The notes under the pieces were generated by a model. It was not told the DNA's origin and did no database searches. It worked only from the letters and a program-made list of their open reading frames with translations. Shown in pieces: positions 1 through 64,000 of a stretch of 64,000 nt of DNA. Origin of the DNA: Demequina sp. NBRC 110051. GTDB taxonomy: Bacteria > Actinomycetota > Actinomycetes > Actinomycetales > Demequinaceae. The stretch spans positions 62,001-126,000 of the forward strand of contig NZ_BBRH01000008.1 in the NCBI RefSeq assembly GCF_002090055.1, read 5' to 3'. Every line of letters starts with the position of its first letter. Position 1 is the stretch's first letter. A program made the position numbers and the translations under genes.

Positions 1-2
1 GC

Positions 3-671
3 GTGTTTTCGACGTACCGCGAGGACAGCTGGATCAGCCGGATCAACAACGGCAAGGCGAGCCTCGGCGAGGCGCCGCCCGCGCTCGCGGAGGTCCTGGA
101 CCTGTGCGAGAGCTTCCGCGACGAGACAGGTGGACTGTTCGACGCGCGCACGCCCGACGGCCGGATCGACCCCACCGGGATCGTGAAGACCTGGGCGCTC
201 GAGCGCGTGCGCTGGCGCCTCGCACTCCTCGGCGCCGACGGCTGGCGCCTCGCGTGCTCGGGCGACGTGACGGTCGCGGGGCGGGCGCCTACGGAGGCCG
301 GCTGGCGCATCGGCCTCGCGGACCCCCGGCACGCGCCCGGACCCGACGTCCCCGTCGTGGGAGTCGTCACGCTCGGCGCAGGCGGCCTGGCGGCCACCGG
401 CCGCCACGCGCTCGCGACCTCGGGCCTCGCCCATCGCAGCGGCCACATCTGGGATCCCCGCACCGGCCAGGCGGCCGCACAGGTGGCCCAGGCGAGCGTC
501 ATCGGTGACGACCTGGTGCGCTGTGACGCGTGGGCCACGGCGGTCGTGGTGGGCGGCAAGGCCGCGGCCAAGGCGGCCCAGCGCGAGGGGCTCGACGTCC
601 AGGCCCTCACCATCGTCGATGGGACGGTGCGCGCCTCGCGTACGCCGGGCTGGCGATCCACAGGGTCCTAG
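3..671 (+). CDS. apbE: FAD:protein FMN transferase (ApbE family), 5'-truncated by window edge
   Basis: ApbE (Ftp) transfers the FMN moiety of FAD onto a Thr of target flavoproteins, typically outside the membrane and Mg2+-dependent. Seen: FSTYREDSWISRIN at the very start matches the conserved ApbE segment that normally lies some tens of residues into the protein. DPTGIVKTWALERV (about residues 56-69), GHIWDPRTG (about 147-155) and CDAWATA (about 174-180, with the metal-site Asp/Thr) follow in family order. The frame is open to base 1, so the GTG at 3 is not the true start and the N-terminus, including any signal or lipobox, lies upstream. The stop is TAG at 669-671. The next gene has its own promoter-like sequence. 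Confidence 0.85.
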   Translation: MFSTYREDSWISRINNGKASLGEAPPALAEVLDLCESFRDETGGLFDARTPDGRIDPTGIVKTWALERVRWRLALLGADGWRLACSGDVTVAGRAPTEAGWRIGLADPRHAPGPDVPVVGVVTLGAGGLAATGRHALATSGLAHRSGHIWDPRTGQAAAQVAQASVIGDDLVRCDAWATAVVVGGKAAAKAAQREGLDVQALTIVDGTVRASRTPGWRSTGS

Positions 672-692
672 GGGGGGTTCACCCCGGTGCGC

Positions 693-698
693 TACTGT
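693..698 (+). promoter_or_regulatory. putative -10 (TACTGT) for the lipoprotein gene at 729
   Basis: TACTGT fits the TAnnnT -10 pattern used elsewhere in the window and sits about 30 nt before the ATG at 729. A GAGAGGGAA ribosome-binding stretch lies between. No convincing -35 is visible. Confidence 0.35.
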
Positions 699-728
699 GA
701 CGGGCACAGGTCCTGGCGAGAGGGAACG

Positions 729-1364
729 ATGGCACAGCGCATCCTTTCCGCCGCGGCTCTGGCGCTGGGGGGCGCGCTGGCGCTCGGTGGATGTAGCTCG
801 ATGTCGAGCGACGTGGCACTGACGAGCACCGTGGTCGAGACGGCGTCCCCGCCGGCCGAGGACTCGGCGACGCCCGCGCCCGGTGCGGCGCGCATCGGCC
901 TGGCCGACGACACTCAGTCGGACATCGCCCGCCTGATCAAGATGAACGCCGCCCTCAACGATGACGGCACCATGGGCTCGGGCTGCGCCCCGCAAGAGGA
1001 TGCCGGGGTGCCGGACGGCACGTGGTTCGTCTTCGTCTCCCACGTGACAGCCGAGGGCGCCGACGTCGACATCGCCTGCGTGTTCGGCGAGGGCTCCGAG
1101 CCGTGGGAGGTCGCCCGCGAGGAGGCCGACGCTGACTGGGCCAACCACGTCGTCACCAACGACGTGGTGAACCGGGTCGCGATCGAGACATCGCCCGATG
1201 TCGAGGCGTATCTGAGTGCCTTTGACTGGGTGCCGGTCGATGCCGCGACCGCGATGGCGCAGGGCGAGCCCCTGGGCGACGGCGAGTCCGCCGGGGTGTG
1301 GATCGTTGTGGAGGAGGGACGGATCGTGCAGGTCATCGAGCCCGAGGGCGCGCGCGCCACCTGA
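729..1364 (+). CDS. secreted lipoprotein of unknown function
   Basis: A 211-residue exported protein that I do not recognise. Seen: a signal peptide (MAQRIL followed by an Ala/Leu/Gly stretch) ends in the lipobox ALGGC at Cys22, then SSMSSD. A Ser/Thr/Pro/Ala-rich linker follows (about 30-55), then an acidic globular region with two Cys (GSGCAPQED and VDIACVFGEG) that could form a disulfide outside the cell. The ATG at 729 is chosen because a purine-rich site precedes it and the signal peptide begins there; an in-frame upstream start at 687 would put non-signal residues in front. It stands alone between apbE and rpsP. A surface-anchored role is inference from the lipobox. Confidence 0.7.
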   Translation: MAQRILSAAALALGGALALGGCSSMSSDVALTSTVVETASPPAEDSATPAPGAARIGLADDTQSDIARLIKMNAALNDDGTMGSGCAPQEDAGVPDGTWFVFVSHVTAEGADVDIACVFGEGSEPWEVAREEADADWANHVVTNDVVNRVAIETSPDVEAYLSAFDWVPVDAATAMAQGEPLGDGESAGVWIVVEEGRIVQVIEPEGARAT

Positions 1365-1392
1365 CGCATTTCCCCCGCGCCGCCGGATCTGG

Positions 1393-1398
1393 CACAAT
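1393..1398 (+). promoter_or_regulatory. putative rpsP promoter -10 (CACAAT)
   Basis: CACAAT within CTGGCACAATAGTGCG lies about 115 nt upstream of rpsP. TTTCCC at 1369-1374 is a possible weak -35 with an 18-bp spacer. The rplS promoter candidate (CAGAAT at 4994) looks alike. This is pattern-based only. Confidence 0.4.
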
Positions 1399-1512
1399 AG
1401 TGCGTTGGCTGGCGCGGCCCTCTACCCGCCCGGCTATTCGTCTTGCTAGCGGACCCTTCCCGATTTCCCCGGGACCGGCGAGCCGGCTCACACCGAATAA
1501 AGGAGAACAGCC

Positions 1513-1989
1513 ATGGCTGTGAAGATTCGCCTCAAGCGCTTCGGCAAGAAGCGCGCCCCGTTCTACCGCGTCGTGGTGATGGACTCGCGCACCAAGCGTG
1601 ACGGCCGCGCCATCGAGGAGATCGGCAAGTACCACCCCACCGAGGAGCCCTCGGTCATCGAGATCGACTCGGAGCGCGCGCAGTACTGGCTCTCCGTGGG
1701 CGCCCAGCCCACCGAGCAGGTTGCCGCACTCCTGAAGCTCACCGGCGACTGGGGCAAGTTCAAGGGCGAGAAGGATGCCACCAGCACCGTCAAGGTTGCC
1801 GCTGGCAAGGCCTCGGCCGAGGACCAGATCAAGGCTCAGGCCGACGCCGCCGAGAAGCTGAAGGCCGACAAGGCCGCTGCCGCGGAGAAGGCCAAGAAGG
1901 AGGCCGAGGAGGCCGCCAAGGCCGAGGCCGCCGAGGCCGACGCCGAGGCTCCCGCCGCCGACGAGGCCGCTGAGTCCGAGGAGAACTAA
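1513..1989 (+). CDS. rpsP: 30S ribosomal protein bS16 with long charged C-terminal tail
   Basis: Small-subunit protein needed for 30S assembly. Seen: the canonical start [26 protein letters not shown], then [14 protein letters not shown], and the core ends near residue 85. The remaining ~70 residues are an Ala/Lys/Glu-rich low-complexity tail ending AAESEEN. That makes 158 residues against roughly 80-90 for the classic family, although long acidic tails are common in actinobacteria. AAAGGAGAACAGCC is a strong ribosome-binding site before the ATG. khpA follows 2 nt after the stop, as in most Gram-positive genomes. Confidence 0.98.
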
Positions 1990-1991
1990 TC

Positions 1992-2222
1992 GTGGTCGTC
2001 GACGCCCTGGAGTTCCTGGTCAAGAGCATCGTCCGCAACCCGGACGATGTCACCGTGACCGAGCGCTCGGGCCGTCGCGGCACCACCCTCAACGTGGTGG
2101 TGCACCCCGATGACCTTCCCCGAGTGATCGGCCGCCGCGGCCGTACCGCGACCTCGATCCGCACCGTTATCGACGCCATCGCGCGCGAGGACGTTCGGGT
2201 CAACATCGTGGACGTCGCCTAA
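1992..2222 (+). CDS. khpA: KhpA-type KH-domain RNA-binding protein
   Basis: A 76-residue single KH-domain protein (YlqC/KhpA). In Gram-positives KhpA pairs with KhpB and binds RNA, affecting cell elongation and division. Seen: VVDALEFLVKSIVRNPDDV, the GxxG RNA-binding loop as IGRRGR (about residues 46-51), and the C-terminal helix TSIRTVIDAIA. The start is GTG at 1992, with GAGGAGAAC (the end of rpsP) as ribosome-binding site. Its position between rpsP and rimM is the usual one. A strong terminator follows the stop. Confidence 0.95.
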   Translation: MVVDALEFLVKSIVRNPDDVTVTERSGRRGTTLNVVVHPDDLPRVIGRRGRTATSIRTVIDAIAREDVRVNIVDVA

Positions 2223-2234
2223 GCCTCACTCACG

Positions 2235-2279
2235 CACGACACCCCCGCCACCCTGAAGGGTGGCGGGGGTGTCGTGTTT
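2235..2279 (+). terminator. intrinsic terminator of rpsP-khpA (bidirectional candidate)
   Basis: A perfect 19-bp stem (2235-2253 with 2258-2276) closes a TGAA loop and is followed by TTT. It sits between khpA and the convergent lipoprotein gene, so it may stop transcription from both sides. Confidence 0.85.
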
Positions 2280-2304
2280 CGTGGGGCCCGTGCCGTGGCG
2301 GGCG

Positions 2305-3531
2305 TTAGGGGCGGTCGTGGCCGCCGCCCATGCCGCCTCCACCCATGCCGCCGCCCATCATCTGGCCAGTCATTTCCGTGACTGCCTCGCCGTTGACTGT
2401 GACGGTCGCGCCAGTGAGGGTGCCGGAGCCGTCGTAATCGAACGCCGACTGGGCAGTGATGTCGAGGGTGCCGCCGGTGATGGTGAGGTCTCCGTTGGCG
2501 TCGATGGCGTCGGTGTCTCCCGAGCCCATCGTGATGTCGAGGGTGCCGCCGTTGATCGTGATGGCGATGCCGCTCGTGATGATGTCCGAGGCCGCGGCGT
2601 TGATGCCGTCGTCGCTCGCATTGAGGGTGATGTCGCCGCCGTCGATCACGATCACGGGTGCCTCGATGCCCTCCACCGATACGGTGATGTCGAGGGTGCC
2701 TCCGGTGATGGAGACCTGCTGCTCGGCCTTCACAGCGTCGTCGCCGGACGAGACCGTGATGTCGCCGCCGGCGATCGTGAGGACGCCCTCGCCCAGGTCG
2801 GTGCTGTTGGAGGCCTTGAGGCCGTCGCCCGTCGCGTCCACGGTGACCGTGCCGCCCGTGATCGTGAGCGTGTCCTTGCCGCGGATCCCGTCGTCGACGC
2901 TCGCGACGCTGACGGTGCCCGACTCGATGGTGAGATCGTCCTTACCCACGATGCCGTCGGCGAAGGTCGCGGTCACGCTGAGCTCGCCGCTACCGGTGAT
3001 CACGAGATCGTCCGCGGAGTAGATGGCGCCGTCGATCTCCTCGTCGGCGCGGGAGTCTGCGTCGGCGACGGTGTTGGTGCTGCCGTCGGCGAGTTCGACC
3101 ACGGTGAGCTCGGCGGCATCGATCTGGATCGCCGCGCCGTCGGTCGAGGCGATGTCGACGCCGTCGAGGATCAGCCGCACGTCGCCGTCGGTGTCGACGA
3201 CGACCTGCCCGGTCGAGGACCCACTGAGCACATAGGTGCCCGCCTCCGTGATGGTGAGGCCGTCGTCGGTGAGGGCGACGTCGGTGGTGGGAAGCGCGTC
3301 CCAGTCGACGTCGGTGGCCGAGAGGGTCGAGGTGGAGGTGGTGTCGCTCGAGGTGGACTCGGTGCCGCCGGCCGTGGTGGCATCAGTCGTGGTGTCGGTC
3401 GCGTCCGTGGTCTCGGTGACAACGGTGCTGTCCGTCGTTCCCGTACCGTCCGTCGCGTCACTCACGCTGCAGCCGGTCAGGATGAGCGCGCCGGCGAGCA
3501 AACTGGCGGTGATGGTGGCGGGCAGTTTCAT
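2305..3531 (-). CDS. secreted beta-helix lipoprotein, carbohydrate-binding DUF4353/Cthe_2159-like
   Basis: A 408-residue surface lipoprotein. Seen: signal peptide MKLPATITASLLAGALILTGC (lipobox Cys21). A Ser/Thr/Asp-rich linker runs to about residue 72. Then come many short parallel-beta-helix rungs with the repeating pattern 'I-x-GG-x-(I/L)-x-(I/V)-x-a-x-D-D-G-I' (DDGIRGKDTLTITGG, GDGLKAS, GDDAVKAEQQVSITGG, SDDGINAAAS). This is the signature of the DUF4353 family, whose founder Cthe_2159 is a calcium- and polygalacturonate-binding protein. The last ~15 residues are Met/Gly-rich with a final His-Asp. AAGGACCACC precedes the ATG. Ligand and role here are not known. It is convergent with khpA. 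Confidence 0.75.
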   Translation of the reverse strand: MKLPATITASLLAGALILTGCSVSDATDGTGTTDSTVVTETTDATDTTTDATTAGGTESTSSDTTSTSTLSATDVDWDALPTTDVALTDDGLTITEAGTYVLSGSSTGQVVVDTDGDVRLILDGVDIASTDGAAIQIDAAELTVVELADGSTNTVADADSRADEEIDGAIYSADDLVITGSGELSVTATFADGIVGKDDLTIESGTVSVASVDDGIRGKDTLTITGGTVTVDATGDGLKASNSTDLGEGVLTIAGGDITVSSGDDAVKAEQQVSITGGTLDITVSVEGIEAPVIVIDGGDITLNASDDGINAAASDIITSGIAITINGGTLDITMGSGDTDAIDANGDLTITGGTLDITAQSAFDYDGSGTLTGATVTVNGEAVTEMTGQMMGGGMGGGGMGGGHDRP

Positions 3532-3666
3532 GGTGGTCCTTCCGTGGGGATGATGGGATCCATTGCACCCGTCGTGCCTGGGAGTGGGCTGGGAAGGGGC
3601 TAGGGGCTTGCTCCGGCCTTACCACCGCCTGCTTCGCCGCGCGCCGCCCACCCCCGTGCGTCCCTG

Positions 3667-3714
3667 GAGGAGGCGGGTGCGAGTTTTCGCGCGCCCAGTC
3701 GCACCCACCTCCTC
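3667..3714. repeat. inverted repeat in the region upstream of rimM
   Basis: The 236-bp gap before rimM holds a 16-bp inverted repeat with one mismatch (GAGGAGGCGGGTGCGA at 3667-3682; TCGCACCCACCTCCTC at 3699-3714) separated by 16 nt. No T-run follows. It ends about 40 bp before the rimM -10, so it could be an operator or an upstream terminator. The rest of the gap shows nothing I can assign. Confidence 0.5.
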
Positions 3715-3754
3715 ACAGCGCGCAGGTGGGAGCAGCCGCCCCCGCACCGCCCCG

Positions 3755-3760
3755 TAACCT
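3755..3760 (+). promoter_or_regulatory. leaderless promoter -10 (TAACCT) of rimM-trmD
   Basis: TAACCT lies 6 nt before the rimM ATG, placing the transcription start at the start codon. There is no ribosome-binding site. Confidence 0.6.
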
Positions 3761-3766
3761 GTACGC

Positions 3767-4300
3767 ATGAAGTTGACCGTCGCGCGCATCGGCCGCGCTC
3801 ATGGGCTCAAGGGCGAGGTGACCGTCGAGGTCCGCACCGACATTCCCGAGGACCGCCTGGTCCCCGGCGAGAGCTACGAGACCGAGCCCGCAAGCGCCGG
3901 GCCCCTCACCATCGCGAACGTCCGTACCCAGGCGGGCCGCTGGTACCTGAAGTTCGACCAGATCACCACGCGCGAGGGAGCCGATGCCGCCCGCGGCGTC
4001 GAGCTCGTGATCGACGGCGAGCAGTCCGACGAGGACGACGCCTGGTACGTCCACGAGCTCGTGGGCCTCAGCGCTCAGCGCCCCGGCGGTGAGGTGATCG
4101 GCGAGGTCGTCGACCTCCTCAGCATGCCCGCGCAGGACATCCTCGTGGTCAAGGAGCCGAACGGCCACCGCGCGATGATCCCGTTCGTCGACGAGTTCGT
4201 GGGCGAGGTGGACCTCGAGGCCGGCACCGTGGTCCTCACCCCGCCCTACGGACTGCTCGCGGGTGAGACCCCCGAGGACACGGGGGAGACCCGCGGATGA
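3767..4300 (+). CDS. rimM: 16S rRNA processing/30S maturation factor RimM
   Basis: RimM helps assemble the 30S head around uS19. It has an N-terminal RimM barrel and a C-terminal PRC-barrel. Seen: [21 protein letters not shown] at the start (the family GxxxGxxGxxGxV segment), [11 protein letters not shown] for the linker into the PRC barrel, and [26 protein letters not shown] at the end. It is 177 residues, the usual length. No ribosome-binding site precedes the ATG; a TAACCT -10 six nt upstream suggests a leaderless message. Its TGA overlaps the trmD ATG (ATGA), implying translational coupling. Confidence 0.96.
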
Positions 4301-5001
4301 GGCTCGACGTCGTCACGATCTTCCCCGAGTTCTTCTCGGTTCTGGACCTGTCGCTGCTGGGCAAGGCCCGCGCCAAGGAGTTGGTCGACGCCCGCATCCA
4401 CGACCTGCGCGACTGGACCAATGACGTCCATGGCACGGTCGATGATGCCCCGTTCGGCGGCGGCGCCGGCATGGTCATGAAGCCGGACGTCTGGGGCGCG
4501 GCTCTCGACGACATCATGGAACCGGGCGCCCACCTGGTCATCCCCACCCCCGCGGGCGTCCCGTTCACCCAGGCGAGGGCCGCGGAGCTCAGCCACGAGA
4601 GCCAGCTGGTGTTTGCGTGCGGGCGCTACGAGGGCATCGACGCCCGCGTGGCGCAGCATTACGCCGACAAGGGCCACCCCGTCTCCGAGATCTCCCTGGG
4701 CGACTACGTGCTGAACGGGGGAGAGGTCGCGGTCGTCGCGATGATTGAGGCCATCACGCGGCTCATTCCCGGCTTCATGGGCAACGCCCAGTCGCTTGTC
4801 GAGGAATCGCACGAGAACGGGCTCCTCGAGTACCCCAGCTACACCCGCCCTGCCACCTGGCGCGGACTCGACGTCCCCGACGTGCTGCTGAGCGGCCACC
4901 ATGGCAAGATCGCCGCGTGGCGCCATGAGCAGCAGGTGGAACGCACGCGCGAGCGCCGCCCGGATCTCCTGGCACAGTCGCCAACGGATGTGGCAGAATA
5001 G
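4297..5001 (+). CDS. trmD: tRNA (guanine37-N1)-methyltransferase TrmD
   Basis: A SPOUT-class enzyme that makes m1G37 in tRNA from SAM and prevents +1 frameshifting. Seen: [13 protein letters not shown] start, [13 protein letters not shown] (about residues 52-64), [13 protein letters not shown] (about 105-117) and the trefoil-knot SAM segment [15 protein letters not shown] (about 130-144). It is 234 residues, typical. The ATG overlaps the rimM stop by 4 nt. The end of the gene contains the promoter-like sequence of rplS. Confidence 0.97.
4994..4999 (+). promoter_or_regulatory. putative rplS promoter -10 and leader
   Basis: CAGAAT in TGGCAGAATAGACC overlaps the trmD stop, resembling the rpsP promoter (CACAAT). 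It would give an rplS leader of about 125 nt. That leader contains a small hairpin at 5076-5089 (TTGCC-atca-GGCAA) but otherwise nothing I can assign. Confidence 0.35.
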
Positions 5002-5130
5002 ACCCTCGGTGCGCGCGGTGCCCAGGTCTGCCACAGGGGGCCGGGCAATGACCGCGACGCGCTGACATCTACCGATTGCCATCAGGCAAGAACCACGTAT
5101 GACCTGTGGCGTGCGTGTGGAGAAAGAGTC

Positions 5131-5478
5131 ATGCAGAAGCTTGACAGCATTACCGCGGGCCAGCTCCGCGACGACGTCCCGGACTTCCGCCCGGGTGACA
5201 CCGTCAAGGTGCACGTGAAGGTCGTCGAGGGCAACCGCTCGCGTATCCAGGTCTTCCAGGGCTTCGTGCTCGGCCGTCAGGGCCAGGGCATCGGCGAGAC
5301 CTTCACGGTCCGCAAGATCTCGTTCGGCGTGGGCGTCGAGCGCACCTTCCCGGTGCACGCTCCCACGATCGACCACATCGAGCTGGTCAGCCGCGGCGAC
5401 GTGCGTCGCGCCAAGCTGTACTACATGCGTGAGCGTCGCGGCAAGGCCGCTCGCATCCGCGAGAAGCGCGAGAACTGA
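5131..5478 (+). CDS. rplS: 50S ribosomal protein bL19
   Basis: Large-subunit protein at the 30S/50S interface. Seen: [54 protein letters not shown], then the conserved [16 protein letters not shown] and [20 protein letters not shown]. At 115 residues it has normal family length and no extension. It follows trmD as in most bacteria, but with its own promoter-like element. The last ~50 nt overlap the only available start of lepB in another frame. Confidence 0.98.
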
Positions 5479-6202
5479 GATCAGCGACACCGCTGACGCG
5501 CCGGCGGAGGGGCACGCCCCCTCCGCCGGTCGTCGTCTGTGGGGGTGGACCAAAGAGGTCCTCATCATCGTCTTCAGCGCGCTCGCGCTGTCGCTCATCC
5601 TGAAGACGTTCTTCTTCCAGTCCTTCTGGATCCCATCGGGATCGATGATCCCCACCCTTCAGGAAGGCGACCGCATTCTGGTCTCGAAGTGGCGCCCCGC
5701 GCCGCTCGACCTGCGCCGCGGCGACATCGTGGTGTTCCACGACACCTTCAACTGGCTGGGCGCCACTCCCGCCTCGGGCACCGAGGACACGCCCCTCGAG
5801 TCCGTCGGCAAGAACATCCTGACCTTTACAGGCCTCCTGCCCGAGGATGCCGGCGAGCACCTCGTCAAGCGCGTGGTGGGCCTGCCCGGCGAGACCGTGG
5901 CGTGCTGCGACGCCGAGGGCAACATCACCATCGACGGCGAACCCCTCGACGAGGACTACCTGCCCGCCGACATCGACCCGTCGCTGACGGACTTCGAGAC
6001 CACCGTGCCAGAGGGCTACGTCTGGGTCATGGGCGACAACCGTCCCCACAGCGCCGACTCCCGCGCGCACATGGGCGATCCCGGTGGCGGCGCCATTCCC
6101 ATTTCCTCGATCGTCGGGACCGCCTTCATCACCGTGTGGCCCTTCGAGAACTTCCACACCCTCACCAACCCCTACGCCGACCCCGACGTCGCGCAGCAGT
6201 GA
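5429..6202 (+). CDS. lepB: type I signal peptidase
   Basis: A membrane serine protease that removes signal peptides outside the membrane. Seen: one N-terminal membrane segment (about residues 43-60), the catalytic Ser in PSGSMIPTL (Ser72), the general-base Lys in [12 protein letters not shown] (Lys147), and [12 protein letters not shown] (about 201-212) closing the active site. It is 257 residues. Start choice is odd: no ATG, GTG or TTG occurs in frame between the rplS stop and the membrane segment, so the GTG at 5429 inside rplS (50-nt overlap) is the only standard option. The short paired Cys in VACCDAEG is unusual but not catalytic. Linked to rplS and rnhB, as usual in actinobacteria. Confidence 0.92.
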
Positions 6203-6215
6203 CGGCGGCGCGCTG

Positions 6216-6887
6216 ATGCCCGTCTCGCTCGATCACGAGCGCGCCCTGTGGGACGCCGGCGCCCGCGTGGTCGCCGGCATCGATGAGGTGGGCAGGGGAG
6301 CGCTCGCCGGCCCGGTCACGGTTGGGGTCTGTGCGGTGGGCCCGTGCGACGGCTGGCCCGAGGGCCTGGCCGACTCCAAGCGCCTGTCGCCACGGCGCCG
6401 CGAGGCGATGGCCGATGCGTTGGTTGGCTTCGGCGTCGCACGCGCCGTGGCGCACGCGAGCCCCGCGGAGATCGACGAGCTCGGCATCATCGGTGCGCTT
6501 CGCCTCGCGGGCAATCGCGCCCTCACCGCGATCGCCGCCGAGGGCGTCACGGTCGACGCCGTCCTGCTCGACGGCAAACACGACTGGCTCACCCCACCCA
6601 CGGCAAGCCTGTTCGACGACCCAGCCACGGCATCGGCCGTCACCACCCCTCCGGTGATGATGGTGATCAAGGGCGATGACGCCTGTGCGTCGATCGCCGC
6701 GGGCTCCGTGCTCGCGAAGGTCGAGCGCGACGCGCTCATGGTCGCCGCGCACGCCGAGCACCCGCAGTTCGGGTGGGACGGCAACAAGGGCTATGGCGCC
6801 GCCGCGCACCTCGAGGCGATTCGCGTCCACGGCCCGAGCGACCTGCATCGGCGATCGTGGGCGCTGCCCGAGCGCGACGCGTTGTAG
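6216..6887 (+). CDS. rnhB: ribonuclease HII
   Basis: Cleaves RNA in RNA-DNA hybrids and at single ribonucleotides in DNA. Seen: the catalytic GIDEVGRGALAGP motif (Asp23, Glu24), LLDGKHDW for the third acidic position, and KGDDACASIAAGSVLAKVERD for the fourth. It is 223 residues from the ATG at 6216. In-frame codons reach further upstream into lepB, but homologues begin near this ATG. It lies 13 nt after lepB and probably shares its transcript. An antisense copy of the window's repeated 15-mer lies inside it (6624-6638). Confidence 0.95.
   Translation: MPVSLDHERALWDAGARVVAGIDEVGRGALAGPVTVGVCAVGPCDGWPEGLADSKRLSPRRREAMADALVGFGVARAVAHASPAEIDELGIIGALRLAGNRALTAIAAEGVTVDAVLLDGKHDWLTPPTASLFDDPATASAVTTPPVMMVIKGDDACASIAAGSVLAKVERDALMVAAHAEHPQFGWDGNKGYGAAAHLEAIRVHGPSDLHRRSWALPERDAL
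6624..6638 (-). repeat. directional 15-mer GGCCGATGCCGTGGC, exact copy, in rnhB
   Basis: An exact copy on the minus strand. It is the only coding copy read antisense to its gene, where it encodes ATASA instead of the ADAV seen in the other coding copies. Confidence 0.85.
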
Positions 6888-6947
6888 CGACGGCGCAGAC
6901 GGCGCGGCGGATTCGCACGCCGGAGCCCAAGCGACCATGATGGTCCG

Positions 6948-7274
6948 GTGAGCAGTGACGACCTCGAAAACTATGAGACCGCGGCCGAGCTGGCCCTGTA
7001 CCGCGAGTACCGCGACGTCGTGGGCCTGTTCCAGTACGTCGTCGAGACCGAGCGCCGCTTCTACCTGTGCAACAAGGTGGATCTGCAGGTGCGCGCCTCG
7101 GGCGGAGACGTCTACTTCGAGGTGACGATGACCGACGCCTGGGTGTGGGACGTGTACCGTTCGGCGCGCCTGGTGAAGTCCGTACGCGTCGTCACGTTCA
7201 AGGACGTCAACATCGAGGAACTGTCGGACAACGACGACTCGATCCCCGATATCCGCCAGCTGCGCGGTCGCTGA
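6948..7274 (+). CDS. DUF2469 family protein
   Basis: A 108-residue protein found almost only in actinobacteria, with no established function to my knowledge. Seen: highly conserved DLENYETAAELALYREYRDVVGLFQYVVETERRFYL, VDLQVRASGGDVYFEVTMTDAWVWDVYR, and FVKSVRVVTFKDVNIEEL-like ending (here LVKSVRVVTFKDVNIEEL). The start is GTG at 6948. CATGAT six nt upstream could be a leaderless -10, though it is weak. It keeps its usual place between rnhB and yraN/comM, here separated from them by the exporter island at 7.3-11.4 kb, which suggests that island was inserted into an ancestral order. Confidence 0.9.
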   Translation: MSSDDLENYETAAELALYREYRDVVGLFQYVVETERRFYLCNKVDLQVRASGGDVYFEVTMTDAWVWDVYRSARLVKSVRVVTFKDVNIEELSDNDDSIPDIRQLRGR

Positions 7275-7311
7275 CCAGGGCATTCACCCTGCACGGCGGG
7301 CATTCCGTCGC

Positions 7312-7317
7312 TAGCGT
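7312..7317 (+). promoter_or_regulatory. leaderless promoter -10 (TAGCGT) of the first exporter
   Basis: TAGCGT, then 6 nt, then the ATG at 7324. There is no ribosome-binding site. Confidence 0.6.
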
Positions 7318-7323
7318 GGCCTC

Positions 7324-9081
7324 ATGAGCGCCGCGCCAGCCGCCGTCCCGTCCGCCACACCGGCGCGCCCCGCGGGGATCGTGCCGATGTTCATCGGCCT
7401 CATGACGGCCATGCTCCTGTCGGCCCTCGACCAGACTATGTTCGCCACGGCACTGCCCACGATCGTCGGTGAGCTCGGCGGCGTTGACCTCATGCTGTGG
7501 GTGACCACCGCCTACATCCTCGCGGCGACCATCACGATGCCGATCTATGGCAAGTTCGGCGACCTGGTGGGCCGCAAGGGCCTGCTGCTCATCGCGATCG
7601 CCATCTTCATTGCCGGCTCGGTGGTCGGCGCGTTGGCCTCCGATATGCCCGAGCTCATCTTGGGCCGCGCCATCCAGGGGATCGGCGGAGGCGGGCTGAT
7701 GGTGCTCGCGCAGGCGATCATCGCTGACGTGATCCCCGCGCGCGAGCGTGGCCGCTACATGGGCTTCCTGGGCTCCGTGTTCGCGCTGTCGAGCGTGCTG
7801 GGCCCGCTCTTGGGCGGCTGGTTCACGGAGTCCATCGGCTGGCAGTGGTGCCTGTGGATCAACCTCCCGATGGGCGCGATCGCCGTCGTGACGGTGATGT
7901 TCTTCTTGCACCCTCCGCGGGTGGAGCGCGCCAAGGTGGTGCCGGACATTGCCGGGATGACGCTGCTCGCGGTCGCGACCACGTGCCTGGTGCTCGCGAC
8001 CACGTGGGGAGGTCACGAGTACGCGTGGATCTCGCCCATGATCATCGTGCTGCTGATCGTGACCGTGGGAGCGACGGTAGGTCTGGTGATGGTGGAGCGC
8101 CACGCCGCCGAGCCCGTGCTGCCCCTGGGCCTCTTTCGCCGCCGCAACTTTGTGCTCACCACCCTCGCCGGCCTCATGGTCGGCATCGCGATGTTCGGCA
8201 CCGTGACCTACATGCCCACCTACATGCAGATGGTGACGGGGGTGAACGCGACCGTCGCGGGCCTGCTGATCGTGCCGCTCGCGGCGACTCAGGTGGCCAC
8301 GTCGATCATCGCGGGCCGGCGGGTGAGCCGCACGGGCAAGTACAAGTCCGTCCTGATTGCGGGCGTGGCGATCGTCACCGTCGCGCTCTTGCTGATGTCG
8401 ACCATGGTCTACGACGAGCCGCTGTGGCTCACGTGCCTGTACCTCGCCATTCTCGGCCTCGGCCTGGGCATGGTGATGCAGAACCTGGTCCTGGTGGTGC
8501 AAAACACGTTCCCCCTGTCGGTGGTGGGGACCGCGACCGCCGCGAACAACTACTTCAGGCAGATCGGCGCGACGCTCGGCGCAGCTCTCGTGGGATCCGT
8601 CTTCACCGGGCGGCTGACGTCGCTGCTGACCACCAGGCTTCCGGCCGATGCGGTGGAGGCCTCCGGCGCCGACTTCAACTCGATCACTCCCGAGGCCGTC
8701 GCGGCCCTGCCGGATCCGTATCACGACATCGTCGTGAGTTCCTATAACGATGCGTTGGCGCCGGTGTTGGGGTGGATCGCGCCTCTGACGCTGCTCGCTG
8801 TGGTGCTGTTGCTGTTCGTGCGTGAGGTGCCGCTGCGCACCTCGACGCACCGGGATGAGGCGACGGGACAGCCCGAGCCCGTGACCGAGGGGGTGGGGGA
8901 GAGCCTGGACTGGGACGGCAGGCTCGAGTCCGACTACGCGTCGTCGCTCAGCCCGCAGGCGCGGGCGGAGCTGCTTGCCGAGGAGCGTGCGGAGCTCCAG
9001 GAGCGGCTGGGGGAGATCGACGCCGAGGTCTCGACGCTCGAGCTGCAGATCCGGGAGTCGGAGGGCCGCTCGCCGCAATAG
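7324..9081 (+). CDS. DHA2-family MFS multidrug exporter, 14 TM, with C-terminal coiled coil
   Basis: Proton-driven exporter of the EmrB/QacA (DHA2) group. Seen: LSALDQTMFATALPTIVGEL in TM1 (the acidic residue typical of drug/H+ antiporters), WVTTAYILAATITMPIYGKFGDLVGRK (motif A), LILGRAIQGIGGGGLMVLAQAIIAD (motif B-like), LGPLLGGWFTESIGWQWCLWINLP (motif C), and 14 hydrophobic stretches to about residue 500. A ~80-residue cytoplasmic tail follows, ending in a charged coiled coil (ARAELLAEERAELQERLGEIDAEV). It is 585 residues. The closest relative is the second exporter at 9838, which lacks the coiled coil. Substrate is unknown; the adjacent TetR gene suggests inducible resistance. Confidence 0.88.
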   Translation: MSAAPAAVPSATPARPAGIVPMFIGLMTAMLLSALDQTMFATALPTIVGELGGVDLMLWVTTAYILAATITMPIYGKFGDLVGRKGLLLIAIAIFIAGSVVGALASDMPELILGRAIQGIGGGGLMVLAQAIIADVIPARERGRYMGFLGSVFALSSVLGPLLGGWFTESIGWQWCLWINLPMGAIAVVTVMFFLHPPRVERAKVVPDIAGMTLLAVATTCLVLATTWGGHEYAWISPMIIVLLIVTVGATVGLVMVERHAAEPVLPLGLFRRRNFVLTTLAGLMVGIAMFGTVTYMPTYMQMVTGVNATVAGLLIVPLAATQVATSIIAGRRVSRTGKYKSVLIAGVAIVTVALLLMSTMVYDEPLWLTCLYLAILGLGLGMVMQNLVLVVQNTFPLSVVGTATAANNYFRQIGATLGAALVGSVFTGRLTSLLTTRLPADAVEASGADFNSITPEAVAALPDPYHDIVVSSYNDALAPVLGWIAPLTLLAVVLLLFVREVPLRTSTHRDEATGQPEPVTEGVGESLDWDGRLESDYASSLSPQARAELLAEERAELQERLGEIDAEVSTLELQIRESEGRSPQ

Positions 9082-9098
9082 TCTCCGGCAGCACAATG

Positions 9099-9147
9099 TT
9101 GCAGGTTGTGCAAAGTTGCACATTATGCAAAACTGCACTCTATGCAA
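9099..9147 (+). promoter_or_regulatory. TetR promoter/operator cluster of TTGCA half-sites
   Basis: An AT-rich island by local standards. A perfect palindrome TGTGCAAAGTTGCACA lies at 9107-9122, with further TTGCA/TGCAA half-sites at 9099, 9126 and 9143. A -35 (TTGCAG, 9099-9104) and -10 (CATTAT, 9121-9126; 16-bp spacer) flank the palindrome. A bound dimer would block the promoter, so autoregulation is expected. Confidence 0.6.
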
Positions 9148-9792
9148 GATGTCGAGGAGTGTGTCGCGTCCGAGGGTCGGCGCGCGCGCAAGCTGCGCGA
9201 GGCGAAGGTGGCGACCCAGCGCGCTGGCCTCGAGCTGTGCGCCGAGCACGGCTACGCCGCGGTGACGGTCGAGATGATCGCGGACCGCGCGGGCATCTCG
9301 CCGCGCACGTTTTACAACTACTTCCCTTCGCGTGAGGCGGCGTTGCTGGGCGAGGCCAAGCCCACGCCGACCGAGGAGGCCGTCGAGGCCTTCATCTCAC
9401 GCGACGATTGCTCCGACGTCGAGGCGTTCGCGCTGATGATGGCCCAGGCGTGGTCCGCGAGCGAGCCCGACCGCGAGCTGTTCCGCCTGCGCCGCGCCGT
9501 GATCGACGCCAACCCCGAGCTCGCAGGCGTGAACCTGGGGCGGATCTCCGAGTCCCGCGCGCATTACGCCGCCATCGTGAGGCGCCGGCTCGAGGCCCGC
9601 TACCCCGAGCTCGACGAGGCAGCCATCGAGGTGGAGTCCAGCCTGACCGTCGCGATCGCGATGAGTGCGATTCAGGCCGTCGCCAAGGACTGGATGGCAG
9701 GAGGCGCCGCCCTTGACGCCGACCTCACCGCGCTGATCCACGAACTTTTCCCCCGCGTCCGCCGGCTCACCCAGCCCGCCGACGCCTCGTAA
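9142..9792 (+). CDS. TetR/AcrR-family transcriptional regulator
   Basis: A 216-residue one-component repressor. Seen: the N-terminal HTH region AKVATQRAGLELCAEHGYAAVTVEMIADRAGISPRTFYNYFPSREAALLGE (about residues 20-70), the standard TetR helix-turn-helix. A variable helical ligand domain follows, ending LFPRVRRLTQPA. The ATG at 9142 is preferred over a TTG at 9106, because the palindromic operator (9107-9122) and its promoter would otherwise lie inside the gene. It sits between two paralogous exporters and is followed after 45 nt by the second, so control of one or both is likely. The inducer is unknown. Confidence 0.9.
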   Translation: MQDVEECVASEGRRARKLREAKVATQRAGLELCAEHGYAAVTVEMIADRAGISPRTFYNYFPSREAALLGEAKPTPTEEAVEAFISRDDCSDVEAFALMMAQAWSASEPDRELFRLRRAVIDANPELAGVNLGRISESRAHYAAIVRRRLEARYPELDEAAIEVESSLTVAIAMSAIQAVAKDWMAGGAALDADLTALIHELFPRVRRLTQPADAS

Positions 9793-9837
9793 CCCCGCGC
9801 CTGCCACCGCAGGCGCCGCACGTCCCAAGGAGTCCCC

Positions 9838-11433
9838 ATGACTGACACCACTGTGCCTCAGGGCACCGCGCCGTCCGCGCGCGACACCGAGGCGCCCGGC
9901 CGGCGCCACATCCTGTTGATGTTCGTCGGGCTGATGACGGCCATGCTGCTGTCGGCGCTCGACCAGACCATCTTCGCCACCGCCCTTCCCACCGTCGTGG
10001 GCGACCTCAACGGCGTCGACCACATGTTGTGGGTGACGACCGCGTACATCCTCGCGGCGACCATCATGATGCCCATCTACGGCAAGATGGGCGACCTCAT
10101 CGGCCGCAAGAGCCTGTTCATGATCGCGATCTCGCTGTTCATGGTGGGCTCCGTGGTCGGCGCCCTGTCGCAGGGCATGACCGAACTGATCGTCGGTCGC
10201 GCCATCCAGGGCGTAGGCGGCGGAGGCCTCATGATCCTGTCGCAGGCGATCATCGCGGACGTCGTGCCCGCGCGTGAGCGCGGACGTTACATGGGCATCA
10301 TGGGCGGCGTCTTCGCGCTCGCGTCGGTCGCCGGCCCGCTGCTGGGCGGATGGTTCACCGAGTCCATCGGCTGGCAGTGGTGCATGTGGATCAACATCCC
10401 GCTCGGCATCGTCGCCCTCGTGTCCGCGACGCTGTTCCTGAAGCTGCCCACCCCCGACCGCTCGAAGGCGCGCATCGACGTCGCCGGAATGGCGCTGCTT
10501 GCGATCGCCTCCGCCGCGCTGGTGCTCGCCTCCTCGTGGGGCGGGCACACGTACGCGTGGGGCTCGTGGCAGATCATCGGCCTGTTCGCCCTCACGGTCC
10601 TTGCGGGCCTCGCGTTCGTCCTGGTCGAGCGCTCGGCCGCCGAGCCGGTCATGCCGCTTCACCTGTTCACCAAGCGCAACTTCGTGCTCACCACCGCCGC
10701 GGGCCTGCTGACCGGCATCGTGATGTTCGGCACCCTGGCCTACATGCCCACCTACCTGCAGATGGTGGCGGGCGTGAACGCGACCGAGGCCGGCCTGCTC
10801 ATGATCCCGATGATGGGCTGCATGCTCGTCACGTCGATCATCAGCGGCCGCTACGTGACCCGCACCGGGCGCTACAAGTGGCTGCCCATGGTCGGTGCGG
10901 TGTTCCTGGGTGCCGCGATGGTGCTGCTGTCGACCATGACCTGGACCCAGCCCATCTGGGTGACCTGCATCTACCTGGGGCTCATGGGCATCGGCCTTGG
11001 CATGACCATGCAGATCCTGGTGCTCGTGGTGCAGAACACGTTCCCGATCACGATGGTGGGCACGGCGACGGCCGCGAACAACTACTTCCGTCAGATCGGC
11101 GCCTCCCTGGGTGCCGCCGTCGTGGGCTCGGTGTTCACCGACCGCCTCATCGACCTGCTGGGCGAGCGCCTGCCCGAGTCCGCCGGCGGGTCCATGAGCG
11201 ACCTCAACTCGCTCACCCCCGAGGCCGTGAGCGAGCTGCCCACGCAGATGCACGACATCATCGTGAGCTCGTACAACGACGCCCTCACGCCGGTGTACCT
11301 GTGGCTGCTGCCGCTCGCCGTGATGTCGTTCATCCTGCTCGCGTTCGTCAAGGAGTCGCGCCTGGCGACCACGCTCGCGCAGTCGGGTCACACCGACGAG
11401 CTCGAGGAGCAGCTCGAGGTCGTCGCGCGCTAA
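9838..11433 (+). CDS. DHA2-family MFS multidrug exporter, 14 TM (paralogue of the gene at 7324)
   Basis: A second EmrB/QacA-type proton antiporter of 531 residues. Seen: LSALDQTIFATALPTVVGDL, WVTTAYILAATIMMPIYGKMGDLIGRK, IVGRAIQGVGGGGLMILSQAIIADVVPARERGRYMG, and LGGWFTESIGWQWCMWINIPLG are nearly superimposable on the 7324 exporter. The sequence stays alignable to FVKESRLATTL near the end. It lacks the long coiled-coil tail. AAGGAGTCCCC is a good ribosome-binding site before the ATG, unlike the leaderless paralogue. It most likely shares a transcript with tetR. It ends in a strong terminator. Two such exporters around one regulator suggest local duplication followed by divergence. Confidence 0.9.
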   Translation: MTDTTVPQGTAPSARDTEAPGRRHILLMFVGLMTAMLLSALDQTIFATALPTVVGDLNGVDHMLWVTTAYILAATIMMPIYGKMGDLIGRKSLFMIAISLFMVGSVVGALSQGMTELIVGRAIQGVGGGGLMILSQAIIADVVPARERGRYMGIMGGVFALASVAGPLLGGWFTESIGWQWCMWINIPLGIVALVSATLFLKLPTPDRSKARIDVAGMALLAIASAALVLASSWGGHTYAWGSWQIIGLFALTVLAGLAFVLVERSAAEPVMPLHLFTKRNFVLTTAAGLLTGIVMFGTLAYMPTYLQMVAGVNATEAGLLMIPMMGCMLVTSIISGRYVTRTGRYKWLPMVGAVFLGAAMVLLSTMTWTQPIWVTCIYLGLMGIGLGMTMQILVLVVQNTFPITMVGTATAANNYFRQIGASLGAAVVGSVFTDRLIDLLGERLPESAGGSMSDLNSLTPEAVSELPTQMHDIIVSSYNDALTPVYLWLLPLAVMSFILLAFVKESRLATTLAQSGHTDELEEQLEVVAR

Positions 11434-11450
11434 CACCGCCCGCCTGATCG

Positions 11451-11486
11451 GGGCGCCCTTCCCTTCGGGGGAGGGCGCCCTTTTTT
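11451..11486 (+). terminator. intrinsic terminator after the tetR-exporter operon
   Basis: GGGCGCCCTTCCC pairs with GGGAGGGCGCCC (one G-T wobble) around a TTCG loop, followed by six T at 11481-11486. Three bases later comes a copy of the repeated 15-mer. Confidence 0.9.
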
Positions 11487-11488
11487 GC

Positions 11489-11503
11489 GGCCGATGCCGT
11501 GGC
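11489..11503 (+). repeat. directional 15-mer GGCCGATGCCGTGGC, exact intergenic copy
   Basis: An exact, non-coding copy directly downstream of the exporter terminator T-run, in the 232-bp gap before yraN. The remainder of that gap (to 11664) shows nothing I can assign. Confidence 0.9.
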
Positions 11504-11664
11504 TGGGTGGCGTACGGCGTGTTGGCCCCATCTGTGGTGCTCACCCGGTGTGTCGTGACCAGACCGTCGTCCCCAGGCTGCCGTGCACGTGCCGTCCTCC
11601 CCAGATCGGCGCGCGGCCGTGCCGAGGCGCCGGCTCACGGTGGAGCGTGGACGCGGAGGTGGCC

Positions 11665-12021
11665 ATGAATGGGACGCAGGCGGTCGGACGCCACGGCGAG
11701 GACGTCGCGGAGCGGTGGATGCGCGAGCGGGGATGGGAGGTCCTCGCGCGCAATTGGAGGTGTGGCCAAGGAGAGGCGGACATGGTCGCCACCGACGCCG
11801 GAGCCCTCGTAGTGGTGGAGGTGAAGACCCGCAGGTCGGTCGCCTACGGGGAGCCCTTCGAGGCGGTCACGCGCTCCAAGCTCGCGCGGCTGAGGCGGAT
11901 CGCTGGCGCCTGGCTCGCCGACGACCCCCGCCGCTACAGCACGGTACGCATCGACGTCCTTGCGGTGCGACTGCCCCGTGCCGGCGCGGCCACCGTCGAG
12001 CACCTGCGGGGCGTCGAGTGA
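11665..12021 (+). CDS. YraN/UPF0102 endonuclease-fold protein
   Basis: A 118-residue protein of the UPF0102 family, which has the restriction-endonuclease-like fold; its biological role is not settled. Seen: AVGRHGEDVAERWMRERGWEVLARNWRCGQGEADMVATDAGALVVVEVKTRRSVAYG. This contains the E...D...E-x-K nuclease-type residues (GEADMV and VVVEVKTR). AVTRSKLARLRRIAGAWL follows. The ATG at 11665 follows GCGGAGGT. It overlaps comM by 4 nt (GTGA) and is the first gene of yraN-comM-dprA, the standard actinobacterial arrangement. Confidence 0.92.
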   Translation: MNGTQAVGRHGEDVAERWMRERGWEVLARNWRCGQGEADMVATDAGALVVVEVKTRRSVAYGEPFEAVTRSKLARLRRIAGAWLADDPRRYSTVRIDVLAVRLPRAGAATVEHLRGVE

Positions 12022-13544
12022 TCGGGCGCGCCCGCGCCGTGGTCCTCACGGGGCTGGCGGGCCATGTCATCGACGTCGAGGCCCACGTCGCGCAGGGACT
12101 GCCGTCGTTCACGCTCGTGGGGCTGCCAGATGCGTCGCTGAGCGAGGCGCGGGACCGTGCCCGCGCCGCCGTCGCGTCCTCGCGGCTGGCGTGGCCCGCG
12201 CGACGCGTCACCGTGAGCCTGTCGCCCGCGTCCCTGCCCAAGACCGGCGCCGGCACGGATCTGGCGATTGCGGTGGCCGTGCTGGCCGCAGACGGACAGA
12301 TCTCCGCGAGTGCGTCCGCACATGCCGTCCACCTGGGCGAGCTGGGCCTAGACGGGCGGGTGCGCGCCGTGCGCGGTGTGCTGCCCGCCGTCGCGGCGGC
12401 GGCCAAGGCGGGCGCCTCTCGCGTGGTGGTACCCGCCTCGTGTGTGGAGGAGGCGTCGCTCGTGGGCGGGATCGAGGTGCGTGGGGTGCGCAGCCTGGCT
12501 CAACTCCTCGCTGGCTACGGCAACGACGAAGCGCGGGAGTTGGCGGGGCTCGCGGAAGCGGCGAGGGAGGCACCCGACGGTGCGACGGTGCGCGAGGTAG
12601 CCACCGTGGACCTCGCGGACGTACGCGGCCAGCACGAGGCCAGGGCTGCGCTCGAGGTCGCCGCGGCCGGAGGTCACCACCTGCTCATGACGGGGCCTCC
12701 CGGCACGGGCAAGACCATGCTGGCCATGCGCCTGCCGGGCTTGCTGCCCGACCTCTCGGCCGAGGACGCGGTAGAGGTGACCTCCGTGCACTCGCTCGCG
12801 GGAAGCTTCGACCCCTCCCAGGGGCTCATGACGCGACCGCCGTTCGAGGCGCCTCACCACTCCGCCACCGCCGCGGCGATCGTGGGCGGCGGCGCGGCGC
12901 TCGCGCGGCCGGGCGCCGTCTCGCGCGCGCACGCGGGCGTGCTCTTCCTCGACGAGGCGCCGGAGTTCCCCATGCGAGTGCTGCAAACCCTGCGCCAGCC
13001 GCTCGAGGACGGCGAGATCACGCTGCACCGCGCGATGGGTGCGACCAGGTACCCCGCTCGCTTCCAGCTGGTGATGGCGGCCAATCCCTGTCCCTGCGGC
13101 AAATACTTCGGCCAGCAGCCCGACTGTCACTGCACACCGCACGTGCGCCGCACCTATCTGCACCGGCTCTCCGGGCCACTGCTCGACAGGGTCGACCTCC
13201 AGGTCGAGGTGCGACCCGTGCGCCGCGTCGATGACGATGAGGCGGAGTCAACCGCTACTGTCGCGGCTCGCGTGGCGGCCGCGCGCGAACGGGCGCGCGC
13301 AAGGCTTGCCGTTCACGGGTGGGGAGCCAATGCCCAGGTGCACGGGCGGTGGCTGCGGGAGCACACGCCGCCTGAGGCATGCGGGAGCCTGTGGCGAGCG
13401 CTCGATCGCGGCGTCATCAGCGTGCGCGGCGCCGATCGCGCCCTGAGGGTGGCGTGGACGCTCGCGGACCTCGACGCCGTCGCCGCGCCGGACGAGGCAC
13501 ACGTCGCCCGGGCCCTCGCGCTGCGCTCGCGGGAGGGCGCGTGA
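12018..13544 (+). CDS. comM: ComM/YifB-family AAA+ Mg-chelatase-like ATPase
   Basis: In naturally competent bacteria ComM is a hexameric helicase that drives branch migration of incoming DNA. The family is also present in bacteria not known to be competent. Seen: the N-terminal Lon-like domain VLTGLAGHVIDVEAHVAQGLPSFTLVGLPDASL, Walker A GPPGTGKTML (about residues 226-235), Walker B VLFLDEAPEF, the Cys cluster NPCPCGKYFGQQPDCHC, and SGPLLDRVDLQVEV. It is 508 residues from the GTG at 12018, which overlaps the yraN stop. The TGA overlaps the dprA GTG. Confidence 0.95.
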   Translation: MIGRARAVVLTGLAGHVIDVEAHVAQGLPSFTLVGLPDASLSEARDRARAAVASSRLAWPARRVTVSLSPASLPKTGAGTDLAIAVAVLAADGQISASASAHAVHLGELGLDGRVRAVRGVLPAVAAAAKAGASRVVVPASCVEEASLVGGIEVRGVRSLAQLLAGYGNDEARELAGLAEAAREAPDGATVREVATVDLADVRGQHEARAALEVAAAGGHHLLMTGPPGTGKTMLAMRLPGLLPDLSAEDAVEVTSVHSLAGSFDPSQGLMTRPPFEAPHHSATAAAIVGGGAALARPGAVSRAHAGVLFLDEAPEFPMRVLQTLRQPLEDGEITLHRAMGATRYPARFQLVMAANPCPCGKYFGQQPDCHCTPHVRRTYLHRLSGPLLDRVDLQVEVRPVRRVDDDEAESTATVAARVAAARERARARLAVHGWGANAQVHGRWLREHTPPEACGSLWRALDRGVISVRGADRALRVAWTLADLDAVAAPDEAHVARALALRSREGA

Positions 13545-14707
13545 GCGAGGAACGCGATGCGCTCCTGCGGTGGGCCGTCATCGCCGAGGCTGGTGACAGT
13601 GCCGCGGCCTGGCTCGTGCACGCCCTGGGCCCGGCCCCCGCGCTCGCGTGGGCGAGCGCGGCCGTCGACGACCCGGTGACGGCGACCGCGCGGCTCGCGC
13701 CGCTGGCGCCCGTCAAGGACGTCGATACCGTGATCGCAGCAGTGCCCCGCTGGACGCAGCGACTGGACGGCGCCGATCCCCGCGAGACGGAGCGGCGGGC
13801 GCGCGTGTGCCGAGCGCGCCTGCTGGTCAGGGGCGACCCGGGTTGGCCCGCCGCGTTCGGCGACCTCGCAGCGGCGGAGCCCTATGCGCTGTGGGTGCGC
13901 GGCGACGCGGACCTCGACGCGGCCTGGGGCGGGGGCGTTGCCCTCGTGGGCTCTCGTTCGGCGACGGCCTATGGCGAACACGTGACCGCGGAGATCTCCG
14001 GAGCTCTCGCCGAAGGCGATCTCGCCGCCGGGCGTCGCCCGCGAGCGGTGATCTCGGGCGGGGCGTACGGGATCGACGCGCGCGCCCACCGCGCGGCGCT
14101 CGCGGTCGGCGGCACTACCGTCGCCGTCCTCGCCGGCGGCATCGACCAGTGGTATCCCGCAGGCAACGCGGAACTGCTGGACCGGATCGTGAGCGCGGGC
14201 GCCGTGGTGTCGGAGACGCCTCCCGGCCAGGCGCCCTACCGCTCCCGATTCCTGTCGCGCAATCGGCTGATCGCGGCGGCATCGGCGACGGTGGTGGTCG
14301 AGGCCGCCGTGCGGTCGGGCGCGCTCAATACGGTCGCGCACGCATTGCGGATGGTCCGACCCATCGGAGCCGTCCCGGGCCCCGTCACGTCGACGACCTC
14401 GGCGGGATGCCACGAGCTGATTCGCGACGACAAGGCGGTGCTGGTCCGTCATGCGAAGGACGTCGAGGAACTTGCGGGACCCCTTGACCCGCGTGGAGAG
14501 CCCGACCCGGTGAGCGGGCCCGACTATGCCCACCCCCACGACCGCGCGGCCTTCGACGCCGTCGGCGGCCGGGGCGCGAGCGCGACCGATGTGGCGATGC
14601 GCGCGGGCCTCACCGCGACGGAGGCGATGACGAGCCTGGGCCGGCTCGAACTCGCCGGCGCGGTGACCCAGTCCGGGGGAGTGTGGAGGCGCCGCCGCGA
14701 GGCGTGA
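13541..14707 (+). CDS. dprA: DNA-processing protein DprA
   Basis: DprA protects incoming single-stranded DNA and loads RecA during transformation; it is also kept in many bacteria with no known competence. Seen: a divergent N-terminal ~100 residues, then the Rossmann-like core with GGVALVGSRSATAYGEHV, VISGGAYGIDARAHRAAL (the conserved SGGAxGID), TTVAVLAGGIDQWYPAGN, FLSRNRLIAAASATVVVEAAVRSGALNT and PIGAVPGPVTSTTSAGCHELI. A C-terminal winged-helix-like segment (ATDVAMRAGLTATEAMTSLGRLELAGAV) follows. It is 388 residues; the GTG start overlaps comM. Confidence 0.95.
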   Translation: MSEERDALLRWAVIAEAGDSAAAWLVHALGPAPALAWASAAVDDPVTATARLAPLAPVKDVDTVIAAVPRWTQRLDGADPRETERRARVCRARLLVRGDPGWPAAFGDLAAAEPYALWVRGDADLDAAWGGGVALVGSRSATAYGEHVTAEISGALAEGDLAAGRRPRAVISGGAYGIDARAHRAALAVGGTTVAVLAGGIDQWYPAGNAELLDRIVSAGAVVSETPPGQAPYRSRFLSRNRLIAAASATVVVEAAVRSGALNTVAHALRMVRPIGAVPGPVTSTTSAGCHELIRDDKAVLVRHAKDVEELAGPLDPRGEPDPVSGPDYAHPHDRAAFDAVGGRGASATDVAMRAGLTATEAMTSLGRLELAGAVTQSGGVWRRRREA

Positions 14708-14909
14708 CGTCAGCCACACGACGGCGTGTCGACCCGGCGTGACAGGCGTCGGCGCCGCGGGTGGCCGTCGGACGCGGCGCCCCCAGGGTCTCGTCCGGGC
14801 GAAAAAACTACGACAAAACCGGACAAAGATGGACACCGGCGCGTGGCTGATGTGACAAATGTGACTCGAGGGGTTGATTTGACGAATGTGACAGTGCCAG
14901 AGTGTCGTC
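14708..14909 (+). promoter_or_regulatory. xerC upstream region with phased GACAAA and TGACnAATGTGAC repeats
   Basis: A 202-bp gap. Three GACAAA-like units start at 14812, 14822 and 14832, exactly 10 bp apart (one helical turn). Then TGACAAATGTGAC (14853-14865) and TGACGAATGTGAC (14880-14892) form a direct repeat 27 bp apart. A promoter follows: TTGATT (14874-14879), 18-bp spacer, CAGAGT (14898-14903), with the xerC ATG 6 nt later. The second repeat overlaps the spacer, so a regulator bound there would affect xerC. Confidence 0.5.
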
Positions 14910-15860
14910 ATGCCTGGCACGGGAGCAGTTGAGGTGAGCGGCCTGCTCACACGCTTCGCGGGGTATCTGCGCCACGAGCGCGGCCTCGCGGAGAACACTG
15001 TGCGCGCCTACAGGTCGGATCTGATCCATCTCGCGACGCGGCAGCTGGGCGTCGAGGATGCCGACGGTGCCTCCGATCTTGAGATCGACGACGCACTTGC
15101 CACCGTGACCCTGGCCGACCTGCGCGCCTGGCTCGCCGCGATGGCGGCCGAGGGCCTGAGCCGCACCACCCTGGCACGTCGCGGCGCCGCCGTGCGGTCG
15201 TTCTACGGCTGGGCGCGAGTCACCGGCGCCCTGCGCGACGACCCCGCCGCACGGCTCGCATCGGCACGTCCCTCGTCCACGCTGCCGGAGGTGCTGGGAG
15301 CTAGCGACGTCGCCGCCATGCTCGACATCGCGCAGGCGCGATCGGACGACGGCGATCCCGTGCACCTGCGTGATTGGGCGGTGGCAGAGCTGCTGTACGC
15401 CACTGGCATGCGCGTGGGTGAACTCGCCGGAGTGGACATCGCCGACATCGACCTAGCCGAGCGCCTGGTGCGTGTGGTGGGTAAGGGCGACAAGGAACGC
15501 GTCATCCCGTTCGGGGTGCCGGCTGCCGAGGCCGTGGGCCTGTGGCTCGACGGCGGACGGCCCGCGCTCGTGCGCCCGCACACCGACGCGGCGCTCTTTC
15601 TCGGCAGGCGCGGCCACCGCGTGGACCAGCGCCAGGTGCGCGAGGCCGTCCACGCGCTGTGCCAGGCTGCCGGCATCGCGGATGTCGCGCCGCACGCGCT
15701 GCGGCATACCGCGGCGACACATCTTCTGACTGGGGGGTCGGACCTGCGATCGGTGCAGGAGGTACTCGGACATGCGAGCCTCACCACCACGCAGCGCTAC
15801 ACACATGTGTCCGCAGAGCGACTGCGGGCCACATATCAGCTCGCCCATCCGCGAGCATGA
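14910..15860 (+). CDS. xerC: tyrosine recombinase XerC
   Basis: With XerD, resolves chromosome dimers at dif. Seen: the SAM-like N-terminal domain FAGYLRHERGLAENTVRAYRSDL, and the catalytic residues in family order: Arg in ATGMRVGELAGVDIADIDL, Lys in VVGKGDKERVIPFG, HALRHTAATHLL (His-x-x-Arg), LGHASLTTTQRYTHV (His and the Tyr nucleophile). It is 316 residues, standard for XerC. The ATG at 14910 fits a leaderless CAGAGT promoter; a GTG at 14934 is the alternative. Location next to dprA and the sigma gene is the conserved chromosomal one, so this is not a phage integrase. It lies 13 nt before the sigma-factor gene. Confidence 0.93.
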   Translation: MPGTGAVEVSGLLTRFAGYLRHERGLAENTVRAYRSDLIHLATRQLGVEDADGASDLEIDDALATVTLADLRAWLAAMAAEGLSRTTLARRGAAVRSFYGWARVTGALRDDPAARLASARPSSTLPEVLGASDVAAMLDIAQARSDDGDPVHLRDWAVAELLYATGMRVGELAGVDIADIDLAERLVRVVGKGDKERVIPFGVPAAEAVGLWLDGGRPALVRPHTDAALFLGRRGHRVDQRQVREAVHALCQAAGIADVAPHALRHTAATHLLTGGSDLRSVQEVLGHASLTTTQRYTHVSAERLRATYQLAHPRA

Positions 15861-15873
15861 GGGGACACACACC

Positions 15874-16704
15874 ATGCCCGATTCGACTGAGACGCTGAGT
15901 CAGTCCGAGCCGGTCGCCACGACGGGGTCACGTACCCCCGGAGACGACGTCGTCGCGTCCTGGTGGCGCGCCTTCGCGGGGACGGATCCCGAGTTCAGGG
16001 CCGCCGCGCGTGATGCACTGATCACCCACTACGCCCCGCTGGTGACCCAGGTGGCCACCCGCCTCATCGGGCGCCTTCCCGACCAGGTCGAGCTCGCGGA
16101 TCTCGTGTCCTACGGCATGTTCGGCCTCATCGACGCCGTCGAGAAGTTCCAGCCCGAGCGGGGCTTCAAGTTCGAGACCTACGCCTCCCAGCGCGTGCGC
16201 GGCGCCATCATCGACGAGCTGCGCGCAGCCGACTGGGTTCCGCGCTCCGTGCGGTCCAAGGCACGCACTGTCGAGGCTGCCTCGCGGGCGCTCGAGCAGC
16301 GCCTCATGCGCCCCGTCACCGACGACGACGTCGCCGCCCACTTGGGTTGGGCGCTGGCCGAGGTGCGCACCGTGCGCGCCCAGGTCGCCATGTCGCACGT
16401 CAGTGCGCTCGACGGCATGCCCGCCACCGGCGAAGCCAACGCCCTCGACACGGCGGTGGCGTTGGCCATGCCAGAGGCGTCGTCCCCCGTCGAGGCGCGC
16501 GAGACGCGATCGCTGCTGGCAAGCGCCATCCAGTCGGTGCGCGACCGCGAACAGCAAGTGCTGCGCCTGTACTACTTCGAGAACCTCACGCTCGCCCAGA
16601 TCGGCCAAATCCTGGGGGTCACGGAGTCGCGTGTCTCTCAGATCCATTCGGGAGCCGTGAAGAAGCTGCGCGAGAAGCTCATCAAGACGGGAGCCTTCTC
16701 GTAG
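15874..16704 (+). CDS. whiG: RNA polymerase sigma factor, WhiG/FliA family
   Basis: A sigma-28-type factor of 276 residues. In Streptomyces WhiG starts sporulation-specific transcription; FliA homologues drive late flagellar genes. Seen: region 2 (LITHYAPLVTQVATRLIGRLPDQVELADLVSYGMFGLIDAVEKFQPERGFKFETYASQRVRGAIIDELR), region 3 (VPRSVRSKARTVEAASRALE and VTDDDVAAHLGWALAEV), and region 4 HTH (VRDREQQVLRLYYFENLTLAQIGQILGVTESRVSQIHSGAVKKLREKL). The ATG at 15874 is 13 nt after xerC. The dprA-whiG-rpsB neighbourhood matches Streptomyces. Which branch it serves cannot be told from this window, as neither flagellar nor sporulation genes are present; a motility role is more likely for a Micrococcales-type organism (inference). 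Confidence 0.9.
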   Translation: MPDSTETLSQSEPVATTGSRTPGDDVVASWWRAFAGTDPEFRAAARDALITHYAPLVTQVATRLIGRLPDQVELADLVSYGMFGLIDAVEKFQPERGFKFETYASQRVRGAIIDELRAADWVPRSVRSKARTVEAASRALEQRLMRPVTDDDVAAHLGWALAEVRTVRAQVAMSHVSALDGMPATGEANALDTAVALAMPEASSPVEARETRSLLASAIQSVRDREQQVLRLYYFENLTLAQIGQILGVTESRVSQIHSGAVKKLREKLIKTGAFS

Positions 16705-16711
16705 GCGCGGC

Positions 16712-17239
16712 TCACCACACGCGCAGCAGGCGGACGGGACCGAACCCCACCAGCAGGTCGAGGGGGTCCAGGTAGGTCTCGCCGTCGCGCACGCCCCAAT
16801 GCACACAGGCGGCCGGATCGCAGTGGCCCGGCGCGTCGGCAACGACGCCGACAGGATCGCCCCTGCTCACCGGCGTGCCACGTGCGATGGTGGCGGTGAC
16901 GGGCTCGACGCTCGAGCGTCGTCCGTCGCCAAGGCGCACCGTCACCACGGGTCGGTCCACCACCACGCCCGCGAAACTCACCACGCCGTCGGCGGGGGAG
17001 AACACCACCTGGCCGGCGCTCGCGGCGAGGTCGATGCCGCGATGGCCCGCGAGCCACGGGCGCGCGGGGATGTCAGCGCCCGCGACCATGGTGAGCGGCT
17101 CGACGGGGGAGTCGAGTGGCGGCCACCCTCGGGCAGCGTGGCCGTCGGCAGCGCTCGCGGCGGGTGTGCCAGCGGCCGTCACCACCACGGCGGCCGCCGC
17201 CAAGAACCAAGCCGACCACGGCGGAAGGTGAGGTGTCAT
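16712..17239 (-). CDS. secreted M23-family (LytM) peptidase-like protein
   Basis: A 175-residue exported protein with a LytM/M23 fold, likely acting on peptidoglycan. Seen: a hydrophobic signal peptide (about residues 8-30, ending AASAADG). The M23 core has HRGIDLAASAGQVVFSPADGVVSFAGVV (metal ligands His and Asp in H-x3-D) and CVHWGVRDGETYLDPLDLL (the H-x-x-like end motif). The usual second H-x-H appears as VHWG, so one His is replaced, and catalytic competence is uncertain. Start ATG at 17239; a GTG two codons upstream is possible. It converges on the sigma gene with only 7 nt between the stops, leaving no room for a separate terminator. Confidence 0.82.
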   Translation of the reverse strand: MTPHLPPWSAWFLAAAAVVVTAAGTPAASAADGHAARGWPPLDSPVEPLTMVAGADIPARPWLAGHRGIDLAASAGQVVFSPADGVVSFAGVVVDRPVVTVRLGDGRRSSVEPVTATIARGTPVSRGDPVGVVADAPGHCDPAACVHWGVRDGETYLDPLDLLVGFGPVRLLRVW

Positions 17240-17248
17240 GCTCACTAC

Positions 17249-17263
17249 GCCATCGCATCGGCC
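17249..17263 (-). repeat. degenerate copy (13/15) of the repeated 15-mer
   Basis: GCCATCGCATCGGCC differs at two positions. It is intergenic, followed by GGTCG, as is the 14/15 copy at 63877. Confidence 0.4.
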
Positions 17264-17361
17264 GGTCGTCCGCGAGCAGTGTGAGGCAGTCTGGGGATAA
17301 CGGCGCGCGCCGCCAAGGCTGGGGACGACGCCAGCGGTCGCCGCCTCCTACGCCCGTCCGG

Positions 17362-17367
17362 TATGAT
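17362..17367 (+). promoter_or_regulatory. rpsB promoter -10 (TATGAT) and ~230-nt leader
   Basis: TATGAT is the best -10 in the 363-bp gap before rpsB. The predicted leader (about 17374-17602) contains a 7-bp hairpin at 17540-17557 (GCGGGGT-caac-ACCCCGC). A long leader fits autogenous control by S2, as known in other bacteria, but I recognise no named motif. The part of the gap upstream of 17341 shows nothing else beyond the degenerate 15-mer. Confidence 0.5.
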
Positions 17368-17602
17368 CGTGACTCGCATCCGGCATGCCCGGATGACGTC
17401 GCGTGTCATTCGCGCTCGCCACGGCTTACCCCGTGTCGGACGCGCCGGGACGGCAAGGTCTGGATCTCACGATCCGGTGCCCGACCGCGTTGACACCAGG
17501 GATGGATCCCCACCGGGGAGCACATCGTCAACCGCAAGCGCGGGGTCAACACCCCGCCCCAACGCAAGGCACGCGCCCACGCGCGTGCGGATAAGGACAG
17601 CC

Positions 17603-18484
17603 ATGGCAGTCGTGACCATGCGCGAGATGCTGGACTCGGGCGTCCACTTCGGACACCAGACCAGCCGCTGGAACCCCAAGATGAAGCGCTTCATCTTCAC
17701 CGAGCGCAACGGCATCTACATCATTGACCTGCAGCAGTCGCTCGCCAAGATCGACGCCGCCTACGAGTTCGTGCGCGACACCGTCGCCCACGGCGGCTCG
17801 GTGCTCTTCGTCGGCACCAAGCGTCAGGCGCAGGAGACCATCGCCGAGCAGGCCGCTCGCGTGGGCATGCCCTACGTGAACGAGCGCTGGCTGGGCGGCA
17901 TGCTCACCAACTTCCAGACCGTGAGCAAGCGCATCGCGCGCCTCAAGGAGCTTGAGGAGATCGACTTCGACGACGTGGCCGGTTCCGGTCGCACCAAGAA
18001 GGAGCTCCTCGGCCTGCGCCGCGAGAAGGAGAAGCTGGACAAGGTGCTCGGCGGCATCCGCGACATGGCCAAGGTGCCCTCCGTCGTGTGGATCGTCGAC
18101 ACCAACAAGGAGCACCTCGCCGTGGACGAGGCCCGCAAGCTGGGCGTCCCCGTGGTCGGCATCCTCGACTCGAACTGCGACCCCGACCAGGTCTCCTACG
18201 GCATCCCCGGTAACGACGACGCCATCCGCGCGGTGGGTCTGCTCACCCGCGTGATCGCCGACGCCTGTGCCGAGGGCCTGCGTATCCGCCACACCCCGAA
18301 GGCCGACGAGGCCGCCGCCGAGGGCGACACCGAGCCCCTCGCCGAGTGGGAGCAGGAGCTGCTCGAGGGCAAGACCGAGGACAAGGCCGCCGACAAGGCG
18401 GAGGAGACCAAGGCTGCGGACGCCGAGCCCGCCGCCAAGGCCGACGAGACGGCCGCCAAGGCCGTCGCCACCGACGAGAAGTAA
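17603..18484 (+). CDS. rpsB: 30S ribosomal protein uS2
   Basis: Seen: [47 protein letters not shown] start, [82 protein letters not shown] and [14 protein letters not shown]. The core ends near residue 230, followed by a ~60-residue Glu/Lys/Ala tail ending AVATDEK, as in bS16 here. It is 293 residues. ATAAGGACAGCC precedes the ATG at 17603; upstream in-frame codons lie in the leader. tsf follows after 13 nt. Confidence 0.98.
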
Positions 18485-18497
18485 GGGAACCACCCAC

Positions 18498-19337
18498 ATG
18501 GCGAACTACACCGTCGCTGACATCCAGGCGCTCCGTGAGCGCACCGGTGCCGGCATGCTCGACGTCAAGAAGGCGCTCGACGAGGCTGACGGCGACCTGA
18601 ACAAGGCCGTCGACATCCTCCGCGTCAAGGGCCTCAAGGGCGTCGCGAAGCGCGAGGGCCGCTCGGCCTCCGAGGGCCTCGTCGTGGCGTCGATCGCTGA
18701 CGCCGACGGCGGCCAGGTCGGCACGCTCATCGAGCTCAACTCCGAGACCGACTTCGTGGCGAAGAACGAGAAGTTCATCTCGCTCGCGAACGACGTGCTC
18801 GCGGCTGCGGCCGCGGCCGGTGCCGGTGACGCCGAGGCCGCGCTTGCAGCCCCGATCGAGGACACCACGGTCGGCGCGTACATCGACGCCGCCGCTGGCA
18901 CGCTGGGCGAGAAGATCGTGCTGCGTCGCGTCGCCCACGTCGAGGCCCCCGTCGTCACCGAGTACCTCCACCGCACCAACAAGGACCTGCCCGCGCAGGT
19001 CGGCGTGCTGGTCGGCTCGGACGCCAAGGCCGGCGAGGTCGCCCGCGACATCGCCATGCACATCGCCGCGTACTCGCCCGTCTACCTGGTGCGCGATGAC
19101 GTGCCGGCGGAGACCGTCGAGAACGAGCGCCGTGTGGCCGAGGAGACCGCGAAGGGCGAGGGCAAGCCTGAGGCCGCCCTTCCCAAGATCGTCGAGGGTC
19201 GCCTGAACGGCTTCTACAAGGAGAACACCCTGGTGGACCAGGCGTTCGCGAAGGACCCCAAGACCACGGTCGGCAAGGTCATCGAGAACACCGGCGGCGA
19301 GGTTTCGGCCTTCGCTCGCTTCCGTGTGGGAGCCTGA
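18498..19337 (+). CDS. tsf: elongation factor Ts
   Basis: Guanine-nucleotide exchange factor for EF-Tu. Seen: the UBA-like N-terminus ADIQALRERTGAGMLDVKKALDEADGDLNKAVDILRVKG, the signature ELNSETDFVAKNEKF (about residues 74-88, with the TDFVA residues that contact EF-Tu), VAMHIAAYSPVYL-like (here DIAMHIAAYSPVYLVRDDVPAE) and FARFRVGA at the C-terminus. It is 279 residues. The ATG at 18498 follows AAGGGAACCACCC. It is cotranscribed with rpsB and followed 54 nt later by pyrH. Confidence 0.98.
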   Translation: MANYTVADIQALRERTGAGMLDVKKALDEADGDLNKAVDILRVKGLKGVAKREGRSASEGLVVASIADADGGQVGTLIELNSETDFVAKNEKFISLANDVLAAAAAAGAGDAEAALAAPIEDTTVGAYIDAAAGTLGEKIVLRRVAHVEAPVVTEYLHRTNKDLPAQVGVLVGSDAKAGEVARDIAMHIAAYSPVYLVRDDVPAETVENERRVAEETAKGEGKPEAALPKIVEGRLNGFYKENTLVDQAFAKDPKTTVGKVIENTGGEVSAFARFRVGA

Positions 19338-19391
19338 TCTCCACAGCAAGACCAGCCAGTAACGCGCCGCTACGCCTAGGAGGAACACCCC

Positions 19392-20141
19392 ATGCCCGAC
19401 GACAGTGACATGACGACGGGCAAGGGGAAATCCTCGGGCGAGCGGCGCGTTCTGCTGAAGCTCTCGGGCGAGATGTTCGGCGGCGGCAAGCTGGGTCTCG
19501 ACCCCGATGTCGTGAGCCGGGTGGCCCGCGAGATCGCCGATGCCGTACGCCAGGGTGTGCAGGTTGCCGTGGTCGTGGGCGGCGGCAACTTCTTCCGCGG
19601 TGCGGAACTGTCCGAGCGCGGCATGGAACGCTCACGCGCCGACTACATGGGCATGCTGGGCACGGTGATGAATGCCCTCGCCCTGCAGGACTTCCTCGAG
19701 CAGGCAGGCGTGACCACTCGCGTGCAGACCGCCATCACCATGGGCCAGGTCGCCGAGTCCTACCTGCCGCTGCGTGCCATCCGGCACATGGAGAAGGGCC
19801 GCGTGGTGGTGTTCGCCGCCGGTGCCGGTATGCCGTACTTCTCCACCGACACCGTGTCCCTCCAGCGCGCGCTCGAGACGCGCTGCTCGGAGGTGTTGAT
19901 GGGCAAGAACGGCGTGGACGCGGTCTACTCCGCGGACCCGCGCAAGGACCCCGACGCCGAGCGCCTGGAGCACGTCACCTATGCAGACGCCCTCCAGAAG
20001 CGCCTGGCCGTGATGGACGCCGCGGCGTTCTCGCTCGCGATGGACAACCGGATGCCCATGCAGGTGTTCGGGCTCGACGCCCCCGGAAACGTGACCCGCG
20101 CCCTGCTGGGTGAAAGAATCGGGACCCTGGTCACCGCGTAA
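19392..20141 (+). CDS. pyrH: uridylate kinase
   Basis: Phosphorylates UMP to UDP; bacterial enzymes are hexameric and allosterically regulated. Seen: [114 protein letters not shown] and the C-terminal [25 protein letters not shown]. It is 249 residues. A TAGGAGGAAC site precedes the ATG. Order rpsB-tsf-pyrH-frr is standard. Confidence 0.97.
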
Positions 20142-20171
20142 GCGGCGGCTGCGACAGTCAAGGAGACAGAC

Positions 20172-20729
20172 GTGATCGACGAGATCCTCCTCGAGGCCGA
20201 GGAGAACATGGACCGCGCGATCGGCGTGGCCAAGGACAACTTCGCCTCCATCCGTTCGGGACAGGCGTCCGCCGCGATGTTCGCGAACATCACCGTGGAC
20301 TACTACGGTGCCCCGACCCCGCTGCAGCAGATCGCCGCGATCTCGGTGCCCGAGGCCCGCATGGTGCTCATCTCGCCCTACGACGCCTCGGCGAAGAAGG
20401 ACATCGAGACCGCGCTGCGCAACTCGGACCTGGGCGTCAACCCCAGCGACGACGGTAACGTCCTGCGCATCGTCATGCCCCAGCTGACAGAGGAGCGCCG
20501 CCGCGACTACGTCAAGCTCGCCAAGTCCAAGGCCGAGGACGCCCGCGTCACGGTGCGCAACATGCGTCGCAAGGCCAAGGATCAGATCGATTCGGCCGTG
20601 AAGGACGGCGAGGTCGGCGAGGACGAGGGCAACCGCGCGGAGAAGGACCTCGACGCGATGACCAAGAAGCACGTGGACGCGATCGACGCTTTGCTGTCGG
20701 CGAAGGAGAGCGAGCTGCTCGAGGTCTGA
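20172..20729 (+). CDS. frr: ribosome recycling factor
   Basis: Splits post-termination ribosomes together with EF-G. Seen: [120 protein letters not shown], and [36 protein letters not shown]. It is 185 residues, exactly the family length. Start GTG at 20172 after AAGGAGACAG. It lies 30 nt after pyrH and 27 nt before cdsA. Confidence 0.98.
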
Positions 20730-20756
20730 CCTCGGGCGGCCCCGCGGGCCCCTGTC

Positions 20757-21710
20757 ATGAGTATTTTCCGACGCCCGGACCACGGCGACGCTGAGGATCC
20801 CGGGGAGGACACTCCCGGCACGGCCGCGGACGCGACCCCTGTCGACCCGCCCACCGCGGTAGGCGTGGAGTCACCCGTCCCTCAGGTGGCTCCCGTCTCG
20901 CGCTCGGGCCGCAACATGCCCGTCGCGACCGTCGTCGGCGTCTCGATCCTGGTGCTCGCGCTCGGCATCGCCTGGTGGGACGCACGCGCATTCTCCGTGC
21001 TCCTCATGCTGGTGTGTGTGGCGGCCGTGCTCGAATGGCGCACCGCGCTGCGCCACCACGACCGTCGCATCGCGGTGGTGCCCACCATCGTCGCGACTCT
21101 CGGCCTGGGGGTGGCCACCTACTTTGGTGGCCCCGAGGGCCTGGTCGTTGCGCTCATGGTGGCGTGCGCGGGAGTCGTCGCGTGGCGCGTGGCCGACGAA
21201 CGCATCGAGAACACGATGGCCGATGCCATGGCATCGATTCTCACGGTCCTGTGGATCCCGTTCCTCGCGAGCTTCCTGATCCTCATGGAGACCGCGGGCA
21301 ACGGCTGGACGCGCGTCCTCATCCTCGTGCTCGCCGTGGTGGGCAACGACACCGGTGGCCTGTTCGCCGGCATGGTGTTCGGCAAGCACAAGATGTCGCC
21401 CCGCGTGAGCCCCAAGAAGACCTGGGAGGGCTTCGCAGGCGGCGTCCTCCTTGGTACCGTGGCGGCCACGGTTGCCGCGTTCGTCCTGTACGACGGACGC
21501 TGGTGGATCGGCGCCGCCGTGGGGCTTGCCTGCTCACTCGCGGCCGTGCTCGGCGACCTCGCCGAGTCCGCGCTCAAGCGCGACCTGCAAGTCAAGGATA
21601 TGTCGAGCCTCATCCCCGGCCACGGCGGCATCCTTGACCGACTCGATTCCATCCTCGTGGCCGCTCCCGCCGGCTACGTGGTACTCGCTTTCTTCCTGGG
21701 GGCCTCATGA
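20757..21710 (+). CDS. cdsA: phosphatidate cytidylyltransferase
   Basis: Integral membrane enzyme making CDP-diacylglycerol from phosphatidate and CTP. Seen: a ~45-residue acidic cytosolic N-terminal extension (common in actinobacteria), about eight hydrophobic segments, [34 protein letters not shown], and the signature [37 protein letters not shown] near the C-terminus. It is 317 residues. Its TGA overlaps the rlmN ATG (ATGA). A near-palindromic variant of the repeated 15-mer (one mismatch, 21218-21232) lies inside. Confidence 0.96.
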
Positions 21711-22819
21711 CCGACCGTCCCGTCCTGCAGATGGCCGCGCCCCGCCGGGGCAAGCCGCCGCAGCACTTCGCCGACCTGAGCCACGACGAGCGTGCCGCGC
21801 TGATGCGCGAGCACGGGCTGCCGTCGTTTCGCGCCAAGCAGCTCGCGAACCATTACTACGCGCACCTGACCGTCGACCCCGACGACATGACAGACCTGCC
21901 CGCGGACGCCAAGGGTCCGCTGACGGAGGCGGTGTTCCCGCCGCTGATGAAGAAGGTCACGTCCCTGGCTGCGGACGGCGGCGCGACGCTCAAGACGCTG
22001 TGGGCGCTGCACGACAACGTCAAGGTCGAATCCGTCCTCATGAAGTATCCCGAGCGCGCCACCCTGTGTGTCACGAGCCAGGCTGGGTGCGGCATGGCCT
22101 GCCCGTTCTGCGCGACCGGCCAGATGGGCCTCACCCGTAACCTCTCGGCCGCGGAGATCATCGAGCAGGTGCGCCTCGCGGCCCGTGCGGCCCGCGACGG
22201 CGACCTGGGCGGCGACCCCGTGCGCCTGTCCAACGTGGTGTTCATGGGCATGGGCGAGCCGCTGGCCAACTACAAGGCCGTGATGGCGACCGTCCGCGCG
22301 CTCGTCGCGCCGGCCCCCGAGGGCTTTGGCCTGTCGACCCGCCACGTCACCGTGTCGACAGTGGGCCTGGTGCCCGCGATCGACAAGCTCGCGAAGGAGG
22401 GCATCCCCGTCACCCTCGCCCTCAGCCTGCACGCCCCCGACGACGAGCTGCGCAACGAGCTGGTGCCCATCAACACGCGTTGGAGCGTGGATGAGGCCCT
22501 GGACGCCGCGCGCCGCTACTTCGACGCGACCGGCCGCCGGGTGTCGATCGAGTATGCGCTGATTCGCGACATGAACGACCACGCACACCGCGCGGACCTG
22601 CTGGGCGAAAAGCTGCGTGCCAGGGGAGACGGCTGGGTGCACGTGAACCCCATCCCGCTGAACCCCACGCCGGGCTCCAAGTGGACGGCGTCCGACCCCG
22701 CGGTGGAGCAAGAGTTCGTCCGACGGCTGCGTGCTCACGGAATTCCGACGACGATCAGGGATACTCGAGGCAGCGACATCGACGGAGCCTGCGGACAGCT
22801 GGCGATCAAGGAGGCGTAA
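21707..22819 (+). CDS. rlmN: 23S rRNA (A2503-C2)/tRNA (A37-C2) methyltransferase RlmN
   Basis: A radical-SAM methylase using a ping-pong cysteine mechanism. Seen: the [4Fe-4S] Cys triad in [11 protein letters not shown] (C-x3-C-x2-C), [17 protein letters not shown] (GGE-like SAM motif), [19 protein letters not shown], and the catalytic Cys of [15 protein letters not shown] near the C-terminus. It is 370 residues; the family is usually 350-390. Its TAA is directly followed by the GTG of the next gene. Confidence 0.96.
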
Positions 22820-23377
22820 GTGGCGGAACTGCTGTTCCCGAAGGTCGGGGCCATGCGCCTGGGATACGACCGCTCGGACGTGGACGACTTCTTCGGCAAG
22901 GCCCGCACGGCCTACGAACAGCCGGGCATCCCCGAGGACTTCGCCCCCTTCGAGGTGCGCCGCGCCAGCTTTGACCTCAAGCACGGCGGCTACTCGACCG
23001 CCGCCGTCGACTCGGCTCTCGACCGCCTCGAGACCGCGTTCGCGACCCGCATCAGGGAGCGCTACTCCAAGGAGCACGGCCCCGACGCATGGATGCGCGA
23101 CCTCGCCGACCGCGCCCAGGCGCTCTACCCGCGCCTGCGCCGCCCCGCAGGGGACCGCTTCACGCACCCGTCGGGCATGTCGAAGGGCTATGACGCCCGC
23201 GACGTGGACGTCATCATGGACCGCCTGGTGGCGTTCTTTGACCAGGGCACTCCGCTGACGGCTGACCAGGTGAGAGGCGCCACGTTCGGCAGCCGCCGCG
23301 GCAAGAAGGCGTACTCCGAGCGCGTGGTCGACGTCTACCTCGCCCGCGCCGTCGACATCCTGCTCGGCGCCCAGTGA
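22820..23377 (+). CDS. DivIVA-domain-like repeat protein
   Basis: A 185-residue soluble protein. Seen: four recurring units of about 40-50 residues, each with G/A-Y-x2-x2-VD-x3-(D/A)RL-like cores: GYDRSDVDDFFGKA (about 14-27), GYSTAAVDSALDRLETAF (about 57-74), GYDARDVDVIMDRLVAFF (about 120-137) and AYSERVVDVYLARAVDIL (about 163-180). In DivIVA/Wag31 this core is the membrane-binding N-terminal tip, followed by a long coiled coil. Here there is no coiled coil and the core is repeated. Actinobacterial genomes commonly carry such a protein between rlmN and dxr. A polar-growth or membrane-curvature role is inference. The GTG start abuts the rlmN stop; its TGA overlaps the dxr GTG. Confidence 0.75.
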   Translation: MAELLFPKVGAMRLGYDRSDVDDFFGKARTAYEQPGIPEDFAPFEVRRASFDLKHGGYSTAAVDSALDRLETAFATRIRERYSKEHGPDAWMRDLADRAQALYPRLRRPAGDRFTHPSGMSKGYDARDVDVIMDRLVAFFDQGTPLTADQVRGATFGSRRGKKAYSERVVDVYLARAVDILLGAQ

Positions 23378-24525
23378 CCCGCACCGTCGCCCTTCTGGGC
23401 TCGACGGGATCGATCGGCACCCAGGCGATCGACGTCATCGCTCGCAACTCCGACGACTACGACGTGGTGGCGCTCGCCGCCGGTGGGTCCGATCCCGCGC
23501 TCGTCGTCGAGCAGGCCCGTGCCCTCCGGCCCGCGTTTGTCGCGGTCGCGGCGGCCGATGCCGTGGCTGAGATTGCCGCAGCCCTGCCGGGTATCGAGGT
23601 GGCGGGGGGAGCCGATGCGGTCGTGGAAGCTGCCGCACGCGGGGCCGACGTGGTGCTGAACGGCATCACCGGCTCGGTGGGGCTGCGCCCCACCCTCGCC
23701 GCGCTCGAGGCCGGCAGTACCCTGGCCCTGGCGAACAAGGAGTCGCTCGTCGCCGGGGGAGCGCTCGTCAAGGCCGCCGTCAAGCGCCCCGGCCAGATCG
23801 TGCCCGTTGACTCGGAGCACTCGGCGCTCGCGCAGTGCCTGCGCGGCGGCAGCGCCGACGAGGTGCGCCGGCTCGTGGTCACCGCATCGGGCGGCGCCTT
23901 CCGTGGCCGCTCGCGCGAGTCCCTCGCCGACGTCACCGCCGCCGATGCCCTGCGTCACCCCACGTGGGACATGGGAGCGGTCGTCACCATCAACTCCGCG
24001 TCGATGGTCAACAAGGCCCTCGAGGTGATCGAAGCGCACCTGCTGTTCGACATCCCCATGGAGCGCATCGACGTGGTGGTGCACGCCCAGTCGATCGTCC
24101 ACTCGATGGTCGAGTTCGTCGACGGCAGCACGCTGGCCCAGGTGTCGCCGCCCGACATGCGGCTGCCCATCGCGCTCGGCCTGTCGTGGCCCGCACGGAT
24201 CCCCGACGCCGCCCCCGCGATGGACTGGACCCAGGCCGGTACATGGACGTTCGAGCCGCTCGACGAGGCCGCGTTCCCCGCGGTGAGCGTCGCGCGCGAG
24301 GCCGTCGCGGCATCGGCCCTCCACCCGGCCGTGTTCAACGCGGCCAACGAGGAGTGCGTCTCCGCCTTCATCGACGGCCGCCTGCCGTTCCTGGGGATCG
24401 TCGAGACGGTCCGGCGCGTTGTGGAGGCGTACGAGGCCCCCGGCGAGCTGACGCTGGAGGCCGTGGACGGCGCCGAGCGGTGGGCGCGCGAGACTGCTCG
24501 CGCCGCCATCGCAGGCGTCCGCTGA
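23374..24525 (+). CDS. dxr: 1-deoxy-D-xylulose-5-phosphate reductoisomerase
   Basis: Second step of the MEP isoprenoid pathway: DXP to MEP with NADPH and a divalent metal. Seen: NADPH fold VALLGSTGSIGTQAIDVI, GITGSVGLRPTLAALEAGSTLALANKESLVAGG, the metal site VDSEHSALAQCL, TASGGAFRGRSRESLADVTAADALRHPTWDMG and NAANEECVSAFIDGRLPFLGI. It is 383 residues. The GTG start overlaps the previous stop (GTGA). An exact sense copy of the repeated 15-mer (23553-23567) encodes ADAVA. Clustered with rseP and ispG, as is usual. Confidence 0.97.
   Translation: MTRTVALLGSTGSIGTQAIDVIARNSDDYDVVALAAGGSDPALVVEQARALRPAFVAVAAADAVAEIAAALPGIEVAGGADAVVEAAARGADVVLNGITGSVGLRPTLAALEAGSTLALANKESLVAGGALVKAAVKRPGQIVPVDSEHSALAQCLRGGSADEVRRLVVTASGGAFRGRSRESLADVTAADALRHPTWDMGAVVTINSASMVNKALEVIEAHLLFDIPMERIDVVVHAQSIVHSMVEFVDGSTLAQVSPPDMRLPIALGLSWPARIPDAAPAMDWTQAGTWTFEPLDEAAFPAVSVAREAVAASALHPAVFNAANEECVSAFIDGRLPFLGIVETVRRVVEAYEAPGELTLEAVDGAERWARETARAAIAGVR
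23553..23567 (+). repeat. directional 15-mer, exact copy, in dxr
   Basis: An exact sense copy read in the ADAV frame. The next four bases (TGAG) equal those following the proS copy at 32489. Confidence 0.85.
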
Positions 24526-24528
24526 GCC

Positions 24529-24534
24529 TAGGGT
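24529..24534 (+). promoter_or_regulatory. leaderless promoter -10 (TAGGGT) of rseP
   Basis: TAGGGT, 6 nt, then the ATG at 24541, directly after the dxr stop. Confidence 0.55.
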
Positions 24535-24540
24535 AGGGAT

Positions 24541-25851
24541 ATGGCAACCGTCATCGGCGTCGTCGTGCTCATCGTCGGCCTGCTGATCTCGATCGCGCTG
24601 CACGAGCTGGGGCACATGATCCCCGCCAAGCGCTTCGGCGTGCGAGTGAGCGAGTACTTCGTGGGGTTTGGGCCGCGGATCTGGTCACGGCGCGGCAAGG
24701 AGACCGAGTACGGGGTGAAGGCGATCCCGCTCGGCGGCTACGTGCGCCTGGTGGGCATGATCCCGCCGGCCGATGCCGTGAAGCCCGTGCGTGGCACCGG
24801 CTGGGCCTCTCGCCTCATCGAGGACTCCCGCGAGGCCGCCGTCGAGGAGATTCAACCGGGCGAGGACCACCGCGCCTTCTATCACCTTTCCTGGTGGCGC
24901 AAGGTGATCGTCATGATGGGCGGCCCGCTCGTCAACCTGGTGCTCGCCGTCCTGCTGTTCACCGGCGTGCTGTTCTTCGTCGGCAGCCCCACCGCGACCC
25001 TCACCGTGGACGCGGTGGTGCCGTGCGTGCCCGCCGAGGGTACGGTGGAGTGCGCCGCGGACGACCCGGCCTCGCCGGCCGCCGAGGCCGGCCTCATGGC
25101 CGGCGACACCCTCACGGCCGTCGATGGCCAGAGCGTCGACAGCTGGGAGCAGGCAACGGGACTCATCGCGGCATCGGCCGGACAGACGATCCCGGTCGAC
25201 ATCGTGCGCGATGGCGAGCCCATGACGCTCGCCGTCACTCCCGCCCAGCGCGAGCGTGCCGTGGTCGACGACGCGGGCGAGCCGGTGCTCGCCGAGGACG
25301 GCACGCCCGTCACCGAGACGGTCGGGTACATGGGCATGTACTCCGAGGTCGAGGTGCAGCGTCAGCCCCTAACCGCGGGCGCCGTGCTGACCTGGGATTA
25401 CCTGGGCCAGACGGTTCACGTGGTCGCGACCCTGCCCGAGCAGCTGTGGCACACCGCACGCGCGGCCTTCGGCTACGAGGACCGCGACGCGAACTCGGTC
25501 ATCGGGGTCGTCGGCGTGGGCCAGGTGGCAGGAGAGATCGCCTCGGCGGACGTCGACGGGTACACGTTCACTCAGCGCATTGGCGACATGCTGATGCTGC
25601 TCGGGGGACTGAATCTGGCCCTGTTTGTGTTCAACATGATCCCGCTGGTTCCGCTCGACGGCGGCCACGTCGCCTCGGCGCTGTGGCAGGGCGTCAAGAA
25701 CGGAGCCGCACGGGTGAGGGGACTGGCGACGCCGGCCCCCGTGGACGTGGCGCGCATGATGCCGCTCGCGTACGGGATGTTCGCGTTCCTGCTGGTCATG
25801 GGCGCGGTGCTGATCTACGCCGACATCGTCGCGCCCGTCACCGTGGCGTGA
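24541..25851 (+). CDS. rseP: site-2 (M50) intramembrane zinc metalloprotease, RseP/Rip1-like
   Basis: Cleaves transmembrane anti-sigma factors and other substrates within the membrane; the mycobacterial homologue is Rip1. Seen: the zinc motif HELGH in the first membrane segment (His21, Glu22, His25) followed by [34 protein letters not shown], a central PDZ domain (about residues 150-235, [27 protein letters not shown]), and the third ligand in [13 protein letters not shown]. It is 436 residues with about four membrane segments. A 13-base match to the repeated element encodes ADAV at 24768. It ends 34 nt before ispG. Confidence 0.94.
24768..24780 (+). repeat. directional 13-base core of the repeated 15-mer, in rseP
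   Basis: GGCCGATGCCGTG followed by AA instead of GC. Sense, ADAV frame. Confidence 0.6.
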
Positions 25852-25885
25852 GCCGGGCATCAAGCGACAAGGAGATAATGAGACT

Positions 25886-27036
<1,151 letters not shown>

Positions 27037-27040
<4 letters not shown>

Positions 27041-27960
27041 CCGATTCGCTGCTCCGGCGCGCTCAGCACACGCTGACGCCGGCGCAGCGACGCGACCTCA
27101 CCGCCCTCGCGCAACTGTGCGCCGCGGATCCCGTGGCCCACGTGGTGCCCCGCATGCACCTCGACGCGGCCCTGCGCTCCGGCGTGGTGCCCGGCGGGCT
27201 GTGGGTGGTGCGCAGGCGCGTGGGGCTGTCGAGAGAGATCGCGGGCCTCGTGTGGGCGGGCGCCAACCTCACCATCACCCTGGGTCCGTGGGGCGACGAG
27301 GAGTCCCAGGACGACCTGCGTGCGGACCTCGCGGCCGCGTTGGTGGGTCGGCTGAGCCGGCCAGCCGCGTTGGTGGGCGAGGCCTCGCTGATGCTCGACC
27401 TGTGGGGGCGCGTGGAGCCGTGGTGGGGTCCCGCGCGCGAGGTGCGCGAGCATCAGGTGTCGATGCGGATCGATGGGCCCGCCGCCGGGATCGCGCCGCT
27501 CGACGGGGCCGGCATGCGCCTCGAGCCCGTGCGTCTCGCCGAGCCGGACGACTACGACATGCTGCTGCCCGCATGCGTGCACATGTTTATTGGCGAGGTG
27601 GGCTACGACCCCATGCGCCACGGTCGCGCCGCCTACGAGGACCGGCTGCGCTTCCTCATCCGCGCGGGCCGGGCGTACCTACAGATGGGCGTCGTCGACG
27701 GCGTGCGCCAGGTGGTGTTCAAGGCCGAGGTGGGCGCGCTCGGGGGAGACGTCGCTCAGCTCCAGGGAGTGTGGGTCCATCCGGCACTGCGCGGACGCGG
27801 ACTGGCGCGCGCTGGGCTGGTCGAGGTGATTGACCAGGTGCGTGCCCACACGGCGCCTACCGTGTCGCTGTATGTCAATGACTTCAACGACGCCGCCCTC
27901 GCCGCGTACCGCGCCGTGGGCTTCCACGAGGTCGGGGCGTTCGCGACCGTGATGTTCTAG
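27037..27960 (+). CDS. DUF4081-containing GNAT N-acetyltransferase
   Basis: A 307-residue protein with an N-terminal DUF4081 domain (about residues 20-125: [55 protein letters not shown]) and a C-terminal GNAT domain (about 150-300: [48 protein letters not shown], with the R-G-x-G-x-A acetyl-CoA loop, then [25 protein letters not shown]). This fusion follows ispG in many actinobacteria; its substrate is not known to me. It overlaps ispG by 4 nt. Confidence 0.9.
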
Positions 27961-27996
27961 GGCCTCCAGGGCTATCGCGCGGGCCCCCTGGTGGGC

Positions 27997-28002
27997 TAGT
28001 TT
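27997..28002 (+). promoter_or_regulatory. leaderless promoter -10 (TAGTTT) of the two-component system
   Basis: TAGTTT, 6 nt, then the GTG at 28009. It is a leaderless candidate with a GTG start. Confidence 0.55.
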
Positions 28003-28008
28003 TCCCCC

Positions 28009-29151
28009 GTGAGCGCCCTTGCGCAGCCCACGGGCGGGCCGCTGCGGCCACCGGCCATCGACATCGCGATCGCCGCGTGCTTTGTCGCGCTCACGGTCGC
28101 AGAGGCGCTCTCCGCGCACGACGACAGGAGCGCGTGGCGGCTGGGGATTGCGCTCGTCGGTGTCGGCGCCCTCGCATGGCGGCGACGAGCCCCGATCCTC
28201 GTCGCCGCGATCCTGGTCGGGGCCGATCTGCTGTCGAACCCCGAGGGCCGGTTTTCCACCGTTCTCGCGCTCGTGACCGCGTCCTACACCGTGGGCTTCG
28301 AGTCGCCGTCGCCCCGGCGTTACGCGGGGCTCGCGCTGCTCGTGGTGCCCTTCGTGGGCGCGGCCGTCGCCCGCCCCGAGTTCGAGTTTTCCGATCTTGC
28401 CGCATCGGTGGTCTTCATCGTCGGCCCATGGATGGTGGGCCTGGCGACGGCGGTGAGGGCTGAGCGCGCGGCCACCGCGATCGCGCACGCCGACCGTGTC
28501 CAGCGTGAGCAGGCACAGCGAGAGGCCGATGCGGTCGCGGATGAGCGTGCCCGCATCGCGCGAGAGCTCCACGACGTGGTGGCGCACTCGCTCACGGTCG
28601 TCACGATTCAGCTTCAGGCCGTCCGGCGCCGGCTGGGCGAGGACAACCGTGACGAGGCGAGGGATCTGAGCGCCGCAGAGGCGGTCACGCGCGAGGCGAT
28701 GGGGGAGATGAGGCGCCTGCTAGGAGTCTTGCGCGGCGGCGGCGGGGGCGACCTCGCCCCACAGCCGGGGCTGGACGAGCTGCCGCGCCTGATCGCGCGC
28801 CTCGGCAGCCCCGGGACACCCGTCACCCTCACCGTGGCCGGGCAGCCCGTGGCGTTGTCCCCTGGCATGGACCTCGCGGTGTTCCGCGTCGCGCAGGAGG
28901 CCCTGACCAACGCGACCAGGCACGCCCACGCGAGCCGCATCGACGTCGAGGTGAGGTGGGACGGTGGGCGCGTCACCGTGACCGTGAGCGATGACGGCAG
29001 GGGGCTTGGAGACACGGCGAGCGCCGGCGGCCACGGGCTGGTCGGAATGCGCGAGCGCGTGGCTTTGTATGACGGGACGCTCCAGATCGGCGACCGCCCC
29101 GGCGGCGGTGTCACGGTAAGCGCGACCTTCCCGGTCGAGGAGGCGGCATGA
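28009..29151 (+). CDS. NarL-type sensor histidine kinase
   Basis: A 380-residue membrane sensor of the HisKA_3 class. Seen: about four membrane segments in the first ~150 residues with no large extracellular domain, then the dimerisation/phosphoacceptor motif ERARIARELHDVVAHSLTVV (phospho-His in ELHD), TREAMGEMRRLLGVLR, and the ATPase domain with FRVAQEALTNATRHAHASRIDVEV (N box), SDDGRGLGD and GGHGLVGMRERVALYDGTL (G boxes). The GTG start is leaderless. Its TGA overlaps the regulator ATG. With short loops it probably senses a membrane or intracellular cue; the signal is unknown. Confidence 0.93.
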   Translation: MSALAQPTGGPLRPPAIDIAIAACFVALTVAEALSAHDDRSAWRLGIALVGVGALAWRRRAPILVAAILVGADLLSNPEGRFSTVLALVTASYTVGFESPSPRRYAGLALLVVPFVGAAVARPEFEFSDLAASVVFIVGPWMVGLATAVRAERAATAIAHADRVQREQAQREADAVADERARIARELHDVVAHSLTVVTIQLQAVRRRLGEDNRDEARDLSAAEAVTREAMGEMRRLLGVLRGGGGGDLAPQPGLDELPRLIARLGSPGTPVTLTVAGQPVALSPGMDLAVFRVAQEALTNATRHAHASRIDVEVRWDGGRVTVTVSDDGRGLGDTASAGGHGLVGMRERVALYDGTLQIGDRPGGGVTVSATFPVEEAA

Positions 29152-29840
29152 GCGAGCAGACGGTCCGCGTGGTGATCGCGGACGACCAGGGGATGGTGCG
29201 GGCGGGGCTCGGCTCTCTCCTCAGCGCAGAGCCGGGCATCGAGGTGGTGGGTGAGGCTGGCGACGGCGAGGCCGCCATCGCGGCCGTGCGGCGCGAACGC
29301 CCCGACGTGGTGCTGATGGACATCCGGATGCCCGTGCTCGACGGCATCGAGGCGACGCGGCGGATCATCGAACACGGAGGGCGCACGCGTGTGCTGGTGC
29401 TCACCACCTTCGATCTCGACGAGTACGTCTTTGCCGCGCTCCAGGCGGGGGCCTCGGGGTTCATGCTGAAAGACGCCCCGGCAGAGGAGCTCTCCGCGGC
29501 AATTCGCGTGGTCGCGGCGGGTGAGGCGCTACTCGCGCCGCGGATCACCGCTCGCGTCATCGACGCCTTCGTGACACGTGCCGCACTGCCCCGTCCCGCG
29601 GCGGGAAGGGAGCTCGAGCGCCTGACCGCGCGCGAACTCGAGGTGCTGCAGCTGGTGTCCACCGGCCTGTCCAACGCCCAGATCGCCGCCGCGCTGGTGG
29701 TGTCGGAGGCCACCGTCAAGACGCACGTGTCGAATCTGCTCGCCAAGCTGGGCCTCAAGGATCGCGTCCACGCCGTGATCTACGCGTACGAGCACGGCGT
29801 CGTCGCCCCCGGAGAGGGAGCGTTTCCTCCCCAGGGCTGA
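29148..29840 (+). CDS. NarL/LuxR-family response regulator
   Basis: A 230-residue partner of the kinase. Seen: receiver domain with VVIADDQGMVRAGLGSLL (acidic pair), the phospho-acceptor Asp in DVVLMDIRMPVLDGIEATRR, VLVLTTFDLDEYVFAALQAGASGFMLKDAPAEELSAAI (switch Thr and Lys), and the C-terminal LuxR HTH LTARELEVLQLVSTGLSNAQIAAALVVSEATVKTHVSNLLAKLGLKDRVHAVIYAYEHGVV. It overlaps the kinase by 4 nt, so the two are coupled. The membrane protein 110 nt downstream is a candidate target or cotranscribed gene. Confidence 0.95.
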   Translation: MSEQTVRVVIADDQGMVRAGLGSLLSAEPGIEVVGEAGDGEAAIAAVRRERPDVVLMDIRMPVLDGIEATRRIIEHGGRTRVLVLTTFDLDEYVFAALQAGASGFMLKDAPAEELSAAIRVVAAGEALLAPRITARVIDAFVTRAALPRPAAGRELERLTARELEVLQLVSTGLSNAQIAAALVVSEATVKTHVSNLLAKLGLKDRVHAVIYAYEHGVVAPGEGAFPPQG

Positions 29841-29950
29841 GGGCCGTCTCCATCCCGAGGGCGAGGCGAATTTCAGGCGCTCGGGCGATCCCTTCGACGC
29901 GCGCAGTCGCGACGCTGGTGGTGTCCGCTCCACTCGAAGGGAAACACCAC

Positions 29951-30634
29951 ATGTCCACGTCCACCACCCAGCCACGCGACCTCGTCGCGGCCTCACCCGC
30001 GCCGCTCGCGGTGCGGATGCGCCGCTGGGCGCTGATCGCCATGCCCGTCGCTGCCGGCGTGCTGTGCACCATCGCCACCCTCGCCGACCCCGCGCCGGGC
30101 GTCACCGGCCCCGAACTCAACGAGGCGTACACCGACGGCATGGCCGCCCTGCAGATCAAGTCCTTCGCGTTCCACTGGGGCTACGCGCTATGGGTGCTGC
30201 CGGCGCTGCTGCTGGCAAGGAGCGTGACCGGCCGTGGTCGCGCCATCGCCAACATCGCCGCGGTGCTCGGGCTGTTCGCCCTCGCCACCATGCCCGGCAT
30301 GCTCATGGTCGACTGGATCCAGTCCGCGATCGGCCAGCTCTACGGGCCCGAGGCGATCGACGAGGTCTTCACGCTCGTGACGGAGCAGGCATGGGCGTTC
30401 CCCCTGCTTCAGATCCCCGCGATGCTGGGCCTGTTCCTCGCGCTCCCGCTCGCGATGGTGGCGCTGTGGCGCGCCGGTCGCGCCCGGTGGTGGGCCCCGA
30501 CCGCCGCCCTCGCCGCGTTCCTTGCGTTCATGCTCTCCGGCGCGACCTGGCCCGGCACGGTGGCCGCGACCGCCGGTCTCGCGATCGTCGGTGTGGCGCT
30601 GGAGCGGGCCACCCGGCACGAGGCGAGCGCCTAG
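29951..30634 (+). CDS. multi-pass membrane protein of unknown function
   Basis: A 227-residue integral membrane protein I do not recognise. Seen: a short Ser/Thr-rich cytosolic N-terminus, then about six hydrophobic segments (roughly residues 28-45, 70-90, 100-120, 145-170, 180-195 and 200-220). Charged loops carry [21 protein letters not shown] and [20 protein letters not shown]. The ATG at 29951 follows GAAGGGAAACACC; an upstream GTG at 29918 adds non-membrane residues. It lies just after the two-component system and before proS, so control by that system is possible but unproven. Confidence 0.65.
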
Positions 30635-30727
30635 CCTCGCCGCCGCGCGCCGCCCGTCGGAGACCCGGCGGGCGGCGTCGTGCTCGCGCGGTGAGTCTCG
30701 GGGCACGAAGGCGCCGGCCGCCGCCAG

Positions 30728-30733
30728 TAGTCT
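30728..30733 (+). promoter_or_regulatory. leaderless promoter -10 (TAGTCT) of proS
   Basis: TAGTCT, 7 nt, then the proS ATG at 30741. The upstream in-frame extension has no start this well placed. Confidence 0.6.
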
Positions 30734-30740
30734 TGACCCC

Positions 30741-32543
30741 ATGCTTCGCATGTCCACGCTCTTCCTGCGCACGCTGCGCGAGAACCCCTCCGACGCCGAG
30801 GTTGCGTCGCACCAGCTGCTGGTCCGCGCCGGCTACATCCGCCGCGCCGCGCCCGGCATCTACACCTGGCTGCCGCTCGGCCTCAAGGTCCTCGCCAAGG
30901 TCGAGAAGATCGTGCGCGAGGAGATGGACGCCGCGGGCGGCCAAGAGGTCCACTTCCCGGCGCTCTTGCCGCGCGAGCCCTACGAGGCCACGGGACGCTG
31001 GGATGAGTACGGCCCCAACCTGTTCCGCCTGAAGGACCGCAAGCAGGGCGACTACCTCCTCGCGCCCACGCACGAGGAGATGTTCACGCTGCTCGTCAAG
31101 GACCTGTACTCGTCGTACAAGGACCTGCCTCTCACCATCTACCAAATCCAGACCAAGTACCGTGACGAGGCGCGTCCGCGCGCCGGACTGCTGCGCGGGC
31201 GTGAATTCATCATGAAGGACTCGTACTCGTTCGACATCGACGACGAGGGCCTCGACGCCTCCTACGCCGCGCAGCGCGCCGCCTACATCCGCATCTTCGA
31301 GCGCCTGGGCCTCGAGTACGTCATCGTGCAGGCGCAGTCGGGCGCGATGGGTGGCTCCAAGTCGGAGGAGTTCCTGTCGCCCACCGAGGTGGGCGAGGAC
31401 ACCTTCGTACGCTCGCCCGGCGGCTACTCCGCAAACGTCGAGGCCGTCACGACGCCGGTGCCCGAGGCGATCGACTGGGCGGATGCGCCCGCGGCGCACG
31501 TCGAGGACACCCCCGACACCCCGACCATCGAGACCCTCGTCGCCGCGGCCAACGCCGCGCATCCGCGCGAGGACCGCCCCTGGACGGCCGCGGACACCCT
31601 CAAGAACGTCGTCCTTGCGGCGACCAACCCCGCCGGCGAGCGCGGCCTGCTCGTGGTCGGCGTGCCCGGCGACCGCGACGTCGACCTCACGCGCCTGGAG
31701 GCGGCGCTTGCGCCCGCCACCGTCGAGGCGGCCAACGAGGACGACCTCAAGGCCCATCCCGAGCTCGTCAAGGGCTACATCGGCCCCGGCGCGCTGGGCC
31801 CGCAGGCCCGGCCCGAGGGAGTGGAGCTCGACGCCGAGGATGACACCGCGATTCCGTATCTGCTGGACCCGCGTGTGGTGCCCGGCACGCGCTGGATCAC
31901 CGGAGCCAACGTCCACGGCAAGCACGTGTTCGACCTCGTGGCCGGGCGCGACTTCGTGGGCGACGGCGTGATCGAGGCCGCGGACGTGCGCGCGGGCGAC
32001 CCGGCCCCCGACGGCTCGGGCCCCCTCGAGCTGGCGCGCGGCGTCGAGATCGGCCACATCTTCCAGTTGGGCCGCAAGTACGCCGAGGCGCTCGACCTCA
32101 AGGTGCTCGACGTCAACGGCAAGCAGCAGGTCGTCACGATGGGCTCGTACGGCATCGGCGTCACGCGCGCCGTCGCGCTGCTCGCGGAGAACAACCACGA
32201 CGAGCTCGGCCTCGTGTGGCCCATCCAGGTCGCCCCGTTCCACGTCCAGGTGGTCGCGACGGGCAAGGACCAGTCGGTGTTCGACGCGGCGCAGCAGCTC
32301 GCCGACGGGCTCGACGCGGCCGGCGTCGAGGTCCTCTACGACGACCGGCCCAAGGTCTCGCCCGGCGTGAAGTTCAAGGACGCAGAGTTGCTGGGCGCCC
32401 CCTACATCCTGGTCGTCGGCCGTGGCCTCGCGGACGGCGAGGTCGAGCTCAAGACTCGTACGACCGGTACCAGCGAGAATGTGCCGGTGGCCGATGCCGT
32501 GGCTGAGATTTCGCGCCGCGTCGCCGAGGCTCTGGGCGCTTAA
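30741..32543 (+). CDS. proS: prolyl-tRNA synthetase with INS editing domain
   Basis: Class II synthetase charging tRNA-Pro; the bacterial form carries an inserted domain that deacylates Ala-tRNA-Pro. Seen: [47 protein letters not shown], motif 2 [31 protein letters not shown], an editing domain between about residues 225 and 385, motif 3 [23 protein letters not shown], and the C-terminal anticodon domain [30 protein letters not shown]. It is 600 residues, normal for this type. It ends in [17 protein letters not shown], where an exact 15-mer copy lies. Its TAA overlaps the stop of the convergent gene in TTAA. Confidence 0.97.
32489..32503 (+). repeat. directional 15-mer, exact copy, near the end of proS
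   Basis: An exact sense copy in the ADAV frame, about 40 nt before the stop. Confidence 0.85.
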
Positions 32544-33535
32544 CCCTCGTCCGCGGTGATCCCCGGCAGCGCCGGGATCACCGCGTCGTGGGTGCTCGGG
32601 TCGGCGTAGGCCGCAGCCTGCGCGTAGGCGTCGAACGCCGCCGAGAGGATCCACGGCCATTCGACCTGTTCCGCCTCGCCGAGCATCGCCGCGTACCGGT
32701 CGCCCAGCGTGGTCTCGGCCGCCTGCGCCGCGGCGATCCGACCGGCGGAATCCTCGAGCCCCGCGTTGTCGACCACGTACACCGCCGCGCGCCTGTCCTC
32801 GACGCCGGGCAGGGCCGCGAGGGCATCGGCGCGCGCGGCCTGGAGGTCACGCCTGGCCAGCCACTGCTCTCGCTCCTCGTCGGCGGCCTTCGCGGCCAGG
32901 ACCTCGTAGAGATAGCGGGCGCGGTCGTGTTCCTCGACAAGCGTGGCGATGGCCTCGGCGTCGAGCGAGGTGGCGTCCGGGACGGGCGCGACGGTATTGG
33001 TGGTGGCCGAGCTGAACATGCGTTCCACCACGACCGGAGTCTCCGGGTCGGTGAACGCCTTCTCGGCCCACCCGGCATACCAGCCCATGAGGTCGTGCGA
33101 CAGCGCGGTGGAGGCGAGCAGCAGCGCGAGGTCCTCGTCGGTCGTCTCCATCGCGTCGGCGATCGCGCCGTCGCGGGCGGCGACAACGGCATCGGCCGGT
33201 GCCGGCACGGCGGCGGGAGACGGCGAGGCCGACGGCGTGGCGTCGGGGTAGGCGACGTAGACGCCGCCGAGCGCGTCCAGGCGCTCGGGCGCGGCCGCGC
33301 CCTCGTAGGCGACGAGCACCTCGTCGGAGGCCGTGCCGTCGGGAGAAGCGAGCGCATCGATGACGGACTGTTCGCGTTCGGCCGCCGCGTCGCGCGTGAG
33401 CGTGACGGCGTCGGGGGAGGGCCACGTGGGCTCGGGGGTCTCGAGGCGCCACGAGCAGCCGGCGAGCGACGCGGTGGCGAGGGCCGCGGCGCCGGTCCAG
33501 GCGGCGGCACGGGTCGCGATCATGGCCGCCATCAT
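32540..33535 (-). CDS. secreted lipoprotein with DUF4439 ferritin-like domain
   Basis: A 331-residue lipoprotein. Seen: signal peptide rich in Ala ending in the lipobox ASLAGC, then a helical, Ala/Glu-rich region (about residues 60-180) with a Ser/Pro/Ala spacer ([16 protein letters not shown]). The C-terminal ~150 residues form a four-helix arrangement matching DUF4439 ([76 protein letters not shown]). DUF4439 is a ferritin-like fold without an established activity. The start is one of three clustered ATGs (33535, 33532 or 33523). It diverges from rimP and converges on proS with overlapping stops; this location is common in actinobacteria. Confidence 0.75.
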
Positions 33536-33550
33536 TCCACGCGACACGGG

Positions 33551-33556
33551 TAAGAT
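33551..33556 (+). promoter_or_regulatory. promoter -10 (TAAGAT) of the rimP-nusA-infB operon
   Basis: TAAGAT lies 57 nt before the rimP ATG, just beyond the divergent DUF4439 start, giving a short leader. Confidence 0.5.
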
Positions 33557-33613
33557 GTCTCCGACCGAACTTCAGCAACGGAACGCGTGTCGCACGCGTG
33601 GGGAGGCGATGCC

Positions 33614-34075
33614 ATGGACATCTCTGACAGGATTGCCGACCTCGCAGGGCCGGCAGCTGAGACCGCTGGTCTCGTGCTCGACACCGTGACGGTGTCGCCC
33701 GCCGGCAAGCGTTCGCGTGTCACCGTGACGGTCGATCTCCCCGAGACCGAGGTGGGCTCGGCCGATCTGGACCGCGTGGCGGAGGCCTCGCGCGCCATCG
33801 GCGCCGCCCTCGACGAGGCCGACGTGCCGTCGACCCCTTACGTTCTCGAGGTCTCGACCCCCGGCACGGACCGCCCCCTCACCGAGCGCCGCCACTTCCT
33901 GCGCGCCCGCACGCGCCTGGTCGAGCTGGTGCTCGCCGACGGCTCCCTCACGGGCCGCCTCACGGACGTCGACGGGGACACCCTCGTGCTCGACGTCGAC
34001 GGCGAGCGCCGCGAGGTCGCCCTGGGTGACGTGACGCGAGGACAGATCGTCGTCGAGCTGAAGCGCCTGGACTAG
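33614..34075 (+). CDS. rimP: ribosome maturation factor RimP
   Basis: Acts in 30S maturation. Seen: [121 protein letters not shown]. The [10 protein letters not shown] segment is the family signature (usually VSSPGLDRPL). It is 153 residues. The ATG at 33614 follows GGGGAGGCGATGCC. First gene of the conserved rimP-nusA-ylxR-infB-rbfA-truB-ribF operon. Confidence 0.96.
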
Positions 34076-34110
34076 ACCGCACGACCGCAAGACGAGCAGT
34101 AGGAGAAGAC

Positions 34111-35127
34111 ATGGATATCGACATGCTGGCCCTCAAGGGCCTCGAACGGGAGAAGGAGATCTCCCTCGACGTGCTCGTCGACGCGATCGAGCAGGCCCTG
34201 CTGTCCGCGTATCACAAGACCCCCGGCGCCTATCGGGATGCTCGCGCCCACGTGGACCGCGTGACCGGCCGCGTCGCGATCTTCGCCCGCGAGGACGCCG
34301 AGCCCGATGAGGACGGCGTGGTGGTGCGACAGCCCGAGTTCGACGACACCCCCGACGACTTTGGTCGCATCGCGACCGCGACGGCGCGCCAGATCATCAT
34401 GCAGCGCATGCGCCAGGTGGGCGACGACGCGGTGCTCGGCACCTACGCCGACAAGGCCGGCCACCTCGTGTCCGGCATCATCCAGCAGGCGGCAGACCCG
34501 CGCGCCGTGCACGTCGACATCGGCGACGTCGAGGCCGTGCTGCCCCAGCACGAGCAGGTGCCCACCGAGACCTACCCGCACGGCGAGCGCATCCGCGGCT
34601 ACGTCCTCGACGTGTCGCGCGGCAGCAAGGGCCCGTCGATCACGCTGTCGCGCACGCACCCCAATCTGGTGCGTCGACTGTTCGAGATGGAGGTGCCGGA
34701 GATCGCCGACGGCACCGTCGAGATCATGTCGCTTGCCCGCGAGGCCGGCCACCGCACCAAGATGGCCGTGCGTGCGACCGTTCCCGGCGTGAATCCCAAG
34801 GGCGCGTGCATCGGCCCCATGGGCTCGCGTGTGCGTGCGGTGATGAGCGAACTGCGCGGCGAGAAGATCGACATCGTGGACTGGGACGAGGACCCCGCCA
34901 CGTTTGTCGGCAACGCCCTCAGCCCCTCGCGCGTGGTCTCGGTCGAGGTCGTCGACGAGGAGGCGCGCGCCGCGCGTGTGGTGGTGCCCGACTTCCATCT
35001 GTCGCTCGCGATCGGCAAGGAGGGCCAGAACGCCCGCCTCGCCGCCCGCCTCACCGGGTGGCGTATCGACATCCGTTCCGACGAGGCCCCCGACACCCCC
35101 GCCGCGCGCCGCGCCGCAGGGGAGTGA
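34111..35127 (+). CDS. nusA: transcription termination/antitermination factor NusA
   Basis: Binds RNA polymerase and nascent RNA, modulating pausing, termination and antitermination. Seen: N-terminal domain [33 protein letters not shown], the S1 domain [37 protein letters not shown], then KH1/KH2 with [78 protein letters not shown] and [26 protein letters not shown]. It is 338 residues, the compact actinobacterial length without the acidic repeats of E. coli. AGTAGGAGAAGAC precedes the ATG. Confidence 0.97.
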
Positions 35128-35148
35128 CGGCGCGCTCGCCGGGCGCGC

Positions 35149-35154
35149 TAGACT
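35149..35154 (+). promoter_or_regulatory. internal promoter -10 (TAGACT) upstream of ylxR-infB
   Basis: TAGACT sits 17 nt before the ylxR ATG, giving an mRNA with a leader of about 10 nt. It may add transcription to infB. Confidence 0.4.
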
Positions 35155-35171
35155 GTCAAGGCCGAGAAGAC

Positions 35172-35462
35172 ATGTCCGCCGACGTCGCGGTGCCCGTGCC
35201 AGGCTCATCCGAGCCAGTGCGCACGTGTATTGGATGCCGCGACAAGGACGCTCGGTCGGCCCTGATGCGGCTGGTCCTTGACGGCGATCGCGTGATCGTC
35301 GATGAGGCCGCCACCAGGCCGGGCAGGGGAGCGTGGCTGCACCCTCACCCGGACTGCCTGGCACTTGCGATACGAAGGAAGGCCTTCGGACGAGCCCTGC
35401 GCTCACCCGGAGCCGACCCGAGTGCGGTCGCGGTGCCGGACCGCAACGGGACCGTGCTCTAG
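35172..35462 (+). CDS. YlxR/DUF448 RNA-binding protein
   Basis: A 96-residue protein of the YlxR family, found between nusA and infB in most Gram-positives. The B. subtilis and clostridial members have been linked to RNase P and nucleoid functions; role here is not known. Seen: RTCIGCRDKDARSALMRLVLDGDRVIVDEAATRPGRGAWLHPHPDCLALAIRRKAFGRALR, which holds the GRGAW/GRGAY signature and the RTCIGC cysteines. The ATG at 35172 is 17 nt after a TAGACT element. In-frame upstream codons lie in the nusA end and lack this context. Confidence 0.92.
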   Translation: MSADVAVPVPGSSEPVRTCIGCRDKDARSALMRLVLDGDRVIVDEAATRPGRGAWLHPHPDCLALAIRRKAFGRALRSPGADPSAVAVPDRNGTVL

Positions 35463-35482
35463 CCCACCATTGAAGACAAGGG

Positions 35483-35578
35483 ATGAAACCCCATGGCTGT
35501 CCGATGAGTAACTCGAGATGAGCATCCACCCTTAAACGTGGTTCGACCCTGCCTCGGTCGAACCGAGACAGGAGAATT
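35483..35578 (+). promoter_or_regulatory. infB leader: chained mini-ORFs and competing hairpins
   Basis: The leader before infB carries three tiny ORFs linked by overlaps: 35483-35521 (MKPHGCPMSNSR), 35493-35507 (MAVR) and 35518-35535 (MSIHP, joined to the first by ATGA). Then a 9-bp hairpin (35540-35548 with 35556-35564) is mutually exclusive with a 6-bp hairpin (35553-35558 with 35562-35567). The infB ribosome-binding site (AGGAG) follows immediately. This layout fits translational attenuation; it is inferred from sequence alone. Confidence 0.5.
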
Positions 35579-38281
35579 GTGGCTAAGCCCCGCGTTCACG
35601 AGATCGCGAAGGAGCTCGGAGTTCCGAGCAAGGAATTGATTGCCAAGCTCAACGAGCTCGGCGAATACGTCAAGGGACCGTCGTCGACCCTGGAGGCCCC
35701 CGTCATCCGCAAGGCCCGCGAGGCCTTCCCCGGTGGCGGCTCCAAGGAGTCCACGGCCCCCGCAGCACAGGCACCGGCCAAGAAGGCCGCGCCCAAGCCC
35801 GGACCCAAGCCTGGACCGAAGGCCGCCCCCGCGGCCGAGGCGGCCCCCGCCGAGCCCGAGGCCCAGACGCCCGCGCCCAAGCCCGCCGCGAAGCCTGCTA
35901 CGAAGCCTGCTGCGAAGCCCGCGGCCGAGGCCCCCGAGGCATCGGCCCCCAAGCCCGGTGCGCCGAGCCCCGCCGACATGCCCAAGCCCCGCCCCCGTCC
36001 GGGCGGTAACAACCCGTTCTCGGAGCGCTCGGCCGGACCGCGTCCGCGCCCGCGTCCCGGCGGCAACAACCCCTTCCAGACCAGCCGTCCCGGGCCCCGT
36101 CCCGGCGGCGGTCGCCCGGGTGCGCCCGGCGGCCAGGGTGGCCCCGGTGGCGCCCCCGGTCGCGGTGGCCCCCGCCCCACGCCCGGCCAGATGCCGCAGC
36201 GTGCGACGCCCGGTCTGGCCCGTCCCGGCGCCCCCGCGGGTGGCCGTGGCGGACGTCCCGGTGCCCCCGGCGCCGGCGGTCCTCAGCGTCCCGGCTTCGG
36301 CGGCGGTCCCGGCGGTCGTCCGGGCCCCGGCGGTCGCGGTCGTGGCGGCACGGCAGGTGCCTTCGGTCGTCAGGGCGGCAAGCCCGCGCGTTCGCGCAAG
36401 TCGAAGCGCGCCAAGCGGGCCGAGTACGAGCAGCAGCAGGCGCCCGCCATCGGCGGCGTCAACATTCCTCGCGGTGACGGCAGCACGCTCATTCGTCTGC
36501 GTCGCGGCGCGACCCTGACGGACTTTGCCGAGCGCATTGACGTCAACCCCGCGTCGCTCGTGACCGTCCTGTTCCACCTGGGCGAGATGGCCACGGCCAC
36601 GCAGTCGCTCGACGAGGACACGTTCGAGACCCTGGGTGCCGAGCTGGGTTACAAGATCCAGATCGTCTCGCCCGAGGAGGAGGACAAGGAGCTGCTCGAG
36701 GACTTCGGGCTCGACCTTGAGGCCGAACTCGAGGCGGAGACCGACGAGGACCTCCAGCCCCGTCCCCCGGTCGTCACCGTCATGGGTCACGTCGACCACG
36801 GAAAGACGCGCCTGCTGGACTCGATCCGCAAGGCCGACGTCATCTCCGGCGAGGCCGGCGGCATTACCCAGCACATCGGTGCCTACCAGGTTCACCACGA
36901 GCACGACGGCGTCACCCGCGCCATCACGTTCATCGACACCCCGGGTCACGAGGCGTTCACCGCCATGCGTGCCCGTGGTGCCCAGGTGACCGACATCGCG
37001 ATCCTCGTGGTCGCGGCCGATGACGGCGTCATGCCCCAGACGATCGAGGCGCTCAACCACGCTCAGGCGGCCAACGTGCCGATCGTGGTCGCGATCAACA
37101 AGATCGATAAGGAAGGCGCGAACCCCGACAAGATCCGTCAGCAGCTCACCGAGTACAACCTGGTCTCGGAGGAGTGGGGCGGTGACACGATGTTCGTCGA
37201 GGTCTCGGCCCGTGACGGTGTCAACATCGACGGCCTGCTGCAGGCCGTGCTGCTGACCGCGGACGCCGGCCTTGACCTGCGTGCCAACCCCGACAAGGAC
37301 GCCCGCGGTGTCGCTGTCGAGGCGCACCTGGACAAGGGCCGCGGTGCGGTCGCGACGGTGCTGGTCAACTCGGGAACGCTGCGGGTGGGCGACTCGATCG
37401 TCGCCGGCACGGCCCACGGCCGTGTGCGTGCGATGTTCGACGAGCACGACAACCCCGTCGACGAGGCCACGCCGGCACGCCCGGTGCTCGTGATCGGTCT
37501 GACGTCGGTTCCCGGCGCAGGCGACACGTTCCTCGTGGCCGAGGACGACCGCACCGCCCGTCAGATCGCGGAGAAGCGCGAGGCCGCCGAGCGTGCCGCT
37601 CAGCTCGCCAAGCGCCGCAAGCGCATCTCGCTCGAGGACCTCAACAAGGCGCTCGAAGAGGGCAAGATCGACACCCTCAACCTCATCATCAAGGGTGACG
37701 TGTCCGGTGCCGTCGAGGCACTCGAGGACGCGCTGCTCCAGATCGATGTGGGCGACGAGGTCGACCTGCGCATCATCCACCGCGGTGTGGGTGCCGTCAC
37801 GCAGAACGACGTCAACCTGGCCACGGTCGACAACGCGATCATCCTGGGCTTCAACGTCCGTCCGGCCGAGCGGGTCCAGGACCTCGCCGACCGCGAGGGC
37901 GTCGACATGCGCTTCTACTCGGTCATCTACCGTGCCATCGAGGACGTCGAGGCGTCGCTCAAGGGCATGCTGAAGCCCGAGTTCGAGGAGAAGCAGGTCG
38001 GCGCGGCGGAGATCCAGGAGATCTTCCGCTCGTCGAAGTTCGGCAACATCGCCGGATGTCTGGTGCGCAGCGGCAAGATTGTCCGCAACGCCAAGGCACG
38101 TGTGGTGCGCGAGGGCGTCGTCATCGGCGAGCCCACCATCGACACCCTGCGTCGCTTCAAGGATGACGCCACCGAGGTCCGCGAGGGCTTCGAGTGCGGT
38201 ATCGGCCTGGGCAAGTTCAACGACATCCAGGTCGGTGACATCATCGAGACGTTCGAGATGGTCGAGATCCCGAGGGACTAA
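35579..38281 (+). CDS. infB: translation initiation factor IF-2
   Basis: GTPase that brings fMet-tRNA to the 30S subunit. Seen: an N-terminal IF2N helix ([32 protein letters not shown]), then a ~250-residue Pro/Gly/Arg/Ala-rich low-complexity region (repeats such as [11 protein letters not shown] twice and GGRGG stretches). A second IF2N region follows around residue 290. The G domain starts near residue 403 ([23 protein letters not shown]), then domains II-IV ending FEMVEIPRD. It is 900 residues; long N-termini are normal in actinobacteria. GTG start after GACAGGAGAATT. The TAA shares its last base with the rbfA ATG. Confidence 0.98.
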
Positions 38282-38718
38282 TGGTCGACAACGCACGTGC
38301 GATGAGGGTCGCGGGCACCATCAAGAAGGTGGTGGCCCGCGCCCTCGAGACCGAGATCAAGGACCCCCGCCTGGGGTTCGTCACCGTGACCGATGTGCGC
38401 GTCACCGGCGACCTCCAGCAGGCGTCCGTGTTTTACACCGTGTATGGCGGGGACGAGGAGCGTGCGGCCACGGCCGCCGCCCTCGGCTCGGCGAAGGGAC
38501 GCCTGCGTACCCTCGTGGGCCGCGAGCTGGGCATCCGGCTCACCCCGTCGCTCGAGTTCCACCTCGACGCCGTCCCCGAGACGGCGGCGACGCTCGACAA
38601 GGCGTTGCACGAGGCTCACCAGCGTGACGAGGAGCTGCGCCGCCTGCGCGAGAACGCCTCGTACGCGGGCGACGAGGACCCCTACCGTCGCAAGGACGAG
38701 GATGGCGAAGACGCCTAA
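38281..38718 (+). CDS. rbfA: 30S ribosome-binding factor RbfA
   Basis: Helps process the 16S rRNA 5' end and late 30S assembly. Seen: DNARAMRVAGTIKKVVARALETEIKDPRLGFVTVTDVRVTGDLQQASVFYTVYG, with the KH-like fold typical of the family, then LGSAKGRLRTLVGRELGIRLTPSLEFHLDAVPETAATLDKALHEAHQRDEEL. A short acidic tail (YRRKDEDGEDA) ends it at 145 residues. Start TAATG overlaps infB by one base; truB begins 17 nt before its stop. Confidence 0.97.
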   Translation: MVDNARAMRVAGTIKKVVARALETEIKDPRLGFVTVTDVRVTGDLQQASVFYTVYGGDEERAATAAALGSAKGRLRTLVGRELGIRLTPSLEFHLDAVPETAATLDKALHEAHQRDEELRRLRENASYAGDEDPYRRKDEDGEDA

Positions 38719-39634
38719 AGCCGAGCCAGCCCCCGGGCTGGTCTTGGTGGATAAGCCCGCGGGCTGGACATCGCACGACGTCGTCGGGCGTATGCGCCGG
38801 CTCGCGGGCACCCGCAAGGTGGGCCACGCCGGCACCCTTGATCCGATGGCCACGGGCCTGCTCGTGATCGGTATCGGCAAGGCCACCAAGCTGCTCACCT
38901 ACGTGGTGGGCCACGACAAGGTCTACGAGGCCACCATCCGGCTGGGCCAGTCCACGGTGACGGACGACGCCGAGGGCGACGTGACCGCGACGGCCGACGC
39001 CAGCGGCGTCACCGACGCCAAGATGGCCGATGCCGTGGCGGGGTTGACGGGTGACATTCAGCAGGTGCCCAGTTCCGTCAGCGCCATCAAGATCGACGGG
39101 CAGCGTGCCTACAAGCGCGTGCGCGACGGTGAGGACGTCGCGCTTCCCGCGCGCCCGGTCACGGTGCACGACTTCGAGGTCCTCGCGGTGCGCCGCGAGG
39201 GCGAGACGATTGACCTCGACGTGCGCGTCGACGTGTCCTCGGGCACCTACGTGCGCGCGCTCGCCCGCGACCTGGGAGCGGCGCTGGGAGTCGGCGGCCA
39301 TCTGACGGCCCTCAGGCGCACCAGCGTGGGCGACCTCGAGGTCAAGGACGCGATGACGCTCGACCAGCTGGGTGCCATGGTGGACGCCGGGGGAGAGGTG
39401 CCCCGCCTGCCGCTGGGTGCGGCCGCCGCGGACATCCTGCCCGTGCGCGCGCTCACGGAGCGCGAGGTCGCGACCCTCGGCTTTGGTCAGTGGCTCGACG
39501 CGGACACGGATTTGGCCTACGACGGGCCTTTGGCGGCGCTCGATGCCGCCGGCGACCTCGTCGCGATCGTCGAGCGCAAGGGCGACAAGCTCAAGCCGCA
39601 GATCGTCTTCCGCACGGCCTCCGCTGGGGCATGA
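38702..39634 (+). CDS. truB: tRNA pseudouridine-55 synthase TruB
   Basis: Makes pseudouridine 55 in the T-loop of tRNA. Seen: GLVLVDKPAGWTSHDVVGRMRRLAGTRKVGHAGTLDPMATGLL, with catalytic Asp47, YEATIRLGQSTVTDDAEGDV, QVPSSVSAIKIDGQRAYKRVRDGEDV, VDVSSGTYVRALARDLGAALGVGGHLTALRRTSVG, and a C-terminal PUA-like part. It is 310 residues. The ATG at 38702 overlaps rbfA by 17 nt. An exact copy of the repeated 15-mer encodes ADAVA at 39025. Its TGA lies in ATGATG just before ribF. Confidence 0.96.
   Translation: MAKTPKAEPAPGLVLVDKPAGWTSHDVVGRMRRLAGTRKVGHAGTLDPMATGLLVIGIGKATKLLTYVVGHDKVYEATIRLGQSTVTDDAEGDVTATADASGVTDAKMADAVAGLTGDIQQVPSSVSAIKIDGQRAYKRVRDGEDVALPARPVTVHDFEVLAVRREGETIDLDVRVDVSSGTYVRALARDLGAALGVGGHLTALRRTSVGDLEVKDAMTLDQLGAMVDAGGEVPRLPLGAAAADILPVRALTEREVATLGFGQWLDADTDLAYDGPLAALDAAGDLVAIVERKGDKLKPQIVFRTASAGA
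39025..39039 (+). repeat. directional 15-mer, exact copy, in truB
   Basis: An exact sense copy in the ADAV frame, followed by GGGG as in the intergenic palindrome at 46627. Confidence 0.85.
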
Positions 39635-39642
39635 TGGGCGCC

Positions 39643-40614
39643 ATGCAGATCTGGCGCTCGCTCGACGACGTCCCCGGCGATCTGGGCCCCACGGCCGTCA
39701 CCATCGGCAACTTTGACGGTGTCCACCGGGGCCACCAGGCCGTGCTGTCGCAGATGGTCGCGGACGCCCGCGCGCGCGGCGAGCGCGCGGTGGCGATGAC
39801 CTTCGACCCGCACCCCAAGACAGTGCACGACCCCGAGCACCCTCCTGTGCTCATCACCGGTCTCGACGACAAGCTCGACTTCATGGCCGCGACCGGCCTG
39901 GACGGCACCATCGTGGTGCCGTACACGCTGGACTTCGCGCAGCAGACGCCCGAGGAGTTCGTGCTCGCATGGCTCGTCGAGGGCCTCCATGCCACATCGG
40001 TGGTGGTGGGCCAGGACACGAAGTTCGGACGCGGCAACGCGGGCGACGTGACCACCCTGCGCGAGCTCGGTGTGCGCTACGGGTTTGACGTCCACGTCAT
40101 CGACGACGCGTGTGCGCTGTCGGAATCCGGCCGGCGTTGGTCGTCGACGTGGGTGCGCGAGCTTCTCGACGACGGCAAGCTCGTCGAGGCCGCCGACGTC
40201 CTGGGCCGTCCGCACCGTCTGCGGGGCACCGTGGTCGACGGCGACAAGCTGGGCCGCACCATCGGCTTCCCGACCGCAAACCTGGAGGTCAGCGGCGGCA
40301 TGATCCCTCGTCACGGCGTCTATGCGGGGTGGCTGACGGTGCTGAGGCCCGGCGACGGCGCGGGTGCCACCCAGGTCGCCGACCGCCTTCCCACCGCCAT
40401 CAGCATCGGCTACAACTACACCGTTGGCGTCGAGGAACTGCGCGTCGAGGGTTTCGTCATCGACTCATCGGGCCTGGATCTCTACGGTGCCGAGGTCGCC
40501 CTCGATCTGGCCCAGTGGCGCCGGCCCATGCTTGACTTCGGATCGCTCGAGGCTCTGATCGCCGCGCTCGACGAGGACGTCGCCTGGTGTCGCGGCGTGT
40601 TACAACTCGATTAA
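39643..40614 (+). CDS. ribF: bifunctional riboflavin kinase/FAD synthetase
   Basis: Makes FMN from riboflavin and FAD from FMN. Seen: N-terminal nucleotidyltransferase [71 protein letters not shown], and C-terminal riboflavin kinase [29 protein letters not shown] (PTAN motif), [19 protein letters not shown]. It is 323 residues from the ATG at 39643; ATGs at 39631 and 39634 are alternatives. The operon ends here: 41 nt later a new leaderless promoter begins the ABC importer. Confidence 0.95.
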
Positions 40615-40642
40615 AACCAGGCCATTCGCGGTTGTGTGCGGC

Positions 40643-40648
40643 TATGGT
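40643..40648 (+). promoter_or_regulatory. leaderless promoter -10 (TATGGT) of the glutamate-type ABC operon
   Basis: TATGGT, 6 nt, then the ATG at 40655. The 41-bp gap after ribF leaves little room for other control. Confidence 0.55.
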
Positions 40649-40654
40649 CGTGTG

Positions 40655-41419
40655 ATGGATGCACAACCCGCGGCTGTCGAGGGTGGTCCCCTCGTCGTCC
40701 TTGAGCAGGTCAACAAGCACTTCGGCGAGCTTCACGTTCTCCAGGACATCAACCTCACGGTGAACCGGGGCGAGGTCGTCATCGTGATCGGCCCGTCGGG
40801 CTCCGGCAAGTCCACGCTGTGCCGTTCGATCAATCGCCTCGAGACCATCGACGACGGAACGATCACGATCGACGGTGAGGAGCTGCCGGCCGAGGGCAGG
40901 CCGCTGGCGCGACTGCGCGCGGACGTCGGCATGGTGTTCCAGTCGTTCAACCTGTTCGCGCACAAGACCATCCTCGAGAACGTGACGCTCGGCCCCATCA
41001 AGGTGCGCGGCACCTCGAAGGCCCAGGCACGCTCCGAGGCGATGACGCTCCTGGAGCGCGTGGGCGTCGCTAACCAGGCCGACAAGTACCCCGCGCAGTT
41101 GTCCGGCGGACAGCAGCAGCGTGTCGCCATCGCGCGGTCTCTCGCGATGAAGCCCAAGGTGATGCTCTTCGACGAGCCCACCTCGGCCCTCGACCCCGAG
41201 ATGATCAACGAGGTCCTGGACGTCATGGCCGACCTTGCCAAGGACGGCATGACCATGATCGTCGTGACCCACGAGATGGGTTTCGCGCGCAAGGCCGCCA
41301 ACCGTGTGGTGTTCATGGCCGACGGCGCCATCGTCGAGCAGGCCACCCCGGAGGAGTTCTTCACGAACCCGCAATCGGATCGCGCGAAGGACTTCTTGTC
41401 AAAGATCTTGACGCACTAG
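40655..41419 (+). CDS. amino-acid (glutamate-type) ABC transporter ATP-binding protein
   Basis: A 254-residue ATPase of the polar-amino-acid uptake family (GlnQ/GluA). Seen: [44 protein letters not shown] (Walker [10 protein letters not shown]), [20 protein letters not shown] (Q-loop), [36 protein letters not shown] (signature and Walker B), and [11 protein letters not shown] (H-loop). Closest in type to gluA of corynebacteria (inference from motifs and order). It starts a five-gene cluster: ATPase, binding protein, two permeases, second binding protein. Confidence 0.92.
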
Positions 41420-41470
41420 CGGCGTCGGGCCTCGGGAGACCCCTGGGGCTGGGTAGCAAGGGAGGAACGG

Positions 41471-42361
41471 ATGTTCACGAAGACGAAGGTGGCCGCGCTG
41501 GGCGCGGCCGCGGTGATCGCGCTGAGCGCGTGTAGTTCTGATGATCCCGCCGAGGAGGCGACCGGGTCGGCCGGCGGCGAGGCGCCAGCAGAGTCGGGCG
41601 ACTTCCCGGAGGGTTCGACCATGGCGGCGCTCGCCGAGGCCGGCTCGATCACCATCGGTACAAAGTTCGACCAGCCCCTCTTTGGTCTGGTGGGCCCCGA
41701 CGGCGTTCCTGTGGGTTTCGACGTCGAGATCGGCAAGATGATCGCCGCCGAGCTTGGCATCGACGAGTCGGGCATCGAGTGGGTCGAGACCGTGTCCGCG
41801 AACCGCGAGCCGTACATCGAGGGTGGTCAGGTCGACATCGTGGTCGCCACCTACACGATCAACGACGAGCGCAAGGAAGTCGTCTCGTTCGCGGGCCCGT
41901 ATTACAACGCCGGTCAGGCGATGATGGTCATGGCCGACAACGAGGACATCACCACCCCCGATGACCTCGCGGGCAAGAACGTGTGTTCGGTCGAAGGCTC
42001 GACGCCCGCGGCCAACATCGCGGAGAACTACCCCGACGCGAACCTGGTGCTCTTCGGTGCCTACACCGACTGCCTCGAGCCGCTGCGCAACGGCCAGGTG
42101 GACGTCGTGACGACCGACAACGTCATCCTCGCCGGCTACGTCGACGAGTCGGACGGCGAGTTCAAGATCGCCGGCGACCCGTTCACCGAGGAGCCCTACG
42201 GCATCGGCCTCGCGCTCGAGGACGACGACTTCCGCTCGTGGATCAACGACGTCCTCGAGGCGTCCTTCGAGGACGGCCGCTGGATGGAGGCGTGGAACGC
42301 GACGGCAGGCACCGTGCTGCCCGAGCCGGAGCTGCCCACCGTCGACCGCTACGAGAACTAG
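41471..42361 (+). CDS. glutamate-type ABC transporter substrate-binding lipoprotein 1
   Basis: A 296-residue extracytoplasmic binding protein. Seen: signal peptide MFTKTKVAALGAAAVIALSAC (lipobox LSAC, Cys21), then a class-3 solute-binding fold: LAEAGSITIGTKFDQPLFGLVGPDGVPVGFDVEIGKMIAAELG, VDIVVATYTINDERKEVVSFAGPYYNAGQAMMV, VCSVEGSTPAANI, QVDVVTTDNVILAGY and EPYGIGLALEDDDFRSWINDVLE. GGAGGAACGG precedes the ATG. A strong hairpin follows the stop, probably lowering downstream permease expression. It aligns throughout with the second binding protein at 44077. Confidence 0.93.
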   Translation: MFTKTKVAALGAAAVIALSACSSDDPAEEATGSAGGEAPAESGDFPEGSTMAALAEAGSITIGTKFDQPLFGLVGPDGVPVGFDVEIGKMIAAELGIDESGIEWVETVSANREPYIEGGQVDIVVATYTINDERKEVVSFAGPYYNAGQAMMVMADNEDITTPDDLAGKNVCSVEGSTPAANIAENYPDANLVLFGAYTDCLEPLRNGQVDVVTTDNVILAGYVDESDGEFKIAGDPFTEEPYGIGLALEDDDFRSWINDVLEASFEDGRWMEAWNATAGTVLPEPELPTVDRYEN

Positions 42362-42367
42362 CCCGCT

Positions 42368-42401
42368 GTGGTGCCCCGGCCGCGACCGGCCGGGGCGCCA
42401 C
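42368..42401 (+). terminator. intercistronic hairpin between binding protein and permease genes
   Basis: A 15-bp stem (42368-42382 with 42387-42401, one G-T wobble) with loop CGAC and no T-run. It is positioned as a partial terminator or mRNA stabiliser that favours binding-protein expression. Confidence 0.6.
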
Positions 42402-42435
42402 GGTTGGCCGCCGTCCTCTTCACAGGAAGTCACAC

Positions 42436-43089
42436 ATGTCAGCTTTGATCGACAACTTTGATCTGTTCGCACGCGCGTTCGGCGTCACGCTGTGGGTGTC
42501 GCTCGCCTCTGGGATTCTCGCGTTTGTCTGGGGGCTGTTGCTCGCGGCATTTCGCGTTTCACCCGTGGGGCCGCTGCGCACCTTTGGTGCCGCGTACGTC
42601 AATGTGGTGCGCAACACTCCGCTGACGCTCATGTTTGTCTTCCTCGTCTCCGCGGCGCCGTCGCTTCTGGGACTCACGGTGCCCCTGGGCCAGCCGATGG
42701 CGATCCTCGCGCTCACGTTGTACACCGCGACCTTTGTCTGTGAGGCGATCCGCTCGGGCATTAACTCCGTGGGCGTGGGGCAGGCGGAGGCCGCGCGCAG
42801 CGTGGGTCTCACGTTTGTCCAGACGCTCTCGCACGTGGTGCTACCGCAGGCGTTTCGCTCCGTGCTGCCGCCCATGATTAATGTCTACATCGCACACATC
42901 AAGAACTCCTCCGTCGCCGCGGGCTTCGCCGTGACGGAGCTGGTGGCTATCGCGAACCGCCTGTCCAACGGCAACCCCGGCGACGTCATCGGAATCTTCG
43001 CCGGCGTGGGCCTGGGCTACCTGGTCATTACCGTCCCGCTGTCCGTCACCGCCGAGAGGCTCGAGGCACGAGTGGCGGTGGCGCGATGA
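42436..43089 (+). CDS. glutamate-type ABC transporter permease 1
   Basis: A 217-residue inner-membrane permease. Seen: about five membrane segments, starting LFARAFGVTLWVSLASGILAFVWGLLLAAF. The family coupling helix is GQAEAARSVGLTFVQTLSHVVLPQAFRSVLPPMINVYI, the EAA loop that contacts the ATPase. YVNVVRNTPLTLMFVFL is the RxTP segment. An ACAGGAAGTCACAC site precedes the ATG at 42436. It overlaps the next permease by 4 nt. Confidence 0.93.
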   Translation: MSALIDNFDLFARAFGVTLWVSLASGILAFVWGLLLAAFRVSPVGPLRTFGAAYVNVVRNTPLTLMFVFLVSAAPSLLGLTVPLGQPMAILALTLYTATFVCEAIRSGINSVGVGQAEAARSVGLTFVQTLSHVVLPQAFRSVLPPMINVYIAHIKNSSVAAGFAVTELVAIANRLSNGNPGDVIGIFAGVGLGYLVITVPLSVTAERLEARVAVAR

Positions 43090-43955
43090 GCGACAAGCAG
43101 CAGGTCCTGTATGACGTCCCCGGGCCCAAGGCAGTCCGGCGCGACAAGGTTTACACGGTGGTCTTCACCCTTGCGTTTGTCGGGCTCATCGCGGGGCTCG
43201 TCTATGGCGCCGCGCAGCGTGGCATCTTCGACGACCGCTGGAACGTGCTGTGGGCCGGGGACCGTGGCTTCACGGGCCTCGATGTGTGGCGCCGGCTGCT
43301 GTGGGACGGGCTCGTCCTCGGCACCCTCAAGGCGGTAGCTATCGCCGTGCCGGTCGTCGTGGTCCTGGCACTCGTGCTCACCATCGCGCGCCAGGCCCCC
43401 ACGCGCGGGGTGCGCTGGGTGGCCTACGGATTCACGCACGTGTTCCGCGGTATTCCGGTGCTCCTCCTCATGTACTTCGGTGTCCTCGCGCTGAACCTCG
43501 ATCCCCTGTGGGCCGTCGTGCTCGGGCTCGTGGTCTACAACACGGCCGTGGTCGCCGAGATCCTTCGCGCCGGAATCGCCGCGCTGCCCAAGGGTCAGAA
43601 GGAAGCGGGGCTGAGCATCGGCCTGTCGCCGCTGGCGACCATGCTGCGCATCCAGCTTCCTCAGGCCGTCCGCATCATGATGCCGGCGCTCATCAGCCAG
43701 ATCGTCGTGTTGCTCAAGGACACATCGCTGGGCTTCATCATCGCGTACGTCGAGTTGCTCACCGTGACGAAGAACCTCTACAACTTCTTCGGCAACACCT
43801 CGATAGTGCCGATTGTGTTCGCGTCCGCCGTGATCTACATCACGGTGAACATGCTCGTCGCGCGCCTCGCGACGGCGATCGAGGCACGCCTACGCCGTAC
43901 CTCGCCCGTCGCTGCCGCTGAGCCGGAGGCCGTGGGAGCGGCGGGACCGCACTAG
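43086..43955 (+). CDS. glutamate-type ABC transporter permease 2
   Basis: A 289-residue permease partner. Seen: first membrane segment VVFTLAFVGLIAGLVYGA (about residues 20-37), an insert of ~30 residues facing outside, then VFRGIPVLLLMYFGVLAL, the EAA loop PKGQKEAGLSIGLSPLATMLRIQLPQAVRIMMPALI, and VVLLKDTSLGFIIAYVELL. The C-terminal tail is cytosolic. It is longer than permease 1, as in GluD of the gluABCD family. ATG overlaps the previous TGA. Confidence 0.93.
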   Translation: MSDKQQVLYDVPGPKAVRRDKVYTVVFTLAFVGLIAGLVYGAAQRGIFDDRWNVLWAGDRGFTGLDVWRRLLWDGLVLGTLKAVAIAVPVVVVLALVLTIARQAPTRGVRWVAYGFTHVFRGIPVLLLMYFGVLALNLDPLWAVVLGLVVYNTAVVAEILRAGIAALPKGQKEAGLSIGLSPLATMLRIQLPQAVRIMMPALISQIVVLLKDTSLGFIIAYVELLTVTKNLYNFFGNTSIVPIVFASAVIYITVNMLVARLATAIEARLRRTSPVAAAEPEAVGAAGPH

Positions 43956-44076
43956 ACGAGCCTTCGATCACCGCATGGCCGGAGCCGGGGCCGTGTGGTG
44001 AGGCAGCTGAGGCCTCCGTGCGAAACCTTTCGCGATTTTGGGACCGCCGTGTACCCTCATGGGCCAGAGGGGACTG

Positions 44077-44946
44077 ATGATGGCACTGAGGACTTCTACG
44101 GGCCGCTTCGTCGCGGCCATATCAGCCGCCGCGGGAGCGATGGCCCTGTCGGGCTGCGCGACCCCGGGCGAGCTTCCCGATGGCTCGACCATGGCCGCGC
44201 TCGCCGAGGCGGGCGAGATCGCCGTCGGCATCAAGTACGACCAGCCGCTGTTCGGCGAGATGGGGGCGGACGGCGTGCCCGCCGGCTTCGACGTCGAGGT
44301 GGCCAGGATCGTCGCCGATGAACTCGGCATCGACGAGGACGGCATTACCTGGGTCGAGGCCCCCTCCGGCGACCGTGAGGACCTCTTGTCCAGCGGGCGC
44401 GTGGATATGGTGGTCGCGACCTACACGATCTCGGATGAGCGCAAGGAGCGCGTGGGGTTCGCGGGACCGTACTACGTCGCGGGCCAGTCACTCATGACGC
44501 GTACCTCGGACGCCGAGATCGCCTCCGCCCTCGACCTCGACGACAAGCAGGTGTGCTCGGTCGAGGGGTCGACCGCGGCGAGCACCATCAAGCGCATGGC
44601 GCCGGATGCTGGCCTGGTGCTCTTCGACGACTACTCGGACTGCATCGACCCGCTGCGCACGGGCCAGGTGGACGTCGTCACCACGGATGACGTCATCCTC
44701 GCCGGCTATGCGGCCGATGCCCAAGGCCAGTTCCGTGTCGTGGGCGGCGCCTTCACCGCCGAGCCCTACGGCATCGGCGTCGCACTCGAGGACGACGACT
44801 TCCGCCTGTGGATCGACGACGTGCTCGAGGCGGCCATGGAGGACGGCCGCTGGCTCGCCGCCTGGAACGACACCGCCGGCGCGGTGCTGCCAGAGCCGCA
44901 GGTGCCACACCTGGACCGCTACGCCCGCGCCGCGTCGGGCGAGTAG
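44077..44946 (+). CDS. glutamate-type ABC transporter substrate-binding lipoprotein 2
   Basis: A 289-residue paralogue of the protein at 41471. Seen: signal peptide ending in the lipobox LSGC, then LAEAGEIAVGIKYDQPLFGEMGADGVPAGFDVEVARIVADELG, VDMVVATYTISDERKERVGFAGPYYVAGQSLM, VCSVEGSTAASTI, QVDVVTTDDVILAGY and EPYGIGVALEDDDFRLWIDDVLEAAMEDGRWLAAWN, aligned along the full length to binding protein 1. It is 121 nt after the second permease with its own TACCCT -10 candidate (44052-44057), so it may be expressed separately. Two ATGs in a row (44077 and 44080) follow GAGGGGACTG. A second ligand or affinity range is likely (inference). Confidence 0.9.
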   Translation: MMALRTSTGRFVAAISAAAGAMALSGCATPGELPDGSTMAALAEAGEIAVGIKYDQPLFGEMGADGVPAGFDVEVARIVADELGIDEDGITWVEAPSGDREDLLSSGRVDMVVATYTISDERKERVGFAGPYYVAGQSLMTRTSDAEIASALDLDDKQVCSVEGSTAASTIKRMAPDAGLVLFDDYSDCIDPLRTGQVDVVTTDDVILAGYAADAQGQFRVVGGAFTAEPYGIGVALEDDDFRLWIDDVLEAAMEDGRWLAAWNDTAGAVLPEPQVPHLDRYARAASGE

Positions 44947-45072
44947 CCGTTCACCTGTTCGCAACGGACGTGGCCCCGTGGGTAGCGGGACGGTAAACCT
45001 TCGCTGAACATCGCACGGCGGCGCGCCGCGCGCCCTTGTGGTGCGCGCCAGTCACGCGAGAGGGTCGCGCCC

Positions 45073-46143
45073 GTGCCCCCGATCGCTGCCCCCGCCACCA
45101 CCGCGCGCGTCGCCCTGTGGGAGGGCGCCTCGGGGGTGAGCGTGTCCTCGGCACCCGTGCCGCGCTTGGCTCCTGGTGAGGTGCTCGTCGAGGTACGCCT
45201 GGCCACCGTATGCGGCTGCGTGCGCGACGCGGTGCGCGAGCGCCGCCTGGGGTCCCTGCCCACGGTGCTCGGACATGAGGGCGTGGGCACGGTCGCGGCG
45301 GTCGGCAGGGGAGCCGAGGCGGTGGGCGTCGACGGCGTGTCCCTCGCGCCCGGCATGCGCGTGGTGTGGGGGCGCGATGTGGGCTGCGGCCAGTGCACCG
45401 CGTGCGCGGCACACGCGTATGACGACTGTCCCGAGCCGCGCGAGCTGGGCCACCAGCCCATGCAGCACGACTGGATTCTCTCCGGCAGCCTCGGCACGCA
45501 TCTCGTCTTGCCGCGCGGCGCCCACCTTGCGGGGGTCCCCTCGGGGGTGCCCGACGCCGTCGCCTCGCCCGCCGGTTGCGCCCTCGCCGTCGCCGCGGCG
45601 GCCGTCGACCGGGCGGGGGCGCTGGCGGGCAGGCGCGTGGTCGTCCTCGGAGCGGGCCTTGTCGGACTCGGGGCGCTTGCGATGGCGGTCGAGGCCGGGG
45701 CGGCGTCCACCACCGTGGTCGAGCCGCGCGCCAAGCGTCGGCGCCGGGCCCTGAGCTTCGGCGCGGATGCCGCGCTCGACTGCGACACCCGCGTGCCGGG
45801 CTGCGACGTCATCATCGACGCCGCCGGGGGAGCGGACACGTTCGCCCGCGTGCTCGATTCGCTCGCACCGGGCGGCACGGCCGTGGTGGCGGGCACCCGC
45901 TCGCAGGTGCCCGACGCGAGCGTGGACCTCGAGCGCCTGAGCCGCGATGGCCTGTCGCTGCTGGGACTGGGCAGGCCTGACGGGCGCCACCTCGCCCAGG
46001 CCGTTGCTTTCCTCGCGGCGACTCACGCGATGCGCCCGTGGGCGGATATTGTGTCTCAGCCGCGCGGGCTCGACGGGGTGGTCGAGGCCGTCGCCCACTC
46101 GGGCGGCAAGATCGCGCGGGTGGCGATCGCGCCGCGCGCCTAG
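45073..46143 (+). CDS. zinc-binding medium-chain dehydrogenase
   Basis: A 356-residue MDR-family oxidoreductase. Seen: N-terminal GroES-like domain with VRLATVCGCVRDAVRERRLGSLPTVLGHEGVGTV (catalytic zinc Cys and the GHE motif), a structural zinc site with four Cys in GCGQCTACAAHAYDDC, and the Rossmann nucleotide fold GRRVVVLGAGLVGLGALAMAVEAGA followed by SFGADAALDC. The segment LGHQPMQHDWILSGSLGTHLVLP is unlike typical alcohol dehydrogenases and recalls members proposed to act in phosphonate catabolism, which I cannot confirm. It starts at GTG 45073; a GAGGGT element 7 nt upstream could be a leaderless -10. It stands alone before rpsO. Confidence 0.82.
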   Translation: MPPIAAPATTARVALWEGASGVSVSSAPVPRLAPGEVLVEVRLATVCGCVRDAVRERRLGSLPTVLGHEGVGTVAAVGRGAEAVGVDGVSLAPGMRVVWGRDVGCGQCTACAAHAYDDCPEPRELGHQPMQHDWILSGSLGTHLVLPRGAHLAGVPSGVPDAVASPAGCALAVAAAAVDRAGALAGRRVVVLGAGLVGLGALAMAVEAGAASTTVVEPRAKRRRRALSFGADAALDCDTRVPGCDVIIDAAGGADTFARVLDSLAPGGTAVVAGTRSQVPDASVDLERLSRDGLSLLGLGRPDGRHLAQAVAFLAATHAMRPWADIVSQPRGLDGVVEAVAHSGGKIARVAIAPRA

Positions 46144-46184
46144 CGCCCGCGCAATACAGGTCGCGCCGAGGGCGTCCGCGCGTG

Positions 46185-46190
46185 TATGCT
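46185..46190 (+). promoter_or_regulatory. rpsO promoter -10 (TATGCT)
   Basis: TATGCT lies just after the dehydrogenase gene and about 90 nt before rpsO, leaving a leader of roughly 85 nt. No strong -35 is seen. Confidence 0.5.
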
Positions 46191-46281
46191 TGATCGTCGC
46201 CGTGAAACGGCCGCGGAACCCAGTGCCCCCGGAGAACATGCCCGGGAGCTCCGCGCAACAAGACGAAGAAGGAGATGCGCC

Positions 46282-46551
46282 GTGCCTTTGGACGCAGCCG
46301 TCAAGAAGTCCATCATGACCGAGTACGCCACCTCGGAGGGTGACACCGGTTCGCCCGAGGTCCAGATCGCGATGCTGTCGCAGCGCATCTCCGACCTTAC
46401 CGAGCACCTTAAGGAGCACAAGCACGACCACCACTCGCGTCGTGGCCTGCTGCTGCTCGTCGGTAAGCGTCGCAACCTGCTGAACTACCTTCAGCGCGTC
46501 GACATCGAGCGTTACCGCTCGCTGATTGAGCGCCTGGGCCTGCGCCGCTAA
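46282..46551 (+). CDS. rpsO: 30S ribosomal protein uS15
   Basis: Primary 16S-binding protein at the subunit interface. Seen: [88 protein letters not shown], which matches the family end to end at 89 residues. Start is GTG at 46282 after GAAGGAGATGCGCC. It pairs with pnp as in almost all bacteria, but here with a strong terminator and a palindrome between them. Confidence 0.98.
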
Positions 46552-46571
46552 GGCTCGCCCGGTCGCGCTCG

Positions 46572-46624
46572 GCCCGGTCGCTCCCTCCTCACGGAGGTCG
46601 AGTGACCGGGCTTTTCGCTTTTTT
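46572..46624 (+). terminator. intrinsic terminator after rpsO
   Basis: A long imperfect stem: GCCCGGTC at the base, inner CCTCC-tcac-GGAGG, and GACCGGGC on the far side, then TTTTCGCTTTTTT. The T-rich tail ends two nt before the 50-bp palindrome. Confidence 0.85.
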
Positions 46625-46626
46625 GT

Positions 46627-46676
46627 GGCCGATGCCGTGGCGGGGCTTCGTACGAAGCCCCGCCACGGCATCGGCC
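46627..46676. repeat. perfect 50-bp palindrome built from two 15-mer copies
   Basis: Two 25-nt arms with no loop. Each outer end is an exact GGCCGATGCCGTGGC (46627-46641 plus, 46662-46676 minus) and the core is GGGGCTTCGT/ACGAAGCCCC. It lies right behind the rpsO terminator T-run and 30 bp before the pnp -10. In RNA it would form a 20+ bp hairpin with a tight loop. The element is the clearest sign that the 15-mer acts outside coding constraints. Confidence 0.95.
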
Positions 46677-46705
46677 CGTCCCCGTGTCACGGACGCCGTC
46701 CCTGA

Positions 46706-46711
46706 TACGAT
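46706..46711 (+). promoter_or_regulatory. pnp promoter -10 (TACGAT)
   Basis: TACGAT, with a predicted start near 46718, gives a pnp leader of about 176 nt. Confidence 0.5.
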
Positions 46712-46717
46712 GAACAC

Positions 46718-46893
46718 GGCTCGGATCCCCGAGCCACCAACACAACCTGGCAGGCCAGCCGGATGCTGATCCTCGGTGGTGATGGGCAGAACCCCTCCCG
46801 CATGGAGCCGTTCTGAGCATTTCGACTGACGATCAGTTGCGTGGCACACGCCACATCCGCATGCCTGCCATAAGGCAAGGAGTACTCATCCCT
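46718..46893 (+). promoter_or_regulatory. structured pnp leader with 17-codon upstream ORF
   Basis: Three hairpins are visible: GGCTCGG-atcc-CCGAGCC (46718-46735), GTGGC-acac-GCCAC (46841-46854), and a short TGCC-ataa-GGCA beside the ribosome-binding site (AGGAG, 46878-46882). Between them an ORF at 46763-46816 encodes [17 protein letters not shown]. In E. coli pnp is autoregulated through its leader, but by a different structure; a similar purpose here is inference. Confidence 0.45.
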
Positions 46894-49116
46894 ATGGAGG
46901 GTCCTGAGATCAAGGCCGCAGAAGCGGTCATCGACAACGGCAAGTTCGGTACCCGCACCGTGCGCTTCGAGACGGGTCGTCTCGCGCAGCAGGCCGCCGG
47001 TACCGTCGCCGCCTACCTCGACAACGACACCATGCTGCTGTCGGCGACCACCGCCGGCAAGCACCCCCGCGACGGCTTCGACTTCTTCCCCCTGACGGTG
47101 GACGTCGAGGAGCGCTCGTACGCCGCCGGCAAGATCCCCGGCTCGTTCTTCCGTCGCGAGGGCCGCCCCTCGACCGACGCCATCCTCACCTGCCGTCTCA
47201 TCGACCGCCCGCTGCGCCCCACCTTCGTGTCGGGTCTGCGCAACGAGGTCCAGGTCGTCGTGACGGTGCTCGCGATCAACCCCGACGACGCGTACGACAC
47301 GCTCGCGATCAACGCCGCCTCGGCGTCGACGCAGCTGTCGGGCCTGCCCTTCACCGGCCCCGTTGCCGGTGTGCGCATCGCCCTGGTCGACGGCCAGTGG
47401 GTCGCCTTCCCGCGTTACTCCGAGAAGGAGCGCGCGGTGTTCGATATGGTCGTGGCCGGCCGCATCGCCGGTGACGACGTCGCCATCATGATGGTCGAGG
47501 CCGAGGCGACCGACGACGCCTTCCAGCTGGTCTCCGAGGGCGCCACCGCGCCCACCGAGTCCGTCGTGGCCGAGGGCCTCGAGGCCGCCAAGCCCTTCCT
47601 GCGCGCGCTGTGCGAGGCGCAGATCCAGCTCGCGAACGAGGCCGCCAAGGAGACGCAGGAGTTCCCGCGCTTCCTCGACTACGAGGACGACGTCCTCGAG
47701 GCCGTGACCGCCGCGACCGAGGCGGACCTCACCGAGGCCCTCCAGATCGCCGACAAGCAGACCCGCGAGAACCGTCTCGACGAGATCAAGGCCTCCGCGC
47801 TCGAGTCTCTCGGTGCCCAGTTCGAGGGCCGCGAGAAGGAGATCTCCGCCGCGGTGCGCTCCGTCACCAAGAAGACGGTGCGCCAGCGCATCCTCAAGGA
47901 CGGCGTGCGCATCGACGGCCGTGGCCTGCGCGACATCCGTCCGCTGTCGGCCGAGGTGGGCCCCATCCCGCGCGTGCACGGCTCCGCGATCTTCGAGCGT
48001 GGCGAGACCCAGATCATGGGCATCACCACCCTCAACATGCTCAAGATGGAGCAGCAGATCGACTCCTTTAACCCGGAGACGAAGAAGCGCTACATGCACC
48101 ACTACAACTTCCCGCCCTTCTCCACGGGCGAGACCGGTCGTGTGGGTTCCCCCAAGCGTCGCGAGATCGGCCACGGCGCCCTCGCCGAGCGTGCCCTGGT
48201 TCCCGTCCTGCCGTCGCGTGAGGACTTCCCCTACGCGATCCGTCAGGTCTCCGAGGCGTTGGGCTCGAACGGCTCGACCTCCATGGGTTCCGTGTGCGCC
48301 TCGACGCTCGCGCTGCTGAACGCCGGTGTGCCGCTGAAGGCCCCCGTCGCCGGTATCGCCATGGGCCTCGTGTCCGACACCGTTGACGGCGAGACCCGCT
48401 ACGCGGCGCTCACCGACATCCTGGGCGCCGAGGACGCGTTCGGCGACATGGACTTCAAGGTCGCCGGTACGTCGGAGTTCGTCACCGCCATCCAGCTCGA
48501 CACCAAGCTCGACGGCATCCCCGCCTCGGTGCTCGCCGGCGCGCTCGACCAGGCCAAGGAGGCTCGCCTCCACATCCTGGACGTCATGGCCGGTGCGATC
48601 ACCGAGCCCGACGAGATGAGCCCCCACGCTCCCCGCATCATCACGGTGAAGGTCCCCGTCGACAAGATCGGTGAGGTCATTGGCCCCAAGGGCAAGATGA
48701 TCAACCAGATCCAGGACGACACGGGCGCCGACATCTCGATCGAGGACGACGGCACGGTCTTCATCGGTGCCGTGGACGGCCCCTCGGCCGAGGCCGCGCG
48801 CTCGGCGATCAACGCGATCGCCAACCCGCACGTTCCCGAGGTCGGCGAGCGCTACCTGGGCACGGTCGTGAAGACCGTCGCCTTCGGCGCGTTCGTCTCG
48901 CTGTCGCCGGGCAAGGACGGTCTGCTGCACATCTCGCAGATCCGCAAGCTCGTGGGCGGCAAGCGCGTCGAGAACGTCGAGGACGTGCTGTCCATCGGCC
49001 AGAAGATCCAGGTCGAGATCACCGAGGTCGACCCGCGCGGCAAGCTGTCGCTCGGCGTGGTCGAGGAGAAGTCGGACGAGGCCGCCGAAGGCGCCTCCGA
49101 GGAGGCCGGCGAGTAA
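46894..49116 (+). CDS. pnp: polynucleotide phosphorylase
   Basis: 3'-to-5' phosphorolytic exoribonuclease of mRNA decay. Seen: first RNase PH domain ([66 protein letters not shown]), helical linker, second RNase PH domain ([111 protein letters not shown]), KH domain ([36 protein letters not shown]), and S1 domain ([31 protein letters not shown]). A Glu/Ala tail ends at residue 740. The ATG at 46894 lies 11 nt after AGGAG. Confidence 0.98.
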
Positions 49117-49134
49117 TCGCCCCTTCCTGATTCA

Positions 49135-49174
49135 CCGCGAGGGCGGTCCCGGGTTGCCGGGGCCGCCCTCGCGG
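49135..49174 (+). terminator. pnp downstream stem-loop (no T-run)
   Basis: An 18-bp stem (49135-49152 with 49157-49174, one G-T wobble) with loop GTTG, 19 nt after the pnp stop. No uridine run follows, so it may protect the 3' end rather than terminate. Confidence 0.65.
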
Positions 49175-49525
49175 CGTCTCCGTGGTGGGCCGAGTGCGGA
49201 GCCCAGCCACGGGGTCGGAGCGCCCGGCGCATGTGCGTGCACGAGGTGCGGTCAATCCGCGGATCGCCCGCGCGGGTGGCCCATGTCGCGCGCGGGTGCG
49301 GGCAATGCGCGAAATGACCGCACCGTAGGCCGTGGGTCGCGCACGTTTCGCCGTGAGTCGGCAGCCCAGCCCGTCGATCGGCCAGATGACGGGCTGAAAT
49401 GCTCACAGGGGCACGGTGGCACGGCGAGTTCAGATGTGACGGGCTGGAGTGCGCCGCGGCCCCGCCACCGGGCGCGCCGCTCACCCCAGGCTCGCCCCCC
49501 GCACCGCACGCGAAGCCACCCGCGT
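49175..49525. other. non-coding gap between pnp and the M16 gene
   Basis: About 350 bp without a credible gene. It holds a 10-bp inverted repeat GGTGCGGTCA (49245-49254) / TGACCGCACC (49315-49324) enclosing 60 nt in which CGCGCGGGTG occurs twice. Beyond that I see nothing assignable. Confidence 0.4.
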
Positions 49526-49531
49526 TAGGCT
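49526..49531 (+). promoter_or_regulatory. leaderless promoter -10 (TAGGCT) of the M16 protease gene
   Basis: TAGGCT, 7 nt, then the ATG at 49539. Identical in sequence and spacing to the dapB promoter. Confidence 0.65.
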
Positions 49532-49538
49532 CACCGGT

Positions 49539-50858
49539 ATGCCTCACGCCTTGCCGCTCGTCGGCGCCGCCGCCACCGGAAGCCACCTCACCGTCGAGCA
49601 GGATGCGGGGGCGATCATCCGCCGCTCGGTCCTGCCCGGGGGAGTGCGGGTCCTCACCGAACATATCCCGGGTATGCGCTCCGCAACCATCGGCGCGTGG
49701 GTGGGGGTGGGCAGCCGCGACGAGACCCCCGAGCACGCGGGCTCCACCCACTTCCTCGAGCACCTGCTGTTTAAGGGCACGCCCCGGCGCACCGCTCAGG
49801 ACATCGCGGTCGAGTTCGACCGCGTGGGCGGGGAGTCCAACGCCATGACGGGCAAGGAGTTCACCTGCTATTACGCGCGGGTGATCGATCGCGACCTGCC
49901 CACCGCGATCGACGTGATCCTCGACATGGTGACCTCTGCGTCGATCACCGAGGATGACTTCGAGATGGAGCGGGGCGTCATCCTCGAAGAGCTTGCGATG
50001 AACGACGACGACCCCGGCGACGTCGCCCACGAGCGCTTCACCGAGGCGGTCCTCACGGGCCACCCGCTGGGCCGTCCCATCGGCGGAACCCCCGACATCA
50101 TCCGCTCCGTGACCCGCGACGCGGTCATCGAGCACTACCGCGAGCACTACAAGCCGTCGGGGTTGATCGTGTCCGCCGCTGGCAACGTCGACCACGACAC
50201 GGTGTGCGGGATGGTCCAGGAGGCCCTCGCGCTCGGCGGGTGGGACCTCACGGGTGACATTGCGCCCGTCGGCAGGCGCGACGCATTCGCTGCCGTCGAG
50301 GCGACCCTCACCCCCGAGGTCCGTATCACCCGCGACCTTGAGCAGGCACACGTGGTGCTCGGCTCGCGCGGCTTCCGCGCCACCGACGAGCGCCGCGCCA
50401 CCCTGGGCGTCATGAACGCGATCCTGGGCGGCGGCATGTCGTCGCGCCTGTTCCAGGAGATTCGCGAGAAGCGCGGCCTCGCGTACTCGGTGTACTCGTT
50501 TGGCGCGCCCTCGGCCGAGGCAGGCATCTGGGGCATGTACGGCGCGTGCAACCCGTCCAAGGCCGACGAGGTCGAGCGCCTGCTCGCCGGCGAGCTCGAG
50601 CGCATGACCGCGGGCATCACGGACGAGGAGCTCGAGCGCGCGAAGGGCCAGATCGCGGGCACCACCGTGCTGCGCCTCGAGGACTCGTACTCCCGGATGT
50701 CTCGCCTGGGCAAGGCCGAGCTGGTCTTCGGTGAGCTGTGGAGCATCGAGGAATCCCTGGCCCAGGTGCGGGCTGTGACGGCCGATGCCGTGGTCGCCAT
50801 GGCTGCCGATCTCGCCTCGCGTGAGCGTGTCTCCGTCAGGGTAGGGCCCGCCCGCTAA
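49539..50858 (+). CDS. M16-family zinc metalloprotease (pitrilysin-like)
   Basis: A 439-residue peptidase of the processing-protease/insulinase class, conserved after pnp in actinobacteria and firmicutes. Seen: the inverted zinc motif HFLEH (His71, Glu74, His75) in GSTHFLEHLLFKGTPRRTAQDIAVEFDRVGGESNAMTGKEFTCYYARV, MERGVILEELAMNDDDPGDVAHERFTEAVLTGHPLGRPIGGT (distal Glu), and the C-terminal half with ILGGGMSSRLFQEIREKRGLAYSVYSF. A short form with both halves. No signal peptide, so likely cytosolic. It ends in ADAVVAMA, where a 14-base repeat copy lies. Confidence 0.93.
   Translation: MPHALPLVGAAATGSHLTVEQDAGAIIRRSVLPGGVRVLTEHIPGMRSATIGAWVGVGSRDETPEHAGSTHFLEHLLFKGTPRRTAQDIAVEFDRVGGESNAMTGKEFTCYYARVIDRDLPTAIDVILDMVTSASITEDDFEMERGVILEELAMNDDDPGDVAHERFTEAVLTGHPLGRPIGGTPDIIRSVTRDAVIEHYREHYKPSGLIVSAAGNVDHDTVCGMVQEALALGGWDLTGDIAPVGRRDAFAAVEATLTPEVRITRDLEQAHVVLGSRGFRATDERRATLGVMNAILGGGMSSRLFQEIREKRGLAYSVYSFGAPSAEAGIWGMYGACNPSKADEVERLLAGELERMTAGITDEELERAKGQIAGTTVLRLEDSYSRMSRLGKAELVFGELWSIEESLAQVRAVTADAVVAMAADLASRERVSVRVGPAR
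50780..50794 (+). repeat. directional repeat, 14/15 copy, near the end of the M16 gene
   Basis: GGCCGATGCCGTGGT; the final C is T, the same variant as the copy in dfrA. Sense, ADAV frame. Confidence 0.75.
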
Positions 50859-50867
50859 GCGCCTGTT

Positions 50868-50929
50868 TTCCTGGGGTGACGCAAGTCTCAGCCCATTCCC
50901 AGCGTTTCCCCAGGAACCGTCCATAGCCT
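50868..50929 (+). promoter_or_regulatory. promoter and inverted repeat before the export operon
   Basis: A 9-bp inverted repeat TTCCTGGGG (50868-50876) / CCCCAGGAA (50908-50916) precedes a -10 TAGCCT (50924-50929). The right arm overlaps the spacer region, so it could be an operator. No regulator gene is adjacent. Confidence 0.45.
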
Positions 50930-50965
50930 CATCGCGACAGCACGTCACGAGGGACAGGACGGAAT

Positions 50966-52216
50966 ATGCCGCAGTTCACTTTTTCCCGCGCTCGCCTGCG
51001 CGCATGGGGTATTCCCGCCGCGACGCTCGTCGCCGGCGCAGGGATCGGCGTCGGCGCGATGGCCCTGTGGGGGCCCGCAGGTACCGACACCGCCCAGGCG
51101 ATGGGGCGCGGCGCGACGGCAGGTGGCGGTACCCAGACCGTCACGGTCGCGCTGCAGACCCTCGAGGAGACGGTGGACGCCACGGGCACCCTCGCTGCCG
51201 TGACGAGCTCGGCGCTGGCCTTCGAGGCCTCGGGAGAGGTCACGACGGTCAACGTCGAGGAGGGCGACACGGTGGCCGAGGGGGACGTCATCGCCGAGAT
51301 CGACACCCTGGCGCTCACCGCATCGCTGCGCGCCGCCGAGGCCGATCTCGCCCAGGCGGAGGCCTCGCTGTCGAACCTTGAGGACGAGGCCGACGGAACG
51401 GACGCGTCCGACGCCCAGATCGAGGCCGCCCAGTCCCAGGTTGACGTCCTCGAGAGCTCCGTGGAGGAGGCCGAGGACGCGATGAGCGACGCGCAGCTCG
51501 TCGCCGACATTGCCGGGCTCGTGACGAGCCAGCCGTACGAGGTGGGAGACGTCGTCTCCGGTGGCGCCAGCGCCGGCGGCACCGATGCGGGCGGCATGGA
51601 CACGGCCGCCACGACGACCACGACGGCGTCGAGCGGCGTCACGATCGTGGGCCAGGACCAGTGGACGGTATCCGTGAGCCTCTCCGAGGCGGACGTCGCC
51701 GAGATTGCCGAGGGTGACCAGGTCACCTTCACGGCCGACGACCTCACAGACCCGTTCTTCGGCGTCGTCACGGACATCGCGAACCTCCCCACCACCACCG
51801 GCGGCAGCGCGACCTATGCCGTCGAGCTCACCGTGACGGGCACCGTCGAGGGCCTGTACGAGGGCACGTCGGTGGACGCGAGCATCGTGACCCTGCGAGA
51901 GGCGGACGTGCTCGCGATCCCCGCGAACGCGATTTCCACCACGGACGGCGCGTCGACGGTGACCGTCGTGGGTGACGACGGCGAGACCGAGGAGCGCGAG
52001 GTGACGACCGGCGGGACCATCGGCGCCTATACCGAGATCACGGAAGGCCTGACCGAGGGGGAGCAACTCGAGGTGACCGTCATGGCCTCGGCGGGCACGA
52101 CCGACGGCGACGACGCCGCGGCCGGCTTCGGTGGGCAGTTCCGCGGCGGTGAGCTTCCCGAGGGGATGACGTTCCCCGGCGGCGAGATGCCCACCGGTCA
52201 GGCGCCGGGCCAGTGA
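50966..52216 (+). CDS. MacA/HlyD-type membrane-fusion (adaptor) protein 1
   Basis: A 416-residue adaptor anchored by one N-terminal membrane helix (about residues 15-33). Seen: a lipoyl-like half (SSALAFEASGEVTTVNVEEGDTVAEGDVIAEIDTLALTASL), a short coiled coil (RAAEADLAQAEASLSNLEDEADG and IEAAQSQVDVLESSVEEAEDAM), the second lipoyl half shortened (IAGLVTSQPYEVGDVVSGG), and a barrel region (TVSVSLSEADVAEIAEGDQVTFTADDL, VLAIPANAISTTDG). The tail is Pro/Gly/Met-rich (ELPEGMTFPGGEMPTGQ). It is translated with the ATPase and permease genes as a MacAB-like exporter adapted to a Gram-positive envelope. Confidence 0.85.
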   Translation: MPQFTFSRARLRAWGIPAATLVAGAGIGVGAMALWGPAGTDTAQAMGRGATAGGGTQTVTVALQTLEETVDATGTLAAVTSSALAFEASGEVTTVNVEEGDTVAEGDVIAEIDTLALTASLRAAEADLAQAEASLSNLEDEADGTDASDAQIEAAQSQVDVLESSVEEAEDAMSDAQLVADIAGLVTSQPYEVGDVVSGGASAGGTDAGGMDTAATTTTTASSGVTIVGQDQWTVSVSLSEADVAEIAEGDQVTFTADDLTDPFFGVVTDIANLPTTTGGSATYAVELTVTGTVEGLYEGTSVDASIVTLREADVLAIPANAISTTDGASTVTVVGDDGETEEREVTTGGTIGAYTEITEGLTEGEQLEVTVMASAGTTDGDDAAAGFGGQFRGGELPEGMTFPGGEMPTGQAPGQ

Positions 52217-52254
52217 CCGCCCGCCGCGCCGCGCCTCACGACGAGGACCGTCAG

Positions 52255-52980
52255 ATGACCTCCCCTTCCACCGTCATGCTTGACCTGGATGCCCCGGTGA
52301 TCGAACTCTCCGGCGCCCGCAAGACCTACCTCACCGGGGACATCGAGTTCGAGGCCCTACGAGGGATCGACTGCCGCATCTATCCGGGCGAGTACGTCGC
52401 CATCGTCGGCCCCTCGGGTTCGGGCAAATCCACGCTGATGAACATCCTGGGCTGCCTCGACGTGCTCACCGAGGGCAGCTACGTCCTCGCGGGCGAGGAC
52501 GTCTCCCACATGAATGAGGTGTCTTTGGCCTCCGCGCGCAATCGGCGCATCGGCTTCGTGTTCCAGCAATTCCACCTGCTTCCCAGCCTCACGGCTGTAG
52601 GAAACGTGGAGCTTCCGCTCGTCTACGCGGGCGTGGCACCCGGTGAGCGCCGTGAGCGGGCGCTCGCGGCGCTCGACCGAGTGGGCCTCGCGGACAAGGC
52701 GAGGAACCACCCCGGTCAGCTCTCGGGCGGCCAGCAGCAGCGCGTCGCCATCGCGCGCGCGCTCGTCACCGAGCCCGCGATCGTCCTGGCCGACGAGCCC
52801 ACCGGAAACCTCGACTCGCGCTCGACGGCGGATGTGCTGGGCATGCTCGATGACCTCCACGCGGAGGGCTCCACGATCGTCCTCATCACGCACGAGGCGG
52901 ATGTCGCCGCACGCGCGCAGACCATCTACAACGTGACCGACGGGCAGTTCGTCGGCGACTCCGTGGGGATTGCTAAATGA
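52255..52980 (+). CDS. MacB/LolD-type ABC transporter ATP-binding protein
   Basis: A 241-residue ATPase of the MacB/FtsE/LolD group. Seen: [62 protein letters not shown] (Walker A), [33 protein letters not shown] (Q-loop), [40 protein letters not shown] (signature and Walker B), and [22 protein letters not shown]. The ATG at 52255 has AGGA seven nt upstream; a GTG at 52213 overlapping the adaptor gene is the alternative. It overlaps the permease by 4 nt. Confidence 0.92.
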
Positions 52981-54209
52981 GAACCGCCGATCTCCTCAGC
53001 AGTTCGTGGAGCGCCATCCGCAGTCACAAGATGCGATCCCTGCTCACCATGCTCGGCATCGTGGTCGGCATCGCCTCCGTGGTGCTCACCGTCGGCCTCG
53101 GCCTGGGTACCCAGAAGGACGTGTCGGACCAGATCGCGTCGCTGGGCTCGGACCTGCTCATCGTGTCGCCCGGATCCTCCACCGACGACTCGGGTACGCG
53201 CGGCGGTTTCGGTAGCGCCCAGACGCTCACCCTGACGGACGCGGAGGCGCTCGCGTCGACCGTGGCGGTGCCCGATGCCGTGGGCGTCGCCGCGGAGAAG
53301 ACCTCCGATCTCTCGCTCGAGTATGGCGAGAGCAACTGGACCACGACGGTCACCGGCACCTCGACGAGCTGGACCGACGTGCGCTCGCGAGAGCTCCTGT
53401 ACGGCGACTTCTTCACCGAAGACGAGGTGACCTCGGCGGCCGACGTCATCGTGCTCGGCAGCGAGACCGCTCATGAACTGTTCGGCTCGACGGCGGTGGT
53501 GGGCCAGGACGTCGTGATCGACGGCGACTCCTTCGAGGTGGTCGGGGTGCTGGCCGAGGCCGGATCCTCCGGCGACACCTCGCTCGACGACCTGGCCGTG
53601 GTGCCGATGACCACGATGGTCGAGACGCTCGACGACTCCGGCGCGAGCGAGGCGGTGCAAACCATCTACCTCAAGGCCGCCTCCTCCGACGTGCTGAGCG
53701 CAGCGTCCCAGGAGGCTCAGAATCTGCTGCTGAACCTGCACGGGATCGCCTCCGTCGACGACGCCGACTTCACGATCGACGTGCAGGACTCGCTGATCGA
53801 CGCAGCCACGTCCGTGTACGAGCAGCTGACGATTCTGCTGACGGGTATTGCGGCGCTCGCCCTGCTCGTGGGCGGTATCGGCGTGATGAACATCATGCTC
53901 GTGTCTGTCACCGAGCGCACGCGCGAGATTGGCCTGCGCAAGGCGCTCGGCGCGGCGCCGGCGACGATCCGCAACCAGTTCCTGATCGAGGCCATGATCT
54001 TGGGCCTCAGCGGAGGCGCGATCGGCGTGGTGATCGGCGTCGGCCTCGCGCTCGCCCTGCCCAGCGTGCTCGGCTCCACGATCGTCATCTCGGGCCTTGC
54101 GCTCGTGGTGTCCGTGGTCGTCGCCGTCGGCATCGGCGCCGTGTTTGGCGTCTACCCGGCCGCCCGCGCTGCCCGCCTTGCCCCCATCGACGCCCTTCGC
54201 GACCAGTAA
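52977..54209 (+). CDS. MacB-type FtsX-like ABC permease
   Basis: A 410-residue mechanotransmission permease. Seen: N-terminal membrane helix preceded by [43 protein letters not shown], a large external domain (about residues 45-280, MacB periplasmic core), and three C-terminal helices (LTILLTGIAALALLVGGIGVMNIMLVSVTERTREIGLRKALGAAPATIRNQFLIEAMILGLSGGAIGVVIG, then SGLALVVSVVVAVGIGAVFGVYPAARAARLAPIDALRDQ). These are the classic FtsX/MacB termini. MacB-type transporters move substrates from outside the membrane outward, so the cargo is likely a peptide, lipid or lipoprotein (inference). Confidence 0.92.
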   Translation: MRTADLLSSSWSAIRSHKMRSLLTMLGIVVGIASVVLTVGLGLGTQKDVSDQIASLGSDLLIVSPGSSTDDSGTRGGFGSAQTLTLTDAEALASTVAVPDAVGVAAEKTSDLSLEYGESNWTTTVTGTSTSWTDVRSRELLYGDFFTEDEVTSAADVIVLGSETAHELFGSTAVVGQDVVIDGDSFEVVGVLAEAGSSGDTSLDDLAVVPMTTMVETLDDSGASEAVQTIYLKAASSDVLSAASQEAQNLLLNLHGIASVDDADFTIDVQDSLIDAATSVYEQLTILLTGIAALALLVGGIGVMNIMLVSVTERTREIGLRKALGAAPATIRNQFLIEAMILGLSGGAIGVVIGVGLALALPSVLGSTIVISGLALVVSVVVAVGIGAVFGVYPAARAARLAPIDALRDQ

Positions 54210-54234
54210 CCGCGCCCTACGAGAGGACCTCCTC

Positions 54235-55134
54235 ATGACTATCACCCGTACCCACCGTGCCTTTGCTCTCGCCGGGCTGACCGCGGCGCTGCTCGCCGGC
54301 TGCTCGACGTCGGACGACAGCGACGCCACCGCATCCGCCGACACCGCCACCTCCGCCGCGCCCGAGCAGCCCGCAGGCGACCAGGCGAACGACTTCCAAC
54401 GTGGCGGCGTCAGCGGCGAGATCGCATACCTCGCCGACGGCACCGCCCAGGTCCAGGACGACAGTTCCCAGACCGCGGTGCGGTTCACCGATGACACGAC
54501 CGTGACGACGGAGGTGGAGATCGCGCTGACCGATATCGCCGAGGGACAGTGCGTGGTCGTGGTCCTGGGCGACGATGATGCCGCGACCTCCGTGTCCGTC
54601 TCCGAGCCCGACGAGGACGGCACCTGCTCGACCGGATTCGGCGGCATGGGCGGCGAGCGTCCCACGGGTGACATGCCCGACGGCATGGAGCGCCCGACCG
54701 ATGGCGACGTCCCGGCAGACATGCCAACGGCCATGCCCGAGGGCATGGAGGCGCCTGCGGAGGGGACCGCCCCCGAGGGACAGATGCCAGGCGGCTTCGC
54801 GGGCCTCGTCACCGGCACCGTGAGTGCCGTGAGTGACGGGGGGCTGACGATCGAGGACTCGGAGGGAGAGTCCACCGAGGTAAGTGTCGCCGACGACGCG
54901 TCTGTCACCGGCACCGAGGCGGCCGACACCAGCGCGATCGAGGTGGGCCTGTGCATGACGGCCATGGGCGAGTCCGACTCGTCTGGAGGCTACGACGCGA
55001 CCTCGATCGAGCTCAGCGCCGCGACCGATGAGGGCTGCACCACCGGCTTTGGTGGGCGCGGAGGCTTCGGCGGCGGTGCAGGCGGCGGCGCCATGGGCGG
55101 CGATCTGGACCAGCTCGACACGGACACCGAGTGA
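54235..55134 (+). CDS. lipoprotein with two DUF5666-like barrels and Met-rich linker
   Basis: A 299-residue lipoprotein inside the export operon. Seen: signal peptide ending LLAGC (Cys23), an acidic Thr/Ser/Ala linker, a small beta-barrel repeat (GGVSGEIAYLADGTAQVQDDSSQTAVRFTDDTTVTTEVEIALTDIAEGQCVVVVL, about 60-110), then a Met/Pro/Gly/Asp linker with repeated P-(D/E)-G-M units (about 135-190). A second barrel repeat follows (GLVTGTVSAVSDGGLTIEDSEGESTEVSVADDASVTGTEAADTSAIEVGLCMTAMG), and a Gly-rich tail. The two repeats resemble DUF5666 (my recognition, moderate). Function unknown; GAGAGGACCTCCTC precedes the ATG. Confidence 0.7.
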   Translation: MTITRTHRAFALAGLTAALLAGCSTSDDSDATASADTATSAAPEQPAGDQANDFQRGGVSGEIAYLADGTAQVQDDSSQTAVRFTDDTTVTTEVEIALTDIAEGQCVVVVLGDDDAATSVSVSEPDEDGTCSTGFGGMGGERPTGDMPDGMERPTDGDVPADMPTAMPEGMEAPAEGTAPEGQMPGGFAGLVTGTVSAVSDGGLTIEDSEGESTEVSVADDASVTGTEAADTSAIEVGLCMTAMGESDSSGGYDATSIELSAATDEGCTTGFGGRGGFGGGAGGGAMGGDLDQLDTDTE

Positions 55135-57110
55135 TGACCGCCAAAGCGGGCAGGCCTCGCTGGGGCTGGCGCGCAGCCGCGGTGCCGGTCGCCGTGGGCG
55201 CGGTCGTCGCAGCGGTGACGCTCACGGGCGCGACCCAGAGCGTCGCCACGTACCGCACCGCCACCGCCACCACCGGTGACGTCACACAGACGCTCACGAC
55301 GACCGGCGCGATCGAGTCCGCCAGCCGCTCCGACCTGTCCTTCCAGATCGACGGCACCGTCGAGTCGCTCGAGGTGACCGAGGGAGACACCGTCGAGGCC
55401 GGCGACACGCTCGCCACGCTCGAGGTGGGCGACCTCGAGGACGCGGTGGCCGCGGCCGAGGAGGCTCTCGCGGACGCCGAGGAGGCGCTCGCGGATGATC
55501 TCGAGGCGCAAAGCGAGGACTCGTCGACCACGGCATCGTCCGTCGCGTACCGCACCGAGGGTGAGGCCGACGCCACCGTCACGACGGTCGCCTACACGGT
55601 CGCGTCAACGGTCGCGACGGCCGATGCGACGGCGGGCGCGAGCGACGAGGTCGCCGCGGCGCTCGCGGACCTTCGTTCCGCGCAGCAGGCTCTGCTGGAC
55701 CAGTACGACCTGGCGCAGGCCGCGCTCGACGCCGCCGACGAGGCCTCCACGAGCGCTCAAGAGGTGTGTGCGGCATTCACCTCGGTGAGCGACGACAGTG
55801 CCGCGACGGGTGAGTCAGGCGGCGGTGCCGAGGAAGGCTCCGAGGGCGTGGCCCCCGAGGCGGGTGAGGACGATGACACGGCGCTCGCCGATGCGCTCGC
55901 CGCCTGCCAGGAAGCTACCGACACCGCCCTCGCCGCGTCCCAGGCCTCGATCGCCGAACAGCAGGAGCTGATGGCGCTCGCGACGGCCGTCGACGAGGCG
56001 GTCGCCACCTACCAAGAGGCACTCGGGAACTCGGGCGCGAGCGGCGACGATGACGGCGACGCTAACGTGACGGAGCCCGAGGCTTCAGCATCGCCCGAGC
56101 CGTCGACGCCGGAGACGTCGACTCCCGAGCCAACCACCACCGCACCCTCGACGCCCGACAGTGCTGCGACGCCCGAGGGCACTCACGACGGTGGCGCGGG
56201 AACCGAGGGCTCAGGCGATGACACGCCCATGCCCTCGGGCCAGGACGACACAGGCTTGAGCCAGGGCGGCGCAGTCGCAGGGGGCTCGGGGATGAGCGGC
56301 TCGACCGGCGGCGAGCAGGCCGTGCCCACGGCGGCCGACATCCTCGCCGACAAGGCGGACATCACGGCAGCCCAAGCCGATCTGGCCCTCGCCCAGCAGC
56401 AGCTCGAATACGCCTCGCTCACGGCGCCCGTCGCGGGCACCATCGTCGCGGTCGGGTTTGCCGCGGGCGACGACGTGACGGCCGGAGATACGACGGCGGT
56501 CATCACGGTGGTCGCGGACAACTCCTACGTCGTCAACCTCGCCGTGAGCCTCACGGAGGCGCAGCTCCTCGCCGCGGGTCAGGATGCGCAGGTCACGCTC
56601 ACCAGCACGGGCGACGTGGTGGCCGGCACCGTGGCGAGCGTGTCCCACGTCAATGCGGGCAACGCCTATCAGCAGTCCTATGCGGTGAGCGTCGCGGTGC
56701 CCGACCCAGGGTTCGAGATCCGCATCGGCGCGGCAACCCGCATGGTGATCACCGTCGCGGCATCGACCGACGTGTTGGTGGTGCCCACCTCCGCCGTCAC
56801 GGATGCTGCGGGCGCGGCAACCGTGCAGGTTCTCGCCGCGGATGGCACGCCCACCGAGACCACGATCGAGACCGGCGCGATCGGCACGGAGTACACCGAG
56901 GTCCTCTCGGGGCTCGATTCCGGCGCCCAGGTGGTGCTCGCGGATCTGACCGAGCCGCTGACCGACGAGGAGGCCGAGGAATCCAGCGGGCTGCTGGGCG
57001 GCCTCGACTCAGGCTCCGATGACTCCGGCGAATTCCAGATGCCCGATGGCTTCACCCCGCCGGGCGGGGGAGCGGGCGGCGGTTTCCAGCCGCCGACCGT
57101 GAACGGCTGA
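55134..57110 (+). CDS. HlyD/MacA-type membrane-fusion (adaptor) protein 2, long form
   Basis: A 658-residue adaptor with one N-terminal membrane helix (about residues 14-32). Seen: a first lipoyl half (SDLSFQIDGTVESLEVTEGDTVEAGDTLATLEVGDLEDAVA), a long Ala/Glu-rich coiled-coil hairpin (about 100-300), a ~90-residue Ser/Thr/Pro/Glu/Asp-rich disordered stretch (about 300-400), a return helix (ADITAAQADLALAQQQLEYASLTAPVAGTIVAVGFAAGDDVTAGDTTAVITV), and a barrel (NLAVSLTEAQLLAAGQDAQVTLTSTGDVV, VLVVPTSAVTDAAG). It is about 240 residues longer than adaptor 1. The ATG overlaps the previous stop (TGATG). A second adaptor in a one-ATPase operon is unusual. Confidence 0.85.
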   Translation: MTAKAGRPRWGWRAAAVPVAVGAVVAAVTLTGATQSVATYRTATATTGDVTQTLTTTGAIESASRSDLSFQIDGTVESLEVTEGDTVEAGDTLATLEVGDLEDAVAAAEEALADAEEALADDLEAQSEDSSTTASSVAYRTEGEADATVTTVAYTVASTVATADATAGASDEVAAALADLRSAQQALLDQYDLAQAALDAADEASTSAQEVCAAFTSVSDDSAATGESGGGAEEGSEGVAPEAGEDDDTALADALAACQEATDTALAASQASIAEQQELMALATAVDEAVATYQEALGNSGASGDDDGDANVTEPEASASPEPSTPETSTPEPTTTAPSTPDSAATPEGTHDGGAGTEGSGDDTPMPSGQDDTGLSQGGAVAGGSGMSGSTGGEQAVPTAADILADKADITAAQADLALAQQQLEYASLTAPVAGTIVAVGFAAGDDVTAGDTTAVITVVADNSYVVNLAVSLTEAQLLAAGQDAQVTLTSTGDVVAGTVASVSHVNAGNAYQQSYAVSVAVPDPGFEIRIGAATRMVITVAASTDVLVVPTSAVTDAAGAATVQVLAADGTPTETTIETGAIGTEYTEVLSGLDSGAQVVLADLTEPLTDEEAEESSGLLGGLDSGSDDSGEFQMPDGFTPPGGGAGGGFQPPTVNG

Positions 57111-57139
57111 CCCCGCACCTTCGGTTCCGGGGCGCCCGG

Positions 57140-57145
57140 TAGGCT
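57140..57145 (+). promoter_or_regulatory. leaderless promoter -10 (TAGGCT) of dapB
   Basis: TAGGCT, 7 nt, then the dapB ATG at 57153. Confidence 0.65.
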
Positions 57146-57152
57146 CGTGGAC

Positions 57153-57896
57153 ATGATCAACGTGGCCGTGCTGGGCGCCTCGGGGCGCATGGGATCGACC
57201 GTCGTCGAGGCGGTGACCGGGGCCGACGACATGAAGGTGGTCGCCCGTCTCAGCGCAAGCGACACGGTCGCGGACGCGGCCCGCGCGCAGGCCACCGTGG
57301 CCGTCGACTTCACGGTTCCCGAGGCCTCCGAGGCCAACGTGCACGCCCTCATCGACGCCGGCATCCATGCGGTGGTCGGCACCTCCGGGTGGACTCAGGA
57401 CGCGGTCGCGCGCGTCGAGGAGCACCTGCGCGAGCGCCCCGAGATCGGCGTGCTCATCGCTCCCAACTTCGCGCTCGGTGCGGTGCTCGCCATGCGGTTC
57501 GCAGCCGCCGCGGCGCCCTACTTCGAGTCCGTCGAGGTCATCGAGATGCACCACCCCGACAAGCTCGACGCGCCCTCCGGCACCGCTCACCACACGGCCG
57601 CCGGCATCGCGGCAGCGCGAGCCGCCGCGGGCATCGGCCCCTCGCCCGACGCCACCCAGCACGACCCGGCGGGCGCTCGTGGCGCCCTGGTCGACGGCGT
57701 GCGCGTCCACGCGGTGCGCCTGCGCGGCCTCACCGCGCACGAGGAGGTGCTGCTGGGCAACCCCGGCGAGCAGTTCACGCTGCGCCACGACAGCTTCGAC
57801 CGCTCGTCGTTCATGCCCGGCGTGCTCCTGGGTATTCGCGAGATCGATCGCCACCCCGGGCTCACGCTCGGGCTCGACGGCTACTTGAGCCTGTAG
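57153..57896 (+). CDS. dapB: 4-hydroxy-tetrahydrodipicolinate reductase
   Basis: Lysine/meso-diaminopimelate pathway: reduces HTPA with NAD(P)H. Seen: INVAVLGASGRMGSTVVEAV (Rossmann loop), VAVDFTVPEASEANVHALIDAGIHAVVGTSGW, IGVLIAPNFALGAVLAMRFAAAAAPYFESVEVIEMHHPDKLDAPSGTAHHTA (catalytic EMHHxxKxDAPSGTA) and VRLRGLTAHEEVLLGNPGEQFTLRHDSFDRSSFMPGVLLGIREI. It is 247 residues. The ATG at 57153 is two codons after an in-frame GTG, but a TAGGCT element places the transcript start at the ATG. dapA lies 6 kb downstream, so the pathway genes are split here. Confidence 0.97.
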   Translation: MINVAVLGASGRMGSTVVEAVTGADDMKVVARLSASDTVADAARAQATVAVDFTVPEASEANVHALIDAGIHAVVGTSGWTQDAVARVEEHLRERPEIGVLIAPNFALGAVLAMRFAAAAAPYFESVEVIEMHHPDKLDAPSGTAHHTAAGIAAARAAAGIGPSPDATQHDPAGARGALVDGVRVHAVRLRGLTAHEEVLLGNPGEQFTLRHDSFDRSSFMPGVLLGIREIDRHPGLTLGLDGYLSL

Positions 57897-58367
57897 ATGC
57901 GCCTGTTCCGCCAGCCGGCCTTCCTCGCCGCCGTCGCGATGACGGTGCTGCTCGCCATGTACTTCGCGTTCGTGGCACAGTACGCGGTCGCCTTTGTGAT
58001 GGCCGATGCCTGGGCCGCCAAGGCGCTCGGGCTCGCCCTGCTCGTGCTGCCCGCGATCGGCCTGTGGTACGTCATCGTGGAATGGCGGCTGGGCACCACG
58101 GTACAGCGCATGGCCGACGTGCTCGAGGGTGAGGGCGGCCTGCCGCTCCACGACGGCGAGCGACTGCCTAACGGGCGGCTCACGGAGGCCGCAGCGGAGG
58201 CGATCTTCGAGGTCGCGCGCCTCGAGGCCGAGCACAGCCCCGACGACTGGCGCGCGTGGTTCAGGGTTGCGTGGGCCTACGACGCGAACCGCGACCGCTC
58301 CATGGCCCGCAAATCGCTGCGCCACGCCGCCGACCTGTTCCGGGCCGAGCGGCGCGCGAGCGTCTGA
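57897..58367 (+). CDS. small membrane protein with C-terminal helical repeat, dapB partner
   Basis: A 156-residue protein that I cannot name. Seen: two membrane helices (about residues 9-27 and 36-58), then a soluble part with VQRMADVLEGEGGLPLHDGERLPNGRLTEAAAEAIFEVARLEAEHSPDDWRAWFRVAWAYDANRDRSMARKSLRHAADLFRAERRA, whose end looks like a tetratricopeptide helix pair (W-x4-R-x-A-W-A-Y then ARKSLRHAADLF). The ATG directly follows the dapB stop, so the two are coupled. Similar genes sit behind dapB in other actinobacteria, to my recollection. Confidence 0.65.
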   Translation: MRLFRQPAFLAAVAMTVLLAMYFAFVAQYAVAFVMADAWAAKALGLALLVLPAIGLWYVIVEWRLGTTVQRMADVLEGEGGLPLHDGERLPNGRLTEAAAEAIFEVARLEAEHSPDDWRAWFRVAWAYDANRDRSMARKSLRHAADLFRAERRASV

Positions 58368-58371
58368 CCTT

Positions 58372-58860
58372 CTAGCTGAGGTCGGCCCGCCACATTAGCT
58401 CGGCCATCTCTCCGGCCGGACCGTCCATGCCGCGGCGGATGCCGCCCTCGGCGAATCCCGCGGAGGCGAGGAACGCCTCGCGCGCCTCGTCACCCTCGAT
58501 CGCCCACGCGCGCACCGGCGACGTGCCGTGGATACGCAGGGTGTCGACGCAGGCGGCGAGCAGGCGTGAGCCGTGTCCCAGACGTCGGTGCTCGGGGGCA
58601 ACCTCGAGCGCGATGATCTCGCCCTGCGCGAGGGCCGCGAAGCCCACCACATGCGGGCCGTCGGTCGCCACGAACACGCGGTGCTGGCGCGACGGCGGCG
58701 CCTCGATGGCGGCGCCCCACTGCGCGAGGATCTCGTCGCGCGGAAGCCCGGCCACGGCATCGGCCCCCAACGTGGCCCGCCACGCGGCCAACTGAATGTC
58801 CGCGATGGCCTCCTCGTCTCCGGGGACGGCGGGGCGGGCGGAGACATCGGCGGTGGGCAT
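58372..58860 (-). CDS. GNAT-family N-acetyltransferase
   Basis: A 162-residue single-domain acetyltransferase; substrate unknown. Seen: SARPAVPGDEEAIADIQLAAWRATLG start, VFVATDGPHVVGFAALAQGEIIALEVAPEHRRLGHGSRLLAACVDTLRIHG (the R-x-x-G-x-G acetyl-CoA loop, here RRLGHGS) and VRAWAIEGDEAREAFLASAGFAEGGIRRGMD. The ATG at 58860 follows a leaderless TAGGCT. An exact 15-mer copy at 58751 encodes ADAVAGL in sense. It is divergent from the ZIP gene. Confidence 0.88.
   Translation of the reverse strand: MPTADVSARPAVPGDEEAIADIQLAAWRATLGADAVAGLPRDEILAQWGAAIEAPPSRQHRVFVATDGPHVVGFAALAQGEIIALEVAPEHRRLGHGSRLLAACVDTLRIHGTSPVRAWAIEGDEAREAFLASAGFAEGGIRRGMDGPAGEMAELMWRADLS
58751..58765 (-). repeat. directional 15-mer, exact copy, in the GNAT gene
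   Basis: An exact copy on the minus strand, which is sense for this minus-strand gene. ADAV frame. Confidence 0.85.
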
Positions 58861-58867
58861 GGGAACC

Positions 58868-58888
58868 AGCCTACGGGCTCGATAGCCT
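58868..58888. promoter_or_regulatory. divergent leaderless promoter pair (GNAT minus, ZIP plus)
   Basis: AGCCTA at 58868-58873 is TAGGCT on the minus strand, 7 nt from the GNAT ATG. TAGCCT at 58883-58888 is 6 nt from the ZIP ATG at 58895. The two -10 elements lie 9 bp apart, back to back. Confidence 0.6.
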
Positions 58889-58894
58889 GGCGAG

Positions 58895-59662
58895 ATGACT
58901 GTGCTGACCGCCGCCCTCGCCTCAACCGTCGGCATCGGAGCGCTGCTCATCGGCGCGTTCGTGGGCTGGCGGTTCGACGTCTCCAAGCGGGCCGTCGCGG
59001 CCGTGCTCGCGTTCGGTGCTGGTGTACTGATCGCGACGTTGGCGCTGGAACTGGTCGCCGAGGCCAACGACGCCGGTGGCGTATGGCCGGTAGTCGCGGG
59101 CTTTGGCGGGGGAGCGGTGCTGTATGTCGGTGGCGACGCGCTCGTCTCGCGATTGGCGAGCCGTCACCGCCACCCGTCCCATGAGCCCTCGGGCTCACGC
59201 AACAAGACGGCCAAGCGCGGTGGGGACACCCCGGGTGGCGGCGCCCCCATCGCCGTGGGTGCGCTGCTGGACGGCATCCCCGAGGCGATCGTCATCGGGC
59301 TCGCGGCCGCCGGCGGTGGATTCCCTGGCGCCATCGTCGCGGCCATCGGCCTGAGCAACATCCCCGAGGGGCTCGCCGGCACCGTGCCACTGCGCCGCTC
59401 GGGTCGTGGCCCGGGATTCATCTTTGGACTGTGGGGCTCGATCACCGCGCTCGCGGTGCTCGCCACGGTCGTTGCTGTGCTGTTCTTGCAGGACGCATCC
59501 GGAGCGACGCTCGGCGTCATCCAGTCCGTCGCCGCGGGCGCGCTGCTCGCGATGGTCGCGAACGCGATGATTCCCGAGGCATTCGATGAGGAGCACTGGG
59601 CGACCGGACTCATCGCGACCGCCGGCTTCCTCGTGGCGTTCGTGCTGGGGGAGCTGGGCTAG
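58895..59662 (+). CDS. ZIP-family divalent metal transporter
   Basis: A 255-residue integral membrane protein with about eight helices. Seen: ASTVGIGALLIGAFVGW, AFGAGVLIATLALELVAEA, a His/Ser/Lys/Arg-rich cytosolic loop between helices 3 and 4 (RHRHPSHEPSGSRNKTAKRGG), then the metal-site helices AVGALLDGIPEAIVIGLAAAGGG and AAIGLSNIPEGLAGTVPLR (paired D-G-I-P-E and N-I-P-E-G-L), and SVAAGALLAMVANAMIPEAF. These are ZIP signatures. Substrate (Zn2+, Mn2+, Fe2+ or other) cannot be told. Leaderless promoter. Confidence 0.85.
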   Translation: MTVLTAALASTVGIGALLIGAFVGWRFDVSKRAVAAVLAFGAGVLIATLALELVAEANDAGGVWPVVAGFGGGAVLYVGGDALVSRLASRHRHPSHEPSGSRNKTAKRGGDTPGGGAPIAVGALLDGIPEAIVIGLAAAGGGFPGAIVAAIGLSNIPEGLAGTVPLRRSGRGPGFIFGLWGSITALAVLATVVAVLFLQDASGATLGVIQSVAAGALLAMVANAMIPEAFDEEHWATGLIATAGFLVAFVLGELG

Positions 59663-59671
59663 CGCTCGCCC

Positions 59672-59995
59672 CTAACCCCAGCCGAGCAGCCGCAGGCACG
59701 CCGCTACCGCTGCGGCCGCCGCGACGACCAGGATGAAGGGCGCGCGCTTCCACAGCAGCAGCGCCGCGACGGCGACCGCCGCGACCCTCGCGTCGAGTAC
59801 CAGCGCACTGCCGGAGGTGAAGGCCTGGGTGGCGAAGAGCGCTGCCAGCAGGCCGACCGTGACGAAGCCGGCGATGCGGTGCACGCGGGGGTGCTCCAGC
59901 CACGCCTCGGGCACCACGTGTCCCGCGTACTTGGTGAGGAAGGCAAGCGCCGCGGCCGCGACGATGGCGACCCAGGTCCAGGTGTAGGGGGTCAC
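59672..59995 (-). CDS. azlD: AzlD-family branched-chain amino-acid exporter subunit
   Basis: A 107-residue membrane protein with four helices, the small subunit of AzlCD-type exporters (BrnFE in corynebacteria). Seen: VTPYTWTWVAIVAAAALAFLTKYAGHVVPEAWLEHPRVHRIAGFVTVGLLAALFATQAFTSG, DARVAAVAVAALLLWKRAPFILVVAAAAAVAACLRLLG. Start is GTG at 59995, overlapping the azlC stop by 4 nt (GTGA). The gene ends 10 nt before the ZIP stop in convergent orientation. Confidence 0.88.
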   Translation of the reverse strand: MTPYTWTWVAIVAAAALAFLTKYAGHVVPEAWLEHPRVHRIAGFVTVGLLAALFATQAFTSGSALVLDARVAAVAVAALLLWKRAPFILVVAAAAAVAACLRLLGWG

Positions 59996-60675
59996 TCGGG
60001 CACCTCCCGCTCGGGCGCATTCCAGCCTGCCACGATCGCGACGAGCGCCGCCGCGAGGATGGGCAGGCCCGCGGGCAGCAGGGGAGTGAGGGCCAAGGCC
60101 AAGACGGCCGATGCCGCTGCCACCCCTTGCGCTCGCTTGCTCGCCAGGCGCGGCCACACCAGGCCAAGGAAGGCCGCGGCCGCGGCAGCGTCGAGCCCCC
60201 AGTCGGCCGGGTCGCCGATGGCCGATCCGAGCAGGGCGCCCAGCAGCGTGATGGCGTTCCACGCGACGAACACCCCGATGCCCGTCCACCAGAACGCTGC
60301 GCGCCGTGCCGCCACATCCTGCGGCGGCTGCGCGAGTGCGACCGCGGTGGACTCGTCGATCGTGAGCTGGGCCGCGGCCGCCCGAGTGAGCGGGCGCATC
60401 GGCCGCATGAACGGCGCGAGCGCGATGCCGTAGAAGCCGTTGCGCACGCCCAGGAACGTCGAGGTCGCGACCGCCGCCGCGCCCGAGCCTCCCGCCGCGA
60501 TCACGCCGATGAACGCGAACTGGGAGCCTCCCGAGAACAGCAGCAGGCTGAGCGCCATGGTTTGCCACACGTCGAGGCCCGCGGCCACCGAGAGCGCGCC
60601 AAAGCTCAGTCCATACGCGCCCGTCGCGAGCGACACCGACAGCGCCTGTTGGCGGGTGGCGTCGAGGCGGGGCAT
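59992..60675 (-). CDS. azlC: AzlC-family branched-chain amino-acid exporter subunit
   Basis: A 227-residue permease, the large subunit of AzlCD. Seen: ATRQQALSVSLATGAYGLSFGALSVAAGLDVWQTMALSLLLFSGGSQFAFIGVIAAGG (the FSGGSQFA family motif), STFLGVRNGFYGIALAPFM, LTIDESTAVALAQPP and a helical C-terminal half. The ATG at 60675 is chosen because CACAAT lies 7 nt upstream; an in-frame start at 60726 would add 17 unconserved residues. Exports isoleucine, leucine, valine or methionine in known members. Confidence 0.88.
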   Translation of the reverse strand: MPRLDATRQQALSVSLATGAYGLSFGALSVAAGLDVWQTMALSLLLFSGGSQFAFIGVIAAGGSGAAAVATSTFLGVRNGFYGIALAPFMRPMRPLTRAAAAQLTIDESTAVALAQPPQDVAARRAAFWWTGIGVFVAWNAITLLGALLGSAIGDPADWGLDAAAAAAFLGLVWPRLASKRAQGVAAASAVLALALTPLLPAGLPILAAALVAIVAGWNAPEREVPE

Positions 60676-60754
60676 GACGAGCATTGTGGCAGGCATGAGC
60701 GTGGCCACCGGGCGTCGGACTGGCACCCCCCGTCAACCTCCTGTGAGCCGCCCA

Positions 60755-60782
60755 GTGTACGGATCCGCGCGGATCCGCACAC
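60755..60782. repeat. 28-bp near-perfect palindrome between GNAT and azlC genes
   Basis: GTG-ta-CGGATCCG-CG-CGGATCCG-ca-CAC. The palindrome begins right after the GNAT stop (60783, minus strand) and lies about 80 bp upstream of azlC. It could be an operator for azlCD or a transcript-end hairpin; there is no T-run. Confidence 0.6.
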
Positions 60783-61406
60783 TCAACGGCTCGTGGGGCG
60801 CGGGCTCTCAGTGAGGGCCGGACGCGGCCACGAGGCGAGGGGCTCGGTGGTGAGCGTCGCTGCGTCTGCCACCCACTCGACGGCCGGCGCCATCTCGCCC
60901 GCGTCAAAGCACTGCTTGCCGCCCAGGTCGCGCTGGCGGTAGCCCAGCCGGCGAGGCACCGCGCCGCTGCGGGAGTTCGTGGGCGCATGGCCAATGGTCA
61001 CGACCGCGGCGCCAGCAATGTCGAGGGCGACAAAGGTGAGGGCGGCGGCCGCCTCGGTGACGAGACCCTTGCCCTCGTGCGCGGCGTCGATCCAGTAGCC
61101 GATCTCCAGGCCGTCAGGGTCGGTGCGCACGTGAAAGCCGGATCCGCCGACCAACTCGCCCGCCTTGTCGAACATTCCCATGGTGAAGCCGGTGCCCGCG
61201 GCGAACTTCTCGGCCTCGCCGGCAATCCACTCGCGCCGGTCCGCCACACTCTGGGGCTCGAACTGGATCCACTCCATGTACGGCCTCAGGTGCGCGAGGT
61301 TGCGGGTGACGACCTCGACGAGTTGCTCGGCATCGGCCGCCACGTAGGGCCTCATCACCAGGCGCTCGGTCTCGATCCGGGTGGGGACGTCCAAGGCGGC
61401 GGTCAT
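60783..61406 (-). CDS. RimJ/RimL-type GNAT acetyltransferase 1
   Basis: A 207-residue acetyltransferase of the RimJ/L subgroup. Seen: TRIETERLVMRPYVAADAEQLVEVVTRNLAHLRPYMEWIQFEPQSVADRREWI, FTMGMFDKAGELVGGSGFHVRTDPDGLEIGYWIDAAHEGKGLVTEAAAALTFVALDIAGAAVVTIGHAPTNSRSGAVPRRLGYRQ (the GKG acetyl-CoA loop and N-S-R-S-G step). The ATG overlaps the stop of the paralogue at 61403 (ATGA), preceded by GGAGGC. Substrate unknown. Confidence 0.88.
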   Translation of the reverse strand: MTAALDVPTRIETERLVMRPYVAADAEQLVEVVTRNLAHLRPYMEWIQFEPQSVADRREWIAGEAEKFAAGTGFTMGMFDKAGELVGGSGFHVRTDPDGLEIGYWIDAAHEGKGLVTEAAAALTFVALDIAGAAVVTIGHAPTNSRSGAVPRRLGYRQRDLGGKQCFDAGEMAPAVEWVADAATLTTEPLASWPRPALTESPRPTSR

Positions 61407-61945
61407 GCCTCCAGTATCCACAGATCCATCGGCACCTCGGCATGCGTGTCATGCGTGATGCCCCGGTGCCGAAACCCTGCCCGGCGCGCGACGGCAATCG
61501 CGGCCGCGTTCTCGGGCATCGTCAGGATCTCGACGCGCCTCACCCGCGGGTCCTCGAATGCGACGCGGGTGAGTGCCTCGACCGCCTCCGTCACGTAGCC
61601 GCGGCCCTGGTGCTGGGGAGCGAGCCAATAGCCGATCTCGCGGATCTCGACTTCGCGAGCGGGGTGGAGGCCGACCGAGCCCAGCAGTCGGCCGTCGTCG
61701 CGCGAGTGCATCGCGAGGTAGCCCTTGGTGCCCTCCGCCGCCCACCGCACGCATTGACGCAGCCAGTCCAGATGCTCGGCGCGGGTGAGCGGCTCATCGC
61801 GCGCCCACGGCATCCAGGGGCGCAGGTGCTCGGCGCTCGTGACGAGGAGCGCGTGATAGGAATCGACGTCCTTCTCCGGTTCCCAGCGCCGCAGCACCAG
61901 TCGCTCCGTCTCGATGCGGCTCGGCACGGTGTGTTCGGGGCTCAC
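61403..61945 (-). CDS. RimJ/RimL-type GNAT acetyltransferase 2
   Basis: A 180-residue paralogue of the preceding gene, in tandem and coupled to it. Seen: SRIETERLVLRRWEPEKDVDSYHALLVTSAEHLRPWMPWARDEPLTRAEHLDWL, LLGSVGLHPAREVEIREIGYWLAPQHQGRGYVTEAVEALTRVAFEDPRVRRVEILTMPENAAAIAVARRAGFRHRG (GRG loop). Start is GTG at 61945; CAGGAT 6 nt upstream could be its leaderless -10. The pair probably arose by duplication. Confidence 0.88.
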   Translation of the reverse strand: MSPEHTVPSRIETERLVLRRWEPEKDVDSYHALLVTSAEHLRPWMPWARDEPLTRAEHLDWLRQCVRWAAEGTKGYLAMHSRDDGRLLGSVGLHPAREVEIREIGYWLAPQHQGRGYVTEAVEALTRVAFEDPRVRRVEILTMPENAAAIAVARRAGFRHRGITHDTHAEVPMDLWILEA

Positions 61946-61973
61946 GGCACGATCCTGCCAGTCGACCCGCGGC

Positions 61974-61979
61974 TAGCAT
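61974..61979 (+). promoter_or_regulatory. leaderless promoter -10 (TAGCAT) of the 36-residue ORF
   Basis: TAGCAT, 7 nt, then the ATG at 61987. The spacing equals that of dapB and proS, which supports the small ORF being real. Confidence 0.5.
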
Positions 61980-61986
61980 GGCGGCC

Positions 61987-62097
61987 ATGGCAGACGACAA
62001 GCGGCAGCGCCGCACCCGCATCGTGGCCGGCGTGACCATCGTCGCCCTCATCCTCGGCACCACCGGAGGCGTGCTGCTCACGACGCTCTTCAGCTGA
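61987..62097 (+). CDS. 36-residue single-pass membrane protein
   Basis: Too short for most gene callers. Seen: a charged N-terminus (MADDKRQRRTR) followed by one hydrophobic helix (IVAGVTIVALILGTTGGVLLTTLF) and a TGA stop. The positive charge before the helix predicts a cytosolic N-terminus. A leaderless TAGCAT element sits at the correct distance. It fills the gap between the divergent GNAT gene and the dfrA end, which would otherwise be 160 bp of plain sequence. No function can be proposed. Confidence 0.55.
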   Translation: MADDKRQRRTRIVAGVTIVALILGTTGGVLLTTLFS

Positions 62098-62106
62098 GCC
62101 GTGCGC

Positions 62107-62616
62107 TCAGCGGCGCTCGTAGGTGACGAACCGGTGGCGCGGCCCCGTCTCGGAGTCCCGCCAGCCCGAATCCTCGACCTCGGCCCACACCGCCGGATCC
62201 ACCGCGGGCGCGAATGTGTCGCCGTCCACCTCGAGGTCGATTTCGGTCACCTCGAGCCCGTCGACGGCCTCGAGCGCGGCCCCGTAGACCCGCCCGCCGC
62301 CGATCACCCATACGTCACCGTTGGGGGTCAGGCGAGCCGCGGTCTCGAGCGCGGCCGCGAGCGAGGCGACCACGGCATCGGCCCCCGGAACTGACGCCGC
62401 AGACGAGACGACCACGTTGACCCGGCCCGGGAGCGGGCGGAACTTTTCGGGAAACGACTCCCAGGTGCGCCGGCCCATGACGACCGCGCCGCCGCGGGTG
62501 AGCGCGGAGAATCGCTTGAGGTCCTCCGGCAGGTGCCAGGGCATGTCGCCGCCGGCGCCGATGACGGGGCGCCCGGCGCCGTCGCGTGCCTGTGCCCAGA
62601 TCGCCTTGAGTGCCAC
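62107..62616 (-). CDS. dfrA: dihydrofolate reductase
   Basis: Reduces dihydrofolate to tetrahydrofolate with NADPH. Seen: ALKAIWAQARDGAGRPVIGAGGDMPWHLPEDLKRFSALTRGGAVVMGRRTWESFPEKFRPLPGRVNVVVSS, with the W-H-x-P-E-D active-site helix and MGRRTWES, then VWVIGGGRVYGAAL and EIDLEVDGDTFAP. The GTG at 62616 begins 7 nt after the thyA stop, so both are translated from one message. It is 169 residues. A 14/15 repeat copy (62369-62383) encodes ADAVVA in sense. thyA-dfrA is a classic pair, since ThyA oxidises methylene-THF to DHF. Confidence 0.96.
   Translation of the reverse strand: MALKAIWAQARDGAGRPVIGAGGDMPWHLPEDLKRFSALTRGGAVVMGRRTWESFPEKFRPLPGRVNVVVSSAASVPGADAVVASLAAALETAARLTPNGDVWVIGGGRVYGAALEAVDGLEVTEIDLEVDGDTFAPAVDPAVWAEVEDSGWRDSETGPRHRFVTYERR
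62369..62383 (-). repeat. directional repeat, 14/15 copy, in dfrA
   Basis: GGCCGATGCCGTGGT on the minus strand, sense for dfrA. The same terminal variant as at 50780. Confidence 0.75.
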
Positions 62617-62623
62617 AGCGGCG

Positions 62624-63427
62624 TCAGACGGCCACGGGCGCCTTGATGCCCGGGTGGTGCTGGTAGTTCTCGAACACCACATCGTCGATGTCGTAGTCGA
62701 ACAGCGAGTCCTTCACCGGCAGCGACAGGGTCGGATACGGGTATGGCTCGCGCGTGAGCTGCAGTTCGACCTGCTCGAGGTGGTTGGAGTAGATGTGGCA
62801 GTCGCCGCCGGTCCAGACGAAGTCGCCCACCTCGAGCCCGGTCTGCGCCGCGATCATGTGGGTGAGGAGGGCGTACGACGCGATGTTGAACGGCACGCCC
62901 AGGAACAGGTCCGCGGAGCGCTGGTAGAGCTGGCACGACAGCTTGCCGTCCGCGACGTAGAACTGGAACATCGCGTGGCACGGGGGCAGGGCCATCTCGT
63001 CCACGAGCGCGGGATTCCAGGCGCTCACGATGTGCCGGCGAGAGTCGGGCTTGGTGCGGATCGACTCGATCACCTGCGCGATCTGGTCCACGTGCGAGCC
63101 ATCCGGAGCGGGCCACGAGCGCCATTGATAGCCGTAGACGGGGCCAAGCTCGCCCTCGTCATCCGCCCACTCGTCCCAGATGGAGATGCCGCGCTCCTGC
63201 AGCCAGCGCACATTCGTGTCGCCGCGCAGGAACCACAGCAGTTCGCCCACCACGGAGCGCACGTGGACGCGCTTGGTCGTGATGAGGGGGAAGCCCTGAT
63301 TGAGGTCGTAGCGCAGCTGGCGGCCAAAGACCGAGAGCGTTCCCGTGCCGGTGCGGTCGTCCTTGCGCGTGCCGGTCGCGAGCACGTCGCGCAGCAGGTC
63401 CTCGTACGGCGTGGGGATCGCGGGCAT
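62624..63427 (-). CDS. thyA: thymidylate synthase (ThyA)
   Basis: Makes dTMP from dUMP using methylene-THF. Seen: [86 protein letters not shown], the catalytic Cys in [13 protein letters not shown] (Cys150), [29 protein letters not shown], and [20 protein letters not shown]. It is 267 residues. A leaderless TAGTCT element precedes the ATG at 63427; an exact 15-mer copy lies 19 nt further upstream. Confidence 0.98.
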
Positions 63428-63433
63428 GGCGAC

Positions 63434-63439
63434 AGACTA
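63434..63439 (-). promoter_or_regulatory. leaderless promoter -10 (TAGTCT) of thyA-dfrA
   Basis: TAGTCT on the minus strand, 6 nt before the thyA ATG. Confidence 0.6.
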
Positions 63440-63445
63440 CGCCGC

Positions 63446-63460
63446 GGCCGATGCCGTGGC
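63446..63460 (+). repeat. directional 15-mer, exact intergenic copy upstream of thyA
   Basis: An exact copy, non-coding, in the divergent gap between thyA and the cupin gene. It overlaps the expected thyA -35 region. Confidence 0.9.
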
Positions 63461-63529
63461 GGGCTCGCCGCGCGGGCTCGGCTCCGGTGGGGTTGACTGA
63501 GGAGATCAGCAGCGTCCGAAGGAGGACCC

Positions 63530-63871
63530 ATGTTCACCGTCACCGACCTGACCGAGGCCATCGACGAGCACCTGGCGTTGGCCTATGAGGCCTCGAGCGG
63601 GAGGTCTTCGGTGACGGTGACGGGGGACAGGCACGCCGACTTGCGCCAGACCCTCATCGCGATCGCTGGCGGGAACAGGCTCCACGATCACGACAGCCCG
63701 GGGGAGGCGACACTGCAGGTCTTGCGCGGCGAGATCACCCTCACCGTCGGCGAGGGGCAGATGGCTCTCGGGGAGGGCGAGCTGATGGTCCTTCCCGCCG
63801 CGAGACATGGCGTGGAGGCGGTCACCGACTGCGCGCTGCTGCTCACCGTCGCGACGCGAGCCGAGCGCTGA
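63530..63871 (+). CDS. small cupin-domain protein
   Basis: A 113-residue single-domain cupin; function unknown. Seen: LIAIAGGNRLHDHDSPGEATLQVLRGEITLTVGEGQMALGEGELMVLPAARHGVEAVTDCALLLTVATRAE. The first cupin box has H-D-H (metal ligands), E-x6-G spacing holds, and the second box has the P-x2-x-H-G-V His. GAAGGAGGACCC precedes the ATG. It sits alone between thyA and dapA. Confidence 0.85.
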   Translation: MFTVTDLTEAIDEHLALAYEASSGRSSVTVTGDRHADLRQTLIAIAGGNRLHDHDSPGEATLQVLRGEITLTVGEGQMALGEGELMVLPAARHGVEAVTDCALLLTVATRAER

Positions 63872-63876
63872 AGCCG

Positions 63877-63891
63877 GCCACCGCATCGGCC
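63877..63891 (-). repeat. directional repeat, 14/15 intergenic copy
   Basis: GCCACCGCATCGGCC (one mismatch) lies between the cupin stop and the dapA promoter, followed by GGTCG as at 17249. Confidence 0.6.
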
Positions 63892-63912
63892 GGTCGCAAG
63901 GCCCGGACACGA

Positions 63913-63918
63913 TAGGTT
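63913..63918 (+). promoter_or_regulatory. leaderless promoter -10 (TAGGTT) of dapA
   Basis: TAGGTT, 7 nt, then the ATG at 63926. Confidence 0.6.
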
Positions 63919-63925
63919 TGGCCCC

Positions 63926-64000
63926 ATGACCTCCTCGCGCCCCTTCGGGACGGTGCTCACCGCCATGGTGACGCCGATGCATGACGACGGCTCCCTCGAC
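63926..64000 (+). CDS. dapA: 4-hydroxy-tetrahydrodipicolinate synthase, N-terminal fragment
   Basis: Only the first 25 codons are inside the window: MTSSRPFGTVLTAMVTPMHDDGSLD. The stretch FGTVLTAMVTPMxxDGSxD is the characteristic DapA start of the TIM-barrel aldolase family, and the leaderless promoter supports the start. Together with dapB (57153) it belongs to lysine/diaminopimelate synthesis. The 3' end lies beyond 64000. Confidence 0.85.
   Translation, partial: MTSSRPFGTVLTAMVTPMHDDGSLD

Follow-up and report, generated by a model that had tools for sequence, protein, structure and literature searches.

A perfect palindrome between rpsO and pnp of Demequina is an inverted pair of a genome-wide, uptake-sequence-like word

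Uptake words have been described as confined to the Neisseriaceae and Pasteurellaceae (PMC7811141, PMC3630211, PMC13020248), and a terminator scan of thousands of genomes named only these two families in connection with them (PMC13020248). The DUS of the Neisseriaceae is present in thousands of copies, comes in dialects and has ComP as its receptor; its hallmarks are those dialects, inverted pairs at terminators, enrichment in the core genome and absence from recent acquisitions (PMC3630211, PMC2397512). The USS of Haemophilus influenzae numbers about 1,300 copies (PMC5217627) and is less dense in strain-specific DNA (PMC7811141). The cyanobacterial HIP1, another iterated genomic word, is palindromic, 8 bp long and linked to methylases (PMC4390886). 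Closer to the organism studied here, Micrococcus luteus shares with Demequina an actinobacterial competence system with ComEA and ComEC, and the accessible portions of the reports on its transformation mention no uptake word (PMC12849477, PMC6370729). A literature search found no uptake sequence for Demequina or the Micrococcales and no transformation or uptake experiment in Demequina; because its coverage lacked preprints and most subscription papers, priority is not certain.

We investigated a 64-kb stretch of the genome of Demequina sp. NBRC 110051 (referred to as the window; all positions count from its first nucleotide). As described in an initial annotation of this DNA, the segment at 46627-46676 is a loop-free palindrome of 50 bp. 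It is identical to its own reverse complement, with 25-nt arms that are 100% complementary and 0 nt between them, whereas about 2e-9 perfect palindromes with arms of at least 25 would be expected by chance from the window's base composition in 64 kb. The palindrome consists of two inverted copies of an uptake-sequence-like word that recurs throughout the genome, with the core GCATCGGCC and the extended form CCACGGCATCGGCC. Its placement between a complete rpsO terminator and the pnp promoter was likewise confirmed, the promoter being represented by a putative -10 element (Table 1). The palindrome begins 75 bp past the rpsO stop codon and lies directly 3' of the terminator hairpin, from which it is distinct; the terminator is of a kind conserved across much of Demequina. 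TANNAT-type words resembling the -10 element were recognized by eye at the same position in relatives. As RNA, the palindrome would fold into a 23-bp stem with a GUAC loop, and the 149-nt rpsO-pnp gap as a whole gave a folding z-score of -9.5. Upstream of pnp, the match to the Actino-pnp leader RNA (42.8 bits) is slightly below the gathering score of 47.7.

Table 1. Features of the rpsO-pnp region and single copies of the motif in the window.
Feature	Position	Strand	Remark
rpsO (ribosomal protein S15), upstream gene	46282..46551	+	
rpsO intrinsic terminator	46571..46625	+	hairpin and T runs
Perfect 50-bp palindrome, head-to-head pair of uptake-sequence-like motifs	46627..46676	.	
Left 14-mer copy, GGCCGATGCCGTGG	46627..46640	-	reverse of CCACGGCATCGGCC; core 46627-46635
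Central CGTACG of palindrome	46649..46654	.	invariant in the 17 long pairs compared, where it was a selection criterion
Right 14-mer copy, CCACGGCATCGGCC	46663..46676	+	core 46668-46676
Putative pnp promoter -10, TGATACGAT	46703..46711	+	by eye
Actino-pnp leader RNA, RF01688	46765..46837	+	E 6.3e-7, 42.8 bits
pnp (polynucleotide phosphorylase), downstream gene	46894..49116	+	
Single 15-mer copy of motif	6624..6638	+	
Single 15-mer copy of motif	11489..11503	-	
Single 15-mer copy of motif	23553..23567	-	
Single 15-mer copy of motif	32489..32503	-	
Single 15-mer copy of motif	39025..39039	-	
Single 14-mer copy of motif	50780..50793	-	
Single 15-mer copy of motif	58751..58765	+	
Single 14-mer copy of motif	62370..62383	+	
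Single 15-mer copy of motif	63446..63460	-	

A 15-mer (GGCCGATGCCGTGGC / GCCACGGCATCGGCC) had been taken as the repeated unit capping the palindrome. It does stand at both ends and occurs exactly nine times in the window, and 30 matches with at most two mismatches were found where 1.0 was expected. The unit itself had to be redefined: in a logo of 290 copies, nine base pairs form a strict core, preceded on its 5' side by a semi-conserved flank, G-C--CCACG-GCATCGGCC (positions -10 G, -8 C and -5 to -1 CCACG), and conservation extends no farther than about 20 bp around the core. There are 36 such cores in the window. In the complete 2.754-Mb genome (G000) the core was counted 1,687 times, with 838 and 849 copies on the two strands, versus 87 (47 and 40) for a reversed-word control, and the extended 14-mer 444 times versus 1. 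Genome-wide figures given here are pattern counts on whole genomes; the other tests used sampled stretches, which for pairs comprised 484 kb of the genome's own sequence. Like DUS, this is an abundant short non-palindromic word with a strict core, a flank and species dialects (PMC3630211, PMC2397512), and with the USS of the Pasteurellaceae it has in common a 9-bp core, a comparable copy number and density, and inverted pairs at terminators (PMC1626085, PMC7811141). Its sequence is unrelated to both (GCATCGGCC versus GCCGTCTGAA for DUS), and unlike USS it has no AT-rich flanks, its flank being GC-rich and upstream. HIP1 is a highly iterated genomic word as well (PMC4390886), but the Demequina word is longer, has dialects and is not a palindrome, and a HIP1-type iterated palindrome was rejected on this last point.

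With genes called by a custom script, core density was 1.76/kb in intergenic DNA versus 0.47/kb in genes. Enrichment between genes was 4-9-fold, and half of the 14-mers lay in the 10% of the DNA that is intergenic. Inside genes, which held 205 of 292 sampled cores, the word chiefly occupied three reading frames, translating as ASA, xADA and xIGx. Density also varied with GC content, from 0.6-0.87/kb above 67% to 0.06/kb at 62-65% and 0 below 62%, a fall far beyond what composition explains. The low-GC, word-poor DNA was probably acquired, as judged by GC and gene content only. The type IV pilus cluster and a low-GC stretch (L169) had 2 cores per 20 kb, and the latter carries nucleotide-sugar-type genes and a transposase-like pair, both named by eye from translations. 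The word thus resembles DUS in being enriched in core or permissive DNA and absent from acquired DNA, and it is rarer in atypical DNA as USS is rarer in strain-specific DNA. At orthologous sites, 29 of 34 cores were kept in the sister species G064, compared with 38.6% of all 9-mers, and 20 of 30 in G015, compared with 27.7%.

Cores standing head to head, 4-34 bp apart, were then counted in whole genomes. There were 34 such pairs in G000, 37 in G064, 46 in G015, 33 in G060, 27 in G036 and 24 in G010, whereas the reversed-word control gave 0 in each of them. Within 70 bp in the 484 kb of own sequence, 23 pairs were head-to-head versus 1 in the opposite order; 21 of the 23 were intergenic, most no more than about 30 bp from a stop codon and many between convergent genes. 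The likeness to inverted Neisseria uptake-sequence pairs, noted initially for the palindrome, therefore extends to the genome, with its 34 inverted pairs mostly behind stops and its roughly 1,700 cores. As with DUS, the inverted pairs behind genes form hairpins, and they do so in two main geometries, one of 31-32 bp (14-bp stem, 3-4 nt loop) and one of 48-50 bp centred on CGTACG. In 17 long pairs, drawn from five genomes, the spacers covaried (score 0.253 versus 0.111, sd 0.015; 0 of 500 shuffles), indicating that the hairpin is retained even as the sequence inside it drifts. Only the inner base pairs are informative in this comparison, since intact cores and CGTACG had been the criteria for choosing the long pairs. 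Every 48-50 bp motif pair in the comparison had CGTACG at the apex. A separate CGTACG element was considered and rejected: among near-perfect intergenic hairpins in the own sample, it was found only in motif-bearing pairs.

Comparison of the rpsO-pnp gap among relatives revealed that the perfection of the palindrome is incidental. The initial annotation had given weight to this perfection and to the instability of such palindromes; in the sister G064 the same pair stands at this position but is imperfectly matched and one base shorter, and other pairs vary freely between their caps and yet covary. It is therefore the caps and the hairpin that are kept, and not the perfect palindrome. On neither strand is the palindrome followed by a T run, the next bases being CGTCCCCGTGTC on the plus and ACAAAAAAGCGA on the minus strand; this distinguishes the pair from DUS pairs. 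Since the hairpin is present without a T run, the palindrome is not a canonical intrinsic terminator, and terminator activity is doubtful.

Three dialects were counted across 44 Demequina genomes. The GCATCGGCC dialect (A) was found in 18 species, with roughly 580-2,018 copies; in 16 species GCATCGTCC (dialect B, 929-1,864 copies) takes its place, and a third dialect, GCGTCGGGC, was found in one species. This third dialect, as used by G009, reads CCACAGCGTCGGGCA. In sampled stretches of G009 (L143, L144, L201, L208) a second repeated word, GTACGCACATGA, was also seen, with 6-7 copies in 80 kb. A clear word was absent from G001, G003, G012, G027 and G005 among the 44 genomes; CCGCGTCGG, tried as a fourth dialect in G001 and G012, was enriched about 3-fold, too weakly for a claim. 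When dialect labels were placed on a PNP tree, at least seven changes were required. The gap between rpsO and pnp itself contains GCATCGGCC pairs in G000 and G064, GCATCGTCC pairs in G022, G024 and G025, single word copies in several other Demequina and none in G015; it is a permissive site occupied in parallel by different dialects. Outside this gap, no dialect-B head-to-head pairs within 90 bp were found in the small stretches sampled (61 cores). Across 297 genomes sampled evenly over the order, strong enrichment of GCATCGGCC was confined to Demequina. Mild enrichment of about 4-7-fold was seen in some related genomes outside the genus, namely in G276, G201, G246, G080 (family f20) and G192 (same family, f1), which could be weak or ancestral forms.

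Several other explanations of the word were weighed against these data. The location of the pairs, together with the z-score of the gap and the covariation of the long pairs, would be accounted for if the word served chiefly as a module for RNA 3' ends or terminators, being half of a hairpin and spreading as pairs terminate or protect transcripts. The pairs are just 34, though, which corresponds to about 4% of the 1,687 cores, most sampled cores lie inside genes, the pair behind rpsO has no T run and follows a terminator that is already complete, and terminators would not be expected to switch dialects. With single and coding copies in the majority, a terminator-only module was rejected as the main function and is quite unlikely. 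A small repeat that is or once was mobile (a REP, MITE or integron-type element) might leave copies in two recurrent geometries such as the 31-32 bp and 48-50 bp pairs, the latter with their central CGTACG. For a REP or MITE, however, a unit longer than the word and confined to intergenic DNA would be expected, and the logo and the genic cores contradict both; most copies are single and inside coding frames, and different dialects occupy the same rpsO-pnp gap in parallel. On the evidence of the logo we rejected a mobile repeat, which is very unlikely. The initial annotation had also allowed for a one-off event, should sister strains lack the palindrome and no other paired copies exist. Perfect arms are indeed unusual and G015 is without the pair, but the expectation by chance is minute and both the G064 pair and the 34 pairs of the genome refute a chance or recently duplicated palindrome, the probability of which we regard as negligible.

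A strict 9-bp core with a semi-conserved flank, spread genome-wide, also resembles a protein-binding site, for instance of a protein that organises the chromosome, regulates genes or modifies DNA, such as a nucleoid protein, a global regulator or a methylase. This is unlikely given the turnover of dialects inside one genus, the depletion in atypical DNA and the many coding copies on either strand; moreover, the word is too long and too frequent for usual operators and, unlike HIP1, is non-palindromic. An abundant short oriented word conserved at orthologous sites would likewise suit a Chi-like recombination or KOPS-like segregation signal. However, we found no local strand bias (chi2 10.8, 25 df, p 0.99; 164 copies on the G-rich strand versus 195), and this lack of polarity led us to reject such a signal; with dialects and word-less species occurring within one genus, it is extremely improbable.

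The word thus shows the marks of DUS and USS, namely over-representation, presence on both strands, intergenic enrichment, inverted pairs at 3' ends, conservation, dialects and accompanying machinery. By analogy with these systems, we favor an independently evolved uptake-sequence system in which the pair forms a 3'-end hairpin, with a probability of roughly 0.7; unlike that of DUS, the uptake role of the Demequina word is inferred from sequence. According to this proposal, a sequence-specific receptor, part of the machinery for natural transformation (type IV pilus, ComEA, ComEC), would prefer DNA that carries the word, and because of this preference recombination with taken-up conspecific DNA would keep and spread the copies, as for Neisseria DUS and Haemophilus USS. 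Pairs would settle behind genes because a hairpin is useful or harmless there, and the hairpin at 46627-46676 may serve as a back-up 3' end or an insulator between rpsO and pnp. More tentatively, Demequina may represent an independently evolved case of sequence-specific uptake, the first in any monoderm and the first beyond the Neisseriaceae and Pasteurellaceae, in which at least three dialects would act as barriers to exchange between species and an orphan type IV minor pilin would be the reader. If the function holds, this would be the first uptake tag reported in a Gram-positive bacterium. DUS hosts differ from Demequina, a high-GC monoderm actinobacterium without an outer membrane, and an unrelated Gram-positive case with dialects would mean that such systems evolve repeatedly, even where that membrane is lacking. 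It would also provide a clean comparative test of drive versus selection and a new model for DNA-based species barriers.

Components of a transformation machinery are widespread in the genus. ComEC and PilM were detected in 43 of 44 Demequina genomes, comEA adjoins comEC, and the type IV pilus operon encodes two ATPases, PilC, several pilins, PilD and PilM; two genes at the PilN/PilO positions gave no Pfam match. Demequina shares with DUS hosts a type IV pilus, and most of its species also have an orphan pilin that is as large as ComP and bears C-terminal cysteines. M. luteus uses tad/Flp pili (PMC12849477, PMC6370729), whereas the type IV pilus operon of Demequina is of the PilM type. Species in which the motif is scarce or missing (G001, G003, G012, G027) have competence genes too. 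The pilus operon (G000:C10:182641-202640, and its counterpart in G064) is GC-poor, motif-poor and extremely divergent between the sisters. Although G000 and G064 share a dialect and are 97% identical in AroC, their PilM proteins are only 38% identical; the operon is therefore mosaic and does not track dialect, and the contrast of PilM with the flanking AroC suggests that the whole cluster was replaced. Since cluster type does not track dialect, pilins of the cluster and PilM-O found no support as dialect readers.

The leading candidate receptor is instead the orphan ComP-sized pilin, a type IV pilin that measures about 134-166 aa, contains two conserved cysteines and is encoded outside the pilus operon in about 30 of 44 genomes. 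The copy in the genome analysed here (G000:C7:44724-45128) has about 143 aa and two C-terminal cysteines. This pilin is fast-evolving, and both its pilin homology and its sequence match to solved structures lie chiefly in the N-terminus common to type IV pilins. On its tree, one split between dialects A and B suffices in 64% of bootstraps, where PNP needs two changes, a weakly better fit. In about ten motif-bearing species, including G036, G020, G061 and G011, no full-length separate gene for this pilin was found, and for this reason it is put forward as a candidate only. G027 has no strong dialect and yet encodes, at C11:459628-460026, an orphan pilin whose type is that of dialect-B species and which may have been acquired recently. 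Separately, long poly-G/C runs were seen in two loci (L023, L027) from two Demequina assemblies.
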